A stretch of DNA of 64,000 bases from Zhongshania aliphaticivorans. Its GTDB lineage: Bacteria > Pseudomonadota > Gammaproteobacteria > Pseudomonadales > Spongiibacteraceae. Below the pieces are notes generated by a model that was not told where the DNA came from, ran no database searches, and saw nothing but the letters and a program-made list of their open reading frames with translations. Shown here piece by piece: positions 1 to 64,000 of the stretch; the first letter of the stretch is position 1; each line of letters starts with the position of its first letter. The DNA lies in assembly GCF_001586255.1 (NCBI RefSeq), contig NZ_CP014544.1, forward strand, positions 1,581,501-1,645,500, given 5' to 3'. Both the position numbers and the translations under genes were made by a program.

Positions 1-2
1 AA

Positions 3-1307
3 TTCTTAAGTGCGGCGGCCGATACCTCCGGTCGCCGCATTAGCTTGGCCGAGTTTGGTCTGAGGGGGTCGTGGCGGGTATTGCAGACAGCGTCGGCAGT
101 CTCGCCTAGGGCGCTAAAGTGCCTGTTGCGCCGCCGTAAGCCAAGCCCGCGCGAGCTGCGCGAGCTTTTTGAAGATTTAGGCGCCACCTATATTAAGTTC
201 GGCCAGTTTATTGCGAGTTCACCCTCTATCTTTCCAAAGGAATACGTAGACGAGTTCCAGCTTTGTCTAGATCAAACCCCGTCGCTGCCCTTTAATAAAA
301 TCAAACAGATCATCGAAGACGACCTTGGCCAGTCTATTGCCGAGGTGTTTGCTCATTTCGATGAAAACGCCTTGGCGTCGGCCTCTATTGCGCAGGTTCA
401 CGCTGCGCGCTTGGTCACCGGTGAAGACGTTGTCGTTAAAGTGCAAAAGCCCGGCGTGCAGGCGATTTTAACGACGGATATGAATGCGGTATACCTGTGT
501 ATTCGCTTGTTTGAATTGATTTTACCCAATACCGACAAAGACGCCGTAGCGGGCTTGGTAGAAGAAATGTACCAATCTATGATCGACGAGTGCGATTTTT
601 ATAAAGAAGCAGATAATCTAACGCAGTTTCGCACGTTCTTGTTGCAAAGCGGCAATAGTCATGTGGTTGCGCCAAAGCCCTATAGTCAGGCCTCCTCTCG
701 AAAGGTGCTGACGATGGAGCGCTTGTATGGCACGGCACTGAATAATGACATGGCGAAGGGCGAGGCGGGGTTTGACCCAGCCAACAGCCTGTTTAACGCA
801 CTCAACACATGGTTTGCAAGCCTGACCCAATGTGCGTTTTTCCATGCCGACTTACACAGTGGCAATTTATTACTGCTCAATGACGGCAAGGTCGGGTTTA
901 TTGACTTTGGTATGGTGGGTCGCATTCAGCCTGAGGCGTGGCAGGCGATATTTAGCTTATTCATGGCGATTAGTGAACAAAACTATGAGCTGATGGCGCA
1001 ATCGATGATTAGTGTCGGTATTACCCGTGAGGTAGTTGATGAAGCCGCACTGACCCGAGATATTCGTAATTTATTTGATGGCCTAAATGCCTTGGATCCC
1101 CAGACTGTTCTCGAAAACAAGCAAACTGATGGTATTACTTCATTGTTGAGTGAATTAGGTGACATTGCCAGAACCTACGGTATTCGCTTTCCCCGGGCGT
1201 TTACGATGCTATTAAAGCAGTTTCTGTATTTTGATCGCTACATGGAGCTGTTGGCGCCTGGCGCCGACATTTTTCAAGATGACCGAGTCGACTTCTATTT
1301 GCACTGA
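3..1307 (+). CDS. ABC1/UbiB-family atypical kinase, 5'-partial
   Basis: The reading frame is open to the left edge, so the true start probably lies before the window; the first possible start inside it is a TTG at 45, with no ribosome-binding site. ABC1 family features are visible in order: a KxGQ-type motif (KFGQ), an Ala-rich loop in place of a normal P-loop (ASASIAQVHAA), the catalytic-lysine strand (VVVKVQKPG), a catalytic-loop region (ADLHSGN) and the metal-binding DFG (IDFGMVG). The family includes UbiB, which supports ubiquinone biosynthesis, probably as an ATPase or lipid-extraction factor. There is no clear C-terminal membrane-helix pair like that of Escherichia coli UbiB, and no ubiE/ubiJ neighbours, so this may be an accessory ABC1 paralogue and not UbiB itself. 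Confidence 0.85.
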   Translation, partial: FLSAAADTSGRRISLAEFGLRGSWRVLQTASAVSPRALKCLLRRRKPSPRELRELFEDLGATYIKFGQFIASSPSIFPKEYVDEFQLCLDQTPSLPFNKIKQIIEDDLGQSIAEVFAHFDENALASASIAQVHAARLVTGEDVVVKVQKPGVQAILTTDMNAVYLCIRLFELILPNTDKDAVAGLVEEMYQSMIDECDFYKEADNLTQFRTFLLQSGNSHVVAPKPYSQASSRKVLTMERLYGTALNNDMAKGEAGFDPANSLFNALNTWFASLTQCAFFHADLHSGNLLLLNDGKVGFIDFGMVGRIQPEAWQAIFSLFMAISEQNYELMAQSMISVGITREVVDEAALTRDIRNLFDGLNALDPQTVLENKQTDGITSLLSELGDIARTYGIRFPRAFTMLLKQFLYFDRYMELLAPGADIFQDDRVDFYLH

Positions 1308-1595
1308 ATCTAGTCGGCGAGTAATTTAGCTTGGGGCTTTGGCGATGATATCGCCTTAGCCTACATCCCAGTCAAATATCCTAATAATACGGAAAGACCA
1401 TTCCAAGTCCCCATAAAATCAATCACTTCGGTGCATTAGCGGCATTTTTTTTGTAAGTAGATGACACTATTTTATATACAGCTACATAAGCAGTACAGTT
1501 AGCTTAATAGTGAGTCTGTTGCAGTTGAGCCGTATTTCATTGGTTCTCCTGTGTTAAGTGTCACCGGGACGGGGGTTTTATGTGCTGTTATTGGA

Positions 1596-3170
1596 ATGAC
1601 GACTGAATTGCGCCGTTTTTTAGTGACAACGAGCTTTGACCGCAAACTTGCGTGGTCGCTTATCGCCAGTACCTTTATGGCCGGTGGCTTGATTGTTGGC
1701 ATGTGTATACTTTTAGCGGTAAATGTATCTAATTCTAGCCGACAAGAAAAATACCCTGTTATAGCGGGCTTACTCGGCCAAATGCTTGAGCAGGGCGACC
1801 TTAACGCCCTTGAATCGGCAATGCATAAGGTAGCGCTAGATACCAGTATTGCGGCGGTTTGCGCTTATTCTGGCGAACCAGTGACTAAGCTTTTGTATAT
1901 GTATCAAACGGAGCAGGGGGGGAGCGCTTGTCTTCCAGAGTTAGCTGCGTTGTCAACGAATGATTTCCATGTTGCGGTGCCGAGTGCTCAGCATGCTGGC
2001 TTGCAGCTTGTGCTGCGTACTAATAATCATTACCTAAGTGATTATATTCACTCTATTTGGTGGTTGGCAGCGTTAATAATGGCGGCTAGCGTGCTTTTTG
2101 CTTTCGGCTTTTCTTCGTGGTTGGGTAGGCAACTACTGCTGCCAATAGTGAGCTTGCTTGAGGTTATAAGCTTGGTTCGCCGCAACCGCGATTATCGTTT
2201 GCGCGCGAATAAATTCGCTGACGATGAATTTGGGCAGCTCTGCGATAATTTTAATGACATGATTGCAGATGTGGAGCGTCGCGACCAAGAGGTACTTAAT
2301 GCGCGCAGAGAGCTGGAATTACGAATTTGCGAGGTTGACGTCAGTAATCGCGAATTGAGTGGCACTTTACAGAGGCTAAAACAGACGCAGCAGCAGCTTA
2401 TCAATACCGAAAAAATGGCGTCGCTTGGCGCCTTAGTTGCGGGTGTTGCCCACGAAATTAATACGCCTATAGGCGTCGGAGTGACGGCCGCGTCGACCTT
2501 GCAGGCTAATACCGAAAATGCCAGAACGCGATATGAGCAGGGCGATTTAACACAGTCAGCGTTGCGCCTGTATTGGGAACAAACCATATCAGCAACTAAG
2601 ATGATTTTGGGCAATCTTGAGCGGGCGGCTGGCTTAATTCAAAGCTTTAAACGTGTCGCGGTGGATCAGAGTAACAGTGAGATTAGGCGTTTTAATCTTG
2701 GCGAATATTTGGGTGAGGTAATGCACAGCCTTTACCCGCAAGTAAGAAAAGCGGGGCTGAATTACACGCTAGAATGTGATGAGAATTTGATAATTCGCTC
2801 CTACCCTGGGGCTATATCGCAAATAGTAAGCAATTTAGTGATGAACGCGATTAATCACGCTTATCCAAACGGCGAAGATGGCAATTTAACATTGAAGGTT
2901 TGGGCATCCGAGGCTGGCGAAATATCGCTGCAGTTTAACGATGACGGAAGAGGGATTCCCGCGGAGCATTTGGCTAGAGTCTGCGACCCTTTTTTTACAA
3001 CAAAACGAGGCAGTGGCGGCAGTGGGCTGGGTTTGCATATCGTGTATAACTTGGTAACTCAGCAGCTTTGTGGGCGAATCAAAATTGACAGTGAGATGGG
3101 GAAGGGTAGCTGTATAAGTCTTTTCTTTCCCCCGGACGTCGCTAAGGTAGGGTTATATGAGTCAGTTTGA
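1596..3170 (+). CDS. Membrane sensor histidine kinase (HAMP, HisKA-like, HATPase)
   Basis: A 524-residue inner-membrane sensor kinase. The first membrane helix is at about 19-43, a periplasmic loop of about 110 residues follows, and the second helix is at about 153-175. A HAMP region and a coiled coil lead to the H-box (VAGVAHEINTP), phosphoacceptor His286. The ATPase domain has an N-box (NLVMNAINHA), a G1 box (DDGRGIP, about 449-455), an F-box (DPFFTTK) and a G2 box (GSGLGLHIV). The ATG at 1596 is preferred because it starts just before the first hydrophobic segment; a GTG at 1551 would add 15 residues. The gene overlaps the following response regulator by 14 nt, so the two are translationally coupled and probably form a cognate pair. 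The signal sensed is unknown. Confidence 0.9.
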   Translation: MTTELRRFLVTTSFDRKLAWSLIASTFMAGGLIVGMCILLAVNVSNSSRQEKYPVIAGLLGQMLEQGDLNALESAMHKVALDTSIAAVCAYSGEPVTKLLYMYQTEQGGSACLPELAALSTNDFHVAVPSAQHAGLQLVLRTNNHYLSDYIHSIWWLAALIMAASVLFAFGFSSWLGRQLLLPIVSLLEVISLVRRNRDYRLRANKFADDEFGQLCDNFNDMIADVERRDQEVLNARRELELRICEVDVSNRELSGTLQRLKQTQQQLINTEKMASLGALVAGVAHEINTPIGVGVTAASTLQANTENARTRYEQGDLTQSALRLYWEQTISATKMILGNLERAAGLIQSFKRVAVDQSNSEIRRFNLGEYLGEVMHSLYPQVRKAGLNYTLECDENLIIRSYPGAISQIVSNLVMNAINHAYPNGEDGNLTLKVWASEAGEISLQFNDDGRGIPAEHLARVCDPFFTTKRGSGGSGLGLHIVYNLVTQQLCGRIKIDSEMGKGSCISLFFPPDVAKVGLYESV

Positions 3171-4131
3171 CGTAAACGATGGCGACAAGTTGCAATTTGC
3201 AGCGGAACCGACGGCCACCTTGGGTGATAGCGGTCTAGAGCCATGGAAGCTATTGTTGGTTGACGATGAAAAGGTGGTTCATTCGGTTACGCGTTTAGCC
3301 TTGGAAGGGTTTGAATTAGCGGGGCGTGGCTTACAGTTTATTAGTGCCTATTCTGCTGAAGAAGCCCGAGAGCAACTTGCTCAACACGATGATATCGCCT
3401 TAATCCTGCTCGACGTGGTAATGGAAACAGATCATGCCGGGCTTGATCTGGTGCACTATATTCGTCGGGAATTAAATAATAAGTTTGTGCGTATTGTGTT
3501 GCGCACCGGGCAACCTGGCCAAGCGCCTGAGCTGGAAGTGATAACGCAGTACGATATAAATGATTATAAAGAGAAAACCGAGTTAACTAGGCAAAAGCTC
3601 TTTTCAACAGTGTATACCAGCTTGTGTTCTTATCGAGATTTGATGGCCTTAGAGAATAATCGGCTTGGTTTACTGAAAGTCATCGAGGCCTCCGCCAATA
3701 TTTTCGAGCGGCGTAATTTGGCTGCGTTTGCTGAGGGAGTTTTGCAGCAGCTAACCGCGTTACTTTATTTAAATAAGGACGCCATGCTAGTGCAGCCCTG
3801 TGGAATGTTGGCACGACCGGCAAGTAACGCATTAAATATACTGGCGGCTACCGGTTGCTATTCAGATTATGAAGGAACAGTCGAAATTTCAGCGTTTGAT
3901 AGCGACATTGGCGATCGATTAGGTGCGGCAATTGCACAGCGCTCGAGCAACTATGGTGATAATTACTGGGTGAGCTACTATATTACAGAATCAGGCATGG
4001 AGCAGCTGCTGTACGTGTCGGCGAAGGATGTATTTTCAATTCCGGATATTGCAATGATTGAATTGTTTGTAAGAAACGTTGCAATAGCCCACGAGACAAT
4101 CGCGCTGCTGGAGTCGAACAATCATGACTAA
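3157..4131 (+). CDS. Response regulator with DUF3369 domain
   Basis: A 324-residue cytoplasmic protein. The receiver domain spans about 30-155, with the acidic pair D36/D37, phosphoacceptor D86 in [11 protein letters not shown], and a conserved lysine near 140 ([12 protein letters not shown]). The region after about 160 matches the general form of DUF3369, which normally follows a receiver in this type of regulator. No DNA-binding helix-turn-helix is seen, so the output is likely protein-protein interaction or control of the downstream cyclic-di-GMP protein. It overlaps the kinase gene before it by 14 nt and the next gene by 8 nt, placing it in a tightly coupled operon. Its receiver closely resembles that of the next protein (shared [22 protein letters not shown]), so one receiver probably arose by duplication. 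Confidence 0.85.
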
Positions 4132-5353
4132 TACCAATAGCAAAAAAATTCCAGATAAAATGGCAGGTAACGATGAGCTTATTCTGGCAAGCGAGCAAAG
4201 TACTATGCTGACACAGGATTCGGCGACAACAGCCAAGAATGCGTGGAAGGTCCTCATTGTTGATGATGAGGAAGAAATTCATGTAGTCACCCGTTTGGCA
4301 CTTCATGACTTTAGTTTTGGTGGCCGCCATTTGGAATTTGTTAGCGCCTACTCTGGTGAGCAAGCGCGACAGATGATTCAAGATAATCCGGACACGGCGA
4401 TCATCTTGCTCGACGTCGTTATGGAAACTGATAGCGCTGGTTTGGACGTGGCGAGGTTTATTCGTCAAGAAATAGGCAATCATTTTGTGCGTATTATTCT
4501 GCGCACCGGTCAGCCGGGTTTGGCGCCAGAGCGACGAGTGTTAAAAGTTTATGATATCAATGACTATCGCGCGAAAACGGAATTAACCCAAGATCGCCTT
4601 TTTTCGGTTATTTATACCGCGTTATCGTCTTACCGAGATTTAATTGCTTTGGCGAGAAGTCGTCATCAGCTTATTGGTTTGGTCAATGAAATTGAGCAGC
4701 TCTCGCATTTGGCCGCTCGTGATTTGCAAATGCCGCTGAATGAAGTGGTTGGCGCAATGCGTAAAATTGGCGCTAGGGTAAATGAGCTTCCACCAACGGG
4801 TTTGGCAGAAGAATTTCTCGATATCCGTGAAAATGTGTACGCCATGCAGTCAGCTTTAAATAAGCTAGTCGCGCTGACGTCGGTCGGTCGCTTTAATGAA
4901 AATCGGGAAATGGTTGACTGCAATTCTGTTGTCAGCGACGTTCTACTGAATTTGGATAGCGAGTTTCAGGCAAGCCATGCCAATTTACACTGCGAAACCC
5001 TGCCAACGGTTTTTGCTTGCCGTCGCCAATTGACACAGCTATTTCAGAATCTGATTGGCAATGCGATTCGCTATTCGGAAGGCAAGCCCCCTGAAATTTA
5101 TATCAACGCGACGACACATGAACGAAATTGGGTTTTTTCAATCAGTGACGCCGGTATTGGCATCGCGCCAGAGCATCACAGCGGATTGTTTAACTTGTTT
5201 CACCGCGACAGTGGCGAAGGGGTGGTTAAAGAGTCAGGGGTTGGCTTGGCGATCTGTGAAAAAATAGTACGTTGGCACGGCGGAAAAATTTGGCTTGAAT
5301 CTGAGCTAGGCAAAGGCTCTACGTTTTACTTTACTATCCCCTTGGCGGAATAG
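4124..5353 (+). CDS. Receiver-histidine kinase-like hybrid with substituted H-box
   Basis: A 409-residue cytoplasmic protein: an N-terminal receiver (D47/D48, phosphoacceptor D97, [12 protein letters not shown] lysine), then a HisKA-like two-helix segment (about 185-260), then an HATPase_c domain with N-box ([13 protein letters not shown]), G1 ([10 protein letters not shown]) and G2 ([10 protein letters not shown]). The H-box reads [13 protein letters not shown]. In phytochrome-type kinases the equivalent reads ASHDLQEPL, so the phosphoacceptor position is Arg199 here (codon CGT at 4718-4720). His195, four residues earlier, is the only nearby histidine. The ATP-binding lobe looks intact. The protein may bind ATP without autophosphorylating at the usual site and act as a receiver-controlled regulator of its neighbours. 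Residue identities are seen; loss of kinase activity is inference. Confidence 0.85.
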
Positions 5354-5362
5354 GAAAAAATA

Positions 5363-7003
5363 ATGCGAGCAGAATTAGTGCTTAATAATCTTTCACACAG
5401 CCTTTTGTGTGTGGACCTCAATGGCCGTATTACTTATGTCAATGCGGCTACTAAATTGTTAACTGGCCTCCCATTAGTGGAATTGTTAGGCCAAAGTGTT
5501 GCGGAAGTACTGCCTTTTGTAAGTGTGTCGAACGGCAGAGCTTTGAGCGAGCAGTTAGTTGGTATTGGTCATTACGGCAAGCCGTTTTTAGTTGTGCTGC
5601 CGTCAAATATTGAAAATCGCTATTTAGCGTCAGTATCTGATGTGCTAGACGACGACGGTAGCAAAATTGGCTATAGCATTGCTATTACCAATGCTGCTAG
5701 CCAGGAAGAACTCTTTGGTGATGGTGAGAATGGCCTTGATCCATTGACTGAGCTAATGGGCCGAAAGGAATTCGAACGGCGCTTGGCCAATCTTGTTAAC
5801 GATGCGGCGACGAGTTCTCGTACCCATGCTTTACTCTATATTGATATTGACCAGTTTAAGTTAATTAACGATACCAGTGGGCATGTGTCTGGTGATAATT
5901 TAATTAAAAATATAGCGCAGGCATTGCAGCTAGAGCTTTTTACCGGTGATATGTTATGCCGCTTGGGTGGCGATGAGTTCGGTGTTTTGCTCAGTAATGT
6001 CGACACCTTTGAAGCCCGTTCTGTCGCAAATCGTCTAGTGAAGGCAGTGAAACGCATGACCTTTATGTGGAGTGGTATCGCGCATAAAGTGTCAATTAGT
6101 ATTGGTGTGGTGTTGGTAGACGAGTACTCACTAGACCGTGAAACCGTGATGAGTCAGGCCGATGTCGCGATGTATTCAGCGAAGGAGGATGGTCGTGGTC
6201 GGGTGCATGTTTACGATACGCGAGATAAGAAACTTAGCCGCTTGCACGATGATATGGATTGGGTGCATAGAATTAATAAAGCGCTAGCGGCCGACGATTT
6301 TTGCTTGGTAACCGAGCGAATTTTGCCGCTGGTGGATGAGAATCGACGCACAACATTGTATAACGAGCTGCTGGTTCGAATGCGCTATAACGGTGAAATA
6401 CTCAGTCCAGGTCAGTTCATGCCCGCGGCAGAGCGCTTTGGCTTGATGCCTCAGATTGACCGTTGGGTAATTAAAAGCTTCTTCAATTATTTGCAGCGTA
6501 ATCCTGAGTTAAATACGCAAAATGTGATGTATTCCATTAATATTTCAGGGCAGTCCCTGTGTCAGGAGTCGTTTTTAGAGTTCGTTTACCGCTGTCTGCG
6601 CCGCAGCACGGTTAATCCAGAGATCATCTGTTTTGAAATCACCGAAACTGTGGCGATCACGAACTTCTCGGTAGTTACTCGCTTTATTCACCGAGTTCAC
6701 GAATTGGGCGGGAAGTTTGCCCTTGATGATTTCGGTACGGGAATGTCGTCCTTTGGCTATCTGCAAGAGCTGCCCGTTGATTTTGTGAAGATTGATGGGC
6801 TTTTTGTGCATGATATGGACAAAAACCCCGTTCACGAAGCCATGGTGCGGTCAATAAATGACATTAGTCATGTGCTCGGTAAGAGAACGATAGCCGAGTT
6901 TGTGGAGCGACAAGAAATTATGGATCAACTTCGCGCCTTGGGAGTTGATTATGCTCAGGGGCATTTACACGGCAAGCCGCAAGACCTTCTGGACGTAGCC
7001 TAA
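5363..7003 (+). CDS. PAS-GGDEF-EAL cyclic-di-GMP turnover protein
   Basis: A 546-residue cytoplasmic protein. A PAS domain occupies about 1-115, GGDEF about 125-290, and EAL about 300-540. The diguanylate cyclase A-site is intact (LGGDEF, 202-206). No RxxD inhibitory site precedes it, since FTGD occupies that position. The EAL domain carries ELLVR (E335), the Asn of SINISGQ, the Glu of FEITET, the DDFGTG pair, the Lys of FVKIDG and a late Glu in AEFVE, so phosphodiesterase activity is also plausible. It starts 9 nt after the preceding stop, with an AGGAAA-type ribosome-binding site. It is the likely output of the kinase/regulator genes before it. Which of its two activities dominates cannot be told from sequence. 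Confidence 0.92.
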   Translation: MRAELVLNNLSHSLLCVDLNGRITYVNAATKLLTGLPLVELLGQSVAEVLPFVSVSNGRALSEQLVGIGHYGKPFLVVLPSNIENRYLASVSDVLDDDGSKIGYSIAITNAASQEELFGDGENGLDPLTELMGRKEFERRLANLVNDAATSSRTHALLYIDIDQFKLINDTSGHVSGDNLIKNIAQALQLELFTGDMLCRLGGDEFGVLLSNVDTFEARSVANRLVKAVKRMTFMWSGIAHKVSISIGVVLVDEYSLDRETVMSQADVAMYSAKEDGRGRVHVYDTRDKKLSRLHDDMDWVHRINKALAADDFCLVTERILPLVDENRRTTLYNELLVRMRYNGEILSPGQFMPAAERFGLMPQIDRWVIKSFFNYLQRNPELNTQNVMYSINISGQSLCQESFLEFVYRCLRRSTVNPEIICFEITETVAITNFSVVTRFIHRVHELGGKFALDDFGTGMSSFGYLQELPVDFVKIDGLFVHDMDKNPVHEAMVRSINDISHVLGKRTIAEFVERQEIMDQLRALGVDYAQGHLHGKPQDLLDVA

Positions 7004-7396
7004 GCTTCTTTGCGACGGCGTAACCGCACACCGTGAATTGCTAGCTATCTAGACGGTAGGTACGCTTATCGCCGTATTGCCCCGAGTTTATGTGGCCTTA
7101 TTGTTAAAAAAAACGGCGGTTTGGGCCATAGAGCATTACCCAAAGGCATGTTATAAGATTCTAGTATTAAATTAAGTCGGCCGTGAGAGCGTGTTGGCAT
7201 TTTAAGAAATACAGGAATTTTGACTAATTTTGCAGTGAAATTTAGACTAATTTCGTTGATTTATCGATTTTTCGGCGTTTTATCGTGCCGGTAGTGCATT
7301 TGGAGTCATCCTAAGTCTACGTCTTGAAGATCGTTACTGTTTTACAGCAGTGTTGTTGATAAACTCTGTATGTGGTTTGGATGAATAGGGCAAATT
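7004..7396. other. 393-bp intergenic region
   Basis: No open frame of plausible coding character. It separates the signalling operon from the patatin gene. It is AT-rich towards its 3' half, consistent with promoter sequence for the downstream gene. No convincing terminator hairpin follows the signalling operon. Confidence 0.6.
7220..7248 (+). promoter_or_regulatory. Candidate sigma-70 promoter for patatin gene
   Basis: TTGACT, then a 17-bp spacer, then TAGACT. The -35 matches five of six consensus bases and the -10 four of six. It would give a leader of roughly 140 nt before the GTG start at 7397. This rests on pattern only. Confidence 0.3.
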
Positions 7397-8890
7397 GTGA
7401 AGAAACTAGAAAATAAACTGCGGCTTTCAACAAGTTATGAAGAGTGGAAAGCGCTAGCGAAAGAGCATGATCGCTGTTCTGGTAGAGAGCATTGGAAAAA
7501 GATTGATAAGACCAGCCTCTATGACTATGCGTCAATTCGATCGCGCTTGGAGCGGCTGCGTTATTTTCGCGAAAACAACGATAATATTGGTCTACTCTTT
7601 TCCTTGAATGAAGGTATTCATGGCAATATGGGCGGGATGGGTAAGCCCGTTCTGTATGCTAGAGCAAAATTTGGTACCAAACAGCTGGTTCACGATTATG
7701 TTGATGCCATAAGCGACTCACTTGATCATCTAGCCCAGCTTGATTCAGATCATCCCAGTTTTCTCGAGCGATTAGATTTCTTCAGGCGAGCTAATAAATG
7801 CTACGGTAAATCGGCGTTAATGCTGAGTGGTGGCGCGGTGCTTGGCAATTTCCACGTTGGCGTTGTCAAAGCGCTGGTAGAGCAGGATTTATTGCCGGAC
7901 GTTATTTCCGGTTCAAGTGCTGGCTCAATGATCGCTGCGGTATTGGGCACGCGGACAGATGAAGAGCTAAAAGCTTTTCTTGACGCTGACAATTTGGGCA
8001 AGGTTTTACTGACCGAGGTTGCCTTGGTCAATGGTCGCTTGTCTGAGTCCTCGCCACGGATTAATCATCAGCTATTAAAAGAAAAAATCGCTAAGCTGAT
8101 TCCCGATATTACCTTTCAAGAAGCCTTTGAGCGGACGGGGCGCCATATTAATATTTCTATTTCGCCTTCCGACGTCCATCAGACCTCTCGGCTTTTGAAT
8201 GCGATAGCATCCCCCAATGTTTATATTCGTAAAGCGGTTCTGGCGTCGTGCGCGGTTCCCGGAATTTATCCGCCAGTCATGCTTGAAGCCAAAAATGTGC
8301 ACGGTCACCCCCAGCCTTACCTCGCAACTCGGCGTTGGATTGATGGTTCGGTAAGTGATGACCTTCCTGCTAAGCGACTCGCTCGTCTGTACGGTGTTAA
8401 CCACTTTATTGTAAGCCAGACCAACCCCATCGTGTTATGGGCTGTACACGACGCCAAGGCGGAAAATAGCGGTTTAATACCAGCACTACGTCAGCTGGGT
8501 GGACGCAGTCTTAAAGAAGTTTCTAAAGTCGGTAGTAGTGTTGCCAGAAAGTACTTCAAAAATTCACCTCGGGTGCGACGGATTGCCAATATTGTCTATT
8601 CCGTGATTAATCAGGAGTACACCGGCGATATTAATATTATTCCTCGATACCGCTTTTTTGATCCCCGCAAGCTATTGACTGAACTAAAGCCGGAGGAGTT
8701 GCAGTTCTTTATACTTGAGGGTGAGCGGGCGACCTGGCCCAAGCTGGAAATGATTCGTGCGAGTACGAAGATAAGTCGTAAGCTCAGTCAGATACTGGAA
8801 GTTTATGAGGCGGAAGAGTTTAGTCGATTGTCTCAGTCGAAGCCCCATCATCTCGGCGGGGAAATGACGCGGAGTAAGGTTCGCGCCTAG
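7397..8890 (+). CDS. Patatin-like phospholipase with DUF3336
   Basis: A 497-residue predicted lipid acyl hydrolase. The N-terminal ~135 residues match the DUF3336 region that precedes patatin domains in bacterial and fungal triacylglycerol-lipase-like proteins. The patatin core starts at about 139 with an oxyanion-hole loop (SGGAVLGNFHVG), the nucleophile elbow GSSAG (Ser174), and the catalytic Asp in IDGS (Asp316). No signal peptide or strong membrane helix is seen, so it is likely cytosolic or peripheral on the inner membrane, acting on phospholipid or neutral lipid. The start is GTG with a weak upstream AGGG. It is a single-gene unit closed by a strong terminator. Confidence 0.9.
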   Translation: MKKLENKLRLSTSYEEWKALAKEHDRCSGREHWKKIDKTSLYDYASIRSRLERLRYFRENNDNIGLLFSLNEGIHGNMGGMGKPVLYARAKFGTKQLVHDYVDAISDSLDHLAQLDSDHPSFLERLDFFRRANKCYGKSALMLSGGAVLGNFHVGVVKALVEQDLLPDVISGSSAGSMIAAVLGTRTDEELKAFLDADNLGKVLLTEVALVNGRLSESSPRINHQLLKEKIAKLIPDITFQEAFERTGRHINISISPSDVHQTSRLLNAIASPNVYIRKAVLASCAVPGIYPPVMLEAKNVHGHPQPYLATRRWIDGSVSDDLPAKRLARLYGVNHFIVSQTNPIVLWAVHDAKAENSGLIPALRQLGGRSLKEVSKVGSSVARKYFKNSPRVRRIANIVYSVINQEYTGDINIIPRYRFFDPRKLLTELKPEELQFFILEGERATWPKLEMIRASTKISRKLSQILEVYEAEEFSRLSQSKPHHLGGEMTRSKVRA

Positions 8891-8937
8891 TTATTTCTAG
8901 GCTCTTATATGGCCTAGTCCGGTCTTTGTTCCGCACA

Positions 8938-8970
8938 CAAACCCCAGTAGAAATACTGGGGTTTGTTGTT
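8938..8970 (+). terminator. Rho-independent terminator after patatin gene
   Basis: A perfect 12-bp stem (8938-8949 with 8954-8965) closed by a GAAA tetraloop and followed by a T-rich run (TTGTTTCT). It lies 47 nt after the patatin stop. Confidence 0.85.
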
Positions 8971-9054
8971 TCTGGGTTTGGTGTAGCGCTTGCTCGATAT
9001 TCGGGCCTTTAGGTGCAGTATTGACTGTGTTGAATAAGCGAGGATATTACGTAG

Positions 9055-9152
9055 CGTGAGGCAATAGCTGATTGGTCTTGATCACTGGTGTTTGGTGGTG
9101 ATAAAGGTATACTGCTTAATACCGTGGGGGGTATGTTGTTACTTGCCTCACG
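9055..9152. repeat. Long-range 10-bp inverted repeat upstream of yeeE-type genes
   Basis: CGTGAGGCAA at 9055-9064 and its exact reverse complement at 9143-9152 are separated by 78 bp. A -10-like TATACT lies between them at 9108-9113, and the right arm is 46 nt before the start codon at 9199. It may be a pair of operator sites or the base of a folded leader. The function is unknown. Confidence 0.5.
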
Positions 9153-9198
9153 AATGACTTTTAAAGCAGATTTGCGCTAATGTTAGGAGTTTGTAGCG

Positions 9199-9639
9199 AT
9201 GGTTGAAAGCACAGTGTTCACACCTTGGTTGGCAATAATTGGGGGCAGCTTAATTGGCTTGGCTGCTGTCCTGTTAATGTGGTCTAAGGGACGAATCGCA
9301 GGTATATCCGGTATCGTTGCTGGGGCGCTAAGTGAGCGCGGCGATGAGCGGACTTGGCGATTAAGCTTTTTGCTTGGGCTTTTTCTTGGGGCAATATTGG
9401 CCGCTTATTTCAGTGGTGCCCTGGAGGGCGTGCAGAGCGTCGCGTCGACGCCGGTGCTAGTCGTAGCGGGTTTATTGGTTGGTGTTGGCACCCGAATGGG
9501 CGGCGGTTGTACGTCGGGTCACGGGGTGTGTGGAATCTCACGATTTTCACAGCGCTCAATGGTTGCTACAGCGGTATTTATGGCGAGTGGCGCCGTAACG
9601 GTATTTGTTGTGCGTCATTTGTTGGGAGAGGGTGTATGA
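9199..9639 (+). CDS. YeeE/YedE-family sulfur-compound transporter, first half
   Basis: A 146-residue inner-membrane protein with four or five hydrophobic segments. It contains the family signature GGGCTSGHGVCGISR, whose cysteines line the conduction path in the thiosulfate transporter TsuA/YeeE. The family moves thiosulfate or related sulfur species. In many proteobacteria the transporter is split into two short consecutive genes, and that arrangement is seen here: the stop codon overlaps the ATG of the next gene (ATGA). A TAGGAG ribosome-binding site precedes the ATG. It probably belongs to the sulfur-handling type often regulated by ArsR-family repressors, but no regulator is adjacent. Confidence 0.88.
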   Translation: MVESTVFTPWLAIIGGSLIGLAAVLLMWSKGRIAGISGIVAGALSERGDERTWRLSFLLGLFLGAILAAYFSGALEGVQSVASTPVLVVAGLLVGVGTRMGGGCTSGHGVCGISRFSQRSMVATAVFMASGAVTVFVVRHLLGEGV

Positions 9640-10046
9640 GCCGCTTATTTGTAGTGTTTGCGGGCGCTTTATTTGGCGCCGGAATTACCGTGTCGGGCAT
9701 GGCAAATCCAGCTAAAGTCCAAAACTTTTTGGATATTACTGGGCAGTGGGATCCTAGTCTCGCCCTAGTGATGGGGGCTGCGCTCCTTATTACCACACCT
9801 GGCTTTTTCTTGGTGTTTAAGCGGCAAAAGCCCCGGTTCGCTGACGCCTTTGCTTTGCCAACAAAGAAAGATGTCGATACTAAACTAATATTGGGCGCGG
9901 TTTTGTTTGGTGCTGGTTGGGGTTTGAGTGGCTTATGCCCCGCACCAGCACTTGTTGCCCTATTGACGGGGGCAAGCTCTTTCCTGATTTTTGCGCTGGC
10001 AATGTTTTCGGGCATGTTGCTGCATAAGCAGGTGTTTGAGAAATAG
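9636..10046 (+). CDS. YeeE/YedE-family sulfur-compound transporter, second half
   Basis: A 136-residue inner-membrane protein with about four hydrophobic helices. It includes the second family signature GLCPAPAL with a conserved cysteine, and a repeated FGAG motif. The ATG at 9636 overlaps the upstream TGA by 3 nt, so it is translationally coupled to the first half. The frame is open upstream to 9354, but that extension lies inside the first gene and has no membrane-protein character. The two products are expected to form one transport unit. Confidence 0.87.
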   Translation: MSRLFVVFAGALFGAGITVSGMANPAKVQNFLDITGQWDPSLALVMGAALLITTPGFFLVFKRQKPRFADAFALPTKKDVDTKLILGAVLFGAGWGLSGLCPAPALVALLTGASSFLIFALAMFSGMLLHKQVFEK

Positions 10047-10116
10047 TGTGCCAGACTGAATTGATAGGTTAAACTGGCAGTGTTGATAAAAATAATGCAA
10101 TTTTTGAGGATGCACT

Positions 10117-10593
10117 ATGGCTGTTAAATGTCAGTTTGACCGCAGTATTGATGAGGTTTGGGCATTGTTGTGTGACCCAGATTTTCGCGTAGAGCGCAGT
10201 ATAGCGCTAGGTGAATTGAGTGCAGAGTGCGATGTGGAAGAGGATGGCGAGCAAGTCACGGTTAAAATGAGCCGAGAGGTGGTGCGCGAGTTACCGTCGG
10301 TTTTGGCTCGGGTGTTTAATGCCCAGCAAAGCTTGGTGTTTGTTGAAAATTGGCAGCCTAAAGACGGTGGCTGGGAAGGTAAGATGAGTATCGAGATTAA
10401 AAAGCAGCCAGTGCAACTGGGTGCAACAATGTCTTTGCTGCCGACGGCGTCGGGTTGTGAGTACATTGTGAGTCATCACTGCAAGGCGAAAATCCCCTTG
10501 GTGGGCGGTAAGGTCGAAAAGTACGTGCTGTCTCAGACCGACGATGGCGCTTTGGATGAGCTGAATTATCTGAAAGCGAAGCTAACTGCTTAG
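10117..10593 (+). CDS. DUF2505 (SRPBCC-like) protein
   Basis: A 158-residue soluble protein that resembles DUF2505, a family within the START/SRPBCC helix-grip fold. It opens with a strand and a helix (FDRSIDEVWALLCDPDF), as is typical for lipid- or ligand-binding SRPBCC proteins, and ends in a long C-terminal helix. No signal peptide or catalytic motif is seen. It follows the transporter genes by 70 nt and converges with the dus gene, whose stop is 3 nt away. The ligand is unknown. Confidence 0.8.
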   Translation: MAVKCQFDRSIDEVWALLCDPDFRVERSIALGELSAECDVEEDGEQVTVKMSREVVRELPSVLARVFNAQQSLVFVENWQPKDGGWEGKMSIEIKKQPVQLGATMSLLPTASGCEYIVSHHCKAKIPLVGGKVEKYVLSQTDDGALDELNYLKAKLTA

Positions 10594-10596
10594 CCT

Positions 10597-11565
10597 TTAG
10601 GCTGCTATGGCTAGGTAGTGGCGGTGTTCGTCTAGCGCCGCCGTAATATCTGCAGCGGTGTTTAGGCGTTTAATTCGCTCAAATAATCGCTGCGCTTCTT
10701 GGTATTCTCTGCGCAAGTAACCCAGCCACTGTTTTATAGGTCCGCCGACATGGCGCGGTGCGCAATTTACAATGCTGTCTGCAAATAAAGCCTCAACAAG
10801 ATGAAGTACTGCGGGCCAGGTGTCGCGCTTATAGTGCAAGCCTTCTGATGCTGATTTGATTTCGAGGGCGAGATCCGGCCGCGCTAGTAGTCCTCGGCCC
10901 AGCATCACATCTTCGCAATGGCTTTGGGCTCGGCATTGCGTAAAGTCGGTGGGGCTCCACACTTCGCCATTGGCAATAATAGGTATATTTGTGATTTTGT
11001 GTACTTGCGCAAGTTGGTGCCAGTGCGCTGGTGGTTTATAGCCATCCTCTTTGGTGCGGGCGTGAATGGTGATACCGTTCGCGCCCGCTTCGCTGATAGC
11101 GGCGATAATTTCAGCGAGTCGACTACTGTCCTTAAAACCAAGGCGAATCTTTGCGGTCACAGGTATTTCTTTAGGTACAGCCGCACGCATAGCGCTAATG
11201 ATTTGGTGTAGTAGCTCTGGTTCGTCTAATAAAACTGAGCCGCCGCGGTGCCGATTAACGCATTTTGCGGGACAGCCAAAATTGGTGTCGATACCGGGAG
11301 CGCCTAGGCTGGCTGCGCGGGCTGCATTTTCAGCCATTGGCCCCGGGTCGCCGCCGAGTAATTGCAGGTAAGCGGGCACGCCGCTGGGCGTGAGACCGTT
11401 GTTATTAAGCTCGGGGCACAAGCGGTGAAATACCCGTGGCGGCAATAGCTGGTCGCTAACTCGGACAAATTCGGTTACGCAGCGATCTATGCCGCCCACA
11501 GCGGTAAGCAGGGCGCGCATACGGGCGTTAACAACGCCTTCCATTGGGGCGAGATGTAGTTGCAT
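10597..11565 (-). CDS. dusC: tRNA-dihydrouridine synthase, DusC type
   Basis: A 322-residue FMN-dependent enzyme that reduces uridines in the tRNA D-loop. The start (MQLHLAPMEGV) fits the FMN-binding barrel. The catalytic cysteine is C98 in NFGCPAK, followed by the family motif RHRGGSVLL. Later strands carry KIRLG, TIHARTKEDGY and IIANGEVW. Length and the CVNRHRGG sequence favour the DusC subgroup (U16 of tRNA in E. coli) over DusA or DusB; substrate position is family inference. It is transcribed towards the DUF2505 gene. Confidence 0.9.
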   Translation of the reverse strand: MQLHLAPMEGVVNARMRALLTAVGGIDRCVTEFVRVSDQLLPPRVFHRLCPELNNNGLTPSGVPAYLQLLGGDPGPMAENAARAASLGAPGIDTNFGCPAKCVNRHRGGSVLLDEPELLHQIISAMRAAVPKEIPVTAKIRLGFKDSSRLAEIIAAISEAGANGITIHARTKEDGYKPPAHWHQLAQVHKITNIPIIANGEVWSPTDFTQCRAQSHCEDVMLGRGLLARPDLALEIKSASEGLHYKRDTWPAVLHLVEALFADSIVNCAPRHVGGPIKQWLGYLRREYQEAQRLFERIKRLNTAADITAALDEHRHYLAIAA

Positions 11566-11685
11566 TACAGGGAGTCATTGCCCAAAAGCGCTATTGTACC
11601 TCAGTGGTGGGCCTACAGTAATTATCTGATACCGGTATTGTCTCGTATATGAGGCGTGGTTTGAACTTGGCTAGCGGAGGTTGAT

Positions 11686-12444
11686 GTGTTGTTGAAGTGG
11701 CTTCAGGCATTGAGTATTGGTGGTGTGACGGCGATGTTGCTGATGATGCTAAATACTTTGTCCCCGGCGAATGATGCGGCGAGTGAAGAGGAGATGATTT
11801 TTAATGCCGATAATGCCAGTACATTTGGCGAGGAGCCTCAGCCACGTCGCAAGCTTCAGTTACTGACACTAGGTCATGACGAGGGCGGCGCGTTTGCCCA
11901 GCTCAAGATCGGCAGTGATGTACAGCAGCTGCGCGCAGGCGAGACTATTTTGCCCTGTGTGGTGCTTGCCAAGATCCTTGATGATTCTGTGCTAATTAAT
12001 AATTGTGGCGGCTACGCTTTGTTGGCGCCGCTATTGACGTCTGCAGGTGACATATTTGCGCTCAATATTGAGCAATATGATGCATTAAATTTGGCTGAGC
12101 CGCGCATTGTCGATTTGCGGAATAATTCTGCGGCAAGGAAGTTGATCGCCGATTACCGCCAGCGTTTATACCAGCGCCCACTGTCTTTGCGGGGGGCTGT
12201 CGATATCGAGGTTAGGGTCGACCCTTTGGGTGAGCGGCGCTACTATTTGTCGCCGGGTAAAGATCAGGCTCTATTCGAAACGTTAGCTTTACGAGCTGGT
12301 GACCGAGTCGTTGCGATTAATGGATTATCATTGGCCAGCAGTGAAGCGCTGACAGATATATATGGTGTTTTAGCAAATATTGAGCAGTTGGCCCTCACTC
12401 TGGAGCGGGGTGAGCAGCGCGTGGTATTGCTGTTGCGGTTTTAA
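11686..12444 (+). CDS. GspC-like protein (second, outside the gsp operon)
   Basis: A 252-residue inner-membrane protein with the layout of type II secretion GspC: a short cytoplasmic end, one membrane helix at about 7-27, a periplasmic HR-like beta domain (about 55-130, including LRAGETILPCVVLAKI), and a C-terminal PDZ-like domain (about 180-252, with LRAGDRVVAINGL). In GspC proteins the HR domain contacts secretin GspD. The start is GTG at 11686 with a GGAGG ribosome-binding site. It lies 750 nt before the gspC proper, from which it differs strongly, and is separated from it by rubredoxin and lipoprotein genes. HR Cys90 and Cys105 (approximate) could form a disulfide. It could instead be a degenerate or specialised adaptor. 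Confidence 0.7.
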   Translation: MLLKWLQALSIGGVTAMLLMMLNTLSPANDAASEEEMIFNADNASTFGEEPQPRRKLQLLTLGHDEGGAFAQLKIGSDVQQLRAGETILPCVVLAKILDDSVLINNCGGYALLAPLLTSAGDIFALNIEQYDALNLAEPRIVDLRNNSAARKLIADYRQRLYQRPLSLRGAVDIEVRVDPLGERRYYLSPGKDQALFETLALRAGDRVVAINGLSLASSEALTDIYGVLANIEQLALTLERGEQRVVLLLRF

Positions 12445-12604
12445 GTTGGGCCATTTTTACGCATATGCATAGCATACATTATTGAATTTACTTAATATTT
12501 GCGTCACTGATTCAATAGTATACTCGCCAGCTGTCGGCTCCGCGCACGAGCTGAGATAACTATATTACTATCGCTAGGCGCTTAAGCCGAAAGAGGAGAT
12601 GTTT

Positions 12605-12778
12605 GTGAGCGAGTTTAAAAAATGGGAATGTGTGATTTGTGGGTTTGTATACGATGAGGCTGAGGGCTGGCCTGACGACGGCATTGCCGCCGGAACGGCT
12701 TGGGCCGATGTGCCAGAAGACTGGGAGTGCCCAGACTGCGGTATTAGCAAATTCGACTTTGATATGGTTGAAGTTTGA
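12605..12778 (+). CDS. rubA: Rubredoxin
   Basis: A 57-residue one-iron electron-transfer protein. Two CxxC pairs (CVICG and CPDCG) ligate the iron, with the characteristic [11 protein letters not shown] and VPEDWECP segments. It normally passes electrons from rubredoxin reductase to alkane hydroxylases or other oxidases. The GTG at 12605 is preferred over the ATG at 12599 because GAGGAG ends right at 12598, giving a 6-nt spacing to the GTG. No rubredoxin reductase or alkB is in the window. It was too short to be caught as a long frame but is unambiguous. Confidence 0.93.
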
Positions 12779-12877
12779 GCTATCGCTATTTTTTAAGCGT
12801 AATTGAGCCGGGGGTCGTGCCTGTGGGTGTCGCCCTCTGTTACACTCTGTGAATATTTGTGCTGCTAGGAAGATCTC

Positions 12878-13048
12878 ATGAAGAGAATAATAACAGTGGT
12901 TGCTTTGCTCCTGTCGGTGGCTGTAGTCGCAGCCTGCGCGCCGGAAGTTGGTAGTGATGCGTGGTGTACAGCCATGGAAAACAAGCCCAAGGGTGATTGG
13001 TCTGGCAATGAGGCCAAAGATTACGCTAAGCACTGCGTGTTTAAATAG
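12878..13048 (+). CDS. DUF3012 small lipoprotein
   Basis: A 56-residue protein with a lipoprotein signal peptide: a Lys-Arg start, a hydrophobic core and a lipobox-like VAAC (Cys20). The mature part reads GSDAWCTAMENKPKGDW, followed by a conserved NEA-KDYAKHC end, as in DUF3012 proteins. It has two further cysteines (30 and 53), which could pair in the periplasm. AGGAAG precedes the ATG. Function unknown. Confidence 0.85.
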   Translation: MKRIITVVALLLSVAVVAACAPEVGSDAWCTAMENKPKGDWSGNEAKDYAKHCVFK

Positions 13049-13194
13049 GCCTAGATCTGCAGTGCAAGTCGGGCACGCGCCTGTTTCGGGTGTCGCATAT
13101 TACACAGGATGATGTAAGAAAAATGTCATATTATTCCGCTACTATTCGGCGCCTAGCCTTCTTTCAGGGGGAAAACTGAGACGTGGAGCAGTCT

Positions 13195-14067
13195 ATGACA
13201 TGGGTGAAAATGCTCACGCCTCGGTTGGCTAGCTGCTTAACTGCCCTAATAGCGGCTTTGCTTTTGGCTGTTCTTGCGGGCTTGTGTTGGCAGGTGGTTG
13301 CGCTTTTTCGTGGCGTGCAGCTACCGAGTGTCGGCCCAGTGGTCGCGACCTCGATAAGCAAATCTAGCGCCAAAAATTACGATGTGCAAAGTTTGCTGGC
13401 AGTACCTTTGTTTGGTCTGAGGCCGAGTAACGCGGTGGCCGCGACAGAAATTCAAAAAGACATTCGGCGCAGCGCTCTAAAAATTACTGTAATCGGCCTT
13501 GTGGCGGGTAACGATGAGCGCGGCGTTGCGGTGTTGCGTCACGGTAATAAAACGAAGGCCTATGGCATCGGTGAGAAAATTGAAGTGCCGGGTACCGTTA
13601 CCTTACTCGCGGTATTGGCCGACCACATAATTATTGAGAACAATCGTAAACAGGAAAAAATCGAGCTAGATCAGAAAGCCGGTGCGACCGGTTTGCGGGC
13701 CGCCTCGACGAACAGCCGTCCAAGCAATGCGGAAAATGTCGATTTAAGCACTGCAGGAATTCGGGAATTAGTGGGTGACCCCCGCGACACCTTGCAAAAC
13801 AGTCCATTGCAGTTAGTGCGGTTTTTTTCCGTGAACCCGGTTATGGATGGCGGCAGACTTACCGGTTATGAAGTGAAGCCGGGGCGGGATACACGCCTAT
13901 TCTCGCAGCTGTCACTGGAGCCTGGCGACGTGTTGCTGTCGGTTAATGGCCAGTCGCTCTCCGATATGTCGACCCAAGAATTAATGAAAATGATGGAAAA
14001 CACCAGTTCCTACGAGCTGCTGATTAAACGCGCAGATACCATACTCACCAAAAGATTTGATCTATGA
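13195..14067 (+). CDS. gspC: Type II secretion system protein C
   Basis: A 290-residue inner-membrane protein that links the inner-membrane platform to the secretin. It has a short cytoplasmic end, a membrane helix at about 12-36, a linker, an HR domain (about 90-160, LKITVIGLVAGN to the HIIIEN strand) and a C-terminal PDZ-like domain (about 205-290, LEPGDVLLSVNG). The ATG at 13195 has a GGAG ribosome-binding site inside the possible GTG-led extension from 13183. It is the first gene of the gspCDEFGHIJKLMN operon and overlaps gspD by 4 nt (ATGA). Confidence 0.9.
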   Translation: MTWVKMLTPRLASCLTALIAALLLAVLAGLCWQVVALFRGVQLPSVGPVVATSISKSSAKNYDVQSLLAVPLFGLRPSNAVAATEIQKDIRRSALKITVIGLVAGNDERGVAVLRHGNKTKAYGIGEKIEVPGTVTLLAVLADHIIIENNRKQEKIELDQKAGATGLRAASTNSRPSNAENVDLSTAGIRELVGDPRDTLQNSPLQLVRFFSVNPVMDGGRLTGYEVKPGRDTRLFSQLSLEPGDVLLSVNGQSLSDMSTQELMKMMENTSSYELLIKRADTILTKRFDL

Positions 14068-16229
14068 AATCCTTGCTACTGAAGTTAAGCATCACATTTT
14101 GTCTATTTCTAACTGTCTCTGGCACGGCCTTGGCCGAGCGCTTTGAACTGGATATGCAAAATGTTGATATTGGCGAATTTATCGACACCGTCGCCAAGCT
14201 CACGGGTAAAACCATTGTGGTTGATAGCCGGGTGAAAGGTAAAATTACGGTGCAGAGCCATCGTAAGCTCGATGCCGATGAACTTTACCAAATATTTTTG
14301 TTACAGCTGGGTGTCGAAGGCTATTCTGCCATTGAGGTGGGTGACGGAATACTCAAGGTTATTCCCAACCAAGCGGCAAAAATTGAAGGCATAGAGGTGC
14401 AGCTCGGTCGTAATGCAACCGGCCGCAGCGAATCTATTATTACCCGTATCGCGCAACTGCAAAATGCCGATGCCGATGAGCTGGTTAAGTCGCTACGGCC
14501 GCTGGTCGATAATAAAGTTGGCGTCATCACGAGCTACGCTGACTCCAATATTATTCTGATTACCGACCGCGAATCTAATGTGCGGCGTTTGATGTCGATT
14601 ATTAATGCGATCAACTCGGTTGATTCGCAATTGATGGAAACCGTGGTCTTAAAAAATTCCTCGGCTGAAGAAGTCGAGCGTATTCTTACTAAGGTTCTGT
14701 CGCAACAAACCCGTAAACGCGGTGCGTCCAAGCCGGTTGTCGCGGCTGATCCTCGCACGAACACCTTGATTTTGTTTGGCGACGATGAGGCACGGAGCTA
14801 TTTGCGGCGCCTAGTGGTTGATCTCGACAGCGAAGTGAGTAGCCAGTCTAATATTCGCGTGCAATACCTCAAGTACGCGAAAGCGGTCGATTTAGCACCG
14901 GTGCTTAAAAGCATTAGCGATACCATTGTGAAAGGCGACCAGGCAGCTGGTCGACCAGCTGCCGCGGGCGACTCGTCGTCATTAATTAATATAGAAGCCC
15001 ACGAACAAACCAATTCTATTGTGCTGTCGGGCAGCCCTCATATTATTACGGATTTGCTCTCGGTTATTCGCGACCTCGATATCCGCCGCGCCCAGGTATT
15101 GGTTGAGGCAATTATTATCGAAGTCTCAGACAATCGCGCTAAGGAACTGGGTGTGCAATGGTTGTTTAAAGGGGCAAATGGCGGCAATCAGCCCGCCGGT
15201 GGCATTAACTTTGGTGGCGGCGCCTCGGGTAGCAGTAGCACCCCTGGTATTATTAGTTTACTCGCCGGTGAAGAGGCGGCGGCAGCGGCCGCCAGCGGTG
15301 TACGTGGCGCGGCGATTGGTCTGGGTAAACTGCGCGATGGTGCTTTTAGTTTTGCTACCTTGTTAACTGCGTTAGCGAGCGACTCAGAATCGAATATCTT
15401 GTCTACGCCAAGCCTATTGACCTTGGATAACGAAGAAGCGTCTATTTTAGTTGGCCAAGAAATTCCGGTCATTACTGGTTCAACCGCAAGCTCCACCAAT
15501 ACCAACCCCTTTCAGACGATTAGCCGTCAGGAAGTGGGTATCAAACTTTTGTTTACGCCTCAGATAAATGAAGGCGACGCAGTGCAACTGAATATTGAGC
15601 AGGAAGTTTCTTCATTAAGCCCATCAACCAACGCCGCTGACGTCATCACCAATAAGCGTACCATTAAGACCTCGGTCTTAGTGAATGATGGCGCGACAAT
15701 TGTGCTTGGCGGTTTAATTGACGACCAGGTGACAGAGCAGACTGCAAAAGTGCCTTTGCTCGGTGATATTCCGATTCTTGGCCGTTTATTCCGCTCTGAC
15801 AGCACCAGCAAGGTTAAGCGTAATTTGATGGTATTTATTCGTCCCACCATTGTGCGCGATCAAGCCACTTTGTCGGATTTAAGTGCCCGCAAATACAACT
15901 TTATTCGTGCCGAGCAATTAGTGAAGGCGGAGCAGGGCATTAATTTATTCCCATTTACCGATCTCGCTGTGTTGCCTGAATGGACGGGTATGGATGCATC
16001 CCCGCCAAATATATTGCCCCATAAGCCGGTGCCGCCACCAATGTCGCCAGCCGAAGACGCCGTTGAAAAACGCCAAATTCAACCGTCATCAGATAAGCGC
16101 AGCGAGGTTCCCAGTGAGCGTCAACCAAATGACGATAAGGCAACTGCGCCTGAACTGCACGCCGATTGTGAAACAGAGGGCGATTGTGCCAAGGCCGATC
16201 TAGTAAGTGTGAACGAGGCTTCACACTGA
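14064..16229 (+). CDS. gspD: Type II secretion outer-membrane secretin
   Basis: A 721-residue secretin with a signal peptide ending near AERF. N0 comes first (FELDMQNVDIGEFIDTVAKL), then repeated N1-N3 ring domains, then the C-terminal secretin beta domain ending around IFVRPT-like MVFIRPTIV. A low-complexity Ala/Gly/Ser stretch near 390-420 lies within the region between N3 and the gate. After the secretin core comes a tail of about 100 residues rich in Pro, Glu, Asp and Ser with two Cys, longer than in many GspD proteins; it may be the pilotin-binding S-domain plus a linker. No gspS is nearby. Confidence 0.95.
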   Translation: MKSLLLKLSITFCLFLTVSGTALAERFELDMQNVDIGEFIDTVAKLTGKTIVVDSRVKGKITVQSHRKLDADELYQIFLLQLGVEGYSAIEVGDGILKVIPNQAAKIEGIEVQLGRNATGRSESIITRIAQLQNADADELVKSLRPLVDNKVGVITSYADSNIILITDRESNVRRLMSIINAINSVDSQLMETVVLKNSSAEEVERILTKVLSQQTRKRGASKPVVAADPRTNTLILFGDDEARSYLRRLVVDLDSEVSSQSNIRVQYLKYAKAVDLAPVLKSISDTIVKGDQAAGRPAAAGDSSSLINIEAHEQTNSIVLSGSPHIITDLLSVIRDLDIRRAQVLVEAIIIEVSDNRAKELGVQWLFKGANGGNQPAGGINFGGGASGSSSTPGIISLLAGEEAAAAAASGVRGAAIGLGKLRDGAFSFATLLTALASDSESNILSTPSLLTLDNEEASILVGQEIPVITGSTASSTNTNPFQTISRQEVGIKLLFTPQINEGDAVQLNIEQEVSSLSPSTNAADVITNKRTIKTSVLVNDGATIVLGGLIDDQVTEQTAKVPLLGDIPILGRLFRSDSTSKVKRNLMVFIRPTIVRDQATLSDLSARKYNFIRAEQLVKAEQGINLFPFTDLAVLPEWTGMDASPPNILPHKPVPPPMSPAEDAVEKRQIQPSSDKRSEVPSERQPNDDKATAPELHADCETEGDCAKADLVSVNEASH

Positions 16230-16230
16230 T

Positions 16231-17715
16231 ATGTCGCAAACCCTAACGTATGCCTTCGCCCGCAGTAACCGCGTTCTTATTGAAGAGAATGCCAGCGGTG
16301 AATTAATGCTGCTGTGTTGCAAACAAACGCCACCGTCGGCGCTTGCCGAAGTGCAGCGGGTTATTCCCCAGCCCTTAGTATTTACGCTCTGTGAAGAAAA
16401 AGTTTTACAGGATAAAATTAATGAGACCTTCCAGCGTCAGCAGGGCGACGCAATGTCGGCAATGGGTGATATTTCCAGTGAGGTGGATCTCGATCGCCTC
16501 GCCGAGGAGATCCCCGAGTCTCAAGACCTGCTCGATGCGCAAGATGACGCGCCGGTTATTCGTTTAATCAACGCCTTATTTGGTGAAGCATTAAAGCGTG
16601 ATGCCTCTGATATTCATATTGAAACCTATGAAAAAACGATGTCGGTGCGTTTGCGCGTTGACGGTATTTTGCAGGAAGTTTTAACCCCAAGTCGCCGTTT
16701 GGCGCCATTGCTGGTGTCGCGAATTAAGGTTATGTCTAGACTTGATATTGCCGAAAAACGGGTGCCGCAAGATGGCCGCGTTTCTTTGCGTATTGCTGGC
16801 CGTGCAGTTGACGTGCGGGTATCGACCATCCCCTCGAATTACGGTGAGCGAGTGGTAATGCGATTGCTCGACAAACAAGCAGCGCGTATCGATCTAGAGC
16901 AGCTGGGTATGCCGTCGCGCACGCTAGATACCCTTAAAGATCTTTTGCAGCAGCCTAACGGGATTATTTTGGTCACCGGCCCCACGGGCTCGGGTAAAAC
17001 GACGACCTTGTATGCGGGTTTAATGGCCCTCAACGACCGGCGCCGCAATATTCTCACTGTTGAAGATCCGGTGGAATACGATATTGAAGGCATCGGCCAA
17101 ACTCAGGTGCACGCCAAGGTCGGTATGACCTTCGCGCGAGGTTTGCGGGCGATATTGCGTCAAGACCCGGACGTGGTGATGCTGGGTGAAATTCGCGACC
17201 AGGAAACTGCAGAGATCGCAGTGCAAGCCTCTTTGACAGGGCACTTGGTGCTGTCGACTTTACACACCAATACCGCCGTTGGCGCAGTGACGCGCTTAGT
17301 TGATATCGGCGTTGAGCCGTATTTGATTGCCTCGAGCTTGAAGGGCGTATTAGCTCAGCGTCTGGTCAGAAAACTCTGCCAAACTTGCCGTCACCCCATT
17401 GTCTTAGACAAGACCGAAGCGCGGTTGTTGGGCGACCCAAAACTAGAAGGTCAGGGCGCCTTTAATGCGGCGGGTTGTGATGAGTGTCAGCATACTGGCT
17501 ATCGCGGTAGACAAGGCGTGTACGAGTTGCTGGTAATTGACCGCGAGGTTGCAGAATTAATTCACAACCGTGCTGGCGAACAAGATATTTTACGTCAGGT
17601 TGGCGATCATATGCCGTCCTTGATGGGTGAGGGGCGGCGCCTTGTGTTAGACGGCCAAACTAGCCTTGACGAATTATTGCGCAGCGTACGCGAGAGCAGC
17701 AATGCCGGCCTTTGA
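16231..17715 (+). CDS. gspE: Type II secretion assembly ATPase
   Basis: A 494-residue cytoplasmic ATPase that powers pseudopilus assembly. Walker A is GPTGSGKT (250-257), the Asp box is near DVVMLGEIRD, the His box is LVLSTLHTN, and a tetracysteine zinc module is formed by C383/C386 and C416/C419. The N-terminal region binds GspL. It begins 1 nt after gspD and overlaps gspF by 14 nt. Confidence 0.96.
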   Translation: MSQTLTYAFARSNRVLIEENASGELMLLCCKQTPPSALAEVQRVIPQPLVFTLCEEKVLQDKINETFQRQQGDAMSAMGDISSEVDLDRLAEEIPESQDLLDAQDDAPVIRLINALFGEALKRDASDIHIETYEKTMSVRLRVDGILQEVLTPSRRLAPLLVSRIKVMSRLDIAEKRVPQDGRVSLRIAGRAVDVRVSTIPSNYGERVVMRLLDKQAARIDLEQLGMPSRTLDTLKDLLQQPNGIILVTGPTGSGKTTTLYAGLMALNDRRRNILTVEDPVEYDIEGIGQTQVHAKVGMTFARGLRAILRQDPDVVMLGEIRDQETAEIAVQASLTGHLVLSTLHTNTAVGAVTRLVDIGVEPYLIASSLKGVLAQRLVRKLCQTCRHPIVLDKTEARLLGDPKLEGQGAFNAAGCDECQHTGYRGRQGVYELLVIDREVAELIHNRAGEQDILRQVGDHMPSLMGEGRRLVLDGQTSLDELLRSVRESSNAGL

Positions 17716-18922
17716 ATACCGCGCCCTAGACAGTGCTGGTGCCAATAAAAAAGGCATGATCGAGGCCGACTCCAGTCGTCAGGCTCGGCAGATGCTGCGT
17801 GATCAGCAGCTTTTCCCCATCGACCTAAAGCAAACTCGTGACAAGACTCGCGCCGATAATGCCCGCCGCAGCTTTGCTGGTGCGCGGGTTAGTATTGCCG
17901 ATCTGGCTTTGTTTGTAAGGCATTTGGCGACCTTGATTCAGTCTGGTATTCCCCTAGAAGAAGCGCTGGCGGCAACCGCCAAACATACCCGTAAGCCTTA
18001 TCTGAAGCGGGTGGTACTTGATTTGCGGGCGCGGGTGTTAGAAGGGCATTCACTCGCCGATGGTTTGAACGAACACCCTCGGGTATTTAATCCGGTGTTC
18101 CGCGCTTTAGTGAGTTCCGGAGAAAAATCCGGCGATCTGGGGCTAATATTGGATCAGTTAGCGGATTACACCGAAGACAGTCAAAAACTGCGCGGTGTTA
18201 TTGTGCAGGCGGCTCTTTATCCGGTGGTGTTATTGTTTGTTGCCCTAGCGGTGGTTGGCGCCTTAATGACGTTTGTGGTGCCCAAGGTCACCGCCCAATT
18301 TGCTCACTATGATCAAGCCTTGCCGACGCTAACTCGCGTGCTCATTACCTTGAGTGACGGTTTAATTGCGAATTGGCTATACATTATTTTAGGTGTTATT
18401 GCGGTAGCGGTACTTGGCCGTTGGTGGCTGAACTCGCCGGAGCATCGCTTGCAAGCTGACAAGGCTATTTTGAAACTGCCTTTGTGGGGACTGCTGATGC
18501 TGGAGCTGGATGCCGCAAGGATGTTGCGAACCCTCGCGATATTGATGTCGTCTGGTGTGCCGTTTTTGGAAACCCTCAAAGTCGCTTGCGATACCTTGGG
18601 TAATACTCATTTAAAGAAAAGCATGGCGCTGGTGCGGGAGCAAGTGCGCGAAGGCAAAAGCTTTAGCCGCTGCCTTCAGGATGAGGCTGAACTGCCCCCG
18701 CTTGCGATTTATATGATTGCCAGTGGTGAGGCCAGTGGTGAAATGGAAGCCATGACACAGCGTGCTGCAAGCAATCTTGAAAGAGAGTTGCAGCAGCGGG
18801 TACAGATGTTTGTAAGCCTATTTGAGCCGCTATTAATAGTGGTATTGGGTGGGGTGGTTCTATCCATTGTACTGGCGATTATGCTGCCGATATTACAGTT
18901 AAATAATTTGACTCAGTTTTAG
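17702..18922 (+). CDS. gspF: Type II secretion inner-membrane platform protein
   Basis: A 406-residue polytopic protein with two repeated GspF domains and three main membrane helices (about 170-195, 220-245 and near the C-terminus). The conserved opening PAFEYRALD and the SGIPLEEAL and SSGVPFLETL repeats identify it. The ATG at 17702 lies inside the end of gspE. A frame extension back to 17666 is not expected. It contacts GspE and GspL. Confidence 0.96.
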   Translation: MPAFEYRALDSAGANKKGMIEADSSRQARQMLRDQQLFPIDLKQTRDKTRADNARRSFAGARVSIADLALFVRHLATLIQSGIPLEEALAATAKHTRKPYLKRVVLDLRARVLEGHSLADGLNEHPRVFNPVFRALVSSGEKSGDLGLILDQLADYTEDSQKLRGVIVQAALYPVVLLFVALAVVGALMTFVVPKVTAQFAHYDQALPTLTRVLITLSDGLIANWLYIILGVIAVAVLGRWWLNSPEHRLQADKAILKLPLWGLLMLELDAARMLRTLAILMSSGVPFLETLKVACDTLGNTHLKKSMALVREQVREGKSFSRCLQDEAELPPLAIYMIASGEASGEMEAMTQRAASNLERELQQRVQMFVSLFEPLLIVVLGGVVLSIVLAIMLPILQLNNLTQF

Positions 18923-18934
18923 GAGTTTGTGGAT

Positions 18935-19387
18935 ATGTTTGAGATAAAAAAGTCGTCTAGGGTAGCACGCCGCCAGTCGGGTTTTACCCTTCTCGAAATC
19001 ATGGTTGTTATCGTTATTATGGGTTTGCTAGTGGCTGTGGTTGCCCCCAATGTCTTACAAAATCAAGATCGCGCCATGGTCGAAAAAGCCCGTGCCGATA
19101 TCTCGGTACTTGAGCAAGCACTGGATATGTACAAGCTTGATAACCATGTTTACCCCACTACCAACCAGGGTTTGCAGGCGCTGATTACTCGGCCAGAGAC
19201 GGGCAATCAGCCCAAAAATTATCGCAGTAACGGGTATATTAAGCGCCTACCTGAAGACCCATGGGGAACACCGTATGTGTATATCCAGCCGGGTGAACAT
19301 GGACCTTTCGATTTGTACTCTACCGGTTCTGATGGGGAAGAAGGTGGAGAAGGGCTTGCACGTGATATCGTCAACTGGCAGGAATGA
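18935..19387 (+). CDS. gspG: Type II secretion major pseudopilin
   Basis: A 150-residue major pseudopilin. The prepilin cleavage site is QSG/FTLLEIM after residue 16, with the Glu5 of the mature protein present. The C-terminal globular domain keeps the GspG calcium-site region (YPTTNQGLQAL ... LPEDPWGTPY ... STGSDG). The ATG at 18935 is 9 nt after AGGAG; a GTG at 18929 would be too close to it. Prepilin peptidase GspO/PilD is not encoded in the window. Confidence 0.96.
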   Translation: MFEIKKSSRVARRQSGFTLLEIMVVIVIMGLLVAVVAPNVLQNQDRAMVEKARADISVLEQALDMYKLDNHVYPTTNQGLQALITRPETGNQPKNYRSNGYIKRLPEDPWGTPYVYIQPGEHGPFDLYSTGSDGEEGGEGLARDIVNWQE

Positions 19388-19874
19388 GTCCGGCTTTTCA
19401 CTGCTAGAATTAATGGTCGTTGTTTTTATTATCGGCCTGCTCAGTGGTGTCGCAGCATTAACGCTGCCGTCTAAAGACGGCGGCGCCTTACTGCAAGAGC
19501 AGCGCTTTAAACTGATTGGCAGTTTGCGCAGTGCGCGTGCCGAAGCCGTTTTTAGTGGTCATAGTTTGGGCTTGCAATGGCGGAATCAGCGCGGCAATTT
19601 TTACGTATTAACTGCCGATGGCTGGCAGAAAATAGCGCAAGGTGTTTTAGCAAAAAGCATTGCACTGGACGACAATGTTCAGACCGAGCTTCTCGTTGAT
19701 GGCGAGGTTTTGCATGAAAAAGCACGATTGGATAGTGAGGATACGGAACAGGAGGTGAACCCCCAGTTGTTGTTTTTGTCAGACGGCCAAGTCTCGCCTT
19801 TTGAGTGGCGTTTATCAACGGCTGGCACAGAGTCACTTAGTTTTGACGAACAGCTCACGGTTGATCGACCATGA
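19362..19874 (+). CDS. gspH: Type II secretion minor pseudopilin H
   Basis: About 170 residues from a GTG at 19362, overlapping the end of gspG by 26 nt. The prepilin motif is ESG/FSLLELMVV. The leader is short (about 11 residues), as usual for pseudopilins. The frame is open further upstream inside gspG but has no signal character there. A GAAGGG sequence lies about 8 nt before the GTG. Confidence 0.88.
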   Translation: MISSTGRNESGFSLLELMVVVFIIGLLSGVAALTLPSKDGGALLQEQRFKLIGSLRSARAEAVFSGHSLGLQWRNQRGNFYVLTADGWQKIAQGVLAKSIALDDNVQTELLVDGEVLHEKARLDSEDTEQEVNPQLLFLSDGQVSPFEWRLSTAGTESLSFDEQLTVDRP

Positions 19875-20236
19875 GGCCTAATTTACAGGATCGTCAGCGT
19901 GGGTTTACCTTATTGGAAATTATGGTAGCGCTGATGATTTTTGCCACTGCTGCGGTGACGCTAACCAAAAGTCTCACCGAGAGCGCGCGCAGTATTAGCG
20001 CGATTGAAGAGCGACAGTTTGCCGATTTAGTGGCCCACAATGTTTTAATTGATATTCTTCGCGATGGCTATGGAACGAATAATAGTGGCAAAGAATCCAT
20101 GGCAGGTTTTGACTTTAATTGGCAGCGCAGTGTTGAGCAAACGCCACACCCAGATATTCGTCGCGTGGACATAACGGTGACGCTGCAAAAGGCTACTGAT
20201 GTGTTGGCCACGCGTTCGGCATTCCTCAATAAATGA
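19871..20236 (+). CDS. gspI: Type II secretion minor pseudopilin I
   Basis: 121 residues with the prepilin motif RG/FTLLEIMVAL. In GspI this protein starts the GspI-J-K tip complex. It overlaps gspH by 4 nt (ATGA) and gspJ by 4 nt. Confidence 0.92.
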   Translation: MRPNLQDRQRGFTLLEIMVALMIFATAAVTLTKSLTESARSISAIEERQFADLVAHNVLIDILRDGYGTNNSGKESMAGFDFNWQRSVEQTPHPDIRRVDITVTLQKATDVLATRSAFLNK

Positions 20237-20850
20237 AAACGTATAATGGCATGCGGGGGTTTACCCTAGTTGAGTTACTGATTGCGGTCGGCATTATGGC
20301 GCTAATCGGCACCGCAGGTTCACTCTTGCTGAATAGCTCGCTTAATAATCAGGCGGTTATTGAACAGCGTCAGCAGAATCTAGAGCGCCTCGCGCTGGCA
20401 TTGACAATATTTCGCCACGACGTAGAGCAGCTTACTCCGCGTATTCCGAGAGATTCACAGGGCGACGTAATGCCTGCAAATATTATTGCGGCGCAGGTCG
20501 GTGAAGACAGCGAATTGGAGTTTGTACATGCTGGCCGCCGGGTTTTGCCGGGGCGAGGTTTGGGCAGCAAGTTAGAGCGGGTTCGCTATGTAAAAGAAGA
20601 CGAAGCGCTAATTCGTTACAGCGCGGGGGTTGCCGATCCTGCGAGTAATACCCATTGGCAGCGTCAAGTTTTATTGACCGATGTGAGTCAGTTTGTTGTT
20701 GAATTATATGATGGCGAACGCTGGTCAACGTTTTGGCCACCAAGTACTCAAATAAATGCCAGCCAACCCAAGGCGCTGCGGATGTTGACGGCCGTTGGGG
20801 TGTGGGACGATATTCGACTGAATGTCTTGTTGCCGGAGGCGATTCAGTGA
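20233..20850 (+). CDS. gspJ: Type II secretion minor pseudopilin J
   Basis: 205 residues with the prepilin motif RG/FTLVELLIAV after a very short leader (8 residues). Its larger globular domain fits GspJ. It is coupled to gspI and gspK by 4-nt overlaps. Confidence 0.93.
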   Translation: MKTYNGMRGFTLVELLIAVGIMALIGTAGSLLLNSSLNNQAVIEQRQQNLERLALALTIFRHDVEQLTPRIPRDSQGDVMPANIIAAQVGEDSELEFVHAGRRVLPGRGLGSKLERVRYVKEDEALIRYSAGVADPASNTHWQRQVLLTDVSQFVVELYDGERWSTFWPPSTQINASQPKALRMLTAVGVWDDIRLNVLLPEAIQ

Positions 20851-21836
20851 GGTCTTCTACACTCGTGCGCCAGCGCGGCGCGGCGCTGATGATGGTCCTG
20901 TTGATTGTTGCCGTAATGGTGGTGCTGGCGGTAGGGCTTGTTGATGGTGTGCGTTATAGCAGCCAGCGTCTATTAAATCAGCGAATTATGGATCAGGCGT
21001 ATTGGTATTCATTGGGCGGGGAGCGTATTGAAGTCTTTGCCCTCGAGGATATTGCCGGCGAGTCTGTGGTGCATTTAGGTCAAGATTGGGCGCGCAAGGA
21101 TATTGTTTTTCCCATTGACGGTGGCTCAATTGCCGGTTTAATTACCGATGAGCAGGCCTGTTTTAATATCAATTCGCTGTATAAACCAGAATCGGCGACA
21201 GGAGGCAGCGTGGAGTTAACGACTGCCGAGCAGGTGTTTAGTGGTTTGTTAAGCAATCTCGAGTTTTCTCCGCAGCGGGCTGAATTTATTATGGGACGCG
21301 CCCAAGATTGGATTGACGAGGACTTTTCTCCAGAAGGTATCTACGGCGCTGAAGACTTGCTTTACACCGCCAAAGATTATCCCTATCTGCCGCCAAATAG
21401 TTTGATAGACTCGGTCAGTGAGCTCGGCCTTTTTGCCGAGTTTGAAGAGGGTGAGCAGTCGCGACTGGCGCCATACCTCTGCGCTTTGCCCGAGGTCAAT
21501 ACAGTATTAAATATCAATACCCTTAGCCCGGCTCAGGCCCCATTGCTTGCTGCGGCGATTGGTAATGTACTCGGCGTTGCTGAAGTACTTGCGATTTTAG
21601 AGCGGCGTCCGGAAAATGGTTGGCCCGATGTGGCCAGCTTTATTGCTGAATTGGGGCTTTCCGCAGAAGAGCCATTGCCAACTGTTTATATTCAGGGTTT
21701 GGGTGTCAGCTCGCACTATTTTAAAGGGCTGAGCGATGTTTTTTACGAACAGCGTCAGCTGCATTTATATAGTCGAATCGTGTTACGAAATGGCAAGGCA
21801 GTTGTCTATGCCCGTGAGTATGGAGAAGTTTTTTGA
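20847..21836 (+). CDS. gspK: Type II secretion minor pseudopilin K
   Basis: 329 residues from a GTG at 20847 that overlaps the gspJ stop. The start RQRGAALMMVLLIVAV is the GspK-type processed N-terminus (no Glu5), followed by a large domain with ACFNINSLY and helix-hairpin-helix-like repeats (LNINTLSPAQAPLLAAAIG). It caps the pseudopilus. A longer frame to 20733 is rejected because it lies inside gspJ. Confidence 0.92.
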   Translation: MRSSTLVRQRGAALMMVLLIVAVMVVLAVGLVDGVRYSSQRLLNQRIMDQAYWYSLGGERIEVFALEDIAGESVVHLGQDWARKDIVFPIDGGSIAGLITDEQACFNINSLYKPESATGGSVELTTAEQVFSGLLSNLEFSPQRAEFIMGRAQDWIDEDFSPEGIYGAEDLLYTAKDYPYLPPNSLIDSVSELGLFAEFEEGEQSRLAPYLCALPEVNTVLNINTLSPAQAPLLAAAIGNVLGVAEVLAILERRPENGWPDVASFIAELGLSAEEPLPTVYIQGLGVSSHYFKGLSDVFYEQRQLHLYSRIVLRNGKAVVYAREYGEVF

Positions 21837-23026
21837 GCGCGCTGTTGTTACTAGATCTACCCCTTGATGCAGAGGCCCCTGTGCCCTGGCTGCATTGGGA
21901 CAATGAGCATCACAAGGTGATTGCCGAAGGGGTGTTGGCTAATGGCCGTGAACTCGGCACGTTGGCAGAATCTTGCGCTGCGGTACCGTGCTACGCACTT
22001 TTACCGGGCGCGGCGGTCAGCGCCCATCGCGTGGTATTACCCAAGGGTGGTCGGGTTGGTATGGCGGCATTGCCCTATCAGCTTGAAGATAAACTCTGCA
22101 CTGATTTAGACACAGTTCATCTTGCGGTCGGTGTATTGCAGGCAAAGCAGCCTACGGATGTGCTGGTGGCCGATCACGGTGTGGTAAAAGCCAGTTTAGA
22201 CCTTTTGCGGCAAAGCGGTTTGCGCATTAAAGCACTGCTACCTGACTACGCAGTGTTACCCCCCAATACGGTTGTTATCGATAATACTCAGGTGGCGGCG
22301 AATATTCATGCTCAGCCTATGGGCATGAGCAGCGAAAACTTTGCGGTGTGGCAGCAAATTGTCGGGCCTGAAATCAGCGCGACGCCCGTGCAGGTGTATT
22401 GCATTGGCGACTGCGAGGAAAGCCGATTTGGTGAGGGTGAGCATGTTATAGAACAATGTGAAAATAGGCTGCGTGCCTTCGCAATCGGTTTTCAAGCTTG
22501 GCCACTGTCCTTGCTAAGTGGCCCGTATTTACTAAAAGACGAAAGCGGTGAGGCGATTGCTCGTTTGCGGTGGCCACTTATCTTGCTGGTGGCCCTTTTG
22601 GGTTTGCATTGGATGAGTTTAGGCCTGCAGACGTATCGGGATAATCGTGAGGCGGACGCCCTCGATGAGGCAATGGTCGCGGTATATCAGCAGACCTTTC
22701 CGGGGAGTCGCGTGGTTAACGCCCGCAGTCAGATGCGCAGCCAGCTCAATGCGCTTGAAAAGACGGGCGGTAAAGACTTAATGATGCCTTGGCTCGAAAA
22801 AGTCGCGGCGACGACTAAGACCAAGCCGGGTATTACGCTTGCACAGCTAAATTATGAGAACGACCCTGCGGTGATGAAATTAATCCTGAGCGCGGCCTCC
22901 TATGAAGTGATAGATCAATGGCTGGCGACGCTGAAGGCGCAGGGCGTTAATGTGGAGCGGGGCGCTTTCGGCCAGCAAGATGGCGGCATAGCGGGACAGA
23001 TAAGCATACGGGGTGACGCGCAATGA
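21833..23026 (+). CDS. gspL: Type II secretion platform protein L
   Basis: 397 residues from a TTG start overlapping gspK (TTGA). A cytoplasmic actin-like domain (about 1-235) docks GspE, one membrane helix lies at about 240-262, and a periplasmic ferredoxin-like domain follows. Coupled to gspM by 4 nt. Confidence 0.9.
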   Translation: MSALLLLDLPLDAEAPVPWLHWDNEHHKVIAEGVLANGRELGTLAESCAAVPCYALLPGAAVSAHRVVLPKGGRVGMAALPYQLEDKLCTDLDTVHLAVGVLQAKQPTDVLVADHGVVKASLDLLRQSGLRIKALLPDYAVLPPNTVVIDNTQVAANIHAQPMGMSSENFAVWQQIVGPEISATPVQVYCIGDCEESRFGEGEHVIEQCENRLRAFAIGFQAWPLSLLSGPYLLKDESGEAIARLRWPLILLVALLGLHWMSLGLQTYRDNREADALDEAMVAVYQQTFPGSRVVNARSQMRSQLNALEKTGGKDLMMPWLEKVAATTKTKPGITLAQLNYENDPAVMKLILSAASYEVIDQWLATLKAQGVNVERGAFGQQDGGIAGQISIRGDAQ

Positions 23027-23502
23027 AATGGTTAAACCAACTGCTTGAGGGCCGCAGCGAGCAAGAGCGCTTTACGCTAATCGCTGGGGCCGCGGTGGCG
23101 GTGCCCTTAATGATATGGCTGCTGTTGTGGCAGCCATTGTTAGCGGCCCGCGATAATGCCCAAACTCGCGTAGAACAGCGTCGTAGTTCCTATCTTTGGA
23201 TGCAGCAAGCGGCAAAGCAATTGCAAGCCGCACATGGCAATGTGCCGGCGAGTGCGCTATCGGGCTCGCTGCAGCAGCAAATAACCCGCGCGGCAGCGGC
23301 GCTGGGCGTCAATGTTAACCGCATTGAGCCACAGTCGGCTGGGCGCTACAGTCTATGGGTGGCCAGCACCGATTACACTAGCGCAGTGCAGCTAATTGAA
23401 GCCCTATCTACTGCGGGTATGACATTGTATTCGGTCAATATGAGTTTATTGGATGTGCCTGGCAGTGTGTCTTTGCGGGCATCAGTTGGGGGCGAGGGAT
23501 GA
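23023..23502 (+). CDS. gspM: Type II secretion platform protein M
   Basis: 159 residues: a short cytoplasmic end (LLEGRSEQERF), a membrane helix at about 18-38 (LIAGAAVAVPLMIWLLLWQ), then a coiled-coil and a periplasmic ferredoxin-like domain. It pairs with GspL. Overlaps both neighbours by 4 nt. Confidence 0.9.
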   Translation: MKWLNQLLEGRSEQERFTLIAGAAVAVPLMIWLLLWQPLLAARDNAQTRVEQRRSSYLWMQQAAKQLQAAHGNVPASALSGSLQQQITRAAAALGVNVNRIEPQSAGRYSLWVASTDYTSAVQLIEALSTAGMTLYSVNMSLLDVPGSVSLRASVGGEG

Positions 23503-24221
23503 GGCGTTCCCTGTGGGTTGTTTGCGGTACGGTCTTCTTTTTAGTGTGTTTGTTGATGACGAGCCCAGCGTGGTTGGTGACGGATATTTTAGCCAAACAA
23601 GTGCCTGAGCTGAAACTTGGAACGGTCACTGGCCGTGCGTGGCGGGGGCAGATTGATCATGTCCAATTCGGTGATGTTCATGCCAGTCAATTGCAGTGGC
23701 GCTTTAGTCCGGTGGGGCTGTTTCGTGGTGTGCCATTGGCGATTAGTATTGCTAGCCCGGTGAAGGCGACTGCGCTACTGGGTTTGGCTGCAGGAGATAC
23801 CCTAAAGCTGCGCGATGTTGAGGCGCACGGCAAAATTGCTGAATTGATGGGCATTGCCCAGCTGCCGAGTATGGGTTTTGATGGTGGCGTCGATTTGGTG
23901 TTGGCGTCGGCTAGACTGAGCAGCACAGGCTGCAGTTCGATCGAGGGGACGCTTACCTTGGCCTCATTGCTTGGTGATATCGACGGTATCAGCACTATCG
24001 CGCCAGTGTCTGCTGAGCTGAGCTGTGTAAATGGCTTGCTAACAGTACTGGTGGATGAGAATAATCCGAACCGTGTGCGTGGCCAGGTGCAGTTGATGAA
24101 TAGTGGTCGGGCGAGCGGTAATCTTACGCTGTCGCCAGCGCCTGGTAGTGAGTTGTTTAAAAGTTTAACCCTGTTTTTGGGTGCGCCACGCAATAATGCC
24201 GACTTTGTGTTGCGCTTCTAA
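23499..24221 (+). CDS. gspN: Type II secretion protein N
   Basis: 240 residues: an N-terminal membrane anchor or signal (about 5-25), then a beta-rich periplasmic domain with the conserved TGRAWRGQ segment seen in GspN. It is an accessory component, often dispensable, and closes the operon. Overlaps gspM by 4 nt and is followed by a strong hairpin. Confidence 0.88.
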   Translation: MRRSLWVVCGTVFFLVCLLMTSPAWLVTDILAKQVPELKLGTVTGRAWRGQIDHVQFGDVHASQLQWRFSPVGLFRGVPLAISIASPVKATALLGLAAGDTLKLRDVEAHGKIAELMGIAQLPSMGFDGGVDLVLASARLSSTGCSSIEGTLTLASLLGDIDGISTIAPVSAELSCVNGLLTVLVDENNPNRVRGQVQLMNSGRASGNLTLSPAPGSELFKSLTLFLGAPRNNADFVLRF

Positions 24222-24244
24222 ATTCCGATTAGGCTTTAAATATT

Positions 24245-24271
24245 AGCCCCTGCGCCGTTAGCGCAGGGGCT
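24245..24271. terminator. Hairpin between convergent gspN and acyl-CoA dehydrogenase
   Basis: A perfect 11-bp GC-rich stem (24245-24255 with 24261-24271) with a 5-nt loop, between convergent genes. No strong T-run flanks it on the plus side; on the minus strand an AT-rich tract follows. It probably serves both directions. Confidence 0.7.
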
Positions 24272-24278
24272 GTACTGG

Positions 24279-25418
24279 CTAATAGCCGCAGAGGCTGGCG
24301 TAGCGGTCGCGATGGAAGCTGCTGTTACCAAAGATTTGATTCGCTACTCTGGAGCGCTTTAGGAATAAACCGATATCCAGCTCGTCGGTAACACCGATGC
24401 CACCATGCATTTGCACAGCTTCATTTGTCACTAATTCAAACACATCGTTCAAGCGTGCCTTGGCTAAACTGGCTAGTTGTGCGAGGTCAGTTCTATTGTC
24501 GTCAATAGCCGACAAACCATCTAACACGACAGATTTTGCTAATTCCAGCTCGGTGAACATAATCGCGGCGCGATGTTGCAGGGCTTGGAACGTACCAATT
24601 TTAACGCCAAATTGATCTCGCTCTTTGAGATAGCTAACTGTGCGCTCAAAACATTCTAGCGCGCCGCCGAGCATTTCTGCCGCGAGGCAAATACGACCGC
24701 GATCTAAAACATTATTGAGTAGTGACCAGCCTTGGTCTGCATCGCCAAGTAGCGCTTCACTCGAGACATGAACATCTTCAAATTGGATGCTCGCTGCATT
24801 GCGGCTGTCGAGCATATAGTGGCGTTTACGCTCAATGCCAGCGGTGTTTGCATCGACAATGAACAAGCTTAGGCCATCTCGACCGCGGCTTTGAGACTGA
24901 CTACGGGCAACAACAATGAGCTGGTCGGCGCTGTGGCCATCCAGAACAAAGGTCTTGCTGCCATTCAGCTTATAGCCGTTGTCAGTTGCTGTTGCGGTAC
25001 AGTTAATTTCGTCAGGGCTGTGGTGAGCGCTCTCGTCAATAGCGAGGGCAAACCGCAAATTGCCACTCGCAATTTGCGGCAATAGTGTTGCCTTTTGTGT
25101 TTCGTTACCGCCAATAATAATGGCAGACGCACCAAGCACGACACTGGCGAAAAGGGGCGACGCAGCCAGCGTGCGGCCACTCTCTTCAAATACGGCACCT
25201 AAGCCTAAAAAACTGAAATCTAAGCCGTCATAGGCTTCGGGTATGATCATACTTGCCCAGCCCAGTTCCGACATTTTCTGCCAGTGCTCTGGTTTATAGC
25301 CGAGCGCATCTTTGCTGTCGCGAAGTTGTCGCAGCGCCTCAACGGGCACGGTTTTATTTAAAAAGTCTTTGGCGGTGTCTTTCAGCAAGCGCTGCTCTTC
25401 ATTGAGTACGAGTGGCAT
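24279..25418 (-). CDS. Acyl-CoA dehydrogenase, subunit-like partner
   Basis: 379 residues. N-terminal helical domain (LNEEQRLLKDTAKDFL), central FAD/substrate domain (ALAIDESAHH, LNGSKTFVLDGHSADQLIVVAR), and C-terminal helical domain (ECFERTVSYLKERDQFGVKIG, VQMHGGIGVTDELDIGLFLKR). The C-terminus diverges from the canonical GGTSE-type motif kept by the neighbouring dehydrogenase, reading IFGNSSFHRDRYASL instead. Start chosen at 25418, which has AGGAG 7 nt upstream; a longer frame to 25445 lacks support. With the next gene, 57 nt away on the same strand, it resembles the paired genes for heteromeric acyl-CoA dehydrogenases known from steroid and branched-acid degradation. The substrate is unknown. 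Confidence 0.87.
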   Translation of the reverse strand: MPLVLNEEQRLLKDTAKDFLNKTVPVEALRQLRDSKDALGYKPEHWQKMSELGWASMIIPEAYDGLDFSFLGLGAVFEESGRTLAASPLFASVVLGASAIIIGGNETQKATLLPQIASGNLRFALAIDESAHHSPDEINCTATATDNGYKLNGSKTFVLDGHSADQLIVVARSQSQSRGRDGLSLFIVDANTAGIERKRHYMLDSRNAASIQFEDVHVSSEALLGDADQGWSLLNNVLDRGRICLAAEMLGGALECFERTVSYLKERDQFGVKIGTFQALQHRAAIMFTELELAKSVVLDGLSAIDDNRTDLAQLASLAKARLNDVFELVTNEAVQMHGGIGVTDELDIGLFLKRSRVANQIFGNSSFHRDRYASLCGY

Positions 25419-25475
25419 TGCGGGTCTCCTTAGCGTTTGCGACAAGCGTATTTACCGTGAATTGGTTGCGGGCAT

Positions 25476-26666
25476 TCATACCGGAAGTCCCAATACGCGC
25501 TTGGCGATAATATTCAATTGCACTTCTGAGGTGCCACCGGCAATCGAGAGGGCTTTTGAAAATAGCCAGCCTCGGTTGCTTAGCAACTCGTCGTCACTAA
25601 ACTCTGGGTCGTCCCAGCCGAGGGCGCGATTGCCCAGAATTGCCATTAAGACCTCTTCCTTGCGCTTGGTTTCTTCTGTGCCTACATACTTCATAATTAA
25701 GGGAATGCTGTTATCGGTATTGCCGTGCATACGTTCTTCAAAACTGCGGAAATGAGTGAGCCCAAGTGCCCGAAAGCGCATCTCATGGGCGACCAATTGC
25801 TCGCGCAGGCCACGATCTTTAAGCTTTCCTTCTGCATCTAAGCCAACGTACTTTAAGGCCGCTTGTGCTGGCGAAAAGCTTGGCCCTGGGGTATCGCCGC
25901 CAATCTCGGCCATAAGCTTGCGCTCGTGTTTGAGCAGAGACTTGGCGACCGACCAGCCCTTATTTAACTCGCCGATAAGATTACTTTTAGGGACTTTGAC
26001 ATCGTCAAAAAAGGTTTGGCAAAACTCAGAATCGCCGCTAATCAATGGAATGGGCTTCACCGTGATGCCGGGCTGATCCATGTCGATCAATAAAAAGCTG
26101 ATACCTTCCTGCTTTTTGGCATCCGGGTCGGTACGCACTAGGCAAAATATCCAGTCAGCTTTATCGGCGTTGGTTGTCCAAATTTTACTGCCGTTTACTA
26201 AAAAGTGGTCACCACAGTCTTCGGCGCGGGTTTGCAGACTCGCAAGATCAGAACCGGCACCGGGCTCGGAGTAACCTTGGCACCAGCGCACCTCACCACG
26301 GGCGATTTTGGGTATATGTTGGCGACGTTGATCCTCGCTGCCATATTCCAATACGGCGGGGCCGAGCATCCATATACCAAGATCATACAGTGGTGTACGG
26401 CAGCCAAGGGCCTTCATTTCTTCCTTCAGTATTTTCGCCTCGCGCTCATTTAAGCCGCCGCCGCCTAATTCGCACGGCCATTCCGGCACGGTCCACCCTT
26501 TGTCGCGCATCCGCTCAAACCATAATTTGGCGTCGGCACTCGGAAAACTCATATTGCGGCCGCCCCAAACCTGCTCTTCTCTGGTAATGGGCTGGCGCTG
26601 GGATACTGGGCAGTTGTCCTGCAGCCAGGCTTTGACGCTGGCGCGGAAGTCGTCGAGATCGCTCAT
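25476..26666 (-). CDS. Acyl-CoA dehydrogenase, canonical-type
   Basis: 396 residues with the three dehydrogenase domains: QGYSEPGAGSDLASLQTRA and VNGSKIWTTNADKADWIFCLVRT in the middle, and the C-terminal FAD-binding motif IAGGTSEVQLNIIAKRVLGLP. The N-terminal part (VQAWLQ-like VKAWLQDNCP, EWPCELGG) is of the FadE17/FadE34 type, common in steroid and long or branched acyl-CoA oxidation. The ATG at 26666 (MSDLDDFRASVKAWL) is used; the frame extends to 26780, but that extension is hydrophobic and atypical. It is the upstream gene of the pair. Confidence 0.9.
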   Translation of the reverse strand: MSDLDDFRASVKAWLQDNCPVSQRQPITREEQVWGGRNMSFPSADAKLWFERMRDKGWTVPEWPCELGGGGLNEREAKILKEEMKALGCRTPLYDLGIWMLGPAVLEYGSEDQRRQHIPKIARGEVRWCQGYSEPGAGSDLASLQTRAEDCGDHFLVNGSKIWTTNADKADWIFCLVRTDPDAKKQEGISFLLIDMDQPGITVKPIPLISGDSEFCQTFFDDVKVPKSNLIGELNKGWSVAKSLLKHERKLMAEIGGDTPGPSFSPAQAALKYVGLDAEGKLKDRGLREQLVAHEMRFRALGLTHFRSFEERMHGNTDNSIPLIMKYVGTEETKRKEEVLMAILGNRALGWDDPEFSDDELLSNRGWLFSKALSIAGGTSEVQLNIIAKRVLGLPV

Positions 26667-26894
26667 GGTGATGGTCTCAAATGTATTAATGACAAAAATT
26701 ATTACGGTTGCGGCCAGCTTAGTCGACAAGGAAATTAAGACAAGAACGAAACACGTCATCTCATTGGCAAATGGGGTCACTGGTCGCCGCAGTGTTGCTG
26801 GCGAGTTTGGTCTACTGCAATTGGGGCATATCGGCCGTTAAGTGATATCGATAAAATTTCTAGATACATTTTAAGAATAACAATAGGAGACAGT

Positions 26895-27644
26895 ATGAAG
26901 CGATTTACCGATAGAGTGATCTTAGTTACTGGTGCCGGCTCTGGTATCGGTCGAGCTTGTGCACTCAGGCTTGCTGCAGAAGGCGGTAAACTCTACTGCA
27001 CCGATATCCAACAAGGCGATGTGGCGAGTTTAGTTCAAGAGATCAATGCCGCGGGCGGCACGGCGATAGCGGAGTGTTTTGATGTGAGTGCGCCGGGCGC
27101 CGCGGAGGCCACCGTGGCTGCTTGTGTGGCTCATTACGGTAAGCTTGATGTCGTCGTTAATATGGCAGGTATTTTGCGTTTTTCAAATTGCCATGAGACC
27201 AGCTTTGACATGTGGTCGCAGATTATTGCAGTAAATTTAACCGGCACGTTTATGCTGTGTAAGGCCGCCTTACCTGAATTGCTTAAAACCCAGGGCAATA
27301 TTGTCAATGCGGCGTCTACGGCATCATTGCAGGGTTTACCATGGGGCGCAGCCTATGGCGCAAGCAAGGGCGGGGTACTCGCCCTGACTCGGAGTATTGC
27401 AGTTGAATACGCCAAACGCGGGGTGCGTGCCAATTGTGTTTGCCCAGGTGATATTAATACCAATATGGTACAGGGCTTAAGTTTTCCGGAAGACGCCGAT
27501 TTTGACTTGCTTAGCCGCATCACCTCCCTGAGTGGCGCCAAAGGGCCTGAGACCGTAGCCGGTGTTGTTGCCATGCTGGCGTCCGAAGATGGCTGTCATA
27601 TCACGGGAGAGCATATTCGCGTTGACGGTGGAATTTTGGCCTAG
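26895..27644 (+). CDS. SDR-family oxidoreductase
   Basis: 249 residues, classical short-chain dehydrogenase. Cofactor motif TGAGSGIG (12-19); Asp37 after the second strand suggests NAD(H). The active site is Ser141/144 region with Tyr154 and Lys158 (YGASK). The usual NNAG is NMAG here. The C-terminal GGI-type end (EHIRVDGGILA) is typical of FabG-like enzymes. Promoter side is divergent from the acyl-CoA dehydrogenase pair. AGGAGA precedes the ATG. Substrate unknown, probably a hydroxyacyl or cyclic alcohol. Confidence 0.9.
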   Translation: MKRFTDRVILVTGAGSGIGRACALRLAAEGGKLYCTDIQQGDVASLVQEINAAGGTAIAECFDVSAPGAAEATVAACVAHYGKLDVVVNMAGILRFSNCHETSFDMWSQIIAVNLTGTFMLCKAALPELLKTQGNIVNAASTASLQGLPWGAAYGASKGGVLALTRSIAVEYAKRGVRANCVCPGDINTNMVQGLSFPEDADFDLLSRITSLSGAKGPETVAGVVAMLASEDGCHITGEHIRVDGGILA

Positions 27645-27737
27645 GCCCCAATTACGCGTAAAAATCCCGCCGATTTATGGCCGCAGACCACCGACTCTGC
27701 CATCATTGCCCTTAGCAATTCACAAGAGTAATGAAAA

Positions 27738-29222
27738 ATGACGGAAACTTATGTGCTGGCGATTGATCAGGGTACTACCAGTTCACGGGCAATCGTCTTT
27801 AATAGTCGGGGTGAGGTCTGTGGGCTTGGCCAAGAGGAGTTTAGTCAGCACTATCCTGAGGACGCGTGGGTAGAGCACGACCCAGAGGAAATTTGGCAAA
27901 CGACCTTAAATAGTTGCCGTAAGGCGATAGCGGATGCTGGCCTAAAGGCGTCGGCGATTGCTGGCATTGGAATCACCAATCAACGTGAAACCACGGTGAT
28001 CTGGGATCGGAAAACGGGGAAAGCGATTTATCCAGCGATTGTTTGGCAGGACCGACGCACGGCTAAGCAGTGTGCTGAGTTGAAGTCGCAGGGCGTTGAA
28101 GACTTGGTGTCGCAACGTACCGGCTTGCTGTTAGATCCGTATTTCTCTGGGACTAAAGTGGCGTGGCTGCTGGATAATGTCGAGGGTGCCCGGAAGCGTG
28201 CAGAGGCAGGGGAGCTGGCGTTTGGCACGATCGATAGTTTTTTATTGTGGCGCCTAAGCGACGGCGAGCAGCATGCCACCGATGCGACAAATGCATCTCG
28301 TACCTTATTGTTTAATATTCATAAGCAGCAATGGGATGCCGAACTACTGGAATTGTTTAATATTCCTCAGACTCTATTGCCCGAAGTGAAAGACAGCTGC
28401 GATGATTATGGCCGATGCACGTCAGACTTGTTTGGCTCAGCGATACCGATTTGCGCATTAATTGGCGACCAACAGGCGGCCACGGTTGGTCAGGCGTGCT
28501 TTAAACCCGGCATGGTAAAGAGCACCTACGGGACAGGGTGTTTTGTGGTGCTAAATACCGGAACCAAGGCTTTAAGCTCTAAACATCGCCTGCTGACGAC
28601 GGTGGCTTACCGCATTAAGGGTGAGGTCACCTATGCCTTAGAAGGAAGTATTTTTGTCGCTGGTGCCGCTGTGCAATGGCTACGTGATGGCTTACACCTC
28701 ATTGGTTCAGCCTCAGAGACCCAACCCTTGGCAGAAAGCGTGGCAAGTTCGAACGGCGTTTATATGGTGCCAGCTTTTACCGGGCTGGGTGCGCCATATT
28801 GGGACCCCGACGCCCGCGGCGCAATTTTGGGGCTGACCCGAGATACCGGCATCGCACACATTGCGCGGGCGGCCTTGGAGTCGGTCTGCTACCAAACCCG
28901 CGATTTATTAGAGGCCATGCGCGGTGATGGCGCTGACTTTGCGACGCTGCGGGTGGATGGCGGAATGGTCGCTAACGATTGGGTGGTGCAGCGTCTTGCC
29001 GATATGCTTGATTGTCGCTGCGAGCGTCCACTCGTCAGCGAGACGACAGCACTCGGCGCCGCGTATTTAGCGGGTTTGCAATTAGGCGTATACGCGTCGC
29101 TCGAGGAAATTGCCGCGCTCTGGCAGTGTGAAGGGGGCTTTGATCCGGCAATGAATGAAGTTGATCGCGCTCGACGCTACACCGGCTGGAAAAGCGCGGT
29201 AGCGCGGGTTAGAACGCAATAG
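27738..29222 (+). CDS. glpK: Glycerol kinase
   Basis: 494 residues, normal for GlpK. It phosphorylates glycerol to glycerol 3-phosphate with ATP. Visible motifs: [13 protein letters not shown] (phosphate-binding, N-terminal), [12 protein letters not shown], the substrate-binding [11 protein letters not shown] and DATNASRT, and [17 protein letters not shown] with the C-terminal [11 protein letters not shown]. No glpF or glpD is adjacent, so it stands apart from the usual glp cluster here; the upstream SDR is 93 nt away. It may process glycerol from lipid hydrolysis. Confidence 0.96.
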
Positions 29223-29233
29223 CAACGCAATCT

Positions 29234-29272
29234 TTAACTGGCGCTCGGAGCCGTAATGCGAGCGCCAGTTAA
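29234..29272. terminator. Bidirectional terminator between glpK and EAL gene
   Basis: A perfect 14-bp stem (29234-29247 with 29259-29272) with an 11-nt loop. It lies between two convergent genes and overlaps the stop codon of the minus-strand gene. A-rich and T-rich flanks occur on both sides (TCT before, AAAA after). Confidence 0.85.
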
Positions 29273-32097
29273 AAGTCGTGAATTCGCAATGAAAGATCCA
29301 GCGCGCTGATGGGCATCGGTCGGCAAACATAATAACCTTGCACGTACTCTACGCCCATATCTCGCACAATTTCCAGAGCTTCGCGGTTTTCTACACCTTC
29401 GACAATTACTTTTTTGCCGAGATTGTGGCTCATTTCCACCATTGATTTTACCAGTACTTGGTCGCTCTCGCGCTCGTGAATAAAGCGAATAAAGGACTGG
29501 TCTATTTTAATGTAATCTACTGGTAGTTCGCGCACATATTCAAAGGACGTAAAGCCAATGCCAAAGTCGTCAAACGCGACTTTAGCGCCCACCGCTTTAA
29601 AATTATTAAGCAGTTTTCTTGCGGCAGTTAAGTTCTCTAAGGCGTCGGTCTCGACAACCTCAAAGATGAGACGGTCGGGATTGGCGCCAGTCCGTTTTAA
29701 AATTTCGCTTAGGCGTTCTTCAAAATCAGCCTGTTCAAGGGTTGGCGCGGTAATATTGATACTAAGGCCGGTATTGATGCCAGAATCTTCCCACATGCGC
29801 TGCTGGCGCATGGCCTTTTCCATTACGGAGAAGTCTAGTCGTGGCATTAAGCCAGATTCAGCGGCGATGCCGAGGAAGTGGGCGGGGGAAATAAATTGGC
29901 CTTCGTCGTCGAGCATGCGCACTAAACATTCGCAGTGGCTAATGCTGTTTAGGCTTAAGTCTAAAATTGGCTGATAAAATAGCACAAGCCGGTTGCCGCT
30001 TAGCGCTGATTGTAATTGCTCTTTCATTCGATACTTTTCGTGCCGAGATACTCGGCTGGTGTCGTCGGATTCTGCCGCGTAATACAGACTTCCCCGCGCC
30101 TTGCTTTTGACTTTTATCATTGTTGATGTGGTGTTGGAGATCAGTTCGTCGATACCACTTAAACTGTCGTCGTAACTGTCAACGACAATGGAAATACAAA
30201 TCTCTTCGCTGACATTATTCTTGCTGAACGCGTAGCGAGTTAGTTTTTCAAGGCCGAGGTCTTTTACACTTTGATTTGAATCCTTTGGGTGATGAACGAT
30301 TGCACAAAATTCGCCAGAACCGGTTCTTGCTAGGGGGCTGTTTTCTGGCAAAGCATCAAGTAAATGTGCGGCCAGGTCATTTAATAAGCGATCTCCGGCG
30401 TCGAAACCAAAGCGATCATTGAAAATTGCAAAGTCATCAATATCGAACATGACCAATTCGATAAGGTCATTGTCGCGATGCTTGGCGATATACTCATTGG
30501 CGTTTTCGGTAAAGCTACTGCGATTGAGAAGGCCAGTAATACGGTCGTGCTGGCCCAACCAATGGAGACTTTCGGCCGCTTCCTTACGCTCGGTGATGTC
30601 GATGCCCATCGACAAGATGTGCGCTTCGTCATTTACATGCAGGCAAGTATGTGTCCACAGAAAATACAGTTTACGACCATCGTCGGTAAAAAAAGGCATT
30701 TGGCCTTGCGATTTTTTGCCGGTGGTGTCGGTAATACTTTGTAATGAAGCCGAAAGCGATTTGCTCTGATTTTCGTTTCTTACCCACGTATTTATATTGG
30801 CATTTTGTGGCGCCTTTATGTTGAGCCCGGTTAGCTCCCTACCCATTTTGTTTATATTTCGAATAGTGCCGATACTGTCGTGGATAATGACTGTTAACGG
30901 CGAGGCATCAAGTATTAGCTCATTGAATACTTTTGCTTCAGTAAGGGCTTCAATTTTTGATTTAAGTTCATTGCGGTGTTGGTCGACACTGGCATTCATG
31001 CGCTCCAATGAGTCGATAACCTCGCCGACGGTGTGATGAAGAATATCAATTTCATCAGAATATTTTTTCTGAGAAATTTGTTCTTGTAAAAGCGTTTGGG
31101 CCTTTTGGAAATGACCGTCAGGTAGCATTGGCAGGATTTTAGCTAGTTTCATCAAACGATCAAGCGAGGGCTTTAAAATGAGACTAATCAAAATAATAAT
31201 AAGCCCGAGGGTGATGAGGGTAGAAAATAATATGTCTTTTACCGCTTGTGAGAGTAGCTCCTCGACTTGGGATTGATCTTCGATCACTGCCGCATAAGAG
31301 GTGATGTCGCTGTTATGACTTATTGGGAAGAATCGGGCACTAAAATAGCCATTTGGTGTTGTGTCAAAGAAATTCTGCGGAGCGCGGGTGTTAAAGTCGA
31401 TGAACTTAAAAATATCGCTCAAATTCCGGCTCGTTGTTTTTGCATGGCTTGCTGCAATGATGCGCTCAGCTGTTAATATGCCGTCTTCCTGATTGATGGC
31501 TAATAGAGCGATATCGGCGCCGGTGATTTCGTAGAAATCTTGGATAAGTAATGTCGCCGAACGGTTTATATTAATAATAAGCTCGCGGCCGTCGTCCGCA
31601 ATTATTGGAATATAGACGCTCTGAAAACATTGCAATATGCAGTTTAGGGTGGCAATAGGGCGTTGGCTGTCATTAAGCAAGCTGACAGCCTTAGATACTT
31701 GGGCTTTAGTCGCCTGAATACTTGCGCCATCTTGAACTGAGCGGCCTAATACGGTGCCATCTTTGCTTAGATAGTATATGGATTCAATGCCAGACAGCAA
31801 AGACGGGGGCTGAATTGAGTCGCTGCTGAATTCATCTTGGCTGGGTATGCTTTGTTGGTCAGCGAGGCGAAAGAGCTCTTCGCTCGATCTATCTTTAAGG
31901 GCGAGAAAAGTACTCTCTAACTGGTTTAAGTTTGCGGCTACTTGCTTATGTTGTAACTGCACGGTTTGGATGTAGCTCAAGTAGCCCCGACCGCCCATGA
32001 CAAGTGCAACGGCCAGAAATAGCACAACACTGAGCTTGCGCTGAAGGCCAAGGTTAACGGTGTTGACTTGTTGGCTGCTGGTCTTGATCAGATCCAT
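29269..32097 (-). CDS. Membrane-bound PAS-(degenerate GGDEF)-EAL phosphodiesterase
   Basis: 942 residues. Membrane helices at about 22-40 and 290-308 enclose a periplasmic sensor of about 250 residues. A HAMP-like region, a PAS domain (about 390-510), a GGDEF domain (about 512-680) and an EAL domain (about 690-935) follow. The cyclase site is degenerate: GSGEF at 593-597 instead of GGDEF, so synthase activity is unlikely. The EAL side is complete (ECLVR with E723, SINIT Asn, FEVVE Glu, DDFG, YIKID Lys, EGVE, VQGY Gln), so c-di-GMP hydrolysis is predicted. It is the last gene of a minus-strand operon behind an outer-membrane barrel and a periplasmic binding protein; those may feed its periplasmic sensor. 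Confidence 0.92.
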   Translation of the reverse strand: MDLIKTSSQQVNTVNLGLQRKLSVVLFLAVALVMGGRGYLSYIQTVQLQHKQVAANLNQLESTFLALKDRSSEELFRLADQQSIPSQDEFSSDSIQPPSLLSGIESIYYLSKDGTVLGRSVQDGASIQATKAQVSKAVSLLNDSQRPIATLNCILQCFQSVYIPIIADDGRELIININRSATLLIQDFYEITGADIALLAINQEDGILTAERIIAASHAKTTSRNLSDIFKFIDFNTRAPQNFFDTTPNGYFSARFFPISHNSDITSYAAVIEDQSQVEELLSQAVKDILFSTLITLGLIIILISLILKPSLDRLMKLAKILPMLPDGHFQKAQTLLQEQISQKKYSDEIDILHHTVGEVIDSLERMNASVDQHRNELKSKIEALTEAKVFNELILDASPLTVIIHDSIGTIRNINKMGRELTGLNIKAPQNANINTWVRNENQSKSLSASLQSITDTTGKKSQGQMPFFTDDGRKLYFLWTHTCLHVNDEAHILSMGIDITERKEAAESLHWLGQHDRITGLLNRSSFTENANEYIAKHRDNDLIELVMFDIDDFAIFNDRFGFDAGDRLLNDLAAHLLDALPENSPLARTGSGEFCAIVHHPKDSNQSVKDLGLEKLTRYAFSKNNVSEEICISIVVDSYDDSLSGIDELISNTTSTMIKVKSKARGSLYYAAESDDTSRVSRHEKYRMKEQLQSALSGNRLVLFYQPILDLSLNSISHCECLVRMLDDEGQFISPAHFLGIAAESGLMPRLDFSVMEKAMRQQRMWEDSGINTGLSINITAPTLEQADFEERLSEILKRTGANPDRLIFEVVETDALENLTAARKLLNNFKAVGAKVAFDDFGIGFTSFEYVRELPVDYIKIDQSFIRFIHERESDQVLVKSMVEMSHNLGKKVIVEGVENREALEIVRDMGVEYVQGYYVCRPMPISALDLSLRIHDF

Positions 32098-32111
32098 GTG
32101 TTTTCGCGTTT

Positions 32112-33272
32112 TCAGAATCGGTACCCTAGCATAATCCCAAAGATTTCAGTGCGCTCATTAAGGGGCATATTCTCTTCGTTATCAATGGCTGGTATACCGC
32201 TGGTTCCCCGCAAACCGTAAACGTTTACGTCGACAATCCAGTTTGGGGTGGGAGTCCAGCGGGCGCCAACAACCAAATTGTGGCTATCAGTTTCGTTGCG
32301 ACGATCCCGGTCTAGCACGCTTAATTCGTAGCGTCCGGTTAGAGTGATGGTCGGTCGCAGGCGATATTGTGCTTGTAAGTAGGCTGCTTCAATTTCCTGG
32401 ATTTGGGAACCTTGCGAACTGTGAAAGTTGGTGGTGATTAAGCTGTATTCCGTGGTGAAGCTCCATGTGGCGAGGTTTTTCTGCGCTGAAAGTACGTAGC
32501 CGCTGGCGTCGAGGTTGAGTTCAGCAAAACTGCCTAAGTTAGAATGTAGATCAATTTGCGCATCGAGTATCGACAGTGCGAATTTAGTGTCGCCACCGTT
32601 TCTGGAATGCAGTATTTGGCCAAAAATGGGCGTTCTGAGTTCGCCTTTGTGAATGAAGGCGGCTGCACGAGGACCAAAAAGGATGTTGATAGTGTCGGCG
32701 GAAAGACTGCTGTTGCGACCCATGGTTAAATTAAAAGAGGTGGAATTCTCGTCGGCGTCCCAGTAGCTATAAAGCTGGGCACCGTCACTGGCAAAGAGCA
32801 ATTCTCTTAAGCCGTTGCCTTCAAAATAAACGGCTTGTGGCATTAATATGGTAGGGCGGGTAAACAAGACGTCACGGGTGTCGTTATAAAAGCCGTAGGC
32901 GTTACGCACCCGGCCGATTCTAAAGCCTAAACCGGAATTATCTGATTCCACTGCTTTAATGTCGGCAAAGAGAAAATCTATTTTAACGCTGCCATTATCT
33001 GCGCTACCAGCGTCGCGGCTAAGTATTTGGCCTGCAAAATTTAAGTTTGGTGTGGCGCGCCAAGTTCCGTTAATAGCCGCCTCGCTATAGTCAAAACTAC
33101 CGCGCTGGCTGTCGCCATAAAAGTTATTGCCATCACTCAAAAGATAAGCTTGGGAATAAAAGCCGTGAAATTGCAAATCATTGTTGATGTTCGCCTGAGT
33201 CGGGCAGGTGACGCTCAGAGACACGACACCGAGTGTTAAGCATTGTATGAGATTTTTAAAAAAAGAAGGCAT
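32112..33272 (-). CDS. Outer-membrane beta-barrel (porin-like) protein
   Basis: 386 residues with a signal peptide (cleavage near TQA/NIN). The mature protein alternates polar and hydrophobic residues in short strands and ends with an aromatic residue (MLGYRF), the C-terminal signature of outer-membrane barrels. Internal text such as FRIGRVRNAYGFYNDTRDV resembles porin-like proteins found with GGDEF/EAL genes. Gaps are 14 nt to the EAL gene and 3 nt from the preceding gene, so it is co-transcribed. The substrate is unknown. Confidence 0.8.
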   Translation of the reverse strand: MPSFFKNLIQCLTLGVVSLSVTCPTQANINNDLQFHGFYSQAYLLSDGNNFYGDSQRGSFDYSEAAINGTWRATPNLNFAGQILSRDAGSADNGSVKIDFLFADIKAVESDNSGLGFRIGRVRNAYGFYNDTRDVLFTRPTILMPQAVYFEGNGLRELLFASDGAQLYSYWDADENSTSFNLTMGRNSSLSADTINILFGPRAAAFIHKGELRTPIFGQILHSRNGGDTKFALSILDAQIDLHSNLGSFAELNLDASGYVLSAQKNLATWSFTTEYSLITTNFHSSQGSQIQEIEAAYLQAQYRLRPTITLTGRYELSVLDRDRRNETDSHNLVVGARWTPTPNWIVDVNVYGLRGTSGIPAIDNEENMPLNERTEIFGIMLGYRF

Positions 33273-33275
33273 TGT

Positions 33276-33836
33276 TTAGTACTCGCTGCTGGTTCGAAGA
33301 ACGAACAGTTCGGATGAAGATCGGCTTAATTCTGCGGTGCTGCTCAGGGTGTCGCTTGGAGCGTAACCAATGGCGCCAGGCGTAGCATTAATAATTGCCT
33401 GCAACTCCTGCTCATTGCTCACGATAGTTGGCGGAATACCGGTTCCGCTGAATATTAGCCTGTCCCACTGTTCGCGCAGCACGTAGGGGTAAACTTTGAG
33501 AACTGATTTGCAAAACTGTTGGTGCAGGGGGTTTTGGTCAGGTAGAACAAACACCTTTATGGGCGTTTTGTCGTCCCAGCTTCTTTTGCGGATAGTGAAA
33601 ATTGCCCGCAGATTACTTAAGTTAAGCTCGCCTGTCTGTACTTCGCTATTTGTGAGGACCACGACACCGGCCTCGTTCATGGCGGTGCGAATGACTTCAG
33701 CGTGAGTGCTACTGCACAATAGTAACGATGCTAAACACAAGCTTGGAATCATTTTCTGCCAGTATTTGCGCGCATTGGCAGTGCGTGTTTTTGAGCTTTT
33801 CACAACATAATCCTGTGGTGCCATCAATTCAATCAT
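33276..33836 (-). CDS. PstS-like short periplasmic substrate-binding protein
   Basis: About 186 residues from the ATG at 33836. The hydrophobic signal segment PSLCLASLLLCSSTHA ends at a likely Ala-x-Ala-type site. The mature region (LSNLRAIFTIRKRSWDDKTPIKVFVLPDQN, and later TPGAIGYAP) matches short phosphate-ABC-type substrate-binding-like proteins. No PstCAB transporter is present, so a sensory role is more likely. The frame is open up to 33938 but that would overlap the upstream gene by 62 nt and has no signal character; starts at 33824 or 33752 are also possible. Confidence 0.7.
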   Translation of the reverse strand: MIELMAPQDYVVKSSKTRTANARKYWQKMIPSLCLASLLLCSSTHAEVIRTAMNEAGVVVLTNSEVQTGELNLSNLRAIFTIRKRSWDDKTPIKVFVLPDQNPLHQQFCKSVLKVYPYVLREQWDRLIFSGTGIPPTIVSNEQELQAIINATPGAIGYAPSDTLSSTAELSRSSSELFVLRTSSEY

Positions 33837-33876
33837 AATTTTATGAATACCACGTTTTACAGTTACATGAGCTTTT

Positions 33877-34617
33877 TCAGGGGTGAACCGAATCGGTTTG
33901 AGCAAATAAGGTGCTGAATGCCTTAATTCTTTTTGCATTTACGCCTAGGTCCCCTTTGCCTGTGCGCGATGCTGAGCGCAGGTCTATTATGCTGCCGTCA
34001 TCGCTGGCCTGTATGCGAATGGCAATATCGTCGACAAAGCCAAACCAAAAGCTGCGATCTTCGGCCTCCAAATGCCCGTCATTCTGATAATAGACCAGCC
34101 ATCCCATTTCGCTAGCAATTTTGTATGCTCGTTTTTGAGCTGCGGGAACTGAAAGGGAACTAATGAGGCTGTTTAGCTCAGGGTAGGCTTGCTGCTGCAG
34201 TGAAATATTCGCCGTTTGGTATTTTAGGCTATTGTCGCTTGGCTTGCGCAGGCTGGGTGCCTTGATGAATTCCGGTGGGTTGCTGAGGTCAGTGCTAATG
34301 TCGTGAATCAATGGTGCGCCTGCGCCCTGAAATAGGCTGAGGCTAAAAAAAATGGCGGCGGGCAGGGCTATTAGGGCGGCGTTGCTGAGTTTACGTCGCG
34401 CTTCGGCGTGCTTTGCGCGCCGGGTAAACAGTGCCGATGCGCAAATGCTAATGAAGCTGAATAGGCCTGCAAGGCTAAACATCGATAGGCCGATTTGGTA
34501 GTCAAACGCCTGAAGGCGGACGCCAGCTGTGCCAATAAGGAGTAATAGTAGCGAGCAAATGGCAAGGGTTTGGGTCAATCTGGCAATAGTCATACTGCGA
34601 CCTATGTTATTTTTCAT
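33877..34617 (-). CDS. DUF1499 membrane protein
   Basis: 246 residues. Three hydrophobic helices in the first half (about 13-34, 43-63 and 82-100), then a soluble domain with the DUF1499 pattern (DIAIRIQASDDGSIIDLRSASRTGKGDLG is split here as D-x-A-x-R-I ... IDLRSASR ... G-x-GDLG). It is the first gene of the minus-strand operon leading to the porin-like and EAL genes, though its own role is unknown. Confidence 0.8.
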   Translation of the reverse strand: MKNNIGRSMTIARLTQTLAICSLLLLLIGTAGVRLQAFDYQIGLSMFSLAGLFSFISICASALFTRRAKHAEARRKLSNAALIALPAAIFFSLSLFQGAGAPLIHDISTDLSNPPEFIKAPSLRKPSDNSLKYQTANISLQQQAYPELNSLISSLSVPAAQKRAYKIASEMGWLVYYQNDGHLEAEDRSFWFGFVDDIAIRIQASDDGSIIDLRSASRTGKGDLGVNAKRIKAFSTLFAQTDSVHP

Positions 34618-34738
34618 AATCTTACCAAAGGGTAATAGCCATGTACTGTTTTTTTAGGCCTTGCCGTGATTTACTTGGTTATCGGTCTGTAACCTGTGGA
34701 TTCAGACTAACACGAAGTATAAAAATGAGGAATAAGGA

Positions 34739-35515
34739 ATGGGACGTGTAAACGGCAAGGTATGCATAGTAACGGGTGCGGCAAGTGGCATGGGCAAGGC
34801 TGACGCGATTATGCTCGCCGCCGAGGGTGCAAAAGTGGTGCTGACAGACCTTAACGAGGCCGACGGCCAGGCTGTTGCCGCGCAAATTGGAGAGTCTGCC
34901 ATTTTTGTGAAACACAATGTGACGAGCGAAGAAGATTGGCAGCGGGTAGTGAGCACGGCTGTGGCGCATTTTGGCCGCTTGGATGTGCTGGTGAATAACG
35001 CTGGTATGATGACCTTGGGTAATGTTGTTGATTGTAGTCTTGAGGACTACCGGCGTGTTAATGCGGTCAACAGCGAGGGTGTTTTTCTAGGCTGTAAGAC
35101 GGCAATACCGGCAATGGAAGCGTCGGGTAATGGTGGTTCCATCATTAATATGTCCTCGGTGGCGGCGATTCATGGCATGTCTTTTGTGGCGGCGTACAGC
35201 GCGAGCAAAGGAGCGGTAATGGCGTTGACCAAGTCGGTAGCGCTGTATTGCCGTGAAAAGCGCAATGGCATCCGCTGTAATTCTATTCACCCCGATGGCG
35301 TTAAAACGCCCATGGTATTTAAAGTTGCAACCGGTCAAGATTCCGCCACCAGAGAAGAGATTGAATCCCTTTCTACCGTTGAACACCCAATGTGCGAGCC
35401 GGAAGATATTGCTGCGCTGGTGCTTTATTTGGCATCGGATGAGTCGAAGTTTGTGAATGCAGCGGAAATGTTGATTGATAATGCTTCCACTGCGACACCG
35501 CCAATTGGCATGTAA
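34739..35515 (+). CDS. SDR-family oxidoreductase
   Basis: 258 residues. Cofactor motif TGAASGMG (12-19), Asp37 after the second strand (NAD preference), NNAG, and catalytic Ser140, Tyr153, Lys157 (YSASK). The loop RNGIRCNSIHPDGVKTPM is typical of hydroxysteroid/cyclohexanol-type dehydrogenases; the exact substrate is not inferable. AAGGA precedes the ATG. It precedes the EthD gene by 51 nt and probably shares its transcript. Confidence 0.9.
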   Translation: MGRVNGKVCIVTGAASGMGKADAIMLAAEGAKVVLTDLNEADGQAVAAQIGESAIFVKHNVTSEEDWQRVVSTAVAHFGRLDVLVNNAGMMTLGNVVDCSLEDYRRVNAVNSEGVFLGCKTAIPAMEASGNGGSIINMSSVAAIHGMSFVAAYSASKGAVMALTKSVALYCREKRNGIRCNSIHPDGVKTPMVFKVATGQDSATREEIESLSTVEHPMCEPEDIAALVLYLASDESKFVNAAEMLIDNASTATPPIGM

Positions 35516-35566
35516 GTCGGGATGCGGTATTTATGATTAATTGCATTATAAAAATAAGGAGAATGC

Positions 35567-36259
35567 GTGCAAAAAGTTATTTATTTAATGTGGGCTGGTG
35601 TGCCTGGGCCAGAATTTAATCAGCGTTTATTGTCTTGGTTGGCACCTGAACTGGCTGCTCAAGCTGGCGTTAAACGCATTCAGTTGAATCTGGTTGATGA
35701 CGCGGTGGCTGCTGCCTCCGCGTTGCGCATGGAAAATTCAGCGCAGGGGTTTGACGCAATGTGCTCGCTCTATTTGGATGATGGAGCAGAGCGGCTGGTG
35801 CTTCAGGAGTACATCCAGTCGTGTTGTGTCCAATTTAGTCGCTATCATGTGGATGAGTTTGAGGCGCTGGAGAATACAACGCAACGCGTGGGACGCGGGC
35901 AGCGGACACCGGGCTTTAGTCAGGTGGCGCTACTGCGTTGCCCTCAGAACATGGCCTATGAAGATTGGCGAGGCTACTGGCAGGGCACGCACACCCAGAT
36001 TGCCATCGACACGCAGTCGAGTTTTCGCTATGTACAAAATGTGGTCACTGAACTTGCCGGTAGTGATGTGGGCTGTTATCACGCTATTGTTGAAGAATGT
36101 TTCCCCGCTGAGGCAATGACAGACCCTGAAGTGTTTTATGCGGCGAAAGGCGACCCTGAAAAGTACCAAGCCAATTGCCAAAAAATGATTTCTAGCTGTC
36201 AAAATTTTATCGATTTTGATGAAATTGATGTAATACCCACGAGCGAGTACCAGTTTTGA
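35567..36259 (+). CDS. EthD-domain protein
   Basis: 230 residues with dimeric alpha/beta-barrel features in two halves: an N-terminal half (VIYLMWAGVPG) and a second half (VALLRCPQNMAYEDWRGYWQGTHTQIAI), whose WRxYW-x-GTH segment is the EthD signature. EthD-like proteins are found with catabolic oxygenases and dehydrogenases. Start is GTG 35567 behind AAGGAG; an ATG four bases earlier is out of frame. Function unproven. Confidence 0.8.
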   Translation: MQKVIYLMWAGVPGPEFNQRLLSWLAPELAAQAGVKRIQLNLVDDAVAAASALRMENSAQGFDAMCSLYLDDGAERLVLQEYIQSCCVQFSRYHVDEFEALENTTQRVGRGQRTPGFSQVALLRCPQNMAYEDWRGYWQGTHTQIAIDTQSSFRYVQNVVTELAGSDVGCYHAIVEECFPAEAMTDPEVFYAAKGDPEKYQANCQKMISSCQNFIDFDEIDVIPTSEYQF

Positions 36260-36289
36260 ATTTATTATTAATAGCTAGGCATTAACGCA

Positions 36290-37000
36290 GTGACAGAGAT
36301 TACCGTCGATCCCTCCTGGAGGCATCTGCTAGAGCGGGAGTTTGCTCAAGACTATTACCGTGAATTAATGGCCTTTTTAGAAAAGCGAAAGGCCGCGGGA
36401 GCCAAGATTTTTCCGCCGCAAGAGGCATGGTTTTCTGCTTTGGCTTCTACGCCATTGACTGATGTTAAGGTGGTTATTCTTGGTCAAGACCCTTACCACG
36501 CAGAGGGGCAGGCCCATGGTCTGTGTTTCTCGGTGCTGCCTGACGTGAAAACGCCACCGTCACTGAGAAATATTTACAAGGAGTTGCACCGTGATCTGCA
36601 TTTGCCGATACCTCACCACGGCTGCCTAAATAGCTGGGCGAGGCAGGGTGTGCTTCTGCTGAATACCGTGTTCACGGTGGAAGAGGGTAAGGCGGGGTCT
36701 CATCAGGGCCAGGGTTGGGAGCGCTTTAGTGAGGCCCTTGTATCAACTCTCAACACTGAGCGCGAAAGGCTAGTGTTTATGCTCTGGGGGGCGCAGGCGC
36801 AAAAAAAAGGTGCGGACATTGATCAAGATCGTCACTTGGTTTTATGCGCAGCTCATCCATCGCCCTTGTCGGCGCATCGAGGTTTTTTGGGCTGCGGTCA
36901 TTTCTCGCAGGCGAATGCTTATTTGACGGCAAATGGCCAGCAGCCCATAGATTGGCAGATTCCAGCGCTGCCCGAGCCAGCGTTCCAGCTTATTCCTTAG
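36290..37000 (+). CDS. ung: Uracil-DNA glycosylase
   Basis: 236 residues, family-1 enzyme that removes uracil from DNA. The water-activating loop is GQDPYHAEGQAHGLCFSV (Asp in GQDPYH), the uracil-recognition region SLRNIYKEL, and the DNA-intercalation loop HPSPLSAHRGFLGC. GTG start at 36290. Its stop lies inside the 3' end of the convergent MerR gene (11-nt overlap). Confidence 0.97.
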   Translation: MTEITVDPSWRHLLEREFAQDYYRELMAFLEKRKAAGAKIFPPQEAWFSALASTPLTDVKVVILGQDPYHAEGQAHGLCFSVLPDVKTPPSLRNIYKELHRDLHLPIPHHGCLNSWARQGVLLLNTVFTVEEGKAGSHQGQGWERFSEALVSTLNTERERLVFMLWGAQAQKKGADIDQDRHLVLCAAHPSPLSAHRGFLGCGHFSQANAYLTANGQQPIDWQIPALPEPAFQLIP

Positions 37001-37820
37001 GTAAGTCATCCATAATGGTTTCAAGGGTGTCGGCCAAAAAGCGACTAGCGGCAATTTCCATGGCGCGACCTAGTTCTGCATCAACAACCTTTTCGGCTAG
37101 CGGTCTGAGACGCCATATCAGTTCGGCAATTTTGGGCAATTCTTCCTTCGGCGGTAATTTCTGCTCGGCGTAAGGCTCCAGCACGTGTTGAGACACGAGT
37201 TTAACAAACTCATTGGCCACCTTTTGAACGTTGCCCCGCATCATGCGCAAAATGTCGAGCAACTCGTCTAATGGAATACCGGTGCCGCATAGCTCCTCGG
37301 CAACTTTGAGAGTGCTCATGCTGGATATGCGCATTTTACTGCCTGAGACACTAAATAGGCCTAGGTCATGGGCTGTTTTAATCGCTGACGGCGTGAGTTT
37401 GGTGCCAAACATCCTTACGAGCTCTGTCATGGGGAGTGTGGTCGGGGCCTCATTTGTCCACGGCGAGTTAACTGCCGTTTCTATGCCCAGTATTTCACTT
37501 AGCCCTACACCTTCTTCTAGCGCGGACAATAATTCTCGTATTGAGGACAGGGTGTAGCCGCGATCTAATAAATTGGCGATTAGCCGCAAGCGCGATAAGT
37601 GTTGGTTGTTGTATATACCCTTGCGGCCCTGTAATGCCGGCGGTGGGAGTACCCCTCGGTCTTGGTAGGCGCGGATATTACGTACGGTTGTATTGGCAGC
37701 GATAGCCAATTGTTCAACCGAATAATCGCGCTGCGCATCCGCTTCGCTGTGGTCTTCAGTTTGCCCAGTCTGAGGTAAGAGTTGGGCCATGCTCGTGATG
37801 GTGTCTTCGGGAAATTTCAT
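36990..37820 (-). CDS. MerR-family transcriptional regulator
   Basis: About 276 residues from the ATG at 37820; the frame opens further to 37928 and a later ATG exists at 37790, so the start is uncertain. The winged helix-turn-helix (about 32-104) reads YSVEQLAIAANTTVRNIRAYQDRGVLPPP, then the usual HLSRLRLIANLLDRGYTLSSIRELL. The C-terminal half is long and helical, with no cysteine cluster, so it is not a metal sensor. It is divergent from the TonB receptor gene, whose promoter carries an ATGTnACAT dyad found again before the BVMO operon. It may regulate both; see findings. Confidence 0.85.
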   Translation of the reverse strand: MKFPEDTITSMAQLLPQTGQTEDHSEADAQRDYSVEQLAIAANTTVRNIRAYQDRGVLPPPALQGRKGIYNNQHLSRLRLIANLLDRGYTLSSIRELLSALEEGVGLSEILGIETAVNSPWTNEAPTTLPMTELVRMFGTKLTPSAIKTAHDLGLFSVSGSKMRISSMSTLKVAEELCGTGIPLDELLDILRMMRGNVQKVANEFVKLVSQHVLEPYAEQKLPPKEELPKIAELIWRLRPLAEKVVDAELGRAMEIAASRFLADTLETIMDDLPKE

Positions 37821-37991
37821 TGTTGCTGGGTAGCCGTCTCGATGAAGGAAGATGGGTAGTGATGAGCCCTGAAGGCGTTGATTCTCACTAAAGCTAGCAT
37901 CAATTGCAATTAGTGGGGTGAGTGACATTAAAAATTTGTCTGCTCAGCCAATGTTGCCAAATTGTAATAATGGCACTGTGAATAAAATAGC

Positions 37992-38026
37992 TTGACTCAG
38001 TTGTATTCTCAAATTAATGTTACATT
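37992..38026 (+). promoter_or_regulatory. TonB-receptor promoter with ATGTnACAT dyad
   Basis: TTGACT (37992-37997), 17-bp spacer, TAATGT (38015-38020). The palindrome AATGTTACATT lies at 38016-38026, covering the -10. The same arrangement recurs at 41392-41426. Binding protein unknown; the MerR-type regulator is the nearest candidate. Confidence 0.6.
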
Positions 38027-38082
38027 ATCTGATGGTTCATAGCTTTGTGTTGCATAAAAATAATCAAACTTGAGGTAGTGTT

Positions 38083-40557
38083 ATGGGTAAGCGTTCCATT
38101 TTACATGGATCTTGGATGGCTACGTTAGTTGCTTTGTCGCCGTTGGCAAATGCAGCAGTGTTAGAGGAAGTCATTGTGACCGCTCAGCACCGTAGTCAAA
38201 GTCTACAGGATGTTCCGGTGTCGGTCAGTGCAATAAGTGGCGATAAAATGATGGAAGCCGGCATTAACCGAATGGAAGATTTACAGGCTTACGTTCCCAA
38301 TTTAACGGTCACCGAAAGTGGTATCAGTACTGATATTTATATTCGCGGTATTGGCACGGGTATGAATCAGGGCTTTGAACAGTCAGTGGGCATGTATGTT
38401 GATGGTATTTACTATGGTAGAGCGCAATTAGCACGTGCTCCCTTTTTGGATTTGGCCCGAGTTGAAGTACTACGTGGCCCCCAGAATATTCTGCATGGTA
38501 AAAACAGTATTGCAGGTGCAGTAAACCTGGTTACCGCCGACGCGAGTGAGTATTTCGAAGGCCTACTGTCGACACTCTACGAACCAAATTTTGATGAAAA
38601 AGTGTATGACTTAATGCTTTCTGGGCCATTGACGGACACCGTTGGTGTGCGCTTTTCTGCTCGTTTGCGCGAGTATGGCGGGTTTGTCGAGGACTTGTTT
38701 CAGAAAATAGATGGCCCGCAGTATGATCAGCAAACCTTTCGCCTAAAAATTAATTGGCAGGCTACAGATGCCACCAAAGTTGCACTGAAAGCTGAACTTG
38801 GCAGCTTTGATTCTCTGGGGCGCCAAGCCGAAATTATTAATGATGAACCCTCAACGTCAGATGTTTTCCTGTTTACCGGTAAGACAGAAGCTGAAATTTT
38901 GGATAACACCCAATTTCCGGGTGTGGTTAATGTCGATACAGATGATTCGGTCCGCAATAATTACCAGGATTATAAGTCTGCCACTAACGGTAACTACAGT
39001 AATAACGACACAACAAATTTAACTTTGAATGTGACAAATATGACCGAAAGTGGGCATGAGTTCACCTCTATAAGCGGTTATTTGCACTATGAATACAATG
39101 ATCTTTGTGACTGCGATGCAACGCCGGCAGAATTGTTTAAGCTCGAATTAGGTGAAGATTATTCGCAGTTTAGCCAAGAATTGCGCTGGGTGTCGCCATC
39201 GGGCGAAGCGGTTGAATACATCGGTGGAATTTATCTGCAGCGCAATGAACTCGATTTCCGCGATAAGCTGATTCAAGATTCCGACGTGGTTGTTCAGTTG
39301 CTTAACGCGGCTGATTATCTTGAAGCGGGTGGACGGGGTGATGTTGACCCTAATCCCCTAGGCGGATCACCTGCCGAAATTCTGGGGATTGGCGATGCCG
39401 GTAATGCGGTTGAGAATATTACCGCGCCTCGGACATTTTTAAGTACATCGAATATATTTTCTGCATTCTTACAGGCCACTTTCCATTTTGGTGATGATTG
39501 GCGTATGACCTTGGGTGGTCGCGAAACGATAGAGAAAAAGACCGGTAGTCGTAAGCTAGACTTGGCGGATCTCGATGGGAATTCGCTGCCTATCGGCGAG
39601 GTAGATACCGTTTCAGGTATTACATTTTCAGCTGAGCGCCATGACCTTCGAGGCAAGCGCACGGAAAAGTCATTCTCACCTTTGTTAAATTTCCAGTGGG
39701 ATTACTCTGCCGATGGTATGGCTTATTTCACTGCAACTAAAGGTGTGAAAGCGGGCGGCTTTGATGCGCGCTCCAATATGTCACCAAGTGCCGAGCCCAC
39801 TCCCCGCAACCCGGGTGCGGTAGTTGCTAATCAAAGTGTGTTAATCGGTACTTTTGAATATGAAGAAGAAGAGGCGAGTAGCTTAGAAATTGGCTTAAAA
39901 ACGGGGTTGCTAGACGGTGCCGCAGAGCTAAACTTGGCGCTATTTTATACTCTGTATGAAGACCTACAGATCAGTATTTTTGATGGCACCTTAGGTTTTA
40001 ATGTCGGCAATGCTAAAGAGGCGGTGACCAAGGGCATTGAAATGGATGGTCGTTGGCAGCTGACAGATTATTTTAGTCTTGGTGGCGCGCTGGCGGTAAT
40101 GGATTTTGAGTTTACCGATTTTGAAAATGGTCAGTGTCGTCAGGATCAAGCGCCGACATCGAGTAATGGTGTGAACTGTGACTACACCGGCATGAGCAAT
40201 CAATACGTTGCCGATTGGTCAGGTACATTTTTGATGGGCTATGTTAGGCCGATTAGTGAGACTTTAGGTATTGGCTTGGGCCTTGATTTTGTCTTCACTG
40301 ATAAATACAACCCATCCTCAAACCTCGATCCGCGAGTTGAACAAAATGGTTTTGTTAAAGTCAACGGCCGCATTGGCATTGGCGCAATTGATAAACATTG
40401 GGAGCTGGCGCTCGTGGGTAAAAACCTGACTGACGAAGTGATTATTGTTTACGCTGCCGACACGCCGTTGTCTAAAACGATTTTTGGCGCCACCAGCCAT
40501 ACCGGCTTTTTAGAGCCACCTCGTTCAATCGCCATGCAATTTACTTATCGCATGTGA
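38083..40557 (+). CDS. TonB-dependent outer-membrane receptor
   Basis: 824 residues. Signal peptide about 1-23 (LANA/AVLEE), then TonB-box-like residues (EEVIVTAQ), plug domain with IRGIGTG and VDGIYYGRAQL and the RGPQNILHGKNSIAGAVN motif, then a 22-strand-type barrel ending in QFTYRM. It lacks an STN domain, so it is not a signal-transducing type. The sequence resembles receptors for lipophilic or polycyclic compounds more than siderophore receptors, but that is only inference. No TonB/ExbBD genes nearby. Confidence 0.93.
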   Translation: MGKRSILHGSWMATLVALSPLANAAVLEEVIVTAQHRSQSLQDVPVSVSAISGDKMMEAGINRMEDLQAYVPNLTVTESGISTDIYIRGIGTGMNQGFEQSVGMYVDGIYYGRAQLARAPFLDLARVEVLRGPQNILHGKNSIAGAVNLVTADASEYFEGLLSTLYEPNFDEKVYDLMLSGPLTDTVGVRFSARLREYGGFVEDLFQKIDGPQYDQQTFRLKINWQATDATKVALKAELGSFDSLGRQAEIINDEPSTSDVFLFTGKTEAEILDNTQFPGVVNVDTDDSVRNNYQDYKSATNGNYSNNDTTNLTLNVTNMTESGHEFTSISGYLHYEYNDLCDCDATPAELFKLELGEDYSQFSQELRWVSPSGEAVEYIGGIYLQRNELDFRDKLIQDSDVVVQLLNAADYLEAGGRGDVDPNPLGGSPAEILGIGDAGNAVENITAPRTFLSTSNIFSAFLQATFHFGDDWRMTLGGRETIEKKTGSRKLDLADLDGNSLPIGEVDTVSGITFSAERHDLRGKRTEKSFSPLLNFQWDYSADGMAYFTATKGVKAGGFDARSNMSPSAEPTPRNPGAVVANQSVLIGTFEYEEEEASSLEIGLKTGLLDGAAELNLALFYTLYEDLQISIFDGTLGFNVGNAKEAVTKGIEMDGRWQLTDYFSLGGALAVMDFEFTDFENGQCRQDQAPTSSNGVNCDYTGMSNQYVADWSGTFLMGYVRPISETLGIGLGLDFVFTDKYNPSSNLDPRVEQNGFVKVNGRIGIGAIDKHWELALVGKNLTDEVIIVYAADTPLSKTIFGATSHTGFLEPPRSIAMQFTYRM

Positions 40558-40564
40558 TTCATAT

Positions 40565-40601
40565 TGAGGACGATGCTTATGCCTAGCACCGTCCTCATTT
40601 T
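40565..40601 (+). terminator. Rho-independent terminator after TonB receptor gene
   Basis: An 8-bp stem TGAGGACG (40565-40572) with CGTCCTCA (40590-40597), extended by four more pairs beyond one mismatch, followed by TTTT. It sits 8 nt after the receptor stop and partly limits read-through to the START gene. Confidence 0.8.
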
Positions 40602-40626
40602 ATCAACGGAACAGGAGTTGGCTTTA

Positions 40627-41289
40627 ATGTTAAAAATAAAACAATTTGTGCTACTCGCGGGTTTATTTTTTTCTGGCTTTAGTGCACAAGCCGTTGACTG
40701 GGAGTTGGCCAAAGACGCTGAGGGGGTAAAAGTATTTACTGGCGCAGTTGCTGGCTCGGAATACAAAGCCTTTCGGGGTGAGATTGTTGTTGATGCTGAG
40801 CTTAATCAGCTGATGGCGGTGTTGGACGATACCGCTAATTTTTCGAACTGGATGTACAACTGCAAATCACCAAAATTACTGTATAAGGCGAGTTTATTAG
40901 ACCGCTATCAGTACCTACAAAATGACTTCCCTTGGCCGGCGAAGGATCGAGAGATGATTTTGCGCAATGAAATTAGCCAAGATCCTGCAAGCCGAGTGAC
41001 CACGGTAAAATTGAGCTCAGTTGCGCTTGAAAAACTACCCGCTCCAGCTCGGCAGGCTATGCCCAAAACGGGGGCAGCGGTTCGTATGGAGGCGGTGCAG
41101 GGCTTCTTTGAACTTAGCCCAGTAAGCGATACGCAAACCAAGGTGATATTTCAGCTGCATTTAGATCCTGGTGGTGGTTTGCCCGCAGGCTTGGTGAACG
41201 CGCTCATAGTCGATAATCCCTTTGAGACCTTGAAGGCACTGGCTAAGCAAGCCGTGAGGCCTGAATACGCCAATTTTAATCCTTTCTGA
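40627..41289 (+). CDS. START-domain protein, secreted
   Basis: 220 residues. A signal peptide ends near SAQA/VDW. The rest is a START/helix-grip lipid-binding domain with the typical start WELAKDAEGVKVFTG, the FPWPAKDREMILR segment, and a C-terminal helix (LVNALIVDNPFETLKALAKQ). The ATG at 40627 has AGGAG 9 nt upstream; the frame opens to 40564 but that part lies in the preceding terminator. It may bind or carry a lipid or sterol in the periplasm. It lies between the TonB receptor and the BVMO operon, fitting uptake of a hydrophobic compound. Confidence 0.87.
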   Translation: MLKIKQFVLLAGLFFSGFSAQAVDWELAKDAEGVKVFTGAVAGSEYKAFRGEIVVDAELNQLMAVLDDTANFSNWMYNCKSPKLLYKASLLDRYQYLQNDFPWPAKDREMILRNEISQDPASRVTTVKLSSVALEKLPAPARQAMPKTGAAVRMEAVQGFFELSPVSDTQTKVIFQLHLDPGGGLPAGLVNALIVDNPFETLKALAKQAVRPEYANFNPF

Positions 41290-41308
41290 TTACTCGATCC
41301 TATCTTGT

Positions 41309-41328
41309 TACGCGGCGTTAGCCGCGTA
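41309..41328 (+). terminator. Hairpin after START gene
   Basis: Perfect 8-bp stem TACGCGGC/GCCGCGTA with a GTTA loop, followed by TTTCC. A second GC-rich hairpin (GCGCG, loop GCTT, CGCGC) follows about 15 nt later. Together they likely end the START transcript. Confidence 0.65.
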
Positions 41329-41391
41329 TTTCCGCGGGCTTATGCGCGGCTTCGCGCTTATAAAATTTGTTCAGATTTTAATCAAATTAAC

Positions 41392-41441
41392 TTGACATTG
41401 AATGATGTCGCATTTAATGTGACATCATTCAATGTTACATA
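41392..41441 (+). promoter_or_regulatory. BVMO-operon promoter with tandem dyads
   Basis: Consensus TTGACA (41392-41397), 17-bp spacer, TAATGT (41415-41420). Two dyad copies AATGTGACATC (41416-41426) and AATGTTACATA (41431-41441) lie 15 bp apart, centre to centre. The whole segment forms a larger inverted repeat: arms 41393-41409 and 41421-41437 match at 16 of 17 positions. Same -35/-10 spacing and same dyad position as the TonB promoter. Confidence 0.65.
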
Positions 41442-41468
41442 ATAATATGTCTAATTAAGGAGCGTTTT

Positions 41469-42335
41469 ATGGAAAGCCAGAGCAAAAAGATAGTGCAACC
41501 AGTTCGCCGTAATCTTGAGTTTCACCTGCCCAAAGAGCGTATCGGTGATTGGCATGCGGGTGGTGCTCACATCACTCATTTTTTTAATGCTTTGTCGATA
41601 TTTTTCCCTGACGGTGAACGCTTTTTCATTGATAGCGTTCGTCATTACCGCGACCGAATTAAGGACCCCGCTTTAAAGGAGTCAGTACGTGGCTTTATTG
41701 GTCAGGAGGCGATGCACGGGCGCGAACACGAAGAATACAATCAGGCCCTGGTAGATAAAGGCATGCCATCTGATCGCTATGGTCGTATTGTCATTCGCTT
41801 GCTGGGCTTTTTCACTCGCTTTTCGCCGAAGGTTTCTCAGCTAGCAGGAACAATAGCCTTAGAACACTTGACTGCCATTCTTGCCAATATGGTATTGAGC
41901 GATCCTCGTATTCTGCACAATGCGGAGCCGCGGTTTGCTGCGTTATGGAAGTGGCATGCAATGGAAGAAACTGAACATAAAGCTGTTGCCTATGATGTCT
42001 ATCAGCAGGTCGTCGGTGGGGGATTAATGGGCTATTTCCATCGTTGCTGGGCTTTGTTAATGGCTACATCTATATTTTGGGTGTTGGTTATTCCATTTCA
42101 TATCGGTTTGGTACGCAAGGAAGGCCAGCTATGGAATGTGCGCGGCTGGATTAAAGTGACTAACTTTTTATGGGGGGCGCCGGGCGTGCTACGTCGCACG
42201 ATTCCGGATTGGTTAGATTATTTTAAGCCTGGCTTTCACCCCTGGGATCACAACAATGCACATTATTTAGACGGGCTGGATGCCTTGGTCGCGGAGGTAG
42301 ATAACTATGGCGCGCCCACGGGTGCGGTTGCATGA
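41469..42335 (+). CDS. PF10118 'metal-dependent hydrolase' with diiron-like ligand pattern
   Basis: 288 residues, matching the family annotated as predicted metal-dependent hydrolase. The visible pattern is that of a ferritin-like diiron helix bundle: E50 in a first helix, E80xxH83 in a second, E132 in a third, E167xxH170 in a fourth. That set (E...ExxH...E...ExxH) is what diiron oxygenases and ferritin-like proteins use. It also has a C-terminal hydrophobic helix (about 193-213). The family label does not prove hydrolysis; an oxygenase role is plausible here because the next genes encode a monooxygenase, an esterase-like protein and a dehydrogenase. Overlaps the next gene by 4 nt. Confidence 0.8.
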   Translation: MESQSKKIVQPVRRNLEFHLPKERIGDWHAGGAHITHFFNALSIFFPDGERFFIDSVRHYRDRIKDPALKESVRGFIGQEAMHGREHEEYNQALVDKGMPSDRYGRIVIRLLGFFTRFSPKVSQLAGTIALEHLTAILANMVLSDPRILHNAEPRFAALWKWHAMEETEHKAVAYDVYQQVVGGGLMGYFHRCWALLMATSIFWVLVIPFHIGLVRKEGQLWNVRGWIKVTNFLWGAPGVLRRTIPDWLDYFKPGFHPWDHNNAHYLDGLDALVAEVDNYGAPTGAVA

Positions 42336-43321
42336 GACCGCACCACGCTGAGTTGGTCGGAAATGACGCGGCGCTTGCCGCGTTCAAGGATATGCGCGCG
42401 CAATTCCAGCTAACCCCTCTGGCCAGTGTTGATCCACAAACATTAAAGACCTGGCGTCCAAAGAAGTTTTTGTGGCAGCGCCTGCTGCCACTTTTGGGGC
42501 GCCAGGCAGGCCTTAAGTCTAAGCTGAGTCAGGTCGACGGGCATCGCTTGCATTATTGGGCGGGGGGATGTGCAGCAGGTCCTGTCGTAGTCCTACTTCA
42601 CGGGTTTGGCTCAAGCAAAGAAAATTGGGCTTATCTCACTGCCAAGTTAAGTAAGACGTATCGTTTATTGGTGCCTGATATTCCGGGTTTTGGGCAGAGC
42701 GATTTTATTTTTGATGCAGATTATCGCCTTGCTGCTCAAGCAGATCGACTGGCGCAGTGGCTAAAGGATCTCGGTGTCGACCGCGCCCATTTTGTCGGCA
42801 GCTCGATGGGCGGTGCAATTGCCGCACAAATCGCGGCTCGGCACCCAGGCTTAATGAATAAACTTTGTTTGATGAATGCTGCTGGTGTGCCTGGTAAGCA
42901 CCTAACGCAACTGGAAAGCGGTCTCGCTGCAGGGGTTAATTATTTAGCGCCAAGCCAGGCCAAAGATGCATGGCAGGTGTTTGCGATTGCCCTGCATCCT
43001 CAGCGCCGTTGGCTAGGACTCGCGTTTGCTTTTCTTATGGGTTCGGCAATGAGTCATCGTAAGGTTCTCAATGACTTTTTGTTTGGGAGCTTAGTTGAAT
43101 CCCTGGCGGATACATTTATACAGCTACCGTCAATTGGTGCGCCGACACTCGTGTTGTGGGGGGACTCAGACCAAGTGCTTGATGTCAGCTGCGCAGATGG
43201 TTTTTGCGAGCGCATCCCCAATGCTAAAGCCATGATTTTACCCGCTGTGGGGCATCTACCAATGCTGGAGGTGCCGGGATTGACTGCGCGCCTACTACAC
43301 GATTTTTGGTGTGCGAATTAG
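42332..43321 (+). CDS. Alpha/beta hydrolase (esterase/lipase-like)
   Basis: 329 residues. An N-terminal extension of about 70 residues precedes the fold. The oxyanion-hole motif is LLHGFGSS, the nucleophile elbow is GSSMGG (Ser158), the acid is D278 or D280 in LWGDSDQ, and the histidine is H308 in VGHLPM. Predicted carboxylester hydrolysis. It sits between the diiron-like protein and the BVMO, consistent with hydrolysing the ester made by the latter. Confidence 0.9.
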   Translation: MRPHHAELVGNDAALAAFKDMRAQFQLTPLASVDPQTLKTWRPKKFLWQRLLPLLGRQAGLKSKLSQVDGHRLHYWAGGCAAGPVVVLLHGFGSSKENWAYLTAKLSKTYRLLVPDIPGFGQSDFIFDADYRLAAQADRLAQWLKDLGVDRAHFVGSSMGGAIAAQIAARHPGLMNKLCLMNAAGVPGKHLTQLESGLAAGVNYLAPSQAKDAWQVFAIALHPQRRWLGLAFAFLMGSAMSHRKVLNDFLFGSLVESLADTFIQLPSIGAPTLVLWGDSDQVLDVSCADGFCERIPNAKAMILPAVGHLPMLEVPGLTARLLHDFWCAN

Positions 43322-43330
43322 AGAGTAAGA

Positions 43331-44872
43331 ATGCATATGTCTGATAATAAAAAGGAAGTAAAACCTGCGGTTGAGGTAGCGATTATTGGTGCTGGTTTCG
43401 GCGGTATAGGTTTAGCTATTCGCCTGCAGCAGCAGGGCGTTCAAGATTTTGTGATCTACGAGCAGGCGGCGGATGTTGGCGGCGTTTGGCGAGACAATAT
43501 TTATCCCGGCGCGGCGTGTGATGTGCCTTCACACCTGTATTCATTTTCATTTGAGGCAAATCCAGATTGGGGGCGCAGCTATGGGCCTCAAGAGGAGATT
43601 CACCGCTATTTGCAGCACTGTGCCAAAAAATACCAATTAAATAGCCGCATTCAATTTAATACGACGGTGAGTGGTCTCGCATTCTGCGAGAAGAATGGTC
43701 TATGGACGATCAATTTTGCCGATGGCACGCAGAGCACTGCGCGCGCGGTGGTCTTGGCAATTGGCGCCTTAAATATTCCTCAATACCCTAAGATTGATGG
43801 CCTAGAAAAGTTTGGCGGTAAAATTATGCACACCGCTAAATGGGATCAAGACTATTCACTTACAAATAAGCGTGTCGCGGTAATTGGTACGGGCGCGAGT
43901 GCGATTCAGGTTGTGCCAGCGATTCAGCCAGAGGTGGCGTCCTTAGCCTTATTTCAGCGCACGCCGCCGTGGGTAATGCCAAAGTTTGACCGTCGCCAAA
44001 GTACTGTTCGTCAGGCTCGACTTCGGCGTTGGCCCTTTCTGCAGAGGCTTATTCGAAACCTCCAATATTTGATCGCCGAAAGCGTGGTGCCTGCATTTAT
44101 GTGGGACAGTGTCTTAACCCGATTTGGTGAGGCGATGGGGCGGCGCTATCTTAAAAAAGTGGTCAGCGATCCCTTGTTGAGAAAACAGCTTACTCCGCAA
44201 TATGCAATGGGATGTAAGCGAGTGTTGCTATCAGACAATTACTACCCAGCGTTAACCAAGAGTAATGTCAGCTTATTAAGTGCAGGGATTAGCCATATTG
44301 ATAAACACGCGATTTATAGCGCCGATGGTCAGCGCATAGAGGTGGATGCGGTGGTGTTGGCCACGGGGTTTAAAGTACCTGTATCGGGGGCGCCAATGCC
44401 CGTGCGGGGCTTGGCAGGGCGCGACTTAAATAATGATTGGGCTATCGGCTCTGAGGCTTACAAAGGGATGACAGTCTCTGGCTACCCCAATTTACTTTAC
44501 ATCATGGGCCCGAATACGGGGCCGGGTAATACGTCAGTGATTTTTTATATCGAGTCGCAGATTCATTATATTTTACAGTATTTAAGCGCCTTGCGAGCTT
44601 CGCCAAATGAATACATAAATGTAAAGCCGGAGGTTCAGCGTACATTTAACGAGGATGTGCAGCGCCGGTTTAAAGGAACCACGTGGACCTCGGGCTGCAA
44701 TAGTTGGTATTTAACGGCTGACGGCAAGAATACCACCTTGTGGCCGAGTTTTTCGTGGCTATACCGATTGCGCACGCGGCGTTTTAATAATGCAGAATAT
44801 GAATTTGTTGAAGTCGGAGCGTCACGTGAAGATGACGCCGAGCTTGGCGTTGAACTGGCTGCACAAAGCTAA
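43331..44872 (+). CDS. Flavin monooxygenase, Baeyer-Villiger type
   Basis: 513 residues. First Rossmann motif GAGFGGIG (20-27) binds FAD; second GTGASA (186-191) binds NADPH. Between them the Baeyer-Villiger fingerprint FxGxxxHxxxW is matched by F161...H167...W171. Type-I BVMOs convert ketones to esters or lactones with O2 and NADPH. The ATG at 43331 is followed by an in-frame ATG at 43337; either may be used. It resembles MymA/EthA-type monooxygenases. Ketone substrate unknown. Confidence 0.92.
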   Translation: MHMSDNKKEVKPAVEVAIIGAGFGGIGLAIRLQQQGVQDFVIYEQAADVGGVWRDNIYPGAACDVPSHLYSFSFEANPDWGRSYGPQEEIHRYLQHCAKKYQLNSRIQFNTTVSGLAFCEKNGLWTINFADGTQSTARAVVLAIGALNIPQYPKIDGLEKFGGKIMHTAKWDQDYSLTNKRVAVIGTGASAIQVVPAIQPEVASLALFQRTPPWVMPKFDRRQSTVRQARLRRWPFLQRLIRNLQYLIAESVVPAFMWDSVLTRFGEAMGRRYLKKVVSDPLLRKQLTPQYAMGCKRVLLSDNYYPALTKSNVSLLSAGISHIDKHAIYSADGQRIEVDAVVLATGFKVPVSGAPMPVRGLAGRDLNNDWAIGSEAYKGMTVSGYPNLLYIMGPNTGPGNTSVIFYIESQIHYILQYLSALRASPNEYINVKPEVQRTFNEDVQRRFKGTTWTSGCNSWYLTADGKNTTLWPSFSWLYRLRTRRFNNAEYEFVEVGASREDDAELGVELAAQS

Positions 44873-44881
44873 GGGGATGTG

Positions 44882-45721
44882 GTGAAAAATTTTAAAAATA
44901 AGGTTATTGCAGTTACTGGCGCAGCATCAGGTATCGGTCGTGCCTTGGTCGAGGGTTTGCTCGCCAGTGGTGCGCGGGTTGCTGCATCTGATGTCGACAA
45001 TACTAATTTGCAGCGTCTTAGAGAACTTGCTGCTACCGAGCTGCTGTTACTGTCTAGCGTCGACGTCAGTGATCAGGCGGCAATGCAAGCATGGGCGAAT
45101 GAGGTAAAAACTCATTTTGGTGAGGTCGATGGCGTAATCAATAACGCCGGTGTGGCGCTCAGCTGCCATGCGAGTGATCAACCCCGGGAGCAAATGGAGT
45201 GGCTGTTTAATATTAATTACTGGGGCGTGATTAACGGTGTGGAAGCCTTTCTGCCGGAATTAATGCGCCGCCCAGAGGCTTGCATTGTTAATATCTCGTC
45301 GTTGTTTGGCTTGCTGTCCGTACCTTCGCAGTCGGCCTATAATGCGGCGAAATTTGCCGTGAGGGGCTACTCCGAGTCGCTGAGGCAAGATCTGCGAGAG
45401 ACCTCAATAAAAGTGGTAACGGTTCACCCAGGCGGTATTCAGACCAATATTGCCAATAATGGTCGCCATTTGCATTCGATTACCGGCAATGCCGCTGATG
45501 TCGATAAAACGGCGGCACTGTTTAATAGCATTGCGGCAACGAGCCCCAGGCAGGCCGCCAAGAAAATAATGTTGGGGATGCGGAAATCAAAGCCACGGGT
45601 TTTGATCGGCAGCGACGCGTGGTTTTTAGACAAAATTCAGCGCCTGTTTCCCGCTTGGTATGACCGCTTGCTTGTGCCGATGATGACAGTCGGCACGCGC
45701 ATGGCTTTAAAGCGGGTTTGA
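44882..45721 (+). CDS. SDR-family oxidoreductase
   Basis: About 279 residues. Cofactor motif TGAASGIG, Asp after the second strand (ASDVDN), NNAG, catalytic Ser in NISSLFG, Tyr and Lys in YNAAK. The C-terminal extension resembles SDRs linked to BVMOs (SadH-type). GTG at 44882 is preferred (AAGGGGA 5 nt upstream) over GTG at 44879. It may oxidise an alcohol to the ketone used by the monooxygenase. Last gene of the operon; it converges on ygfZ with a 3-nt gap. Confidence 0.9.
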   Translation: MKNFKNKVIAVTGAASGIGRALVEGLLASGARVAASDVDNTNLQRLRELAATELLLLSSVDVSDQAAMQAWANEVKTHFGEVDGVINNAGVALSCHASDQPREQMEWLFNINYWGVINGVEAFLPELMRRPEACIVNISSLFGLLSVPSQSAYNAAKFAVRGYSESLRQDLRETSIKVVTVHPGGIQTNIANNGRHLHSITGNAADVDKTAALFNSIAATSPRQAAKKIMLGMRKSKPRVLIGSDAWFLDKIQRLFPAWYDRLLVPMMTVGTRMALKRV

Positions 45722-45724
45722 GGG

Positions 45725-46771
45725 TTATTCTTTACTTGGTATCGCGTAGGGCAGTTCAGCGACAGTGAGCAGCGCTGAACTGTTGGCAAAATGAATTTCT
45801 CCACTTGCCACCGCGTCTTCAGTTAACACTGCCAGTAACTCGCATTTCTGATCGTCGCTTACCATGCTCACTAAATTGCCAATACTTTGCTGAGCTTCAC
45901 CACCAAATAATTCAGTGCCCGGCGGATAATTCAGCCCGCTTGCTGGGAGTGTTGCTTTATAAAGGCGACGTTTGAGCTTGCCGCGATATTGCATGCGAGC
46001 AACGACTTCCTGTCCGGTATAGCAGCCTTTGCTAAAGCTGACGCCACCAATAACTTGGTAGTTCAGCATTTGCGGAATAAACATATCTTGGCTGCTGGCG
46101 CAGACTTCGCCAATGCCCGCCGCGATATTAAGGGCCTCCCAGTAATCTGCGCTACAAATGTCGGCTGTGGGACTGAGCTGTTGCCAAATACTAATGGCGT
46201 GTTCACACAGCCCCCAGTACTCAAAACGCTCGCCGGCCTCGTCGAGCTGCACAATAATGCCCTTGTCGCAGCTGATCTGGGCCATGGCTTTACTTGGCAG
46301 TTCGTTAAAGATGGCCTGTAAATCTTGGCGCGCAGACTTGCCGCTGATACCGATGGCGACACGCTCGTCACTGGCGTTACGAATCTTGGCTTTGGAAAAT
46401 ACAATGTATTTGCCAAGGGTGTCACGACCGCTCTCCGCGGTGTCTGCGTGCAGGCGTAATAGTGCGGCTTCCGGTGATGCCATACCGGCAATAAAGCTGA
46501 TGACCATGCGGCCTTTGATATTGCAATAGCTTCCCAGCGATGCCTGTTCGGTGCTGATGGCTCGCCAGTCGCAAGTGGTTTGCCCCTGTAAGAATTTACT
46601 GCAGTCGGGGCCTTCTATGGCGAGAAAGCCGTATTGACTTAAGGGGCTTAGCTGCAGCCCTCGCTCGCCACTAGGGCGTGGCTTGCTATCTTGATGGTCG
46701 GCTTGCCAATAGCAAGCGCTAAAATAGCTGTCAGGGTAGGTTTTGCTGATGTGCTGCCAAAATGCGTTCAT
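45725..46771 (-). CDS. ygfZ: Folate-binding protein YgfZ
   Basis: 348 residues, GcvT-like fold. The signature KGCYTGQE (Cys conserved) is present, with QYGFLAIEGPDCSKFLQGQ at the N-terminal domain. YgfZ aids assembly or repair of iron-sulfur enzymes with tetrahydrofolate. It is divergent from sdhE, as in many gammaproteobacteria. Confidence 0.95.
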   Translation of the reverse strand: MNAFWQHISKTYPDSYFSACYWQADHQDSKPRPSGERGLQLSPLSQYGFLAIEGPDCSKFLQGQTTCDWRAISTEQASLGSYCNIKGRMVISFIAGMASPEAALLRLHADTAESGRDTLGKYIVFSKAKIRNASDERVAIGISGKSARQDLQAIFNELPSKAMAQISCDKGIIVQLDEAGERFEYWGLCEHAISIWQQLSPTADICSADYWEALNIAAGIGEVCASSQDMFIPQMLNYQVIGGVSFSKGCYTGQEVVARMQYRGKLKRRLYKATLPASGLNYPPGTELFGGEAQQSIGNLVSMVSDDQKCELLAVLTEDAVASGEIHFANSSALLTVAELPYAIPSKE

Positions 46772-46847
46772 AGTGTCTCAATGATAAAACGGTCGAGATT
46801 AAATACCTTACTGGGCGCACTGCTGTGTGCTGGCCGCAGATTGACGC

Positions 46848-46853
46848 TATAAT
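46848..46853 (+). promoter_or_regulatory. -10 box for sdhE-ygfX
   Basis: A consensus TATAAT lies 51 nt before the sdhE start. No good -35 is seen at 16-18 bp, so an activator or non-canonical promoter is possible. Confidence 0.35.
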
Positions 46854-46903
46854 ACGCGTTTTGCGCGCGGTTAGCTCAGCGGGCAGTGACGTAGTGGAAA
46901 ATA

Positions 46904-47164
46904 ATGGTTTCGGAAAACGAGTTCAAGCGAATTTGCTGGGCCTGCCGTCGTGGCATGCTGGAATTGGATCTGGTCATGGAGCCTTTTGTACAAAAGCGCT
47001 TTCGCGATCTCGACGAGGAGGATCAACAGCGCTTTATTAAATTGCTTGAGTGCGAAGACACCGAGCTCTTTAGCTGGTTTTTGGGTCGGCTAGAGCCTGA
47101 AGATCCTGAGCTCGCTAAAATTGTTCGTATTATCAATGCGCACGCCAAAGCCGCTGCATCTTGA
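46904..47164 (+). CDS. sdhE: Succinate dehydrogenase flavinylation factor
   Basis: 86 residues. The RGMLELD motif (CRRGMLELDLVMEPF) is the flavinylation signature. SdhE promotes covalent FAD attachment to SdhA and FrdA. It overlaps ygfX by 29 nt, as is typical. Confidence 0.96.
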   Translation: MVSENEFKRICWACRRGMLELDLVMEPFVQKRFRDLDEEDQQRFIKLLECEDTELFSWFLGRLEPEDPELAKIVRIINAHAKAAAS

Positions 47165-47591
47165 GTTAAAGCCTTCACGCTGTTTGGCTGCATATTTAGC
47201 GGTTGTACACGGCTCTGTCGCGTGGGTGTTTGTTGCGATTTTGCCAGTGGGCTGGGCGGTACTTGGGCTGGTTTTTGTTGTGCTTAGTGCACAATATTAT
47301 TGGCGACACTCTGTTGCGCTGACCGGGTCCGGTGCTGCGACGCAATTGCTGTTTACCGCAAACAATTGGCGAGTGAGCCGGGTTGCTGCTTTAGAAAATG
47401 AGCTTGTTGAGTGGCGCGATGCGGCGTTTTTGCCGTTTATGCTGGTGCTTCGATTTCGAGATGGGCGCGGGCGAAACTTTAGTGTTGTCGTTGCAGCCGA
47501 TCAGCTAGACCCGCAAACCTTTCGGCGCTTGCGGGTCATTGCGCGCTTTGCGCGTCTACCAAAAAGCGATAGTCAGTCTGCCTTGCGGTAA
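47136..47591 (+). CDS. YgfX-family inner-membrane protein
   Basis: About 151 residues from an ATG inside the end of sdhE. Two membrane helices (about 17-60) and a soluble C-terminal domain ([24 protein letters not shown]) fit YgfX/CptA, which pairs with SdhE in enterobacteria. Whether it acts as a toxin here is not known. Its 3' end overlaps convergent nadB by 19 nt. Confidence 0.8.
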
Positions 47592-49162
47592 TTTTCTGGG
47601 ACGAGGATTGTGTCCTCGGGGATTTCTAAGGTCTCAGGGTAGTCTAGGGTGAAATGCAAGCCTCGGCTCTCTTTACGTTCCATCGCGGAGCGAATGATTA
47701 ATTCGGCGACTACCGCTAAATTACGCAGTTCTAGCAAATCGTTGCTGACTTTGTAGTTTGAGTAATATTCGTCGATCTCTTGCTGGAGCAGCGCCGCGCG
47801 GTTGAGCGCGCGCTGTAGACGCTTGTTGGTGCGCACAATACCCACGTAATCCCACATAAAACGGCGCAGCTCGTCCCAGTTGTGAGATATGACTACGTCC
47901 TCGTCTGAGTCAGTAACTTGGGACTCATCCCACGGCGGGGCAATTTGAGGTGACGGCAGGCTGGCTAGCTGAGCCTGGATGTCTTTGGCGGCAGACGTGC
48001 CGTAAACAAAGCATTCCAGCAGCGAGTTGCTGGCCAAACGATTGGCGCCGTGTAAGCCAGTAAATGAAGTCTCTCCAATCGCATAAAGGGCGGGGATGTC
48101 CGTCCGTCCGTTTTGGTCAACCATTACGCCGCCGCAAGTGTAGTGGGCTGCAGGAACCACCGGAATTGGCTCGCGGCCAATATCAATGCCTAATTCAAGG
48201 CAGCGAGCTTTGATGGTAGGGAAATGTTCGAGTAAGAAGTCTGACGACTTATGACTAATATCGAGATAGACGCAGTCGCTACCGAGGCGTTTCATCTCGT
48301 GGTCAATGGCCCTTGCGACCACGTCGCGGGGGGCGAGCTCACCGCGCTCGTCGTAGCGAAACATAAAGCGTTCGCCATTGGCAGAGAGTAATTTACCGCC
48401 TTCGCCGCGAATGGCTTCGGTAATTAAAAACGATTTTGCCTTGGGGTGATAAAGGCAAGTCGGGTGAAACTGGTTGAACTCCATATTGGCGACGCGGCAG
48501 CCAGCGCGCCACGCCATGGCAATGCCGTCACCGCTGGCGCCGTCGGGGTTGCTGGTATAAAGGTAAGCCTTATTTGCGCCGCCAGTGGCTAATACAACTA
48601 CTTTGGCGTGGAACAATCCGACGTGGCCGCTGTCTCTATTGAGCACATAAGCGCCGTGGCAGCGATTATTGCGCATGACGAGGTCAACAGCGACGTGGCT
48701 GGTGAAGATTTCAATATTGGGGTTTTCAACAGCGCGCTGGGTCAATGTTTCTGATACGGCTCGGCCGGTGGCGTCCGCGGCGTGAATGATCCGGCGCTGA
48801 CTGTGGCCACCTTCTCGGGTAAGGTGGAAGGTATCGCTGTGTTGTTCGAAACGACTGAATTGCACGCCTTGGGATAGCAGCCACTTTATGCTGTCACTAC
48901 TATTTTGAACGGTGAAGCGCACGCTGTCTTCGTGACAGAGTTGGGCGCCAGCAATGAGCGTGTCGTTGACGTGGGCATCGACAGTGTCACCGTCGTGAAG
49001 TACGGCGGCAATGCCGCCCTGGGCCCAATAAGTGGAGCCTGCGTTGAGCTCGCCTTTGCAAATGACTGCAACGCGTGCGCTGGCGGCAAGGTGTAAGGCC
49101 AGAGTGAGACCTGCAGCGCCGCTGCCTACCACCAAAACATCGTGGGAATGGTAATGGTTCAT
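47573..49162 (-). CDS. nadB: L-aspartate oxidase
   Basis: 529 residues. FAD-dependent; oxidises L-aspartate to iminoaspartate for NAD synthesis. The start [19 protein letters not shown] carries the GxGxxG FAD motif; the active-site region reads [15 protein letters not shown], with [15 protein letters not shown] and [13 protein letters not shown] following. The longer frame to 49381 adds 73 residues without similarity and is rejected. No nadA/nadC nearby. Confidence 0.96.
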
Positions 49163-49315
49163 GCCCGGTATTTGCTCCTGCCACTGTGCGGCTATATTAT
49201 GCCGCTCGGGATGTGAATTGGCGCAAAGTATACTGTTACACCGCCGCCTTACCAATATTTGCCTGCAGCTTGGCCGCATAAAAAGGTTTAACTGCCAAAA
49301 AGGGATACGATGACA

Positions 49316-49342
49316 GAACTTCTTCTGACCACTACGGTCTAT
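49316..49342 (+). promoter_or_regulatory. Putative sigma-E promoter for rpoE operon
   Basis: GAACTT (49316-49321), 15 bp, then GTCTAT (49337-49342). The Escherichia coli sigma-E consensus is GGAACTT-N15-GTCTAA; this matches at all but the first -35 base and the last -10 base. It lies 38 nt before the rpoE start, so autoregulation is likely. Confidence 0.7.
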
Positions 49343-49379
49343 TTGATACATGCTGCCGAAGGGCTGACGGTGAGCAAAC

Positions 49380-49976
49380 ATGGCCCAGCCTAAAGAAACG
49401 GATCAGCAGCTGGTCGAGCGAGTGCAAAAGGGCGATAAGCGCGCCTTTGATCTTCTTGTACTCAAATACCAGCATAAGATTTTTGGTTTAATTTCACGCT
49501 ATGTGAAAGATAACGACGAAATTCAAGATGTCGCTCAGGAAGCCTTTGTAAAAGCGTATCGGGCGCTGCCAAAATTTCGTGGTGACAGCGCCTTTTATAC
49601 TTGGCTGTACCGGATTGCCATTAATACGGCAAAAAATTATCTGGTCGCGCGTAACCGCCGCCCCCCGGGGGTAGATGTTGATGCGGCGGATGCGGAATAT
49701 TTTGATGGCCCTTCGGCCCTCAAAGATATTGAAACACCCGAGAACCACCTGTTTGGTGAAGAGCTAAAAAAGGTAGTGCAAGATGCAATTAAAGCATTGC
49801 CTGAAGATTTACGTTCGGCCTTGAGCTTACGCGAGTTTGACGGCCTGAGTTATGAAGATATTGCATCGGTCATGGACTGCCCGGTGGGTACGGTTCGGTC
49901 GCGAATTTTTCGTGCTCGAGAGGCGGTGGATATGCGGATTAAGGCCCAGATTGGTGGCGAAGAGGTGGAAATATGA
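49380..49976 (+). CDS. rpoE: Sigma factor RpoE/AlgU
   Basis: 198 residues, ECF sigma factor of the envelope-stress response. Region 2 ([36 protein letters not shown]) and region 4 ([35 protein letters not shown]) are complete. Its stop overlaps rseA by 4 nt. Confidence 0.97.
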
Positions 49977-50548
49977 GCGATATCATTAGAGAGTCACTGT
50001 CAGCATTGATGGATGGCGAAGCCAGCGAGCTTGAGTTGCGGCGAATTCTTAGTGCGGATCAAAATGAAATTCGCCAAGATTGGGCTGAGTTGCATCGCGG
50101 CCAAGATCTTCTGAAAGGTAATGATCAGCGTTTTGCTGGCTGGGATATTTCATCGCGGGTGATGGCTGAAATTGAAAATGATCAGTACATTGCCAATTCG
50201 ACTAGCTGGAAGCAAGTGTTTTCCGGGCTAGCCATTGCGGCCAGTGTCGCCACGGTGGTGGTGGTTGGGTCGATGGGAAGCAGCATTTTTGGTGGCGCTG
50301 CGCCTAAAATTGCTGACAATAATGGGCTCGGCGGTCGGGTGTACCCCGCGCAAGCCAGCCCGGCAGTGGGTGGTGTGGCCGTTAATGCGCAAGCTCAAAG
50401 TTCTCCGGCCGGTTTGCTGCTGAATGACGACGCCGAAGCCCGCAAACGTTTTGAAGCCTATTTGCGCAAGCATACTGATCGTGCGGCCTTTAATAATGGT
50501 CAGGGAATGGTGTCTTATGCGCGAGTTGTGTCTCAGGAGTCCAAATAG
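49973..50548 (+). CDS. rseA: Anti-sigma-E factor RseA/MucA
   Basis: 191 residues. The N-terminal sigma-binding domain (ESLSALMDGEASELELRRIL) precedes a membrane helix (about 83-103) and a periplasmic part that RseB-like proteins bind. Normal neighbour of rpoE. Confidence 0.92.
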   Translation: MSDIIRESLSALMDGEASELELRRILSADQNEIRQDWAELHRGQDLLKGNDQRFAGWDISSRVMAEIENDQYIANSTSWKQVFSGLAIAASVATVVVVGSMGSSIFGGAAPKIADNNGLGGRVYPAQASPAVGGVAVNAQAQSSPAGLLLNDDAEARKRFEAYLRKHTDRAAFNNGQGMVSYARVVSQESK

Positions 50549-50549
50549 C

Positions 50550-51503
50550 GTGAGATTGCGGTTTGCTATCGTTGCGATGAGTTTAATGTTTGGCAGTGCC
50601 TATGCACTGAGTTTAGAGCCCGAGCTTGCGAGTATAGAGCCCAGTGCTGAAGCGGGTAGTGATTTGCTCAATAAGATGACCCACAGTCATCGCGAGCTTA
50701 ATTACCGGGCAATAGTAAGCTATCAAGTGGGTGATCAGCTTAGTAGTTACCGAATAACCCACATCGTTCGCGATGGCAAAGAGTTTGAATCTCTTGAGTC
50801 GCTGGATGGCAGTCATCAGGACTTGGTCTACCACGGTCATGATGTTAATTGTGTGCATCCAGGTCCTCAGTTAATTCGCTTGTTTAGCGGAGATGAGGAG
50901 CAGGGGTTTTATCGGTATTACGATCTTGAAGTGAAAGGCGCGGCCCGCGTTGCTGGGCGCGAGGCGATAAACTTGATGATTCGCCCTCGAGATGTCTACC
51001 GTCTTGGCTATAAATTGTCCCTCGATAAAGAGACTGGCCTGTTGCTGCGTTCGGATATAGTCAACCAGCAAGGCAAAGTTTTAGAGCGTTTTCAGTACGT
51101 TATGCTAAATTTAAATATTTCGGCAGACGAGCCGGTAGTCGAGGACGCCAAAGAAGTTCAGCATCGCGATAATAAAGTCGGTGATGCGGCATTGCAGGTA
51201 TCGCAGCGTACTTGGCAGCCAAATTGGATTCCCGCAGGCTTTACCTTGGCGCAATCAGAAAACAATGATGAAGCAGGCATGACCTATACCGATGGCTTGG
51301 CGGTTATGTCTGTTTTTGTTGAGCCCTTGATCAAAGCGGCCGATGGTTCTCCGGCGATTGTTGAAGGTGGCATGCGGCGGGGCGCTTCGGTGAGTTACAC
51401 GGTCGCTTTTCCTGAGCAAGGCAGTTTTGCCACGGTGGTCGGTGAAGTACCCATGTTAACAGCTAAACAGGTTGCTAAATCGCTAAACTGGGCAGCGCAG
51501 TGA
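50550..51503 (+). CDS. rseB: Sigma-E regulatory protein RseB/MucB
   Basis: 317 residues from GTG 50550 (AGGAG 10 nt upstream). The signal peptide ends at SAYA/LSLEPE. Periplasmic protein, two domains of LolA-like fold (LLNKMTHSHRELNYRAIVSYQ starts the first). It protects RseA from DegS-type cleavage. The longer frame to 50424 is a coding shadow of rseA. Confidence 0.92.
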   Translation: MRLRFAIVAMSLMFGSAYALSLEPELASIEPSAEAGSDLLNKMTHSHRELNYRAIVSYQVGDQLSSYRITHIVRDGKEFESLESLDGSHQDLVYHGHDVNCVHPGPQLIRLFSGDEEQGFYRYYDLEVKGAARVAGREAINLMIRPRDVYRLGYKLSLDKETGLLLRSDIVNQQGKVLERFQYVMLNLNISADEPVVEDAKEVQHRDNKVGDAALQVSQRTWQPNWIPAGFTLAQSENNDEAGMTYTDGLAVMSVFVEPLIKAADGSPAIVEGGMRRGASVSYTVAFPEQGSFATVVGEVPMLTAKQVAKSLNWAAQ

Positions 51504-51991
51504 TTACGGAGACTGGCCGGGTTGTAGGCATCGATTCTGATGCTCTGTGGGTTGAAACCATACAGCGCAGTACCTGCAGTAGTTGCAGTGCGCAAAAAGG
51601 TTGCGGCCAGGGCTTAATGAACAAGGCCTTTGATGGGCGACGCAATCAGCTGAGAGTGATGCTGCAAAATCAGTGTGCAGACGATTTTAACTTAGATGAC
51701 CAAGTCGAAATTTGTATACCTGAGCGCGCCTTAGTTGGCGGTGCGATGTTAGTATATTTGTTGCCCTTGCTGACTATGTTGATTTCGATGGCAGTGGTTA
51801 GTCAATTTATTGCTGGTGATGTTGCCGCGGCGTTCGGGGCCTTGTTCGGATTTGCTGGTGGTTTAGTGGTGTTGCGGACACACTCTCAGATAAATCGCAA
51901 TAATCCGGTATACCAGCCAAGCGTTTTAGCAAAAAAGCCGACGTCTGGTCCGCAACTGGTCTCCGTATTAAATTCCCCCCACTCTGTTTGA
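51500..51991 (+). CDS. rseC: SoxR-reducing/sigma-E positive regulator RseC
   Basis: 163 residues. Cytoplasmic cysteine cluster C26-x2-C29-x5-C35 (plus C59), then two membrane helices (about 77-98 and 104-126). GTG start overlaps the rseB stop. RseC belongs to the rpoE operon and is linked to electron-transfer control of SoxR. Confidence 0.9.
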   Translation: MITETGRVVGIDSDALWVETIQRSTCSSCSAQKGCGQGLMNKAFDGRRNQLRVMLQNQCADDFNLDDQVEICIPERALVGGAMLVYLLPLLTMLISMAVVSQFIAGDVAAAFGALFGFAGGLVVLRTHSQINRNNPVYQPSVLAKKPTSGPQLVSVLNSPHSV

Positions 51992-52080
51992 GTCTATTCA
52001 TAGCTTAGACCCCCGGCTTTGCGCTACAATCGCGCCCCTGAATTTTTATCATTTTTGTTGCCCTGAGGTATAAAGCGAGC

Positions 52081-53880
52081 GTGTCTAGTCTCGATTTGAT
52101 TCGTAATTTCTCTATTATCGCCCACATTGACCATGGTAAATCGACCTTAGCGGATCGTTTTATACAAACCTGTGGTGGATTAACCGAGCGTGAAATGTCC
52201 GCTCAGGTCCTCGATTCAATGGATATTGAACGGGAGCGGGGGATTACGATAAAAGCCCAGTCGGTAACCTTAAATTACTTGGCTGACGATGGTAAAACCT
52301 ACCAGCTCAACTTCATTGACACACCTGGTCACGTCGACTTCTCGTATGAGGTTTCGCGCTCCTTGGCGGCTTGTGAGGGTGCGCTGCTGGTCGTCGATGC
52401 GGCGCAGGGCGTGGAAGCCCAGTCGGTAGCGAACTGTTATACCGCGATAGAGCAGGGCCTCGAGGTCTTGCCAATTCTTAATAAAATGGATCTGCCCCAG
52501 GCCGACCCCGATAAAGTAAAACATGAAATTGAAGAAATCATTGGGGTTGATGCGTCAGAGGCTGTGCCGGTATCGGCAAAGTCGGGAATGGGCATCCACG
52601 AAGCGCTGGAGCATTTGGTGGCTAAGATACCGCCGCCCGTCGGCGATACTGAAGCTCCCCTGCAAGCACTCATCATCGACTCATGGTTTGATAATTACCA
52701 AGGTGTGGTGTCTCTTGTTAGAGTGAAAAATGGCACCCTCAAACGCGGTGATAAAATCATTAGCAAAACCCTGGGTAAGCCGCAGATTGTTGATGTAGTT
52801 GGTATATTTACACCTAAACAAACGTCTACAGGGATTCTGAAAGCCGGTGAAGTAGGATTTATTATCGCCGGTATTAAAGATATTCTCGGCGCACCGGTAG
52901 GGGATACCTTTACCCATGCCTCCACCCCCAATGTGCCTGCTTTACCGGGTTTTAAAAAGGTAAAGCCACAGGTTTATGCCGGTCTATTTACGGTGTCGAC
53001 CGAGGATTACGAAGATTTTCGTGATGCCCTGAGCAAATTGACTTTAAACGACGCCTCTTTGTTTTATGAGCCCGAGAGCTCCGATGCATTGGGTTTCGGC
53101 TTCCGCTGCGGTTTCCTTGGCACCTTGCATATGGAAATCATTCAAGAGCGTCTTGAGCGGGAATATGATTTAGACCTAATTACCACTGCGCCGACCGTTA
53201 TCTATGAAGTGCTAAAGAAAAATGGCCAGATCGTAATGGTCGATAACCCCTCATCTATGCCTGACCCTGGTGAGCTAGAAGAGACTCGGGAGCCCATTGC
53301 GCGTGTGAATATTCTTGTGCCTCAAGAGCATTTAGGTAACGTCATTAGTTTGTGTGCCTCGAAACGCGGCGTTCAAAAAGATATGCAGTTTTTAGGGCAG
53401 CAAGTGTCACTTAATTGGGAAATTCCGATGAGTGAGGTTGTACTCGACTTTTTTGACCGTTTAAAATCGGTGAGCCGTGGTTTTGCCTCATTAGATTATA
53501 GTTTTGAGCGATTCGAGGCTGCTAATCTTGTTAAATTGGATATATTGATTAACGGCGATCGCGTTGACGCGCTAGCCATGATTGTTCATCGGGATATCGC
53601 CCAAAGCCGAGGCCGCGCATTGGTTGAAAAGATGCAGGAATTGATTCCGCGGCAAATGTTCGATGTGGCGATTCAAGCGGCGATTGGCGGCCAAGTTATT
53701 GCTCGGCAAACGGTCAAGGCTTTGCGTAAAAACGTGACCGCAAAATGCTACGGTGGTGACGTGTCGCGTAAGCGCAAGCTGTTAGAAAAACAAAAAGCGG
53801 GCAAAAAGCGCATGAAGCAGGTGGGTAATGTTGAAATCCCCCAGTCAGCGTTTTTGGCTGTGCTCAATATTGATGGTTAA
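52081..53880 (+). CDS. lepA: Translation elongation factor 4 (LepA)
   Basis: 599 residues, GTPase that acts on stalled ribosomes. P-loop [10 protein letters not shown], switch [14 protein letters not shown], then domains II-V and the LepA-specific C-terminus ([19 protein letters not shown]). GTG start. It follows rseC with an 89-nt gap. Confidence 0.98.
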
Positions 53881-53894
53881 AGGAAACTAGCCGC

Positions 53895-54950
53895 ATGGTA
53901 AATTTGATTCTAATCTCGGTTGCGGCGCTTTCTTTAGTCGTATGGTTAGTCCAAGAAGTGAAAGGCCGCCGCCAGATGCAGCAGGCCTTGCAGTGGTGTT
54001 CAGAAAAGCGCACCGCCAGCGATGCGGCTACTTTGCGTCAACAGGCGTTGCCCGGCTGGATCGAGTGGAGCTATCGGCTGGTCTTGCTGGGCTGGTTTGT
54101 GTGGATTGCCAGTGTGGTGCTGATTAAGGACGGGGACTTTGCCTTAGCCTTAGTGGTGTTAACGATAATCGCCGGCATCATTGGTGGGCTTGACCGCTTT
54201 GTCTTTGAAAAGGCTCGTCAAGCCTATGTCAGCGCCGGCAACGTCGCGGTCTATATCACCTATTTTATTAAAAAAGACCAAGATTCACTTAAAAATGAAT
54301 TTGCTGGACCCTTGCCGATTGCTGAAAACGCACGGTCATTCTTTCCGGTACTTTTAGTGGTTTTGGTGTTGCGCTCTTTTGTGATTGAACCCTTTCAAAT
54401 TCCGTCTGCATCGATGGTGCCGAGTTTGGAGGTGGGGGATTACATACTGGTAAATAAATTCAACTACGGTTTGCGTTTGCCGGTGTTGGGCACCAAAATT
54501 TTTGAGGTTGGGGAACCAAAACGTGGCGACGTAATGGTGTTTTTCCCGCCAAATGATAAGCGATACTTTATTAAGCGGGTAATTGGGTTACCCGGCGATG
54601 AAATTCGCTATATCAACAAACAGCTCTATATTAATGATGAGCTAGTGCAGCAAACTGTGCTGGCCGAAGTGCCGCCGCTGCAGCCAATTACTCAAGTTAT
54701 TAAAGAGCAATTGGATAATGTTGACCATTTAGTGCACCACGATAAGCGAATTTATCGTGGTGACTTTGTCACCACCGTTAAACCTGGTCATTACTTTATG
54801 ATGGGTGATAATCGTGACAATAGCAGCGATAGTCGAGTGTGGGGGCAGGTGCCGGAGCAAAACATTGTCGGTCAGGCCTTTGCTATATGGATGCATTGGC
54901 AGTCCTTCAATGATTTACCCAGTTTTAGTCGCGTAGGCCGCATACGCTAA
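53895..54950 (+). CDS. lepB: Signal peptidase I
   Basis: 351 residues, longer than Escherichia coli LepB (324). The Ser/Lys dyad is Ser173 (IPSASM) and Lys227 (YFIKRVIGLPGD); substrate motif GDNRDNSSDSR is present. Extra N-terminal sequence carries three hydrophobic segments (about 3-20, 60-97 and 148-165). Gap to lepA is 14 nt, consistent with one operon. Confidence 0.96.
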   Translation: MVNLILISVAALSLVVWLVQEVKGRRQMQQALQWCSEKRTASDAATLRQQALPGWIEWSYRLVLLGWFVWIASVVLIKDGDFALALVVLTIIAGIIGGLDRFVFEKARQAYVSAGNVAVYITYFIKKDQDSLKNEFAGPLPIAENARSFFPVLLVVLVLRSFVIEPFQIPSASMVPSLEVGDYILVNKFNYGLRLPVLGTKIFEVGEPKRGDVMVFFPPNDKRYFIKRVIGLPGDEIRYINKQLYINDELVQQTVLAEVPPLQPITQVIKEQLDNVDHLVHHDKRIYRGDFVTTVKPGHYFMMGDNRDNSSDSRVWGQVPEQNIVGQAFAIWMHWQSFNDLPSFSRVGRIR

Positions 54951-54964
54951 TATAGGAAATAGTC

Positions 54965-55336
54965 ATGAAAGCAAAACAGCAAGGTATGAGTATGCTCTCC
55001 GCGCTGTGCGTGTTGGGCGTGGTCTTGTTTTTTGCCACTCTGGCCGTACGCTTGGCGCCAATCTACCTGGATTATTGGACGCTCAGCCGTATTATTACGG
55101 ATATAACGGAAGAATCTCGCACCAGCGATGCGACGCCGGCCTCGGTTAGAAGAGAGCTGTCGAACCGGTTCATCACTAACCGGGTAGAGTCAGTAGACTT
55201 GAAAGACATTAAAATTAGCAGCGATAAAACAGGCATTATCATCGATGCTCGATATGAGAAAAGGGTACCCATTATGTTCAATGTTGACGCCGTGGTGCAC
55301 TTTGACGACGCTCAGTTTCTTGTGCCTCGGACTTGA
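54965..55336 (+). CDS. DUF4845 membrane protein
   Basis: 123 residues. One N-terminal membrane helix (about 8-28), then a DUF4845 soluble part. This small gene commonly sits between lepB and rnc in gammaproteobacteria. Function unknown. It overlaps rnc by 4 nt. Confidence 0.88.
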   Translation: MKAKQQGMSMLSALCVLGVVLFFATLAVRLAPIYLDYWTLSRIITDITEESRTSDATPASVRRELSNRFITNRVESVDLKDIKISSDKTGIIIDARYEKRVPIMFNVDAVVHFDDAQFLVPRT

Positions 55337-56016
55337 GTTTGGCTAGTTTAGACGAAGTTTGCCAGAAAATTGGCTATCATTTTAAGGATAGCGAGTTACT
55401 GACGATGGCAATGACCCATCGCAGCTTTAGCGCGGTGAATAATGAGCGAGTCGAATTTTTAGGTGACTCGCTACTTAATATGATTATTGCTGAAGCCTTG
55501 TATCTTCGTTTTCCGGATGTCGATGAGGGTGATTTAAGTCGAATTCGCTCGCTACTTGTCAGTGGCAAGACCTTGGCTACGGTCGCCGTAGAATTTGAAT
55601 TAGGTCGTTTCTTACGCCTGGGCGCTGGTGAAAAGAACAGCGGCGGGCAGCGCCGAGCCTCAACACTAGCTGATGCGGTTGAGGCACTTATTGGTGCGAT
55701 TTATTTAGAATCTGGCTTTGAAGTGTGTCGCGAAAGAGTGTTAGCGTGGTTTGCACCTCGATTAGCATCTCTGAATCCCGAGGTCAGCCATAAAGACCCG
55801 AAAACGCGCTTGCAGGAATTTTTACAAGGGCGTAAGCAACCTTTGCCAGATTACCAGCTGGTTGAAACCGCTGGTGCTGATCATCAGCAGACCTTTATTG
55901 TGTCCTGCTCAATTAGCCTATTAAAATCGTCTGTTTCCGCCTCTGGAAGTAGTCGTCGTAAAGCTGAACAAGCCGCCGCCGAAAAGGTGTTGTTGGCATT
56001 AAAGGAAATAGAATGA
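55333..56016 (+). CDS. rnc: Ribonuclease III
   Basis: 227 residues. Signature [17 protein letters not shown], second acidic site [15 protein letters not shown], and a C-terminal dsRNA-binding domain ([11 protein letters not shown] ... [16 protein letters not shown]). TTG start. Overlaps era by 4 nt. Confidence 0.97.
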
Positions 56017-56942
56017 GTTCGAGTGGAGAAGATACACAGTTGGGACCACAGCGCTGCGGCTTTGTGGCCATTATTGGTCGTCCCAATGTCGGTAAATCGA
56101 CTTTGCTTAACCATATTCTCGGGCAGAAGCTCAGTATTACCTCGCGCAAACCCCAGACTACACGTCATCAGGTTTTGGGCATTAAGACTGAAGGTGAGGT
56201 CCAAGCGATTTATGTCGATACTCCAGGGATGCACTTAAAAGAAGAGAAGGCCCTAAATCGCTACATGAATAAAACCGCGAGTGCGGCGATTAAAGATGTT
56301 GATTTGATCCTATTCTTGGTCGATCGAGATCGCTGGACCGACGACGACGAGATGGTGTTAAGAATTCTCGAAAATGCGCGCAGCCCCGTCGTTCTGGTTA
56401 TTAATAAGGTAGATCGACTGGACGACAAAGGCCAGCTGCTGCCATTAATTAGCGAATTACAGAGCAAATACAAATTTGCGGATGTCGTGCCTGTGTCTGC
56501 ATTGCAGGGCCATAATCGCGAAGAGTTGGAAAAGGTGATCGCGCGCTTCTTGCCTGAAAACGACCATATGTATCCTGAGGATCAAATAACCAACCGCAGC
56601 GAGCGCTTTTTGGCGGCAGAGTTGGTGCGGGAAAAGATTATGCGTCAGTTGGGGGAGGAAATTCCCTACTCAATGACCGTAGAAATTGAAGAGTTTAGCG
56701 AGTCTCCGCGTTTACTCGAGATCAGCGCATTGATTCTGGTGGAGCGCGACGGTCAGAAAAAGATCATTATCGGTGAGGGTGGTAGTCGCCTTCGTCAAAT
56801 CGGTACTGAGGCCCGTAAAGACATGGAGCGCGCTTTTGACAATAAAGTCATGCTGCGCCTGTGGGTTAAAGTGAAGTCTGGCTGGTCAGACGACGAGCGT
56901 GCTTTACGTAGCCTAGGCTATACCGATATTAATTTGAAGTAA
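56013..56942 (+). CDS. era: GTPase Era
   Basis: 309 residues. P-loop [19 protein letters not shown], then the C-terminal KH domain ([16 protein letters not shown]). It helps 30S subunit maturation by binding 16S rRNA 3' end. Confidence 0.98.
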
Positions 56943-56945
56943 GCT

Positions 56946-57662
56946 ATGAATCGCGTTGATGGCGAAGCGTGTTTTGTTCTGCATATTCGACCATACCGCG
57001 ATACTAGCGCCCTTGTTAATTTCTTTAGCCCTAATTACGGCCGTTTCACCTGCGTTGCTAAGGGTTTGCGTGGCGGTGGTAAGTCGAGGCAGTCCTGGCG
57101 AGCGAATCTGCAGGCTTTTAACTTGGTGTCAGTCAGTTGGCAGGGGCGAAGTGAGTTAAAATCCCTTCTCGACGTACAGCATCAGGCAAGCTACTGCTTA
57201 CAGGGCAGAGCCTTGTTTTGTGGTTTGTATGTTAATGAGCTGCTTGAGCGCCTCCTGCATCAACATGACCCTCAAGCCGACATTTTTGTATTGTATACCC
57301 AATGTTTGACGCGGCTTATTGGCGGTGTTGAGCTCGAAGAAAGTCTTCGGCGTTTTGAGTTTGGCTTATTGGAAAAGCTGGGCTACGGATTAAATTTTAC
57401 CCACTGCAATCGTTCTGGCCAGGCATTTAGTCCTGATAGATTTTATATTTTTCACCCCGACGAAGGTTTAATCTTGGCCGACGAAGAGGTAACGACGTCG
57501 CGATTTTCCGGCGAGGTCCTGTTACAGCTGGCTAGCGGGGATTTTAGTGGTGACGCGCAGCTGGCTGCAAAACGGCTCAGTAGATTAGCGCTGCATGGTT
57601 TGCTTGGAAGTAAACCGCTGCGCAGTCGCGCGCTATTTACGGCCGCGGTAAAAGTGGAGTAA
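56946..57662 (+). CDS. recO: DNA repair protein RecO
   Basis: 238 residues. N-terminal OB-fold (ACFVLHIRPYRDTSALVNFFS) and helical domain; RecFOR pathway. Starts 4 nt after era. The usual pdxJ-acpS pair does not follow; barA comes next on the other strand. Confidence 0.95.
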   Translation: MNRVDGEACFVLHIRPYRDTSALVNFFSPNYGRFTCVAKGLRGGGKSRQSWRANLQAFNLVSVSWQGRSELKSLLDVQHQASYCLQGRALFCGLYVNELLERLLHQHDPQADIFVLYTQCLTRLIGGVELEESLRRFEFGLLEKLGYGLNFTHCNRSGQAFSPDRFYIFHPDEGLILADEEVTTSRFSGEVLLQLASGDFSGDAQLAAKRLSRLALHGLLGSKPLRSRALFTAAVKVE

Positions 57663-57669
57663 GTGCGTT

Positions 57670-60297
57670 TTAGCTTTCGAATACGGCACTGAGTTCGTGT
57701 TGATCTTGCCATTGTAATAATTCGTCGATAGCGGCGATGACATTAACAACCGCGTTATTAATTTCTTCGTTATTCTCAAGCGCCTTTTCAAGCTCGATAA
57801 CACGGCGGTGTAAAATGGGTGTGCCAGTGTAGCAGCAGGCGCCTTTGAGGCTGTGGTTTACTTCTGTGAGACTGCTAAGGTCATTGTGCTGCTGGGCAGC
57901 TATAAGCTCATTTTTACTGTTGAGTAAACATTCCAAAAGCATGCCAAGCATTTCTGCCGCAAGAGCTGGCCGCCCCTTACTCAATTTTAAGCATTGCGAG
58001 ATATCTACCGGTCGCGGTACTTCAACTTGGTTTGCTTCCACTAAATAGTTATGAAGAAGTTCATCGAGTTGATGCTCGGTAACCGGCTTGCTGAGGTAAT
58101 CGTTAATACCTGCTTCCCGCAGTTGCAATGGATTTTCCGGCGACAGATAGGCTGAGAGCGCGATGATGGGCGTTTCTCGGTTTAGGCCATTGGCGCGAAT
58201 GCGGCGGCTAGTTTCTATGCCGTCCATTTTGGGCATTTGAATGTCCATAAAAATAAGATCAAAGCGCTGCTTTGTGCACTGCTCGACAGCCTCGCTGCCG
58301 TCTTTGGCGCTGGTCGTGGTGACACCTAAATCGCTTAAGAATCGATCTAAAATATGTAGGTTTGAGGGATTGTCATCTACCGCTAAAATACTGATATTAG
58401 AATAGGAGGACGCTTTACTGCGCGGGGCAGCCTTTACTCCCCGGTTGAGTGCGTCAAATAATTTAATATGCGAGATGGGCTTGCTCAGATAGTAATGCTG
58501 GTCACTCTCGTCAGGGTCATGCGTGAAGGGGCTGAGGATAATGGCCGAGCTATTTAGGCGCGTTATAAAATTCCCTGCGCGTTCATCATGGTTGTTAACA
58601 CAAATAACGAGGTAATCGGCGTCGGCCTGCACATGATCAATATTATTGTAATGACGAACGACCAAACCCCAGCTATTGAAAAGCATCTTGAGCGAGTTTG
58701 CATGCAATGGACTCGGGTCATATAGCTCAAGAGATTTATTCTTAAGTGTGGTGAAATCGCGTAATTTAATAGCATTGTGGGCAATCGGGAAGTTGATTGT
58801 AAACCAGAATGTAGTACCTTGCCCCAGCTCGCTTTCGATACCGATTTCACCGCCCATTTGTTCAATTAAGCCTTTGACAATGACCAGTCCTAGTCCAGTG
58901 CCACCGTATTGACGGGTTATTGACGCGTCGGCTTGAGCAAAATCTTTAAATATTTTCTTTTGCTGTTCTTTGGATAGGCCAATTCCGGTATCGCTGACTT
59001 GGATAGTAACTGCGGCATGTTGCTCGTTGTGGTCACTGCTCAGAACGTTTATTAGAATATGGCCAGCCTGTGTGAATTTAATGGCATTATTAATTAGGTT
59101 AGTCAGGATTTGCTTTAAACGTAGGGCGTCAGCTAATACGGTTTTGGGGCATCCTTGCTGGATCGTTAGAATCAATTCTAGCGATTTATCCGTGGCGCCA
59201 GGGGCGAGAATTTGTAAGGTATCTTCAATAAGCTCGCGGAGATTGACTGGCGCGCTATCGAGCACCAATTTGCCCGCTTCGAGCTTTGAAAAGTCCAAAA
59301 TGTCATTAATAATGGTTAACAGACTATTGGCCGAACTATTGATGGTTTCAATTGCTTCACGCTGACGAATTTCCAGCTCTGATTTCAGCAAAATATTGCT
59401 AAACCCAATGATGCCATTGAGTGGCGTGCGAATTTCGTGGCTGGTATTGGCTAAAAACTCCGATTTAATCCGGCTAGCATTGACCGCTTCACGTCTTGCT
59501 AGGTCCAGTTCGATATTTTGAACTTCAACGGTTTCTAGGGTCTCTCGTAAATCGGTATTGCTTTGTTCAATATTTCGCTGCAGTTCCTGTAGCTCGTTTT
59601 GCTGGGCATTATTGAGCAGGTTTAGCTCTTCGGCAATTTCACTGAATTCATCATTGCCCGGAATGTGTGCGTGGAAATTTTTGGGGCCGGTGGCCATCCG
59701 TCTCACGGTCTGGCGCAGAGTGTTTAAGTCTCTGGTTAACAGTTGATTGATATAGCTACACAGCAGGATGCAAATAATAATGGAGCAGATTAAAAATACT
59801 GTGCCAATAAGTAGGGTTTGGTATTGCTGAATTTCAAGTTGCTGCCAGTTAAATTGCATCCCCACCCAGCCTAAGGGTGCCACGTCATGGTCGGCGGGGC
59901 TAAATATGGGTTGCAGAATAAAAAGGCCGTCTTTTTCAAAATACAGTTGCGCAGTGGCGCTGCCTTGCACTATTTGTTCGTCAGGCAAGTTTGATCTAGG
60001 GCCAGCTTGGGCGACACGCTGTAATTTAGCGTTGTAAATTCCCACGGCTCTAACGGCTTGCTCCTCAAGCGCGGCCGTGGCAATTTGTTGTAAAGACTCG
60101 CCATGATCTGATGCCAGCATATGTTCGGCAATAATCGCGAGGTGCTCAATCGAGGTCTTTGCGCGCGCGGTCATCATGTTGCGCAACTCTTGAATTTGGC
60201 TGTACATAAGATAGGTACTGAGACCAAGAGATAGTGTCAGTACGGGCAGTAAGCCCATAATCAAGATTAGTTTTCGGATTCCTAAGCGCCTAGGCAT
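57670..60297 (-). CDS. barA: BarA/GacS-type hybrid sensor histidine kinase
   Basis: 875 residues. Membrane helices about 8-30 and 160-183 enclose a periplasmic sensor; a HAMP region and coiled coil follow. H-box [10 protein letters not shown] (H287), HATPase with TGLGL, a degenerate receiver-like region (about 518-620) lacking the phosphoacceptor Asp, a true receiver (D641/D642, D685 in [10 protein letters not shown]737) and an HPt domain (NHSLKGAC, H815). This is the tripartite BarA/GacS layout, upstream of GacA/UvrY, which is not in the window. Divergent from cysM. Confidence 0.94.
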
Positions 60298-60466
60298 TGC
60301 TTGGTGGAGCCTTCTGGGGTTGGAGTGGTATTATCATGACCGAAAAATACGACCGCTGCTATTATTGTGCAGAGAAACCAACGCTGCAATGACGTAATCG
60401 GCAATGTGTACTTTAGCTGGCTTGCTAACGCAGACGTCAGCGGTGTTTAGAGGTTTGAATTCCCAT

Positions 60467-61372
60467 ATGAAAGCGTTTCCAACGATTGATCAGTATATAG
60501 GTAACACGCCCTTAGTACGGTTACAGCGTTTGCCGGGCAATACGAGCAATACGATTTTGGTCAAGCTCGAAGGTAATAACCCGGCTGGTTCAGTTAAAGA
60601 TCGTCCCGCGCTGAGTATGATTGAACATGCCGAACAGCGCGGAGATATTGTACCCGGTGATACGCTAATCGAGGCCACCAGCGGCAATACTGGCATCGCG
60701 CTGGCCATGGCAGCGGCAATAAAGGGCTATAAGATGATTCTTATCATGCCCAGCCATATGAGCGTAGAGCGTAAACTGGCAATGGCGGCCTACGGCGCCA
60801 AGCTCGTTGAGGTATCCCAAACCTCGGGGATGGAAGGGGCCAGGGATTTGGCGCTGGAGATGCAAGCGGCAGGTAAGGGCAAGGTCTTGGACCAGTTCTC
60901 TAATATTGATAACCCCAAAGCTCATTACGACAGTACTGGCCCGGAAATCTGGCAGCAAACAGACGGCCGCATTACCCACTTTGTAAGCTCCATGGGCACC
61001 ACGGGCACCATAATGGGTGTATCTCGCTATTTAAAGGAGAAAAATCCCAGTATTGAAGTCATAGGTTTACAGCCAGATGGCAGTTCAAGTATTCCGGGTA
61101 TTCGGCGTTGGCCCGAGGCATATTTGCCTAGTATCTATGACTCTGCGCGAGTTGATCGGGTTATTGATATGGACCAAGTGACGGCGGAGAACACAATGCG
61201 CGCGCTCGCGGCGCAAGAGGGTATTTTTTGCGGTGTGTCCTCGGGAGGCGCAGTGGCTGGCGCCTTGAGAATCAGTGAAAATCTTGAAAATGCGATTATC
61301 GTAGCAATTGTATGTGACCGAGGTGATCGGTACTTGTCAACGGGTGTGTTCGATGCCGCCTTGGCCAACTAG
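60467..61372 (+). CDS. cysM: Cysteine synthase B
   Basis: 301 residues, PLP-dependent. Start MKAFPTIDQYIGNTPLVRL; PLP Lys44 in NPAGSVKDR; phosphate-binding TSGNTGIALA; C-terminal SSGGAVAGAL. The enzyme condenses O-acetylserine (or O-phosphoserine) with sulfide or thiosulfate. The longer frame to 60404 is not supported. Confidence 0.96.
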   Translation: MKAFPTIDQYIGNTPLVRLQRLPGNTSNTILVKLEGNNPAGSVKDRPALSMIEHAEQRGDIVPGDTLIEATSGNTGIALAMAAAIKGYKMILIMPSHMSVERKLAMAAYGAKLVEVSQTSGMEGARDLALEMQAAGKGKVLDQFSNIDNPKAHYDSTGPEIWQQTDGRITHFVSSMGTTGTIMGVSRYLKEKNPSIEVIGLQPDGSSSIPGIRRWPEAYLPSIYDSARVDRVIDMDQVTAENTMRALAAQEGIFCGVSSGGAVAGALRISENLENAIIVAIVCDRGDRYLSTGVFDAALAN

Positions 61373-61410
61373 AGACACGGCAGTGTTCGAACTGCGTAGG
61401 GTGGGAATCC

Positions 61411-63648
61411 ATGGTTAAAGTAAGGGAAGATTTTCCACTCCTCGACGATGGCCGAGTGGATGTAGTGAGCTGGATTGCTCGGCTGCCGATGGATAGCCAG
61501 GTTGTTGATAGCGCTGAATTACAGCGGGCACTTGCGGTTGCAGAGGCGTGTGCGGCATTGCCGGCGCCTGAGCAGGCGCCAAAGGCCGAAGGGCTAAGTA
61601 GCTTTTTTACAGCGCTAGAAATGGTCGAAATTCTCGCTGATTTACACTTGGATCAAGATAGTTTGATTGCGGCAACCCTATTTAGGGCTGTGCGTGAAAG
61701 CCGCCTAAGTATGTCGGCGTTGGAGCGAGATTTTGGTCGCTCCGTCGCAAAATTGGTAGATGGTGTCTTGGGCATGGCGGCGATTTCGCGGGTCAACGCT
61801 GAATTAGACGCCCCGGTGCTTGGTCAGTCCGAGGCGCAAAGTGAAACCATCCGCAAAATGCTGGTAGCACTGGTTGACGATGTCCGCGTAGCGCTTATTA
61901 AGCTTGCCGAGCGCACCTCGGCAATAAGAGCTGTAAAAAACAAACCAGAAAAGCGCTACCGAGTTGCTAGAGAAGTGGCGGATATCTATGCGCCGCTAGC
62001 ACATCGTCTTGGAATTGGGCACATTAAATGGGAGCTGGAAGACCTTTCGTTTCGCTATCTGCAGCCCTTGGCCTATAAAAAAATTGCCAAACTTCTGGAT
62101 GAGAAACGCTTAGACCGTCAGCATTATATTGAACATGCCATAACGATGTTGGAAGAGGCATTAGCTGCAGACAATATCCAGGCCGATATTGCTGGGCGAG
62201 CGAAACATATTTACAGTATTTGGCGAAAAATGCAGCGCAAGGGAATCGGTTTTTCCCAAGTATACGATATACGTGCTGTTCGCGTATTAGTCCCGGATAC
62301 AAAGTCATGCTATGCCGCATTAGGCTTAGTGCACGGCCTTTGGCGTAATATTCCCAATGAGTTTGACGACTATATTGCCAACCCCAAGGAAAATGGCTAT
62401 CGCTCCTTGCACACGGCGGTTATTGGACCCGATGGCAAAGTGCTGGAAATACAAATTCGTACCCGGGCCATGCACGAGGAAGCGGAATTTGGTGTGTGTT
62501 CGCACTGGATGTATAAGGGCGCCGATAAAAGTGCAAAAAGTAGTAATAGCTATGACGAAAAAATCGCATGGCTGCGTCAGGTCCTCGACTGGCACGAGGA
62601 GAGTGGCAGCAGCAGCGATGTTGCCGAGCAATTTACCCATACCCAAGATCGTGTATACGTTTTTACCCCAGACGGCCATGTGGTCAACTTGCAAAACGGC
62701 GCGACCCCATTAGATTTTGCCTACCATATCCACACTGAGGTGGGGAATTGTTGCCGCGGCGCCAAGGTAAATGGCCGGATTGTGCCGCTCACCTACACCT
62801 TAAAGACGGGTGAACGAGTCGAAATTTTAACGGGTAAAGACAGTGAGCCCCGTCGAGATTGGCTGCAAAGTAACTTGGGCTACCTCAAAACATCGCGGGC
62901 GCGAACCAAGGTTCAGCATTGGTTTCGATTACAGGCAAAAGAAGACAATATTCTCGCCGGTCGCGCCTTGTTGGAAAAAGAATTCAAGCGCTTGGCCTTG
63001 AACAGCATTGATTACAAATACCTTGCTGATCTAATGCACTGCGCAAGTGTCGAAGATATGTATGCGTCGGTAGGTGCTGGTGAAATTAGCACTTTCCAGT
63101 TAATTAAAGCCGCCCATAATTTGGCGGGTAGGGAAGAGGACAACCCGCAAGCGGCCCTTAGATTGCGGGCGCCTAGTGCCAAAAGTAGCGACGGTAGTCA
63201 GATACGTATTAGTGGGGTGGGCAACTTACTGACTAATTTTGCTCAGTGTTGCAAGCCTCTGCCCGGTGAAGCGATAGCGGGTTATATCACCGTTGGCCGA
63301 GGGGTGAGTGTGCATTTACAAGATTGTAAAAAGCTATTGCAGTTACAAAGTGTAGAGCCCCAACGCATTATCGCGGTGGACTGGGCAGATACTCAGATTG
63401 AAACCTACCCTGTGGACATTGAGCTGGAGGCCTATGACCGACAGGGTTTGCTGCGGGATATTACTTCGCAATTGGCCACCGAGAAAGTCAATGTTCTGTC
63501 CATGAGCACGGTTACCGATAAGGCCAACCACATGGCCACGATGAATATTCGCTTGGAAATTCGCGACCTTGCGACCTTGTCCGATTTATTCAATCGACTT
63601 AACGGCTTGCCTAACGTTGTGGCTGTGCGCCGAATTAGAGAGAACTGA
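61411..63648 (+). CDS. relA: GTP pyrophosphokinase RelA
   Basis: 745 residues, ribosome-dependent (p)ppGpp synthetase. The N-terminal hydrolase domain is degenerate: LFRAVRES in place of the catalytic HDxxED, so it is a synthetase only. Synthetase motif EFDDYIANPKENGYRS (EFDD 317-320) is the RelA type. TGS domain (VYVFTPDGHVVNLQ) and C-terminal ACT domain (ELEAYDRQGLLRDIT) follow. In Pseudomonas rlmD lies between cysM and relA; here it is absent. Confidence 0.97.
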   Translation: MVKVREDFPLLDDGRVDVVSWIARLPMDSQVVDSAELQRALAVAEACAALPAPEQAPKAEGLSSFFTALEMVEILADLHLDQDSLIAATLFRAVRESRLSMSALERDFGRSVAKLVDGVLGMAAISRVNAELDAPVLGQSEAQSETIRKMLVALVDDVRVALIKLAERTSAIRAVKNKPEKRYRVAREVADIYAPLAHRLGIGHIKWELEDLSFRYLQPLAYKKIAKLLDEKRLDRQHYIEHAITMLEEALAADNIQADIAGRAKHIYSIWRKMQRKGIGFSQVYDIRAVRVLVPDTKSCYAALGLVHGLWRNIPNEFDDYIANPKENGYRSLHTAVIGPDGKVLEIQIRTRAMHEEAEFGVCSHWMYKGADKSAKSSNSYDEKIAWLRQVLDWHEESGSSSDVAEQFTHTQDRVYVFTPDGHVVNLQNGATPLDFAYHIHTEVGNCCRGAKVNGRIVPLTYTLKTGERVEILTGKDSEPRRDWLQSNLGYLKTSRARTKVQHWFRLQAKEDNILAGRALLEKEFKRLALNSIDYKYLADLMHCASVEDMYASVGAGEISTFQLIKAAHNLAGREEDNPQAALRLRAPSAKSSDGSQIRISGVGNLLTNFAQCCKPLPGEAIAGYITVGRGVSVHLQDCKKLLQLQSVEPQRIIAVDWADTQIETYPVDIELEAYDRQGLLRDITSQLATEKVNVLSMSTVTDKANHMATMNIRLEIRDLATLSDLFNRLNGLPNVVAVRRIREN

Positions 63649-63650
63649 TT

Positions 63651-64000
63651 GTGGCTTATACTATTAGTGATTTGCAGTATTTAATGGCGAGACTGCGGAA
63701 TCCGGAGACCGGCTGTCCTTGGGATTTAAAGCAAACATTCACCAGTGTGGTGCCTCACACGCTTGAAGAAGTATATGAGCTAGTTGACGCTATTGAACAA
63801 GGTGACAGCGATCAAATTCGCCAAGAGCTGGGTGATGTCTTATTCCAGATTGTGTTTTACAGCCAGCTTGCGGCGGAATCCGCCCAGTTTAGTTTTGCTG
63901 AAGTGGTAGACGGGATTGTCGCTAAGCTGTTGCGACGCCACCCCCACGTGTTTCCGAGCGGAGAGTTGAATTCCGAGCGTAAAATTGATGCGCCGGCCGA
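63651..64000 (+). CDS. mazG: Nucleoside triphosphate pyrophosphohydrolase MazG, 3'-partial
   Basis: GTG start at 63651, 2 nt after relA. The visible 116 residues contain RLRNPETGCPWD, HTLEEVYELVDAI (EExxE), and QELGDVLFQIVFYSQ (ExxD). This is the N-terminal MazG domain; the rest runs past the window edge. It hydrolyses NTPs and can lower ppGpp. Confidence 0.94.
   Translation, partial: MAYTISDLQYLMARLRNPETGCPWDLKQTFTSVVPHTLEEVYELVDAIEQGDSDQIRQELGDVLFQIVFYSQLAAESAQFSFAEVVDGIVAKLLRRHPHVFPSGELNSERKIDAPA

Follow-up and report, generated by a model that had tools for sequence, protein, structure and literature searches.

The standard name of the PF10118 family, 'Predicted metal-dependent hydrolase' (Metal_hydrol), is probably wrong and hides a possible oxygenase family. 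One member is encoded in the window, the whole 64,000-nucleotide stretch of Zhongshania aliphaticivorans DNA that was analysed. This protein is probably not a hydrolase but a diiron oxygenase of the ferritin-like kind, whose AurF/CylC-type site comprises three histidines and four glutamates, and it may initiate the degradation of oily molecules. That it is a diiron-type protein appears almost certain, and that it is an O2-activating oxygenase is very probable, with iron loading and O2 use presumed. Sequence, structural model and synteny support the diiron-type site, the relation to AurF, the predicted fold, the reductase linkage in some relatives and the content of the operon. An earlier note on this DNA had proposed that the usual name may mislead and that an O2-using enzyme would fit better. 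The conserved ligands, the AurF match, the fold neighbours, the reductase linkage and a neighbouring Baeyer-Villiger-type monooxygenase (BVMO) all favour that proposal and point to putative O2 use. The features concerned are these:

36990 to 37928, minus strand: MerR-family regulator, divergent, upstream of the operon
38083 to 40557, plus strand: TonB-dependent receptor, upstream of the operon
40564 to 41289, plus strand: START/polyketide-cyclase-like protein (241 aa, START E 1.3e-5), co-directional and upstream of the operon promoter
41395 to 41435, no strand assigned: palindrome with AATGTnACAT repeats at the operon promoter (20-nt arms, 95% complementary)
41469 to 42335, plus strand: PF10118 protein, proposed AurF-like diiron oxygenase (288 aa; PF10118 match, alignments, AlphaFold model, AurF profile)
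42332 to 43321, plus strand: alpha/beta hydrolase, proposed esterase (329 aa, GxSxG at residue 156)
43331 to 44872, plus strand: type I Baeyer-Villiger-like flavin monooxygenase (513 aa, FGGKIMHTAKWD at residue 161, two GxGxx(G/A) motifs)
44879 to 45721, plus strand: short-chain dehydrogenase (SDR), proposed secondary alcohol dehydrogenase (280 aa; TGAASGIG, YNAAK)

The reading frame of the PF10118 protein lies where it had been placed before, with an ATG at 41469, a stop ending at 42335 and a product of 288 aa that matches the family model over its full length (302 bits, E 4.9e-90, against a gathering score of 33.2). The gene heads a tight run of four: the start of the alpha/beta hydrolase gene overlaps its stop by 4 nt, the monooxygenase gene begins 9 nt beyond the hydrolase, and the SDR gene follows 6 nt past the BVMO gene. 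It had been described as preceding a monooxygenase gene, and one is indeed nearby at 43331, but the immediate next gene is that of the hydrolase (42332). Type I BVMOs are recognized by the fingerprint FxGxxxHxxxW(P/D). The product of gene 43331 carries this fingerprint as FGGKIMHTAKWD, together with two Rossmann motifs, GAGFGG and GTGASA, and its closest solved relatives in the PDB are phenylacetone monooxygenase (1.3e-68) and steroid monooxygenase.

The half-site AATGTnACAT of the promoter palindrome recurs upstream of the TonB receptor gene of the window, at 38014. Among 13 loci checked, it was found upstream of the PF10118 gene or the TonB gene in six (L005 to L010, in L006 at the TonB gene only), all of which carry a MerR gene; it was absent from L013, L015 and L019, all three of which have a MerR homologue, from L022 and from the three paralogue loci. 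When one mismatch is allowed, the whole window holds seven copies against 4.1 expected, which is no enrichment over chance, and the case for the element therefore rests on its position and recurrence.

The residues conserved within the family follow the diiron pattern. An initial alignment of 23 sequences (A1) left 30 columns invariant, and a broader one (A2) joined the window protein to 54 homologues that are 21-85% identical to it, with a median pairwise identity of 35% and a minimum of 18%. Ten columns, and no others, are invariant across these 55 sequences: P47, E50, E80, H83, H87, E132, H163, E166, E167 and H170. The nine residues other than proline are again invariant, and P47 is not, in a second alignment of 20 rows, in which the window protein was joined by 19 copies taken from plasmids, of which 10 belong to Actinomycetota. 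Q79 is a glutamine in 50/55 and a glutamate in 5/55 members of A2, and is kept throughout the 20-row alignment; H133 is present in 53/55 members of A2. Given 29 glutamates and histidines among 251 core residues, the chance that at least nine of ten invariant columns would be E or H is about 1e-8, a figure that is illustrative only because active-site residues are conserved anyway. The resulting motif reads E50 ... Q79-E80xxH83 ... E132 ... H163xxE166-E167xxH170. Carboxylate and histidine residues in the order E, ExxH, E, ExxH, placed on four helices in succession as in ferritin-like diiron oxygenases and oxidases, are conserved in 55/55 and 20/20 sequences. We propose E50, E80, H83, E132, H163, E167 and H170 as candidate ligands and Q79 and E166 as candidate second-sphere residues.

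The six residues named in the earlier note (E50, E80, H83, E132, E167 and H170) are all at the positions given there, and each is invariant in every PF10118 sequence of both alignments. H163, E166, H87 and Q79 had been left out of that set; the observation is confirmed as right and was somewhat understated. The same six had been assigned to predicted helices, and they fall on four helices of an AlphaFold model of the protein built on A1 (pLDDT 90.3, pTM 0.87). These helices span residues 33-59 (E50), 67-96 (E80, H83, H87), 121-144 (E132) and 154-182 (H163, E166, E167, H170). Residues 186-217 were considered as a possible conserved membrane helix; the hydropathy maximum is 2.06 in the window protein, but only 27 of the 55 sequences reach 1.6.

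The best PDB matches of the model in Foldseek are R2lox, the ribonucleotide reductase subunit RNR R2 and CmlI, with AurF at rank 21; the probability is 1.00, E values are 0.037-0.15 and TM scores about 0.45-0.5, and none reaches E <= 0.001. With VIA-align, CmlI gave Z 13.2 (235 residues, 4.9 A) and AurF Z 12.9, and the best 50 matches listed are all RNR R2, R2lox, AurF/CmlI or methane monooxygenase chains. Since helical bundles can reach a Z of about 13 by chance, the fold alone is no proof; statistically weak on their own, the fold matches of the model appear to agree with the independent sequence evidence.

The window protein itself has no NCBIfam match, finds no Pfam family besides PF10118 even with E values as high as 10 allowed, and does not reach the gathering score of the AurF family PF11583 (29.6 bits). 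Searches of PDB chains, with phmmer to an E value of 10 and with hmmsearch (profile) to an E value of 1, yielded no credible sequence relative, the sole phmmer row being a designed helix bundle at E 0.37, and the same searches detected no sequence relation to solved members of R2lox or RNR R2. A hydrolase identity was considered and rejected, as no credible hydrolase relative of the protein emerged from the Pfam, NCBIfam or PDB searches. When all 55 members were scanned against 24,736 Pfam models, AurF was the best family outside PF10118 (14/55, best 3.1e-6), followed by Rubrerythrin (5/55, best 2.1e-3) and a further family with three matches (best 0.07). In whole genomes, the Pfam AurF profile matched PF10118 genes in four places at 19 to 25.8 bits, all below the family cut-off, and one of these is a PF10118 paralogue of the window genome itself (at 593262, 7.9e-6). 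A small profile built from four clear AurF-family proteins reached a best E of 7e-5 among PF10118 proteins and gave the window protein 5.2 bits (E 0.031). In L008, L009 and L010, it placed E80/H83, E132 and H163/E167/H170 in register, with E50 outside the local alignments; in five other matches among those listed, it covered the last motif alone. A profile-profile comparison (hhalign) of PF10118 with a broader, mixed AurF alignment (A3) found nothing, a probable reason being that A3 consists mainly of sequences weakly related to AurF.

AurF and CmlI (PF11583), ferritin-like diiron N-oxygenases, share with PF10118 the order E...(D/Q)ExxH...E...HxxxExxH, including the third histidine. The fourth-helix pattern HxxxExxH (H163, E167 and H170) is present in 55/55 PF10118 sequences, in register with the four-protein AurF profile. 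AurF residues D135, H139, E196, D226 and H230 correspond to Q79, H83, E132, E166 and H170, respectively, and the extra AurF histidine that corresponds to H163 is, we take it, number 223; for E101, E136 and E227 of AurF we likewise assume the numbering. Several differences separate the groups: Q79 and E166 stand in place of D135 and D226, H133 is found in 53/55 PF10118 members, the position of H87, invariant in PF10118, is occupied by S, F, F and C in the four AurF-family proteins, and the neighbourhoods of PF10118 genes are catabolic. The window protein should be kept out of PF11583, but its mode of action is probably that of an AurF-type diiron oxygenase.

The dimetal halogenases CylC and NocO offer a second comparison. 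According to an excerpt of PMC12101540, CylC homologues carry the motifs QExxH and HxxDExxH with a third histidine. QExxH (50/55) and the third histidine are common to PF10118, but the fourth-helix motif is HxxEExxH in 55/55 members, so that, compared by published motifs, the family differs from CylC/NocO; no halogenation context was seen at PF10118 loci. The same excerpt describes the 3-histidine mode as confined for the most part to N-oxygenases, two histidines being the number found in most diiron hydroxylases. Together with the AurF-like site and the CylC-like QExxH motif, this favours a diiron oxygenase with other AurF/CylC-like chemistry (N-oxygenation, halogenation, desaturation or oxidative C-C cleavage), in which the BVMO, SDR and hydrolase would serve other steps. 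Such chemistry nevertheless seems improbable in view of the catabolic neighbours (acyl-CoA ligases, acyl-CoA dehydrogenases, thiolases and TonB receptors) at the loci closely examined.

PF10118 occurs in 29/200 sampled genomes of the phylum of the window, with up to nine matches in a single genome. In 26 related loci, linkage to the PF10118 gene was seen for homologues of the MerR regulator in 16, of the flavin monooxygenase (FMO) in 11, of the SDR in 13 and of the hydrolase in 12, nine loci of each count representing one Paraburkholderia/Burkholderia lineage, in which the hydrolase match is weak. In L007 and L022 the SDR that was counted, and in L011 the hydrolase, is 2 to 5 kb distant. The BVMO fingerprint is present in 15 of 16 clustered FMOs. 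In Zhongshania antarctica (L005, 6846-7162), the interval between the PF10118 and FMO genes holds no match to the operon hydrolase. In the window genome, TonB receptors belonging to a single cluster accompany all four PF10118 genes, either adjoining them or one gene away, and the paralogue at L151 is neighboured by genes for an acyl-CoA ligase, an FMO, an SDR, a TonB receptor, a thiolase and a FadJ-like protein. The cluster around another paralogue (L133, 864485) encodes an acyl-CoA dehydrogenase, a thiolase, an HMG-CoA-synthase-like protein bearing a ChsH2-type zinc ribbon, and a P450, and looks like a locus for steroid or isoprenoid breakdown.

Reductase linkage is found in Actinomycetota. 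In 5 of 10 loci from this phylum, all on plasmids, a PDR/VanB reductase is encoded directly downstream of the PF10118 gene: in Dietzia, Rhodococcus NBC_00297, R. fascians (4-nt overlap), Embleya (37-nt gap) and R. koreensis, where the match spans two reading frames. Three of these five loci supplied the queries that found the last two (Embleya and R. koreensis). The two reductases scanned contain FAD, NAD and [2Fe-2S] domains. This is the type of electron donor that an oxygenase needs, which supports the oxygenase reading. No such reductase was found in M. chubuense and M. aubagnense, where SDR, FMO and hydrolase genes lie nearby, and no linked PDR/VanB reductase in two Tsukamurella loci and M. 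intracellulare. Among the 96 non-Actinomycetota loci of the 106 searched (E <= 1e-6), there was one weak match, at L137, and none convincing in Pseudomonadota; the PF10118 operon of the window has no linked reductase. The match at L137 (11280-11663, window genome) is a 128-aa frame that resembles the flavin part of MmoC/BenC reductases and is separated from the fourth PF10118 paralogue by about 2.4 kb; its NCBIfam match (6e-31) covers the middle of the model only and stays below the cut-off, and the frame is apparently a fragment. Two other candidates were set aside: the L162_5 cluster, often beside PF10118 genes, was considered as a reductase, but its representative is an AraC-family regulator, and the 751-aa frame of L128, a possible reductase fusion, is, judged by eye, an apparent GC-rich upstream read-through.

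The PDR/VanB reductase and the BVMO/SDR linkage also suit substrate oxidation better than a ferritin-like metal protein without oxygenase turnover, such as a rubrerythrin-like peroxidase, an iron-handling protein or an R2lox-like ligand-binding oxidase. A protein of this kind would be in keeping with Rubrerythrin as the second outside Pfam match (5/55), with R2lox and RNR R2 at the top of the fold lists, and with the Fur regulator and katG encoded about 5 kb downstream of the PF10118 gene in Rhodococcus L173, but it appears very unlikely. R2lox and RNR R2 share the fold rank and the order E, ExxH, E, ExxH with PF10118; the ligand list of R2lox, as given in an excerpt, has two histidines, in contrast to the three-histidine PF10118 site. 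GkR2loxI, a relative by its ferritin-like fold, is reported, in an excerpt of PMC10867098, as an alkane hydroxylase on the basis of crude lysates, in which some of the activity remained when two ligands were mutated.

To our knowledge, there is no ferritin-like hydrolase. That PF10118 proteins are true metal-dependent hydrolases, as the curated Pfam name has it and as would suit their place, in an excerpt of a lanthipeptide study, within a candidate 'protease' group kept after correlation and co-expression with precursors (PMC8960859), is extremely improbable, given that the conserved residue set is the diiron one, that hydrolysis offers no obvious role for a linked PDR/VanB reductase, and that the Pfam scan of 55 members gave no credible hydrolase family among 25 of the 27 families listed.

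For the diiron oxygenase, a mechanism can be outlined in which we infer iron loading, O2 use, C-H hydroxylation, the order of the steps and the substrate. Electrons from NADH would reach the two irons, in some Actinomycetota via the linked PDR/VanB [2Fe-2S] reductase and in the window genome via an unlinked donor. The reduced diiron site would then take up O2 and hydroxylate a hydrophobic substrate by inserting one oxygen at a C-H bond; the TonB receptor may import this substrate. The SDR may convert the resulting secondary alcohol to a ketone, the BVMO would insert oxygen to turn the ketone into an ester, and the alpha/beta hydrolase could cleave the ester to an acid and an alcohol. The assignment of the PF10118 enzyme to the first step of this pathway is tentative, as is the putative substrate. 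In subterminal alkane oxidation, which involves a hydroxylase, an alcohol dehydrogenase, a BVMO and an esterase, the order is alcohol, ketone, ester, and acid plus alcohol, as set out in an excerpt of PMC6304351; of these four types of enzyme, the operon encodes all but the hydroxylase, for which it offers a candidate. In the same excerpt, on T. oleivorans grown on n-C28, a BVMO and an esterase rose, a TonB receptor was above the non-hydrocarbon control, and a specific subterminal monooxygenase 'was not identified'. As an oxygenase, PF10118 would be a testable candidate for the step that this proteomic study, in the excerpt, left unassigned. A more speculative and rather doubtful extension is that the three-histidine dimetal enzymes, besides the N-oxygenases and the halogenases, have a third branch in PF10118; it would carry H87 as a fourth invariant histidine, carry out NADH-driven C-H hydroxylation in lipid or alkane catabolism and supply the subterminal hydroxylase of BVMO/esterase pathways.

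An oxygenase role for PF10118 would change the reconstruction of pathways for hydrocarbon, lipid and steroid breakdown, and a three-histidine site in catabolic C-H chemistry would, if true, widen known diiron reactivity. Among the matches listed from the open-licence PMC literature, judged by title and the start of the abstract, none presents PF10118 as an oxygenase; the identifier PF10118 itself turned up there in a single paper, the lanthipeptide study, and no open-licence PMC paper was found under the names COG3687, IPR016516, PIRSF007580, UCP07580, PTHR39456 or Metal_hydrol.

Several PF10118 loci show further arrangements. On a Mycolicibacterium plasmid (L180, 10651-11574), SDR and FMO genes in the vicinity of the PF10118 gene flank a gene for a protein annotated as 'ferritin-like', which has a weak AurF match (3.3e-4), and a 'hypothetical protein' occupies the matching place on another (L170). 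Some Acinetobacter copies lie among housekeeping or unrelated genes, and one adjoins genes for a ferredoxin, a P450 and an FAD-oxidoreductase. On two Acinetobacter plasmids (L177 and L179), the PF10118 gene is one gene away from the MSMEG_0567-0572 'nitrogen starvation' cluster, and in L179 it is annotated as two pieces around an IS3 transposase.
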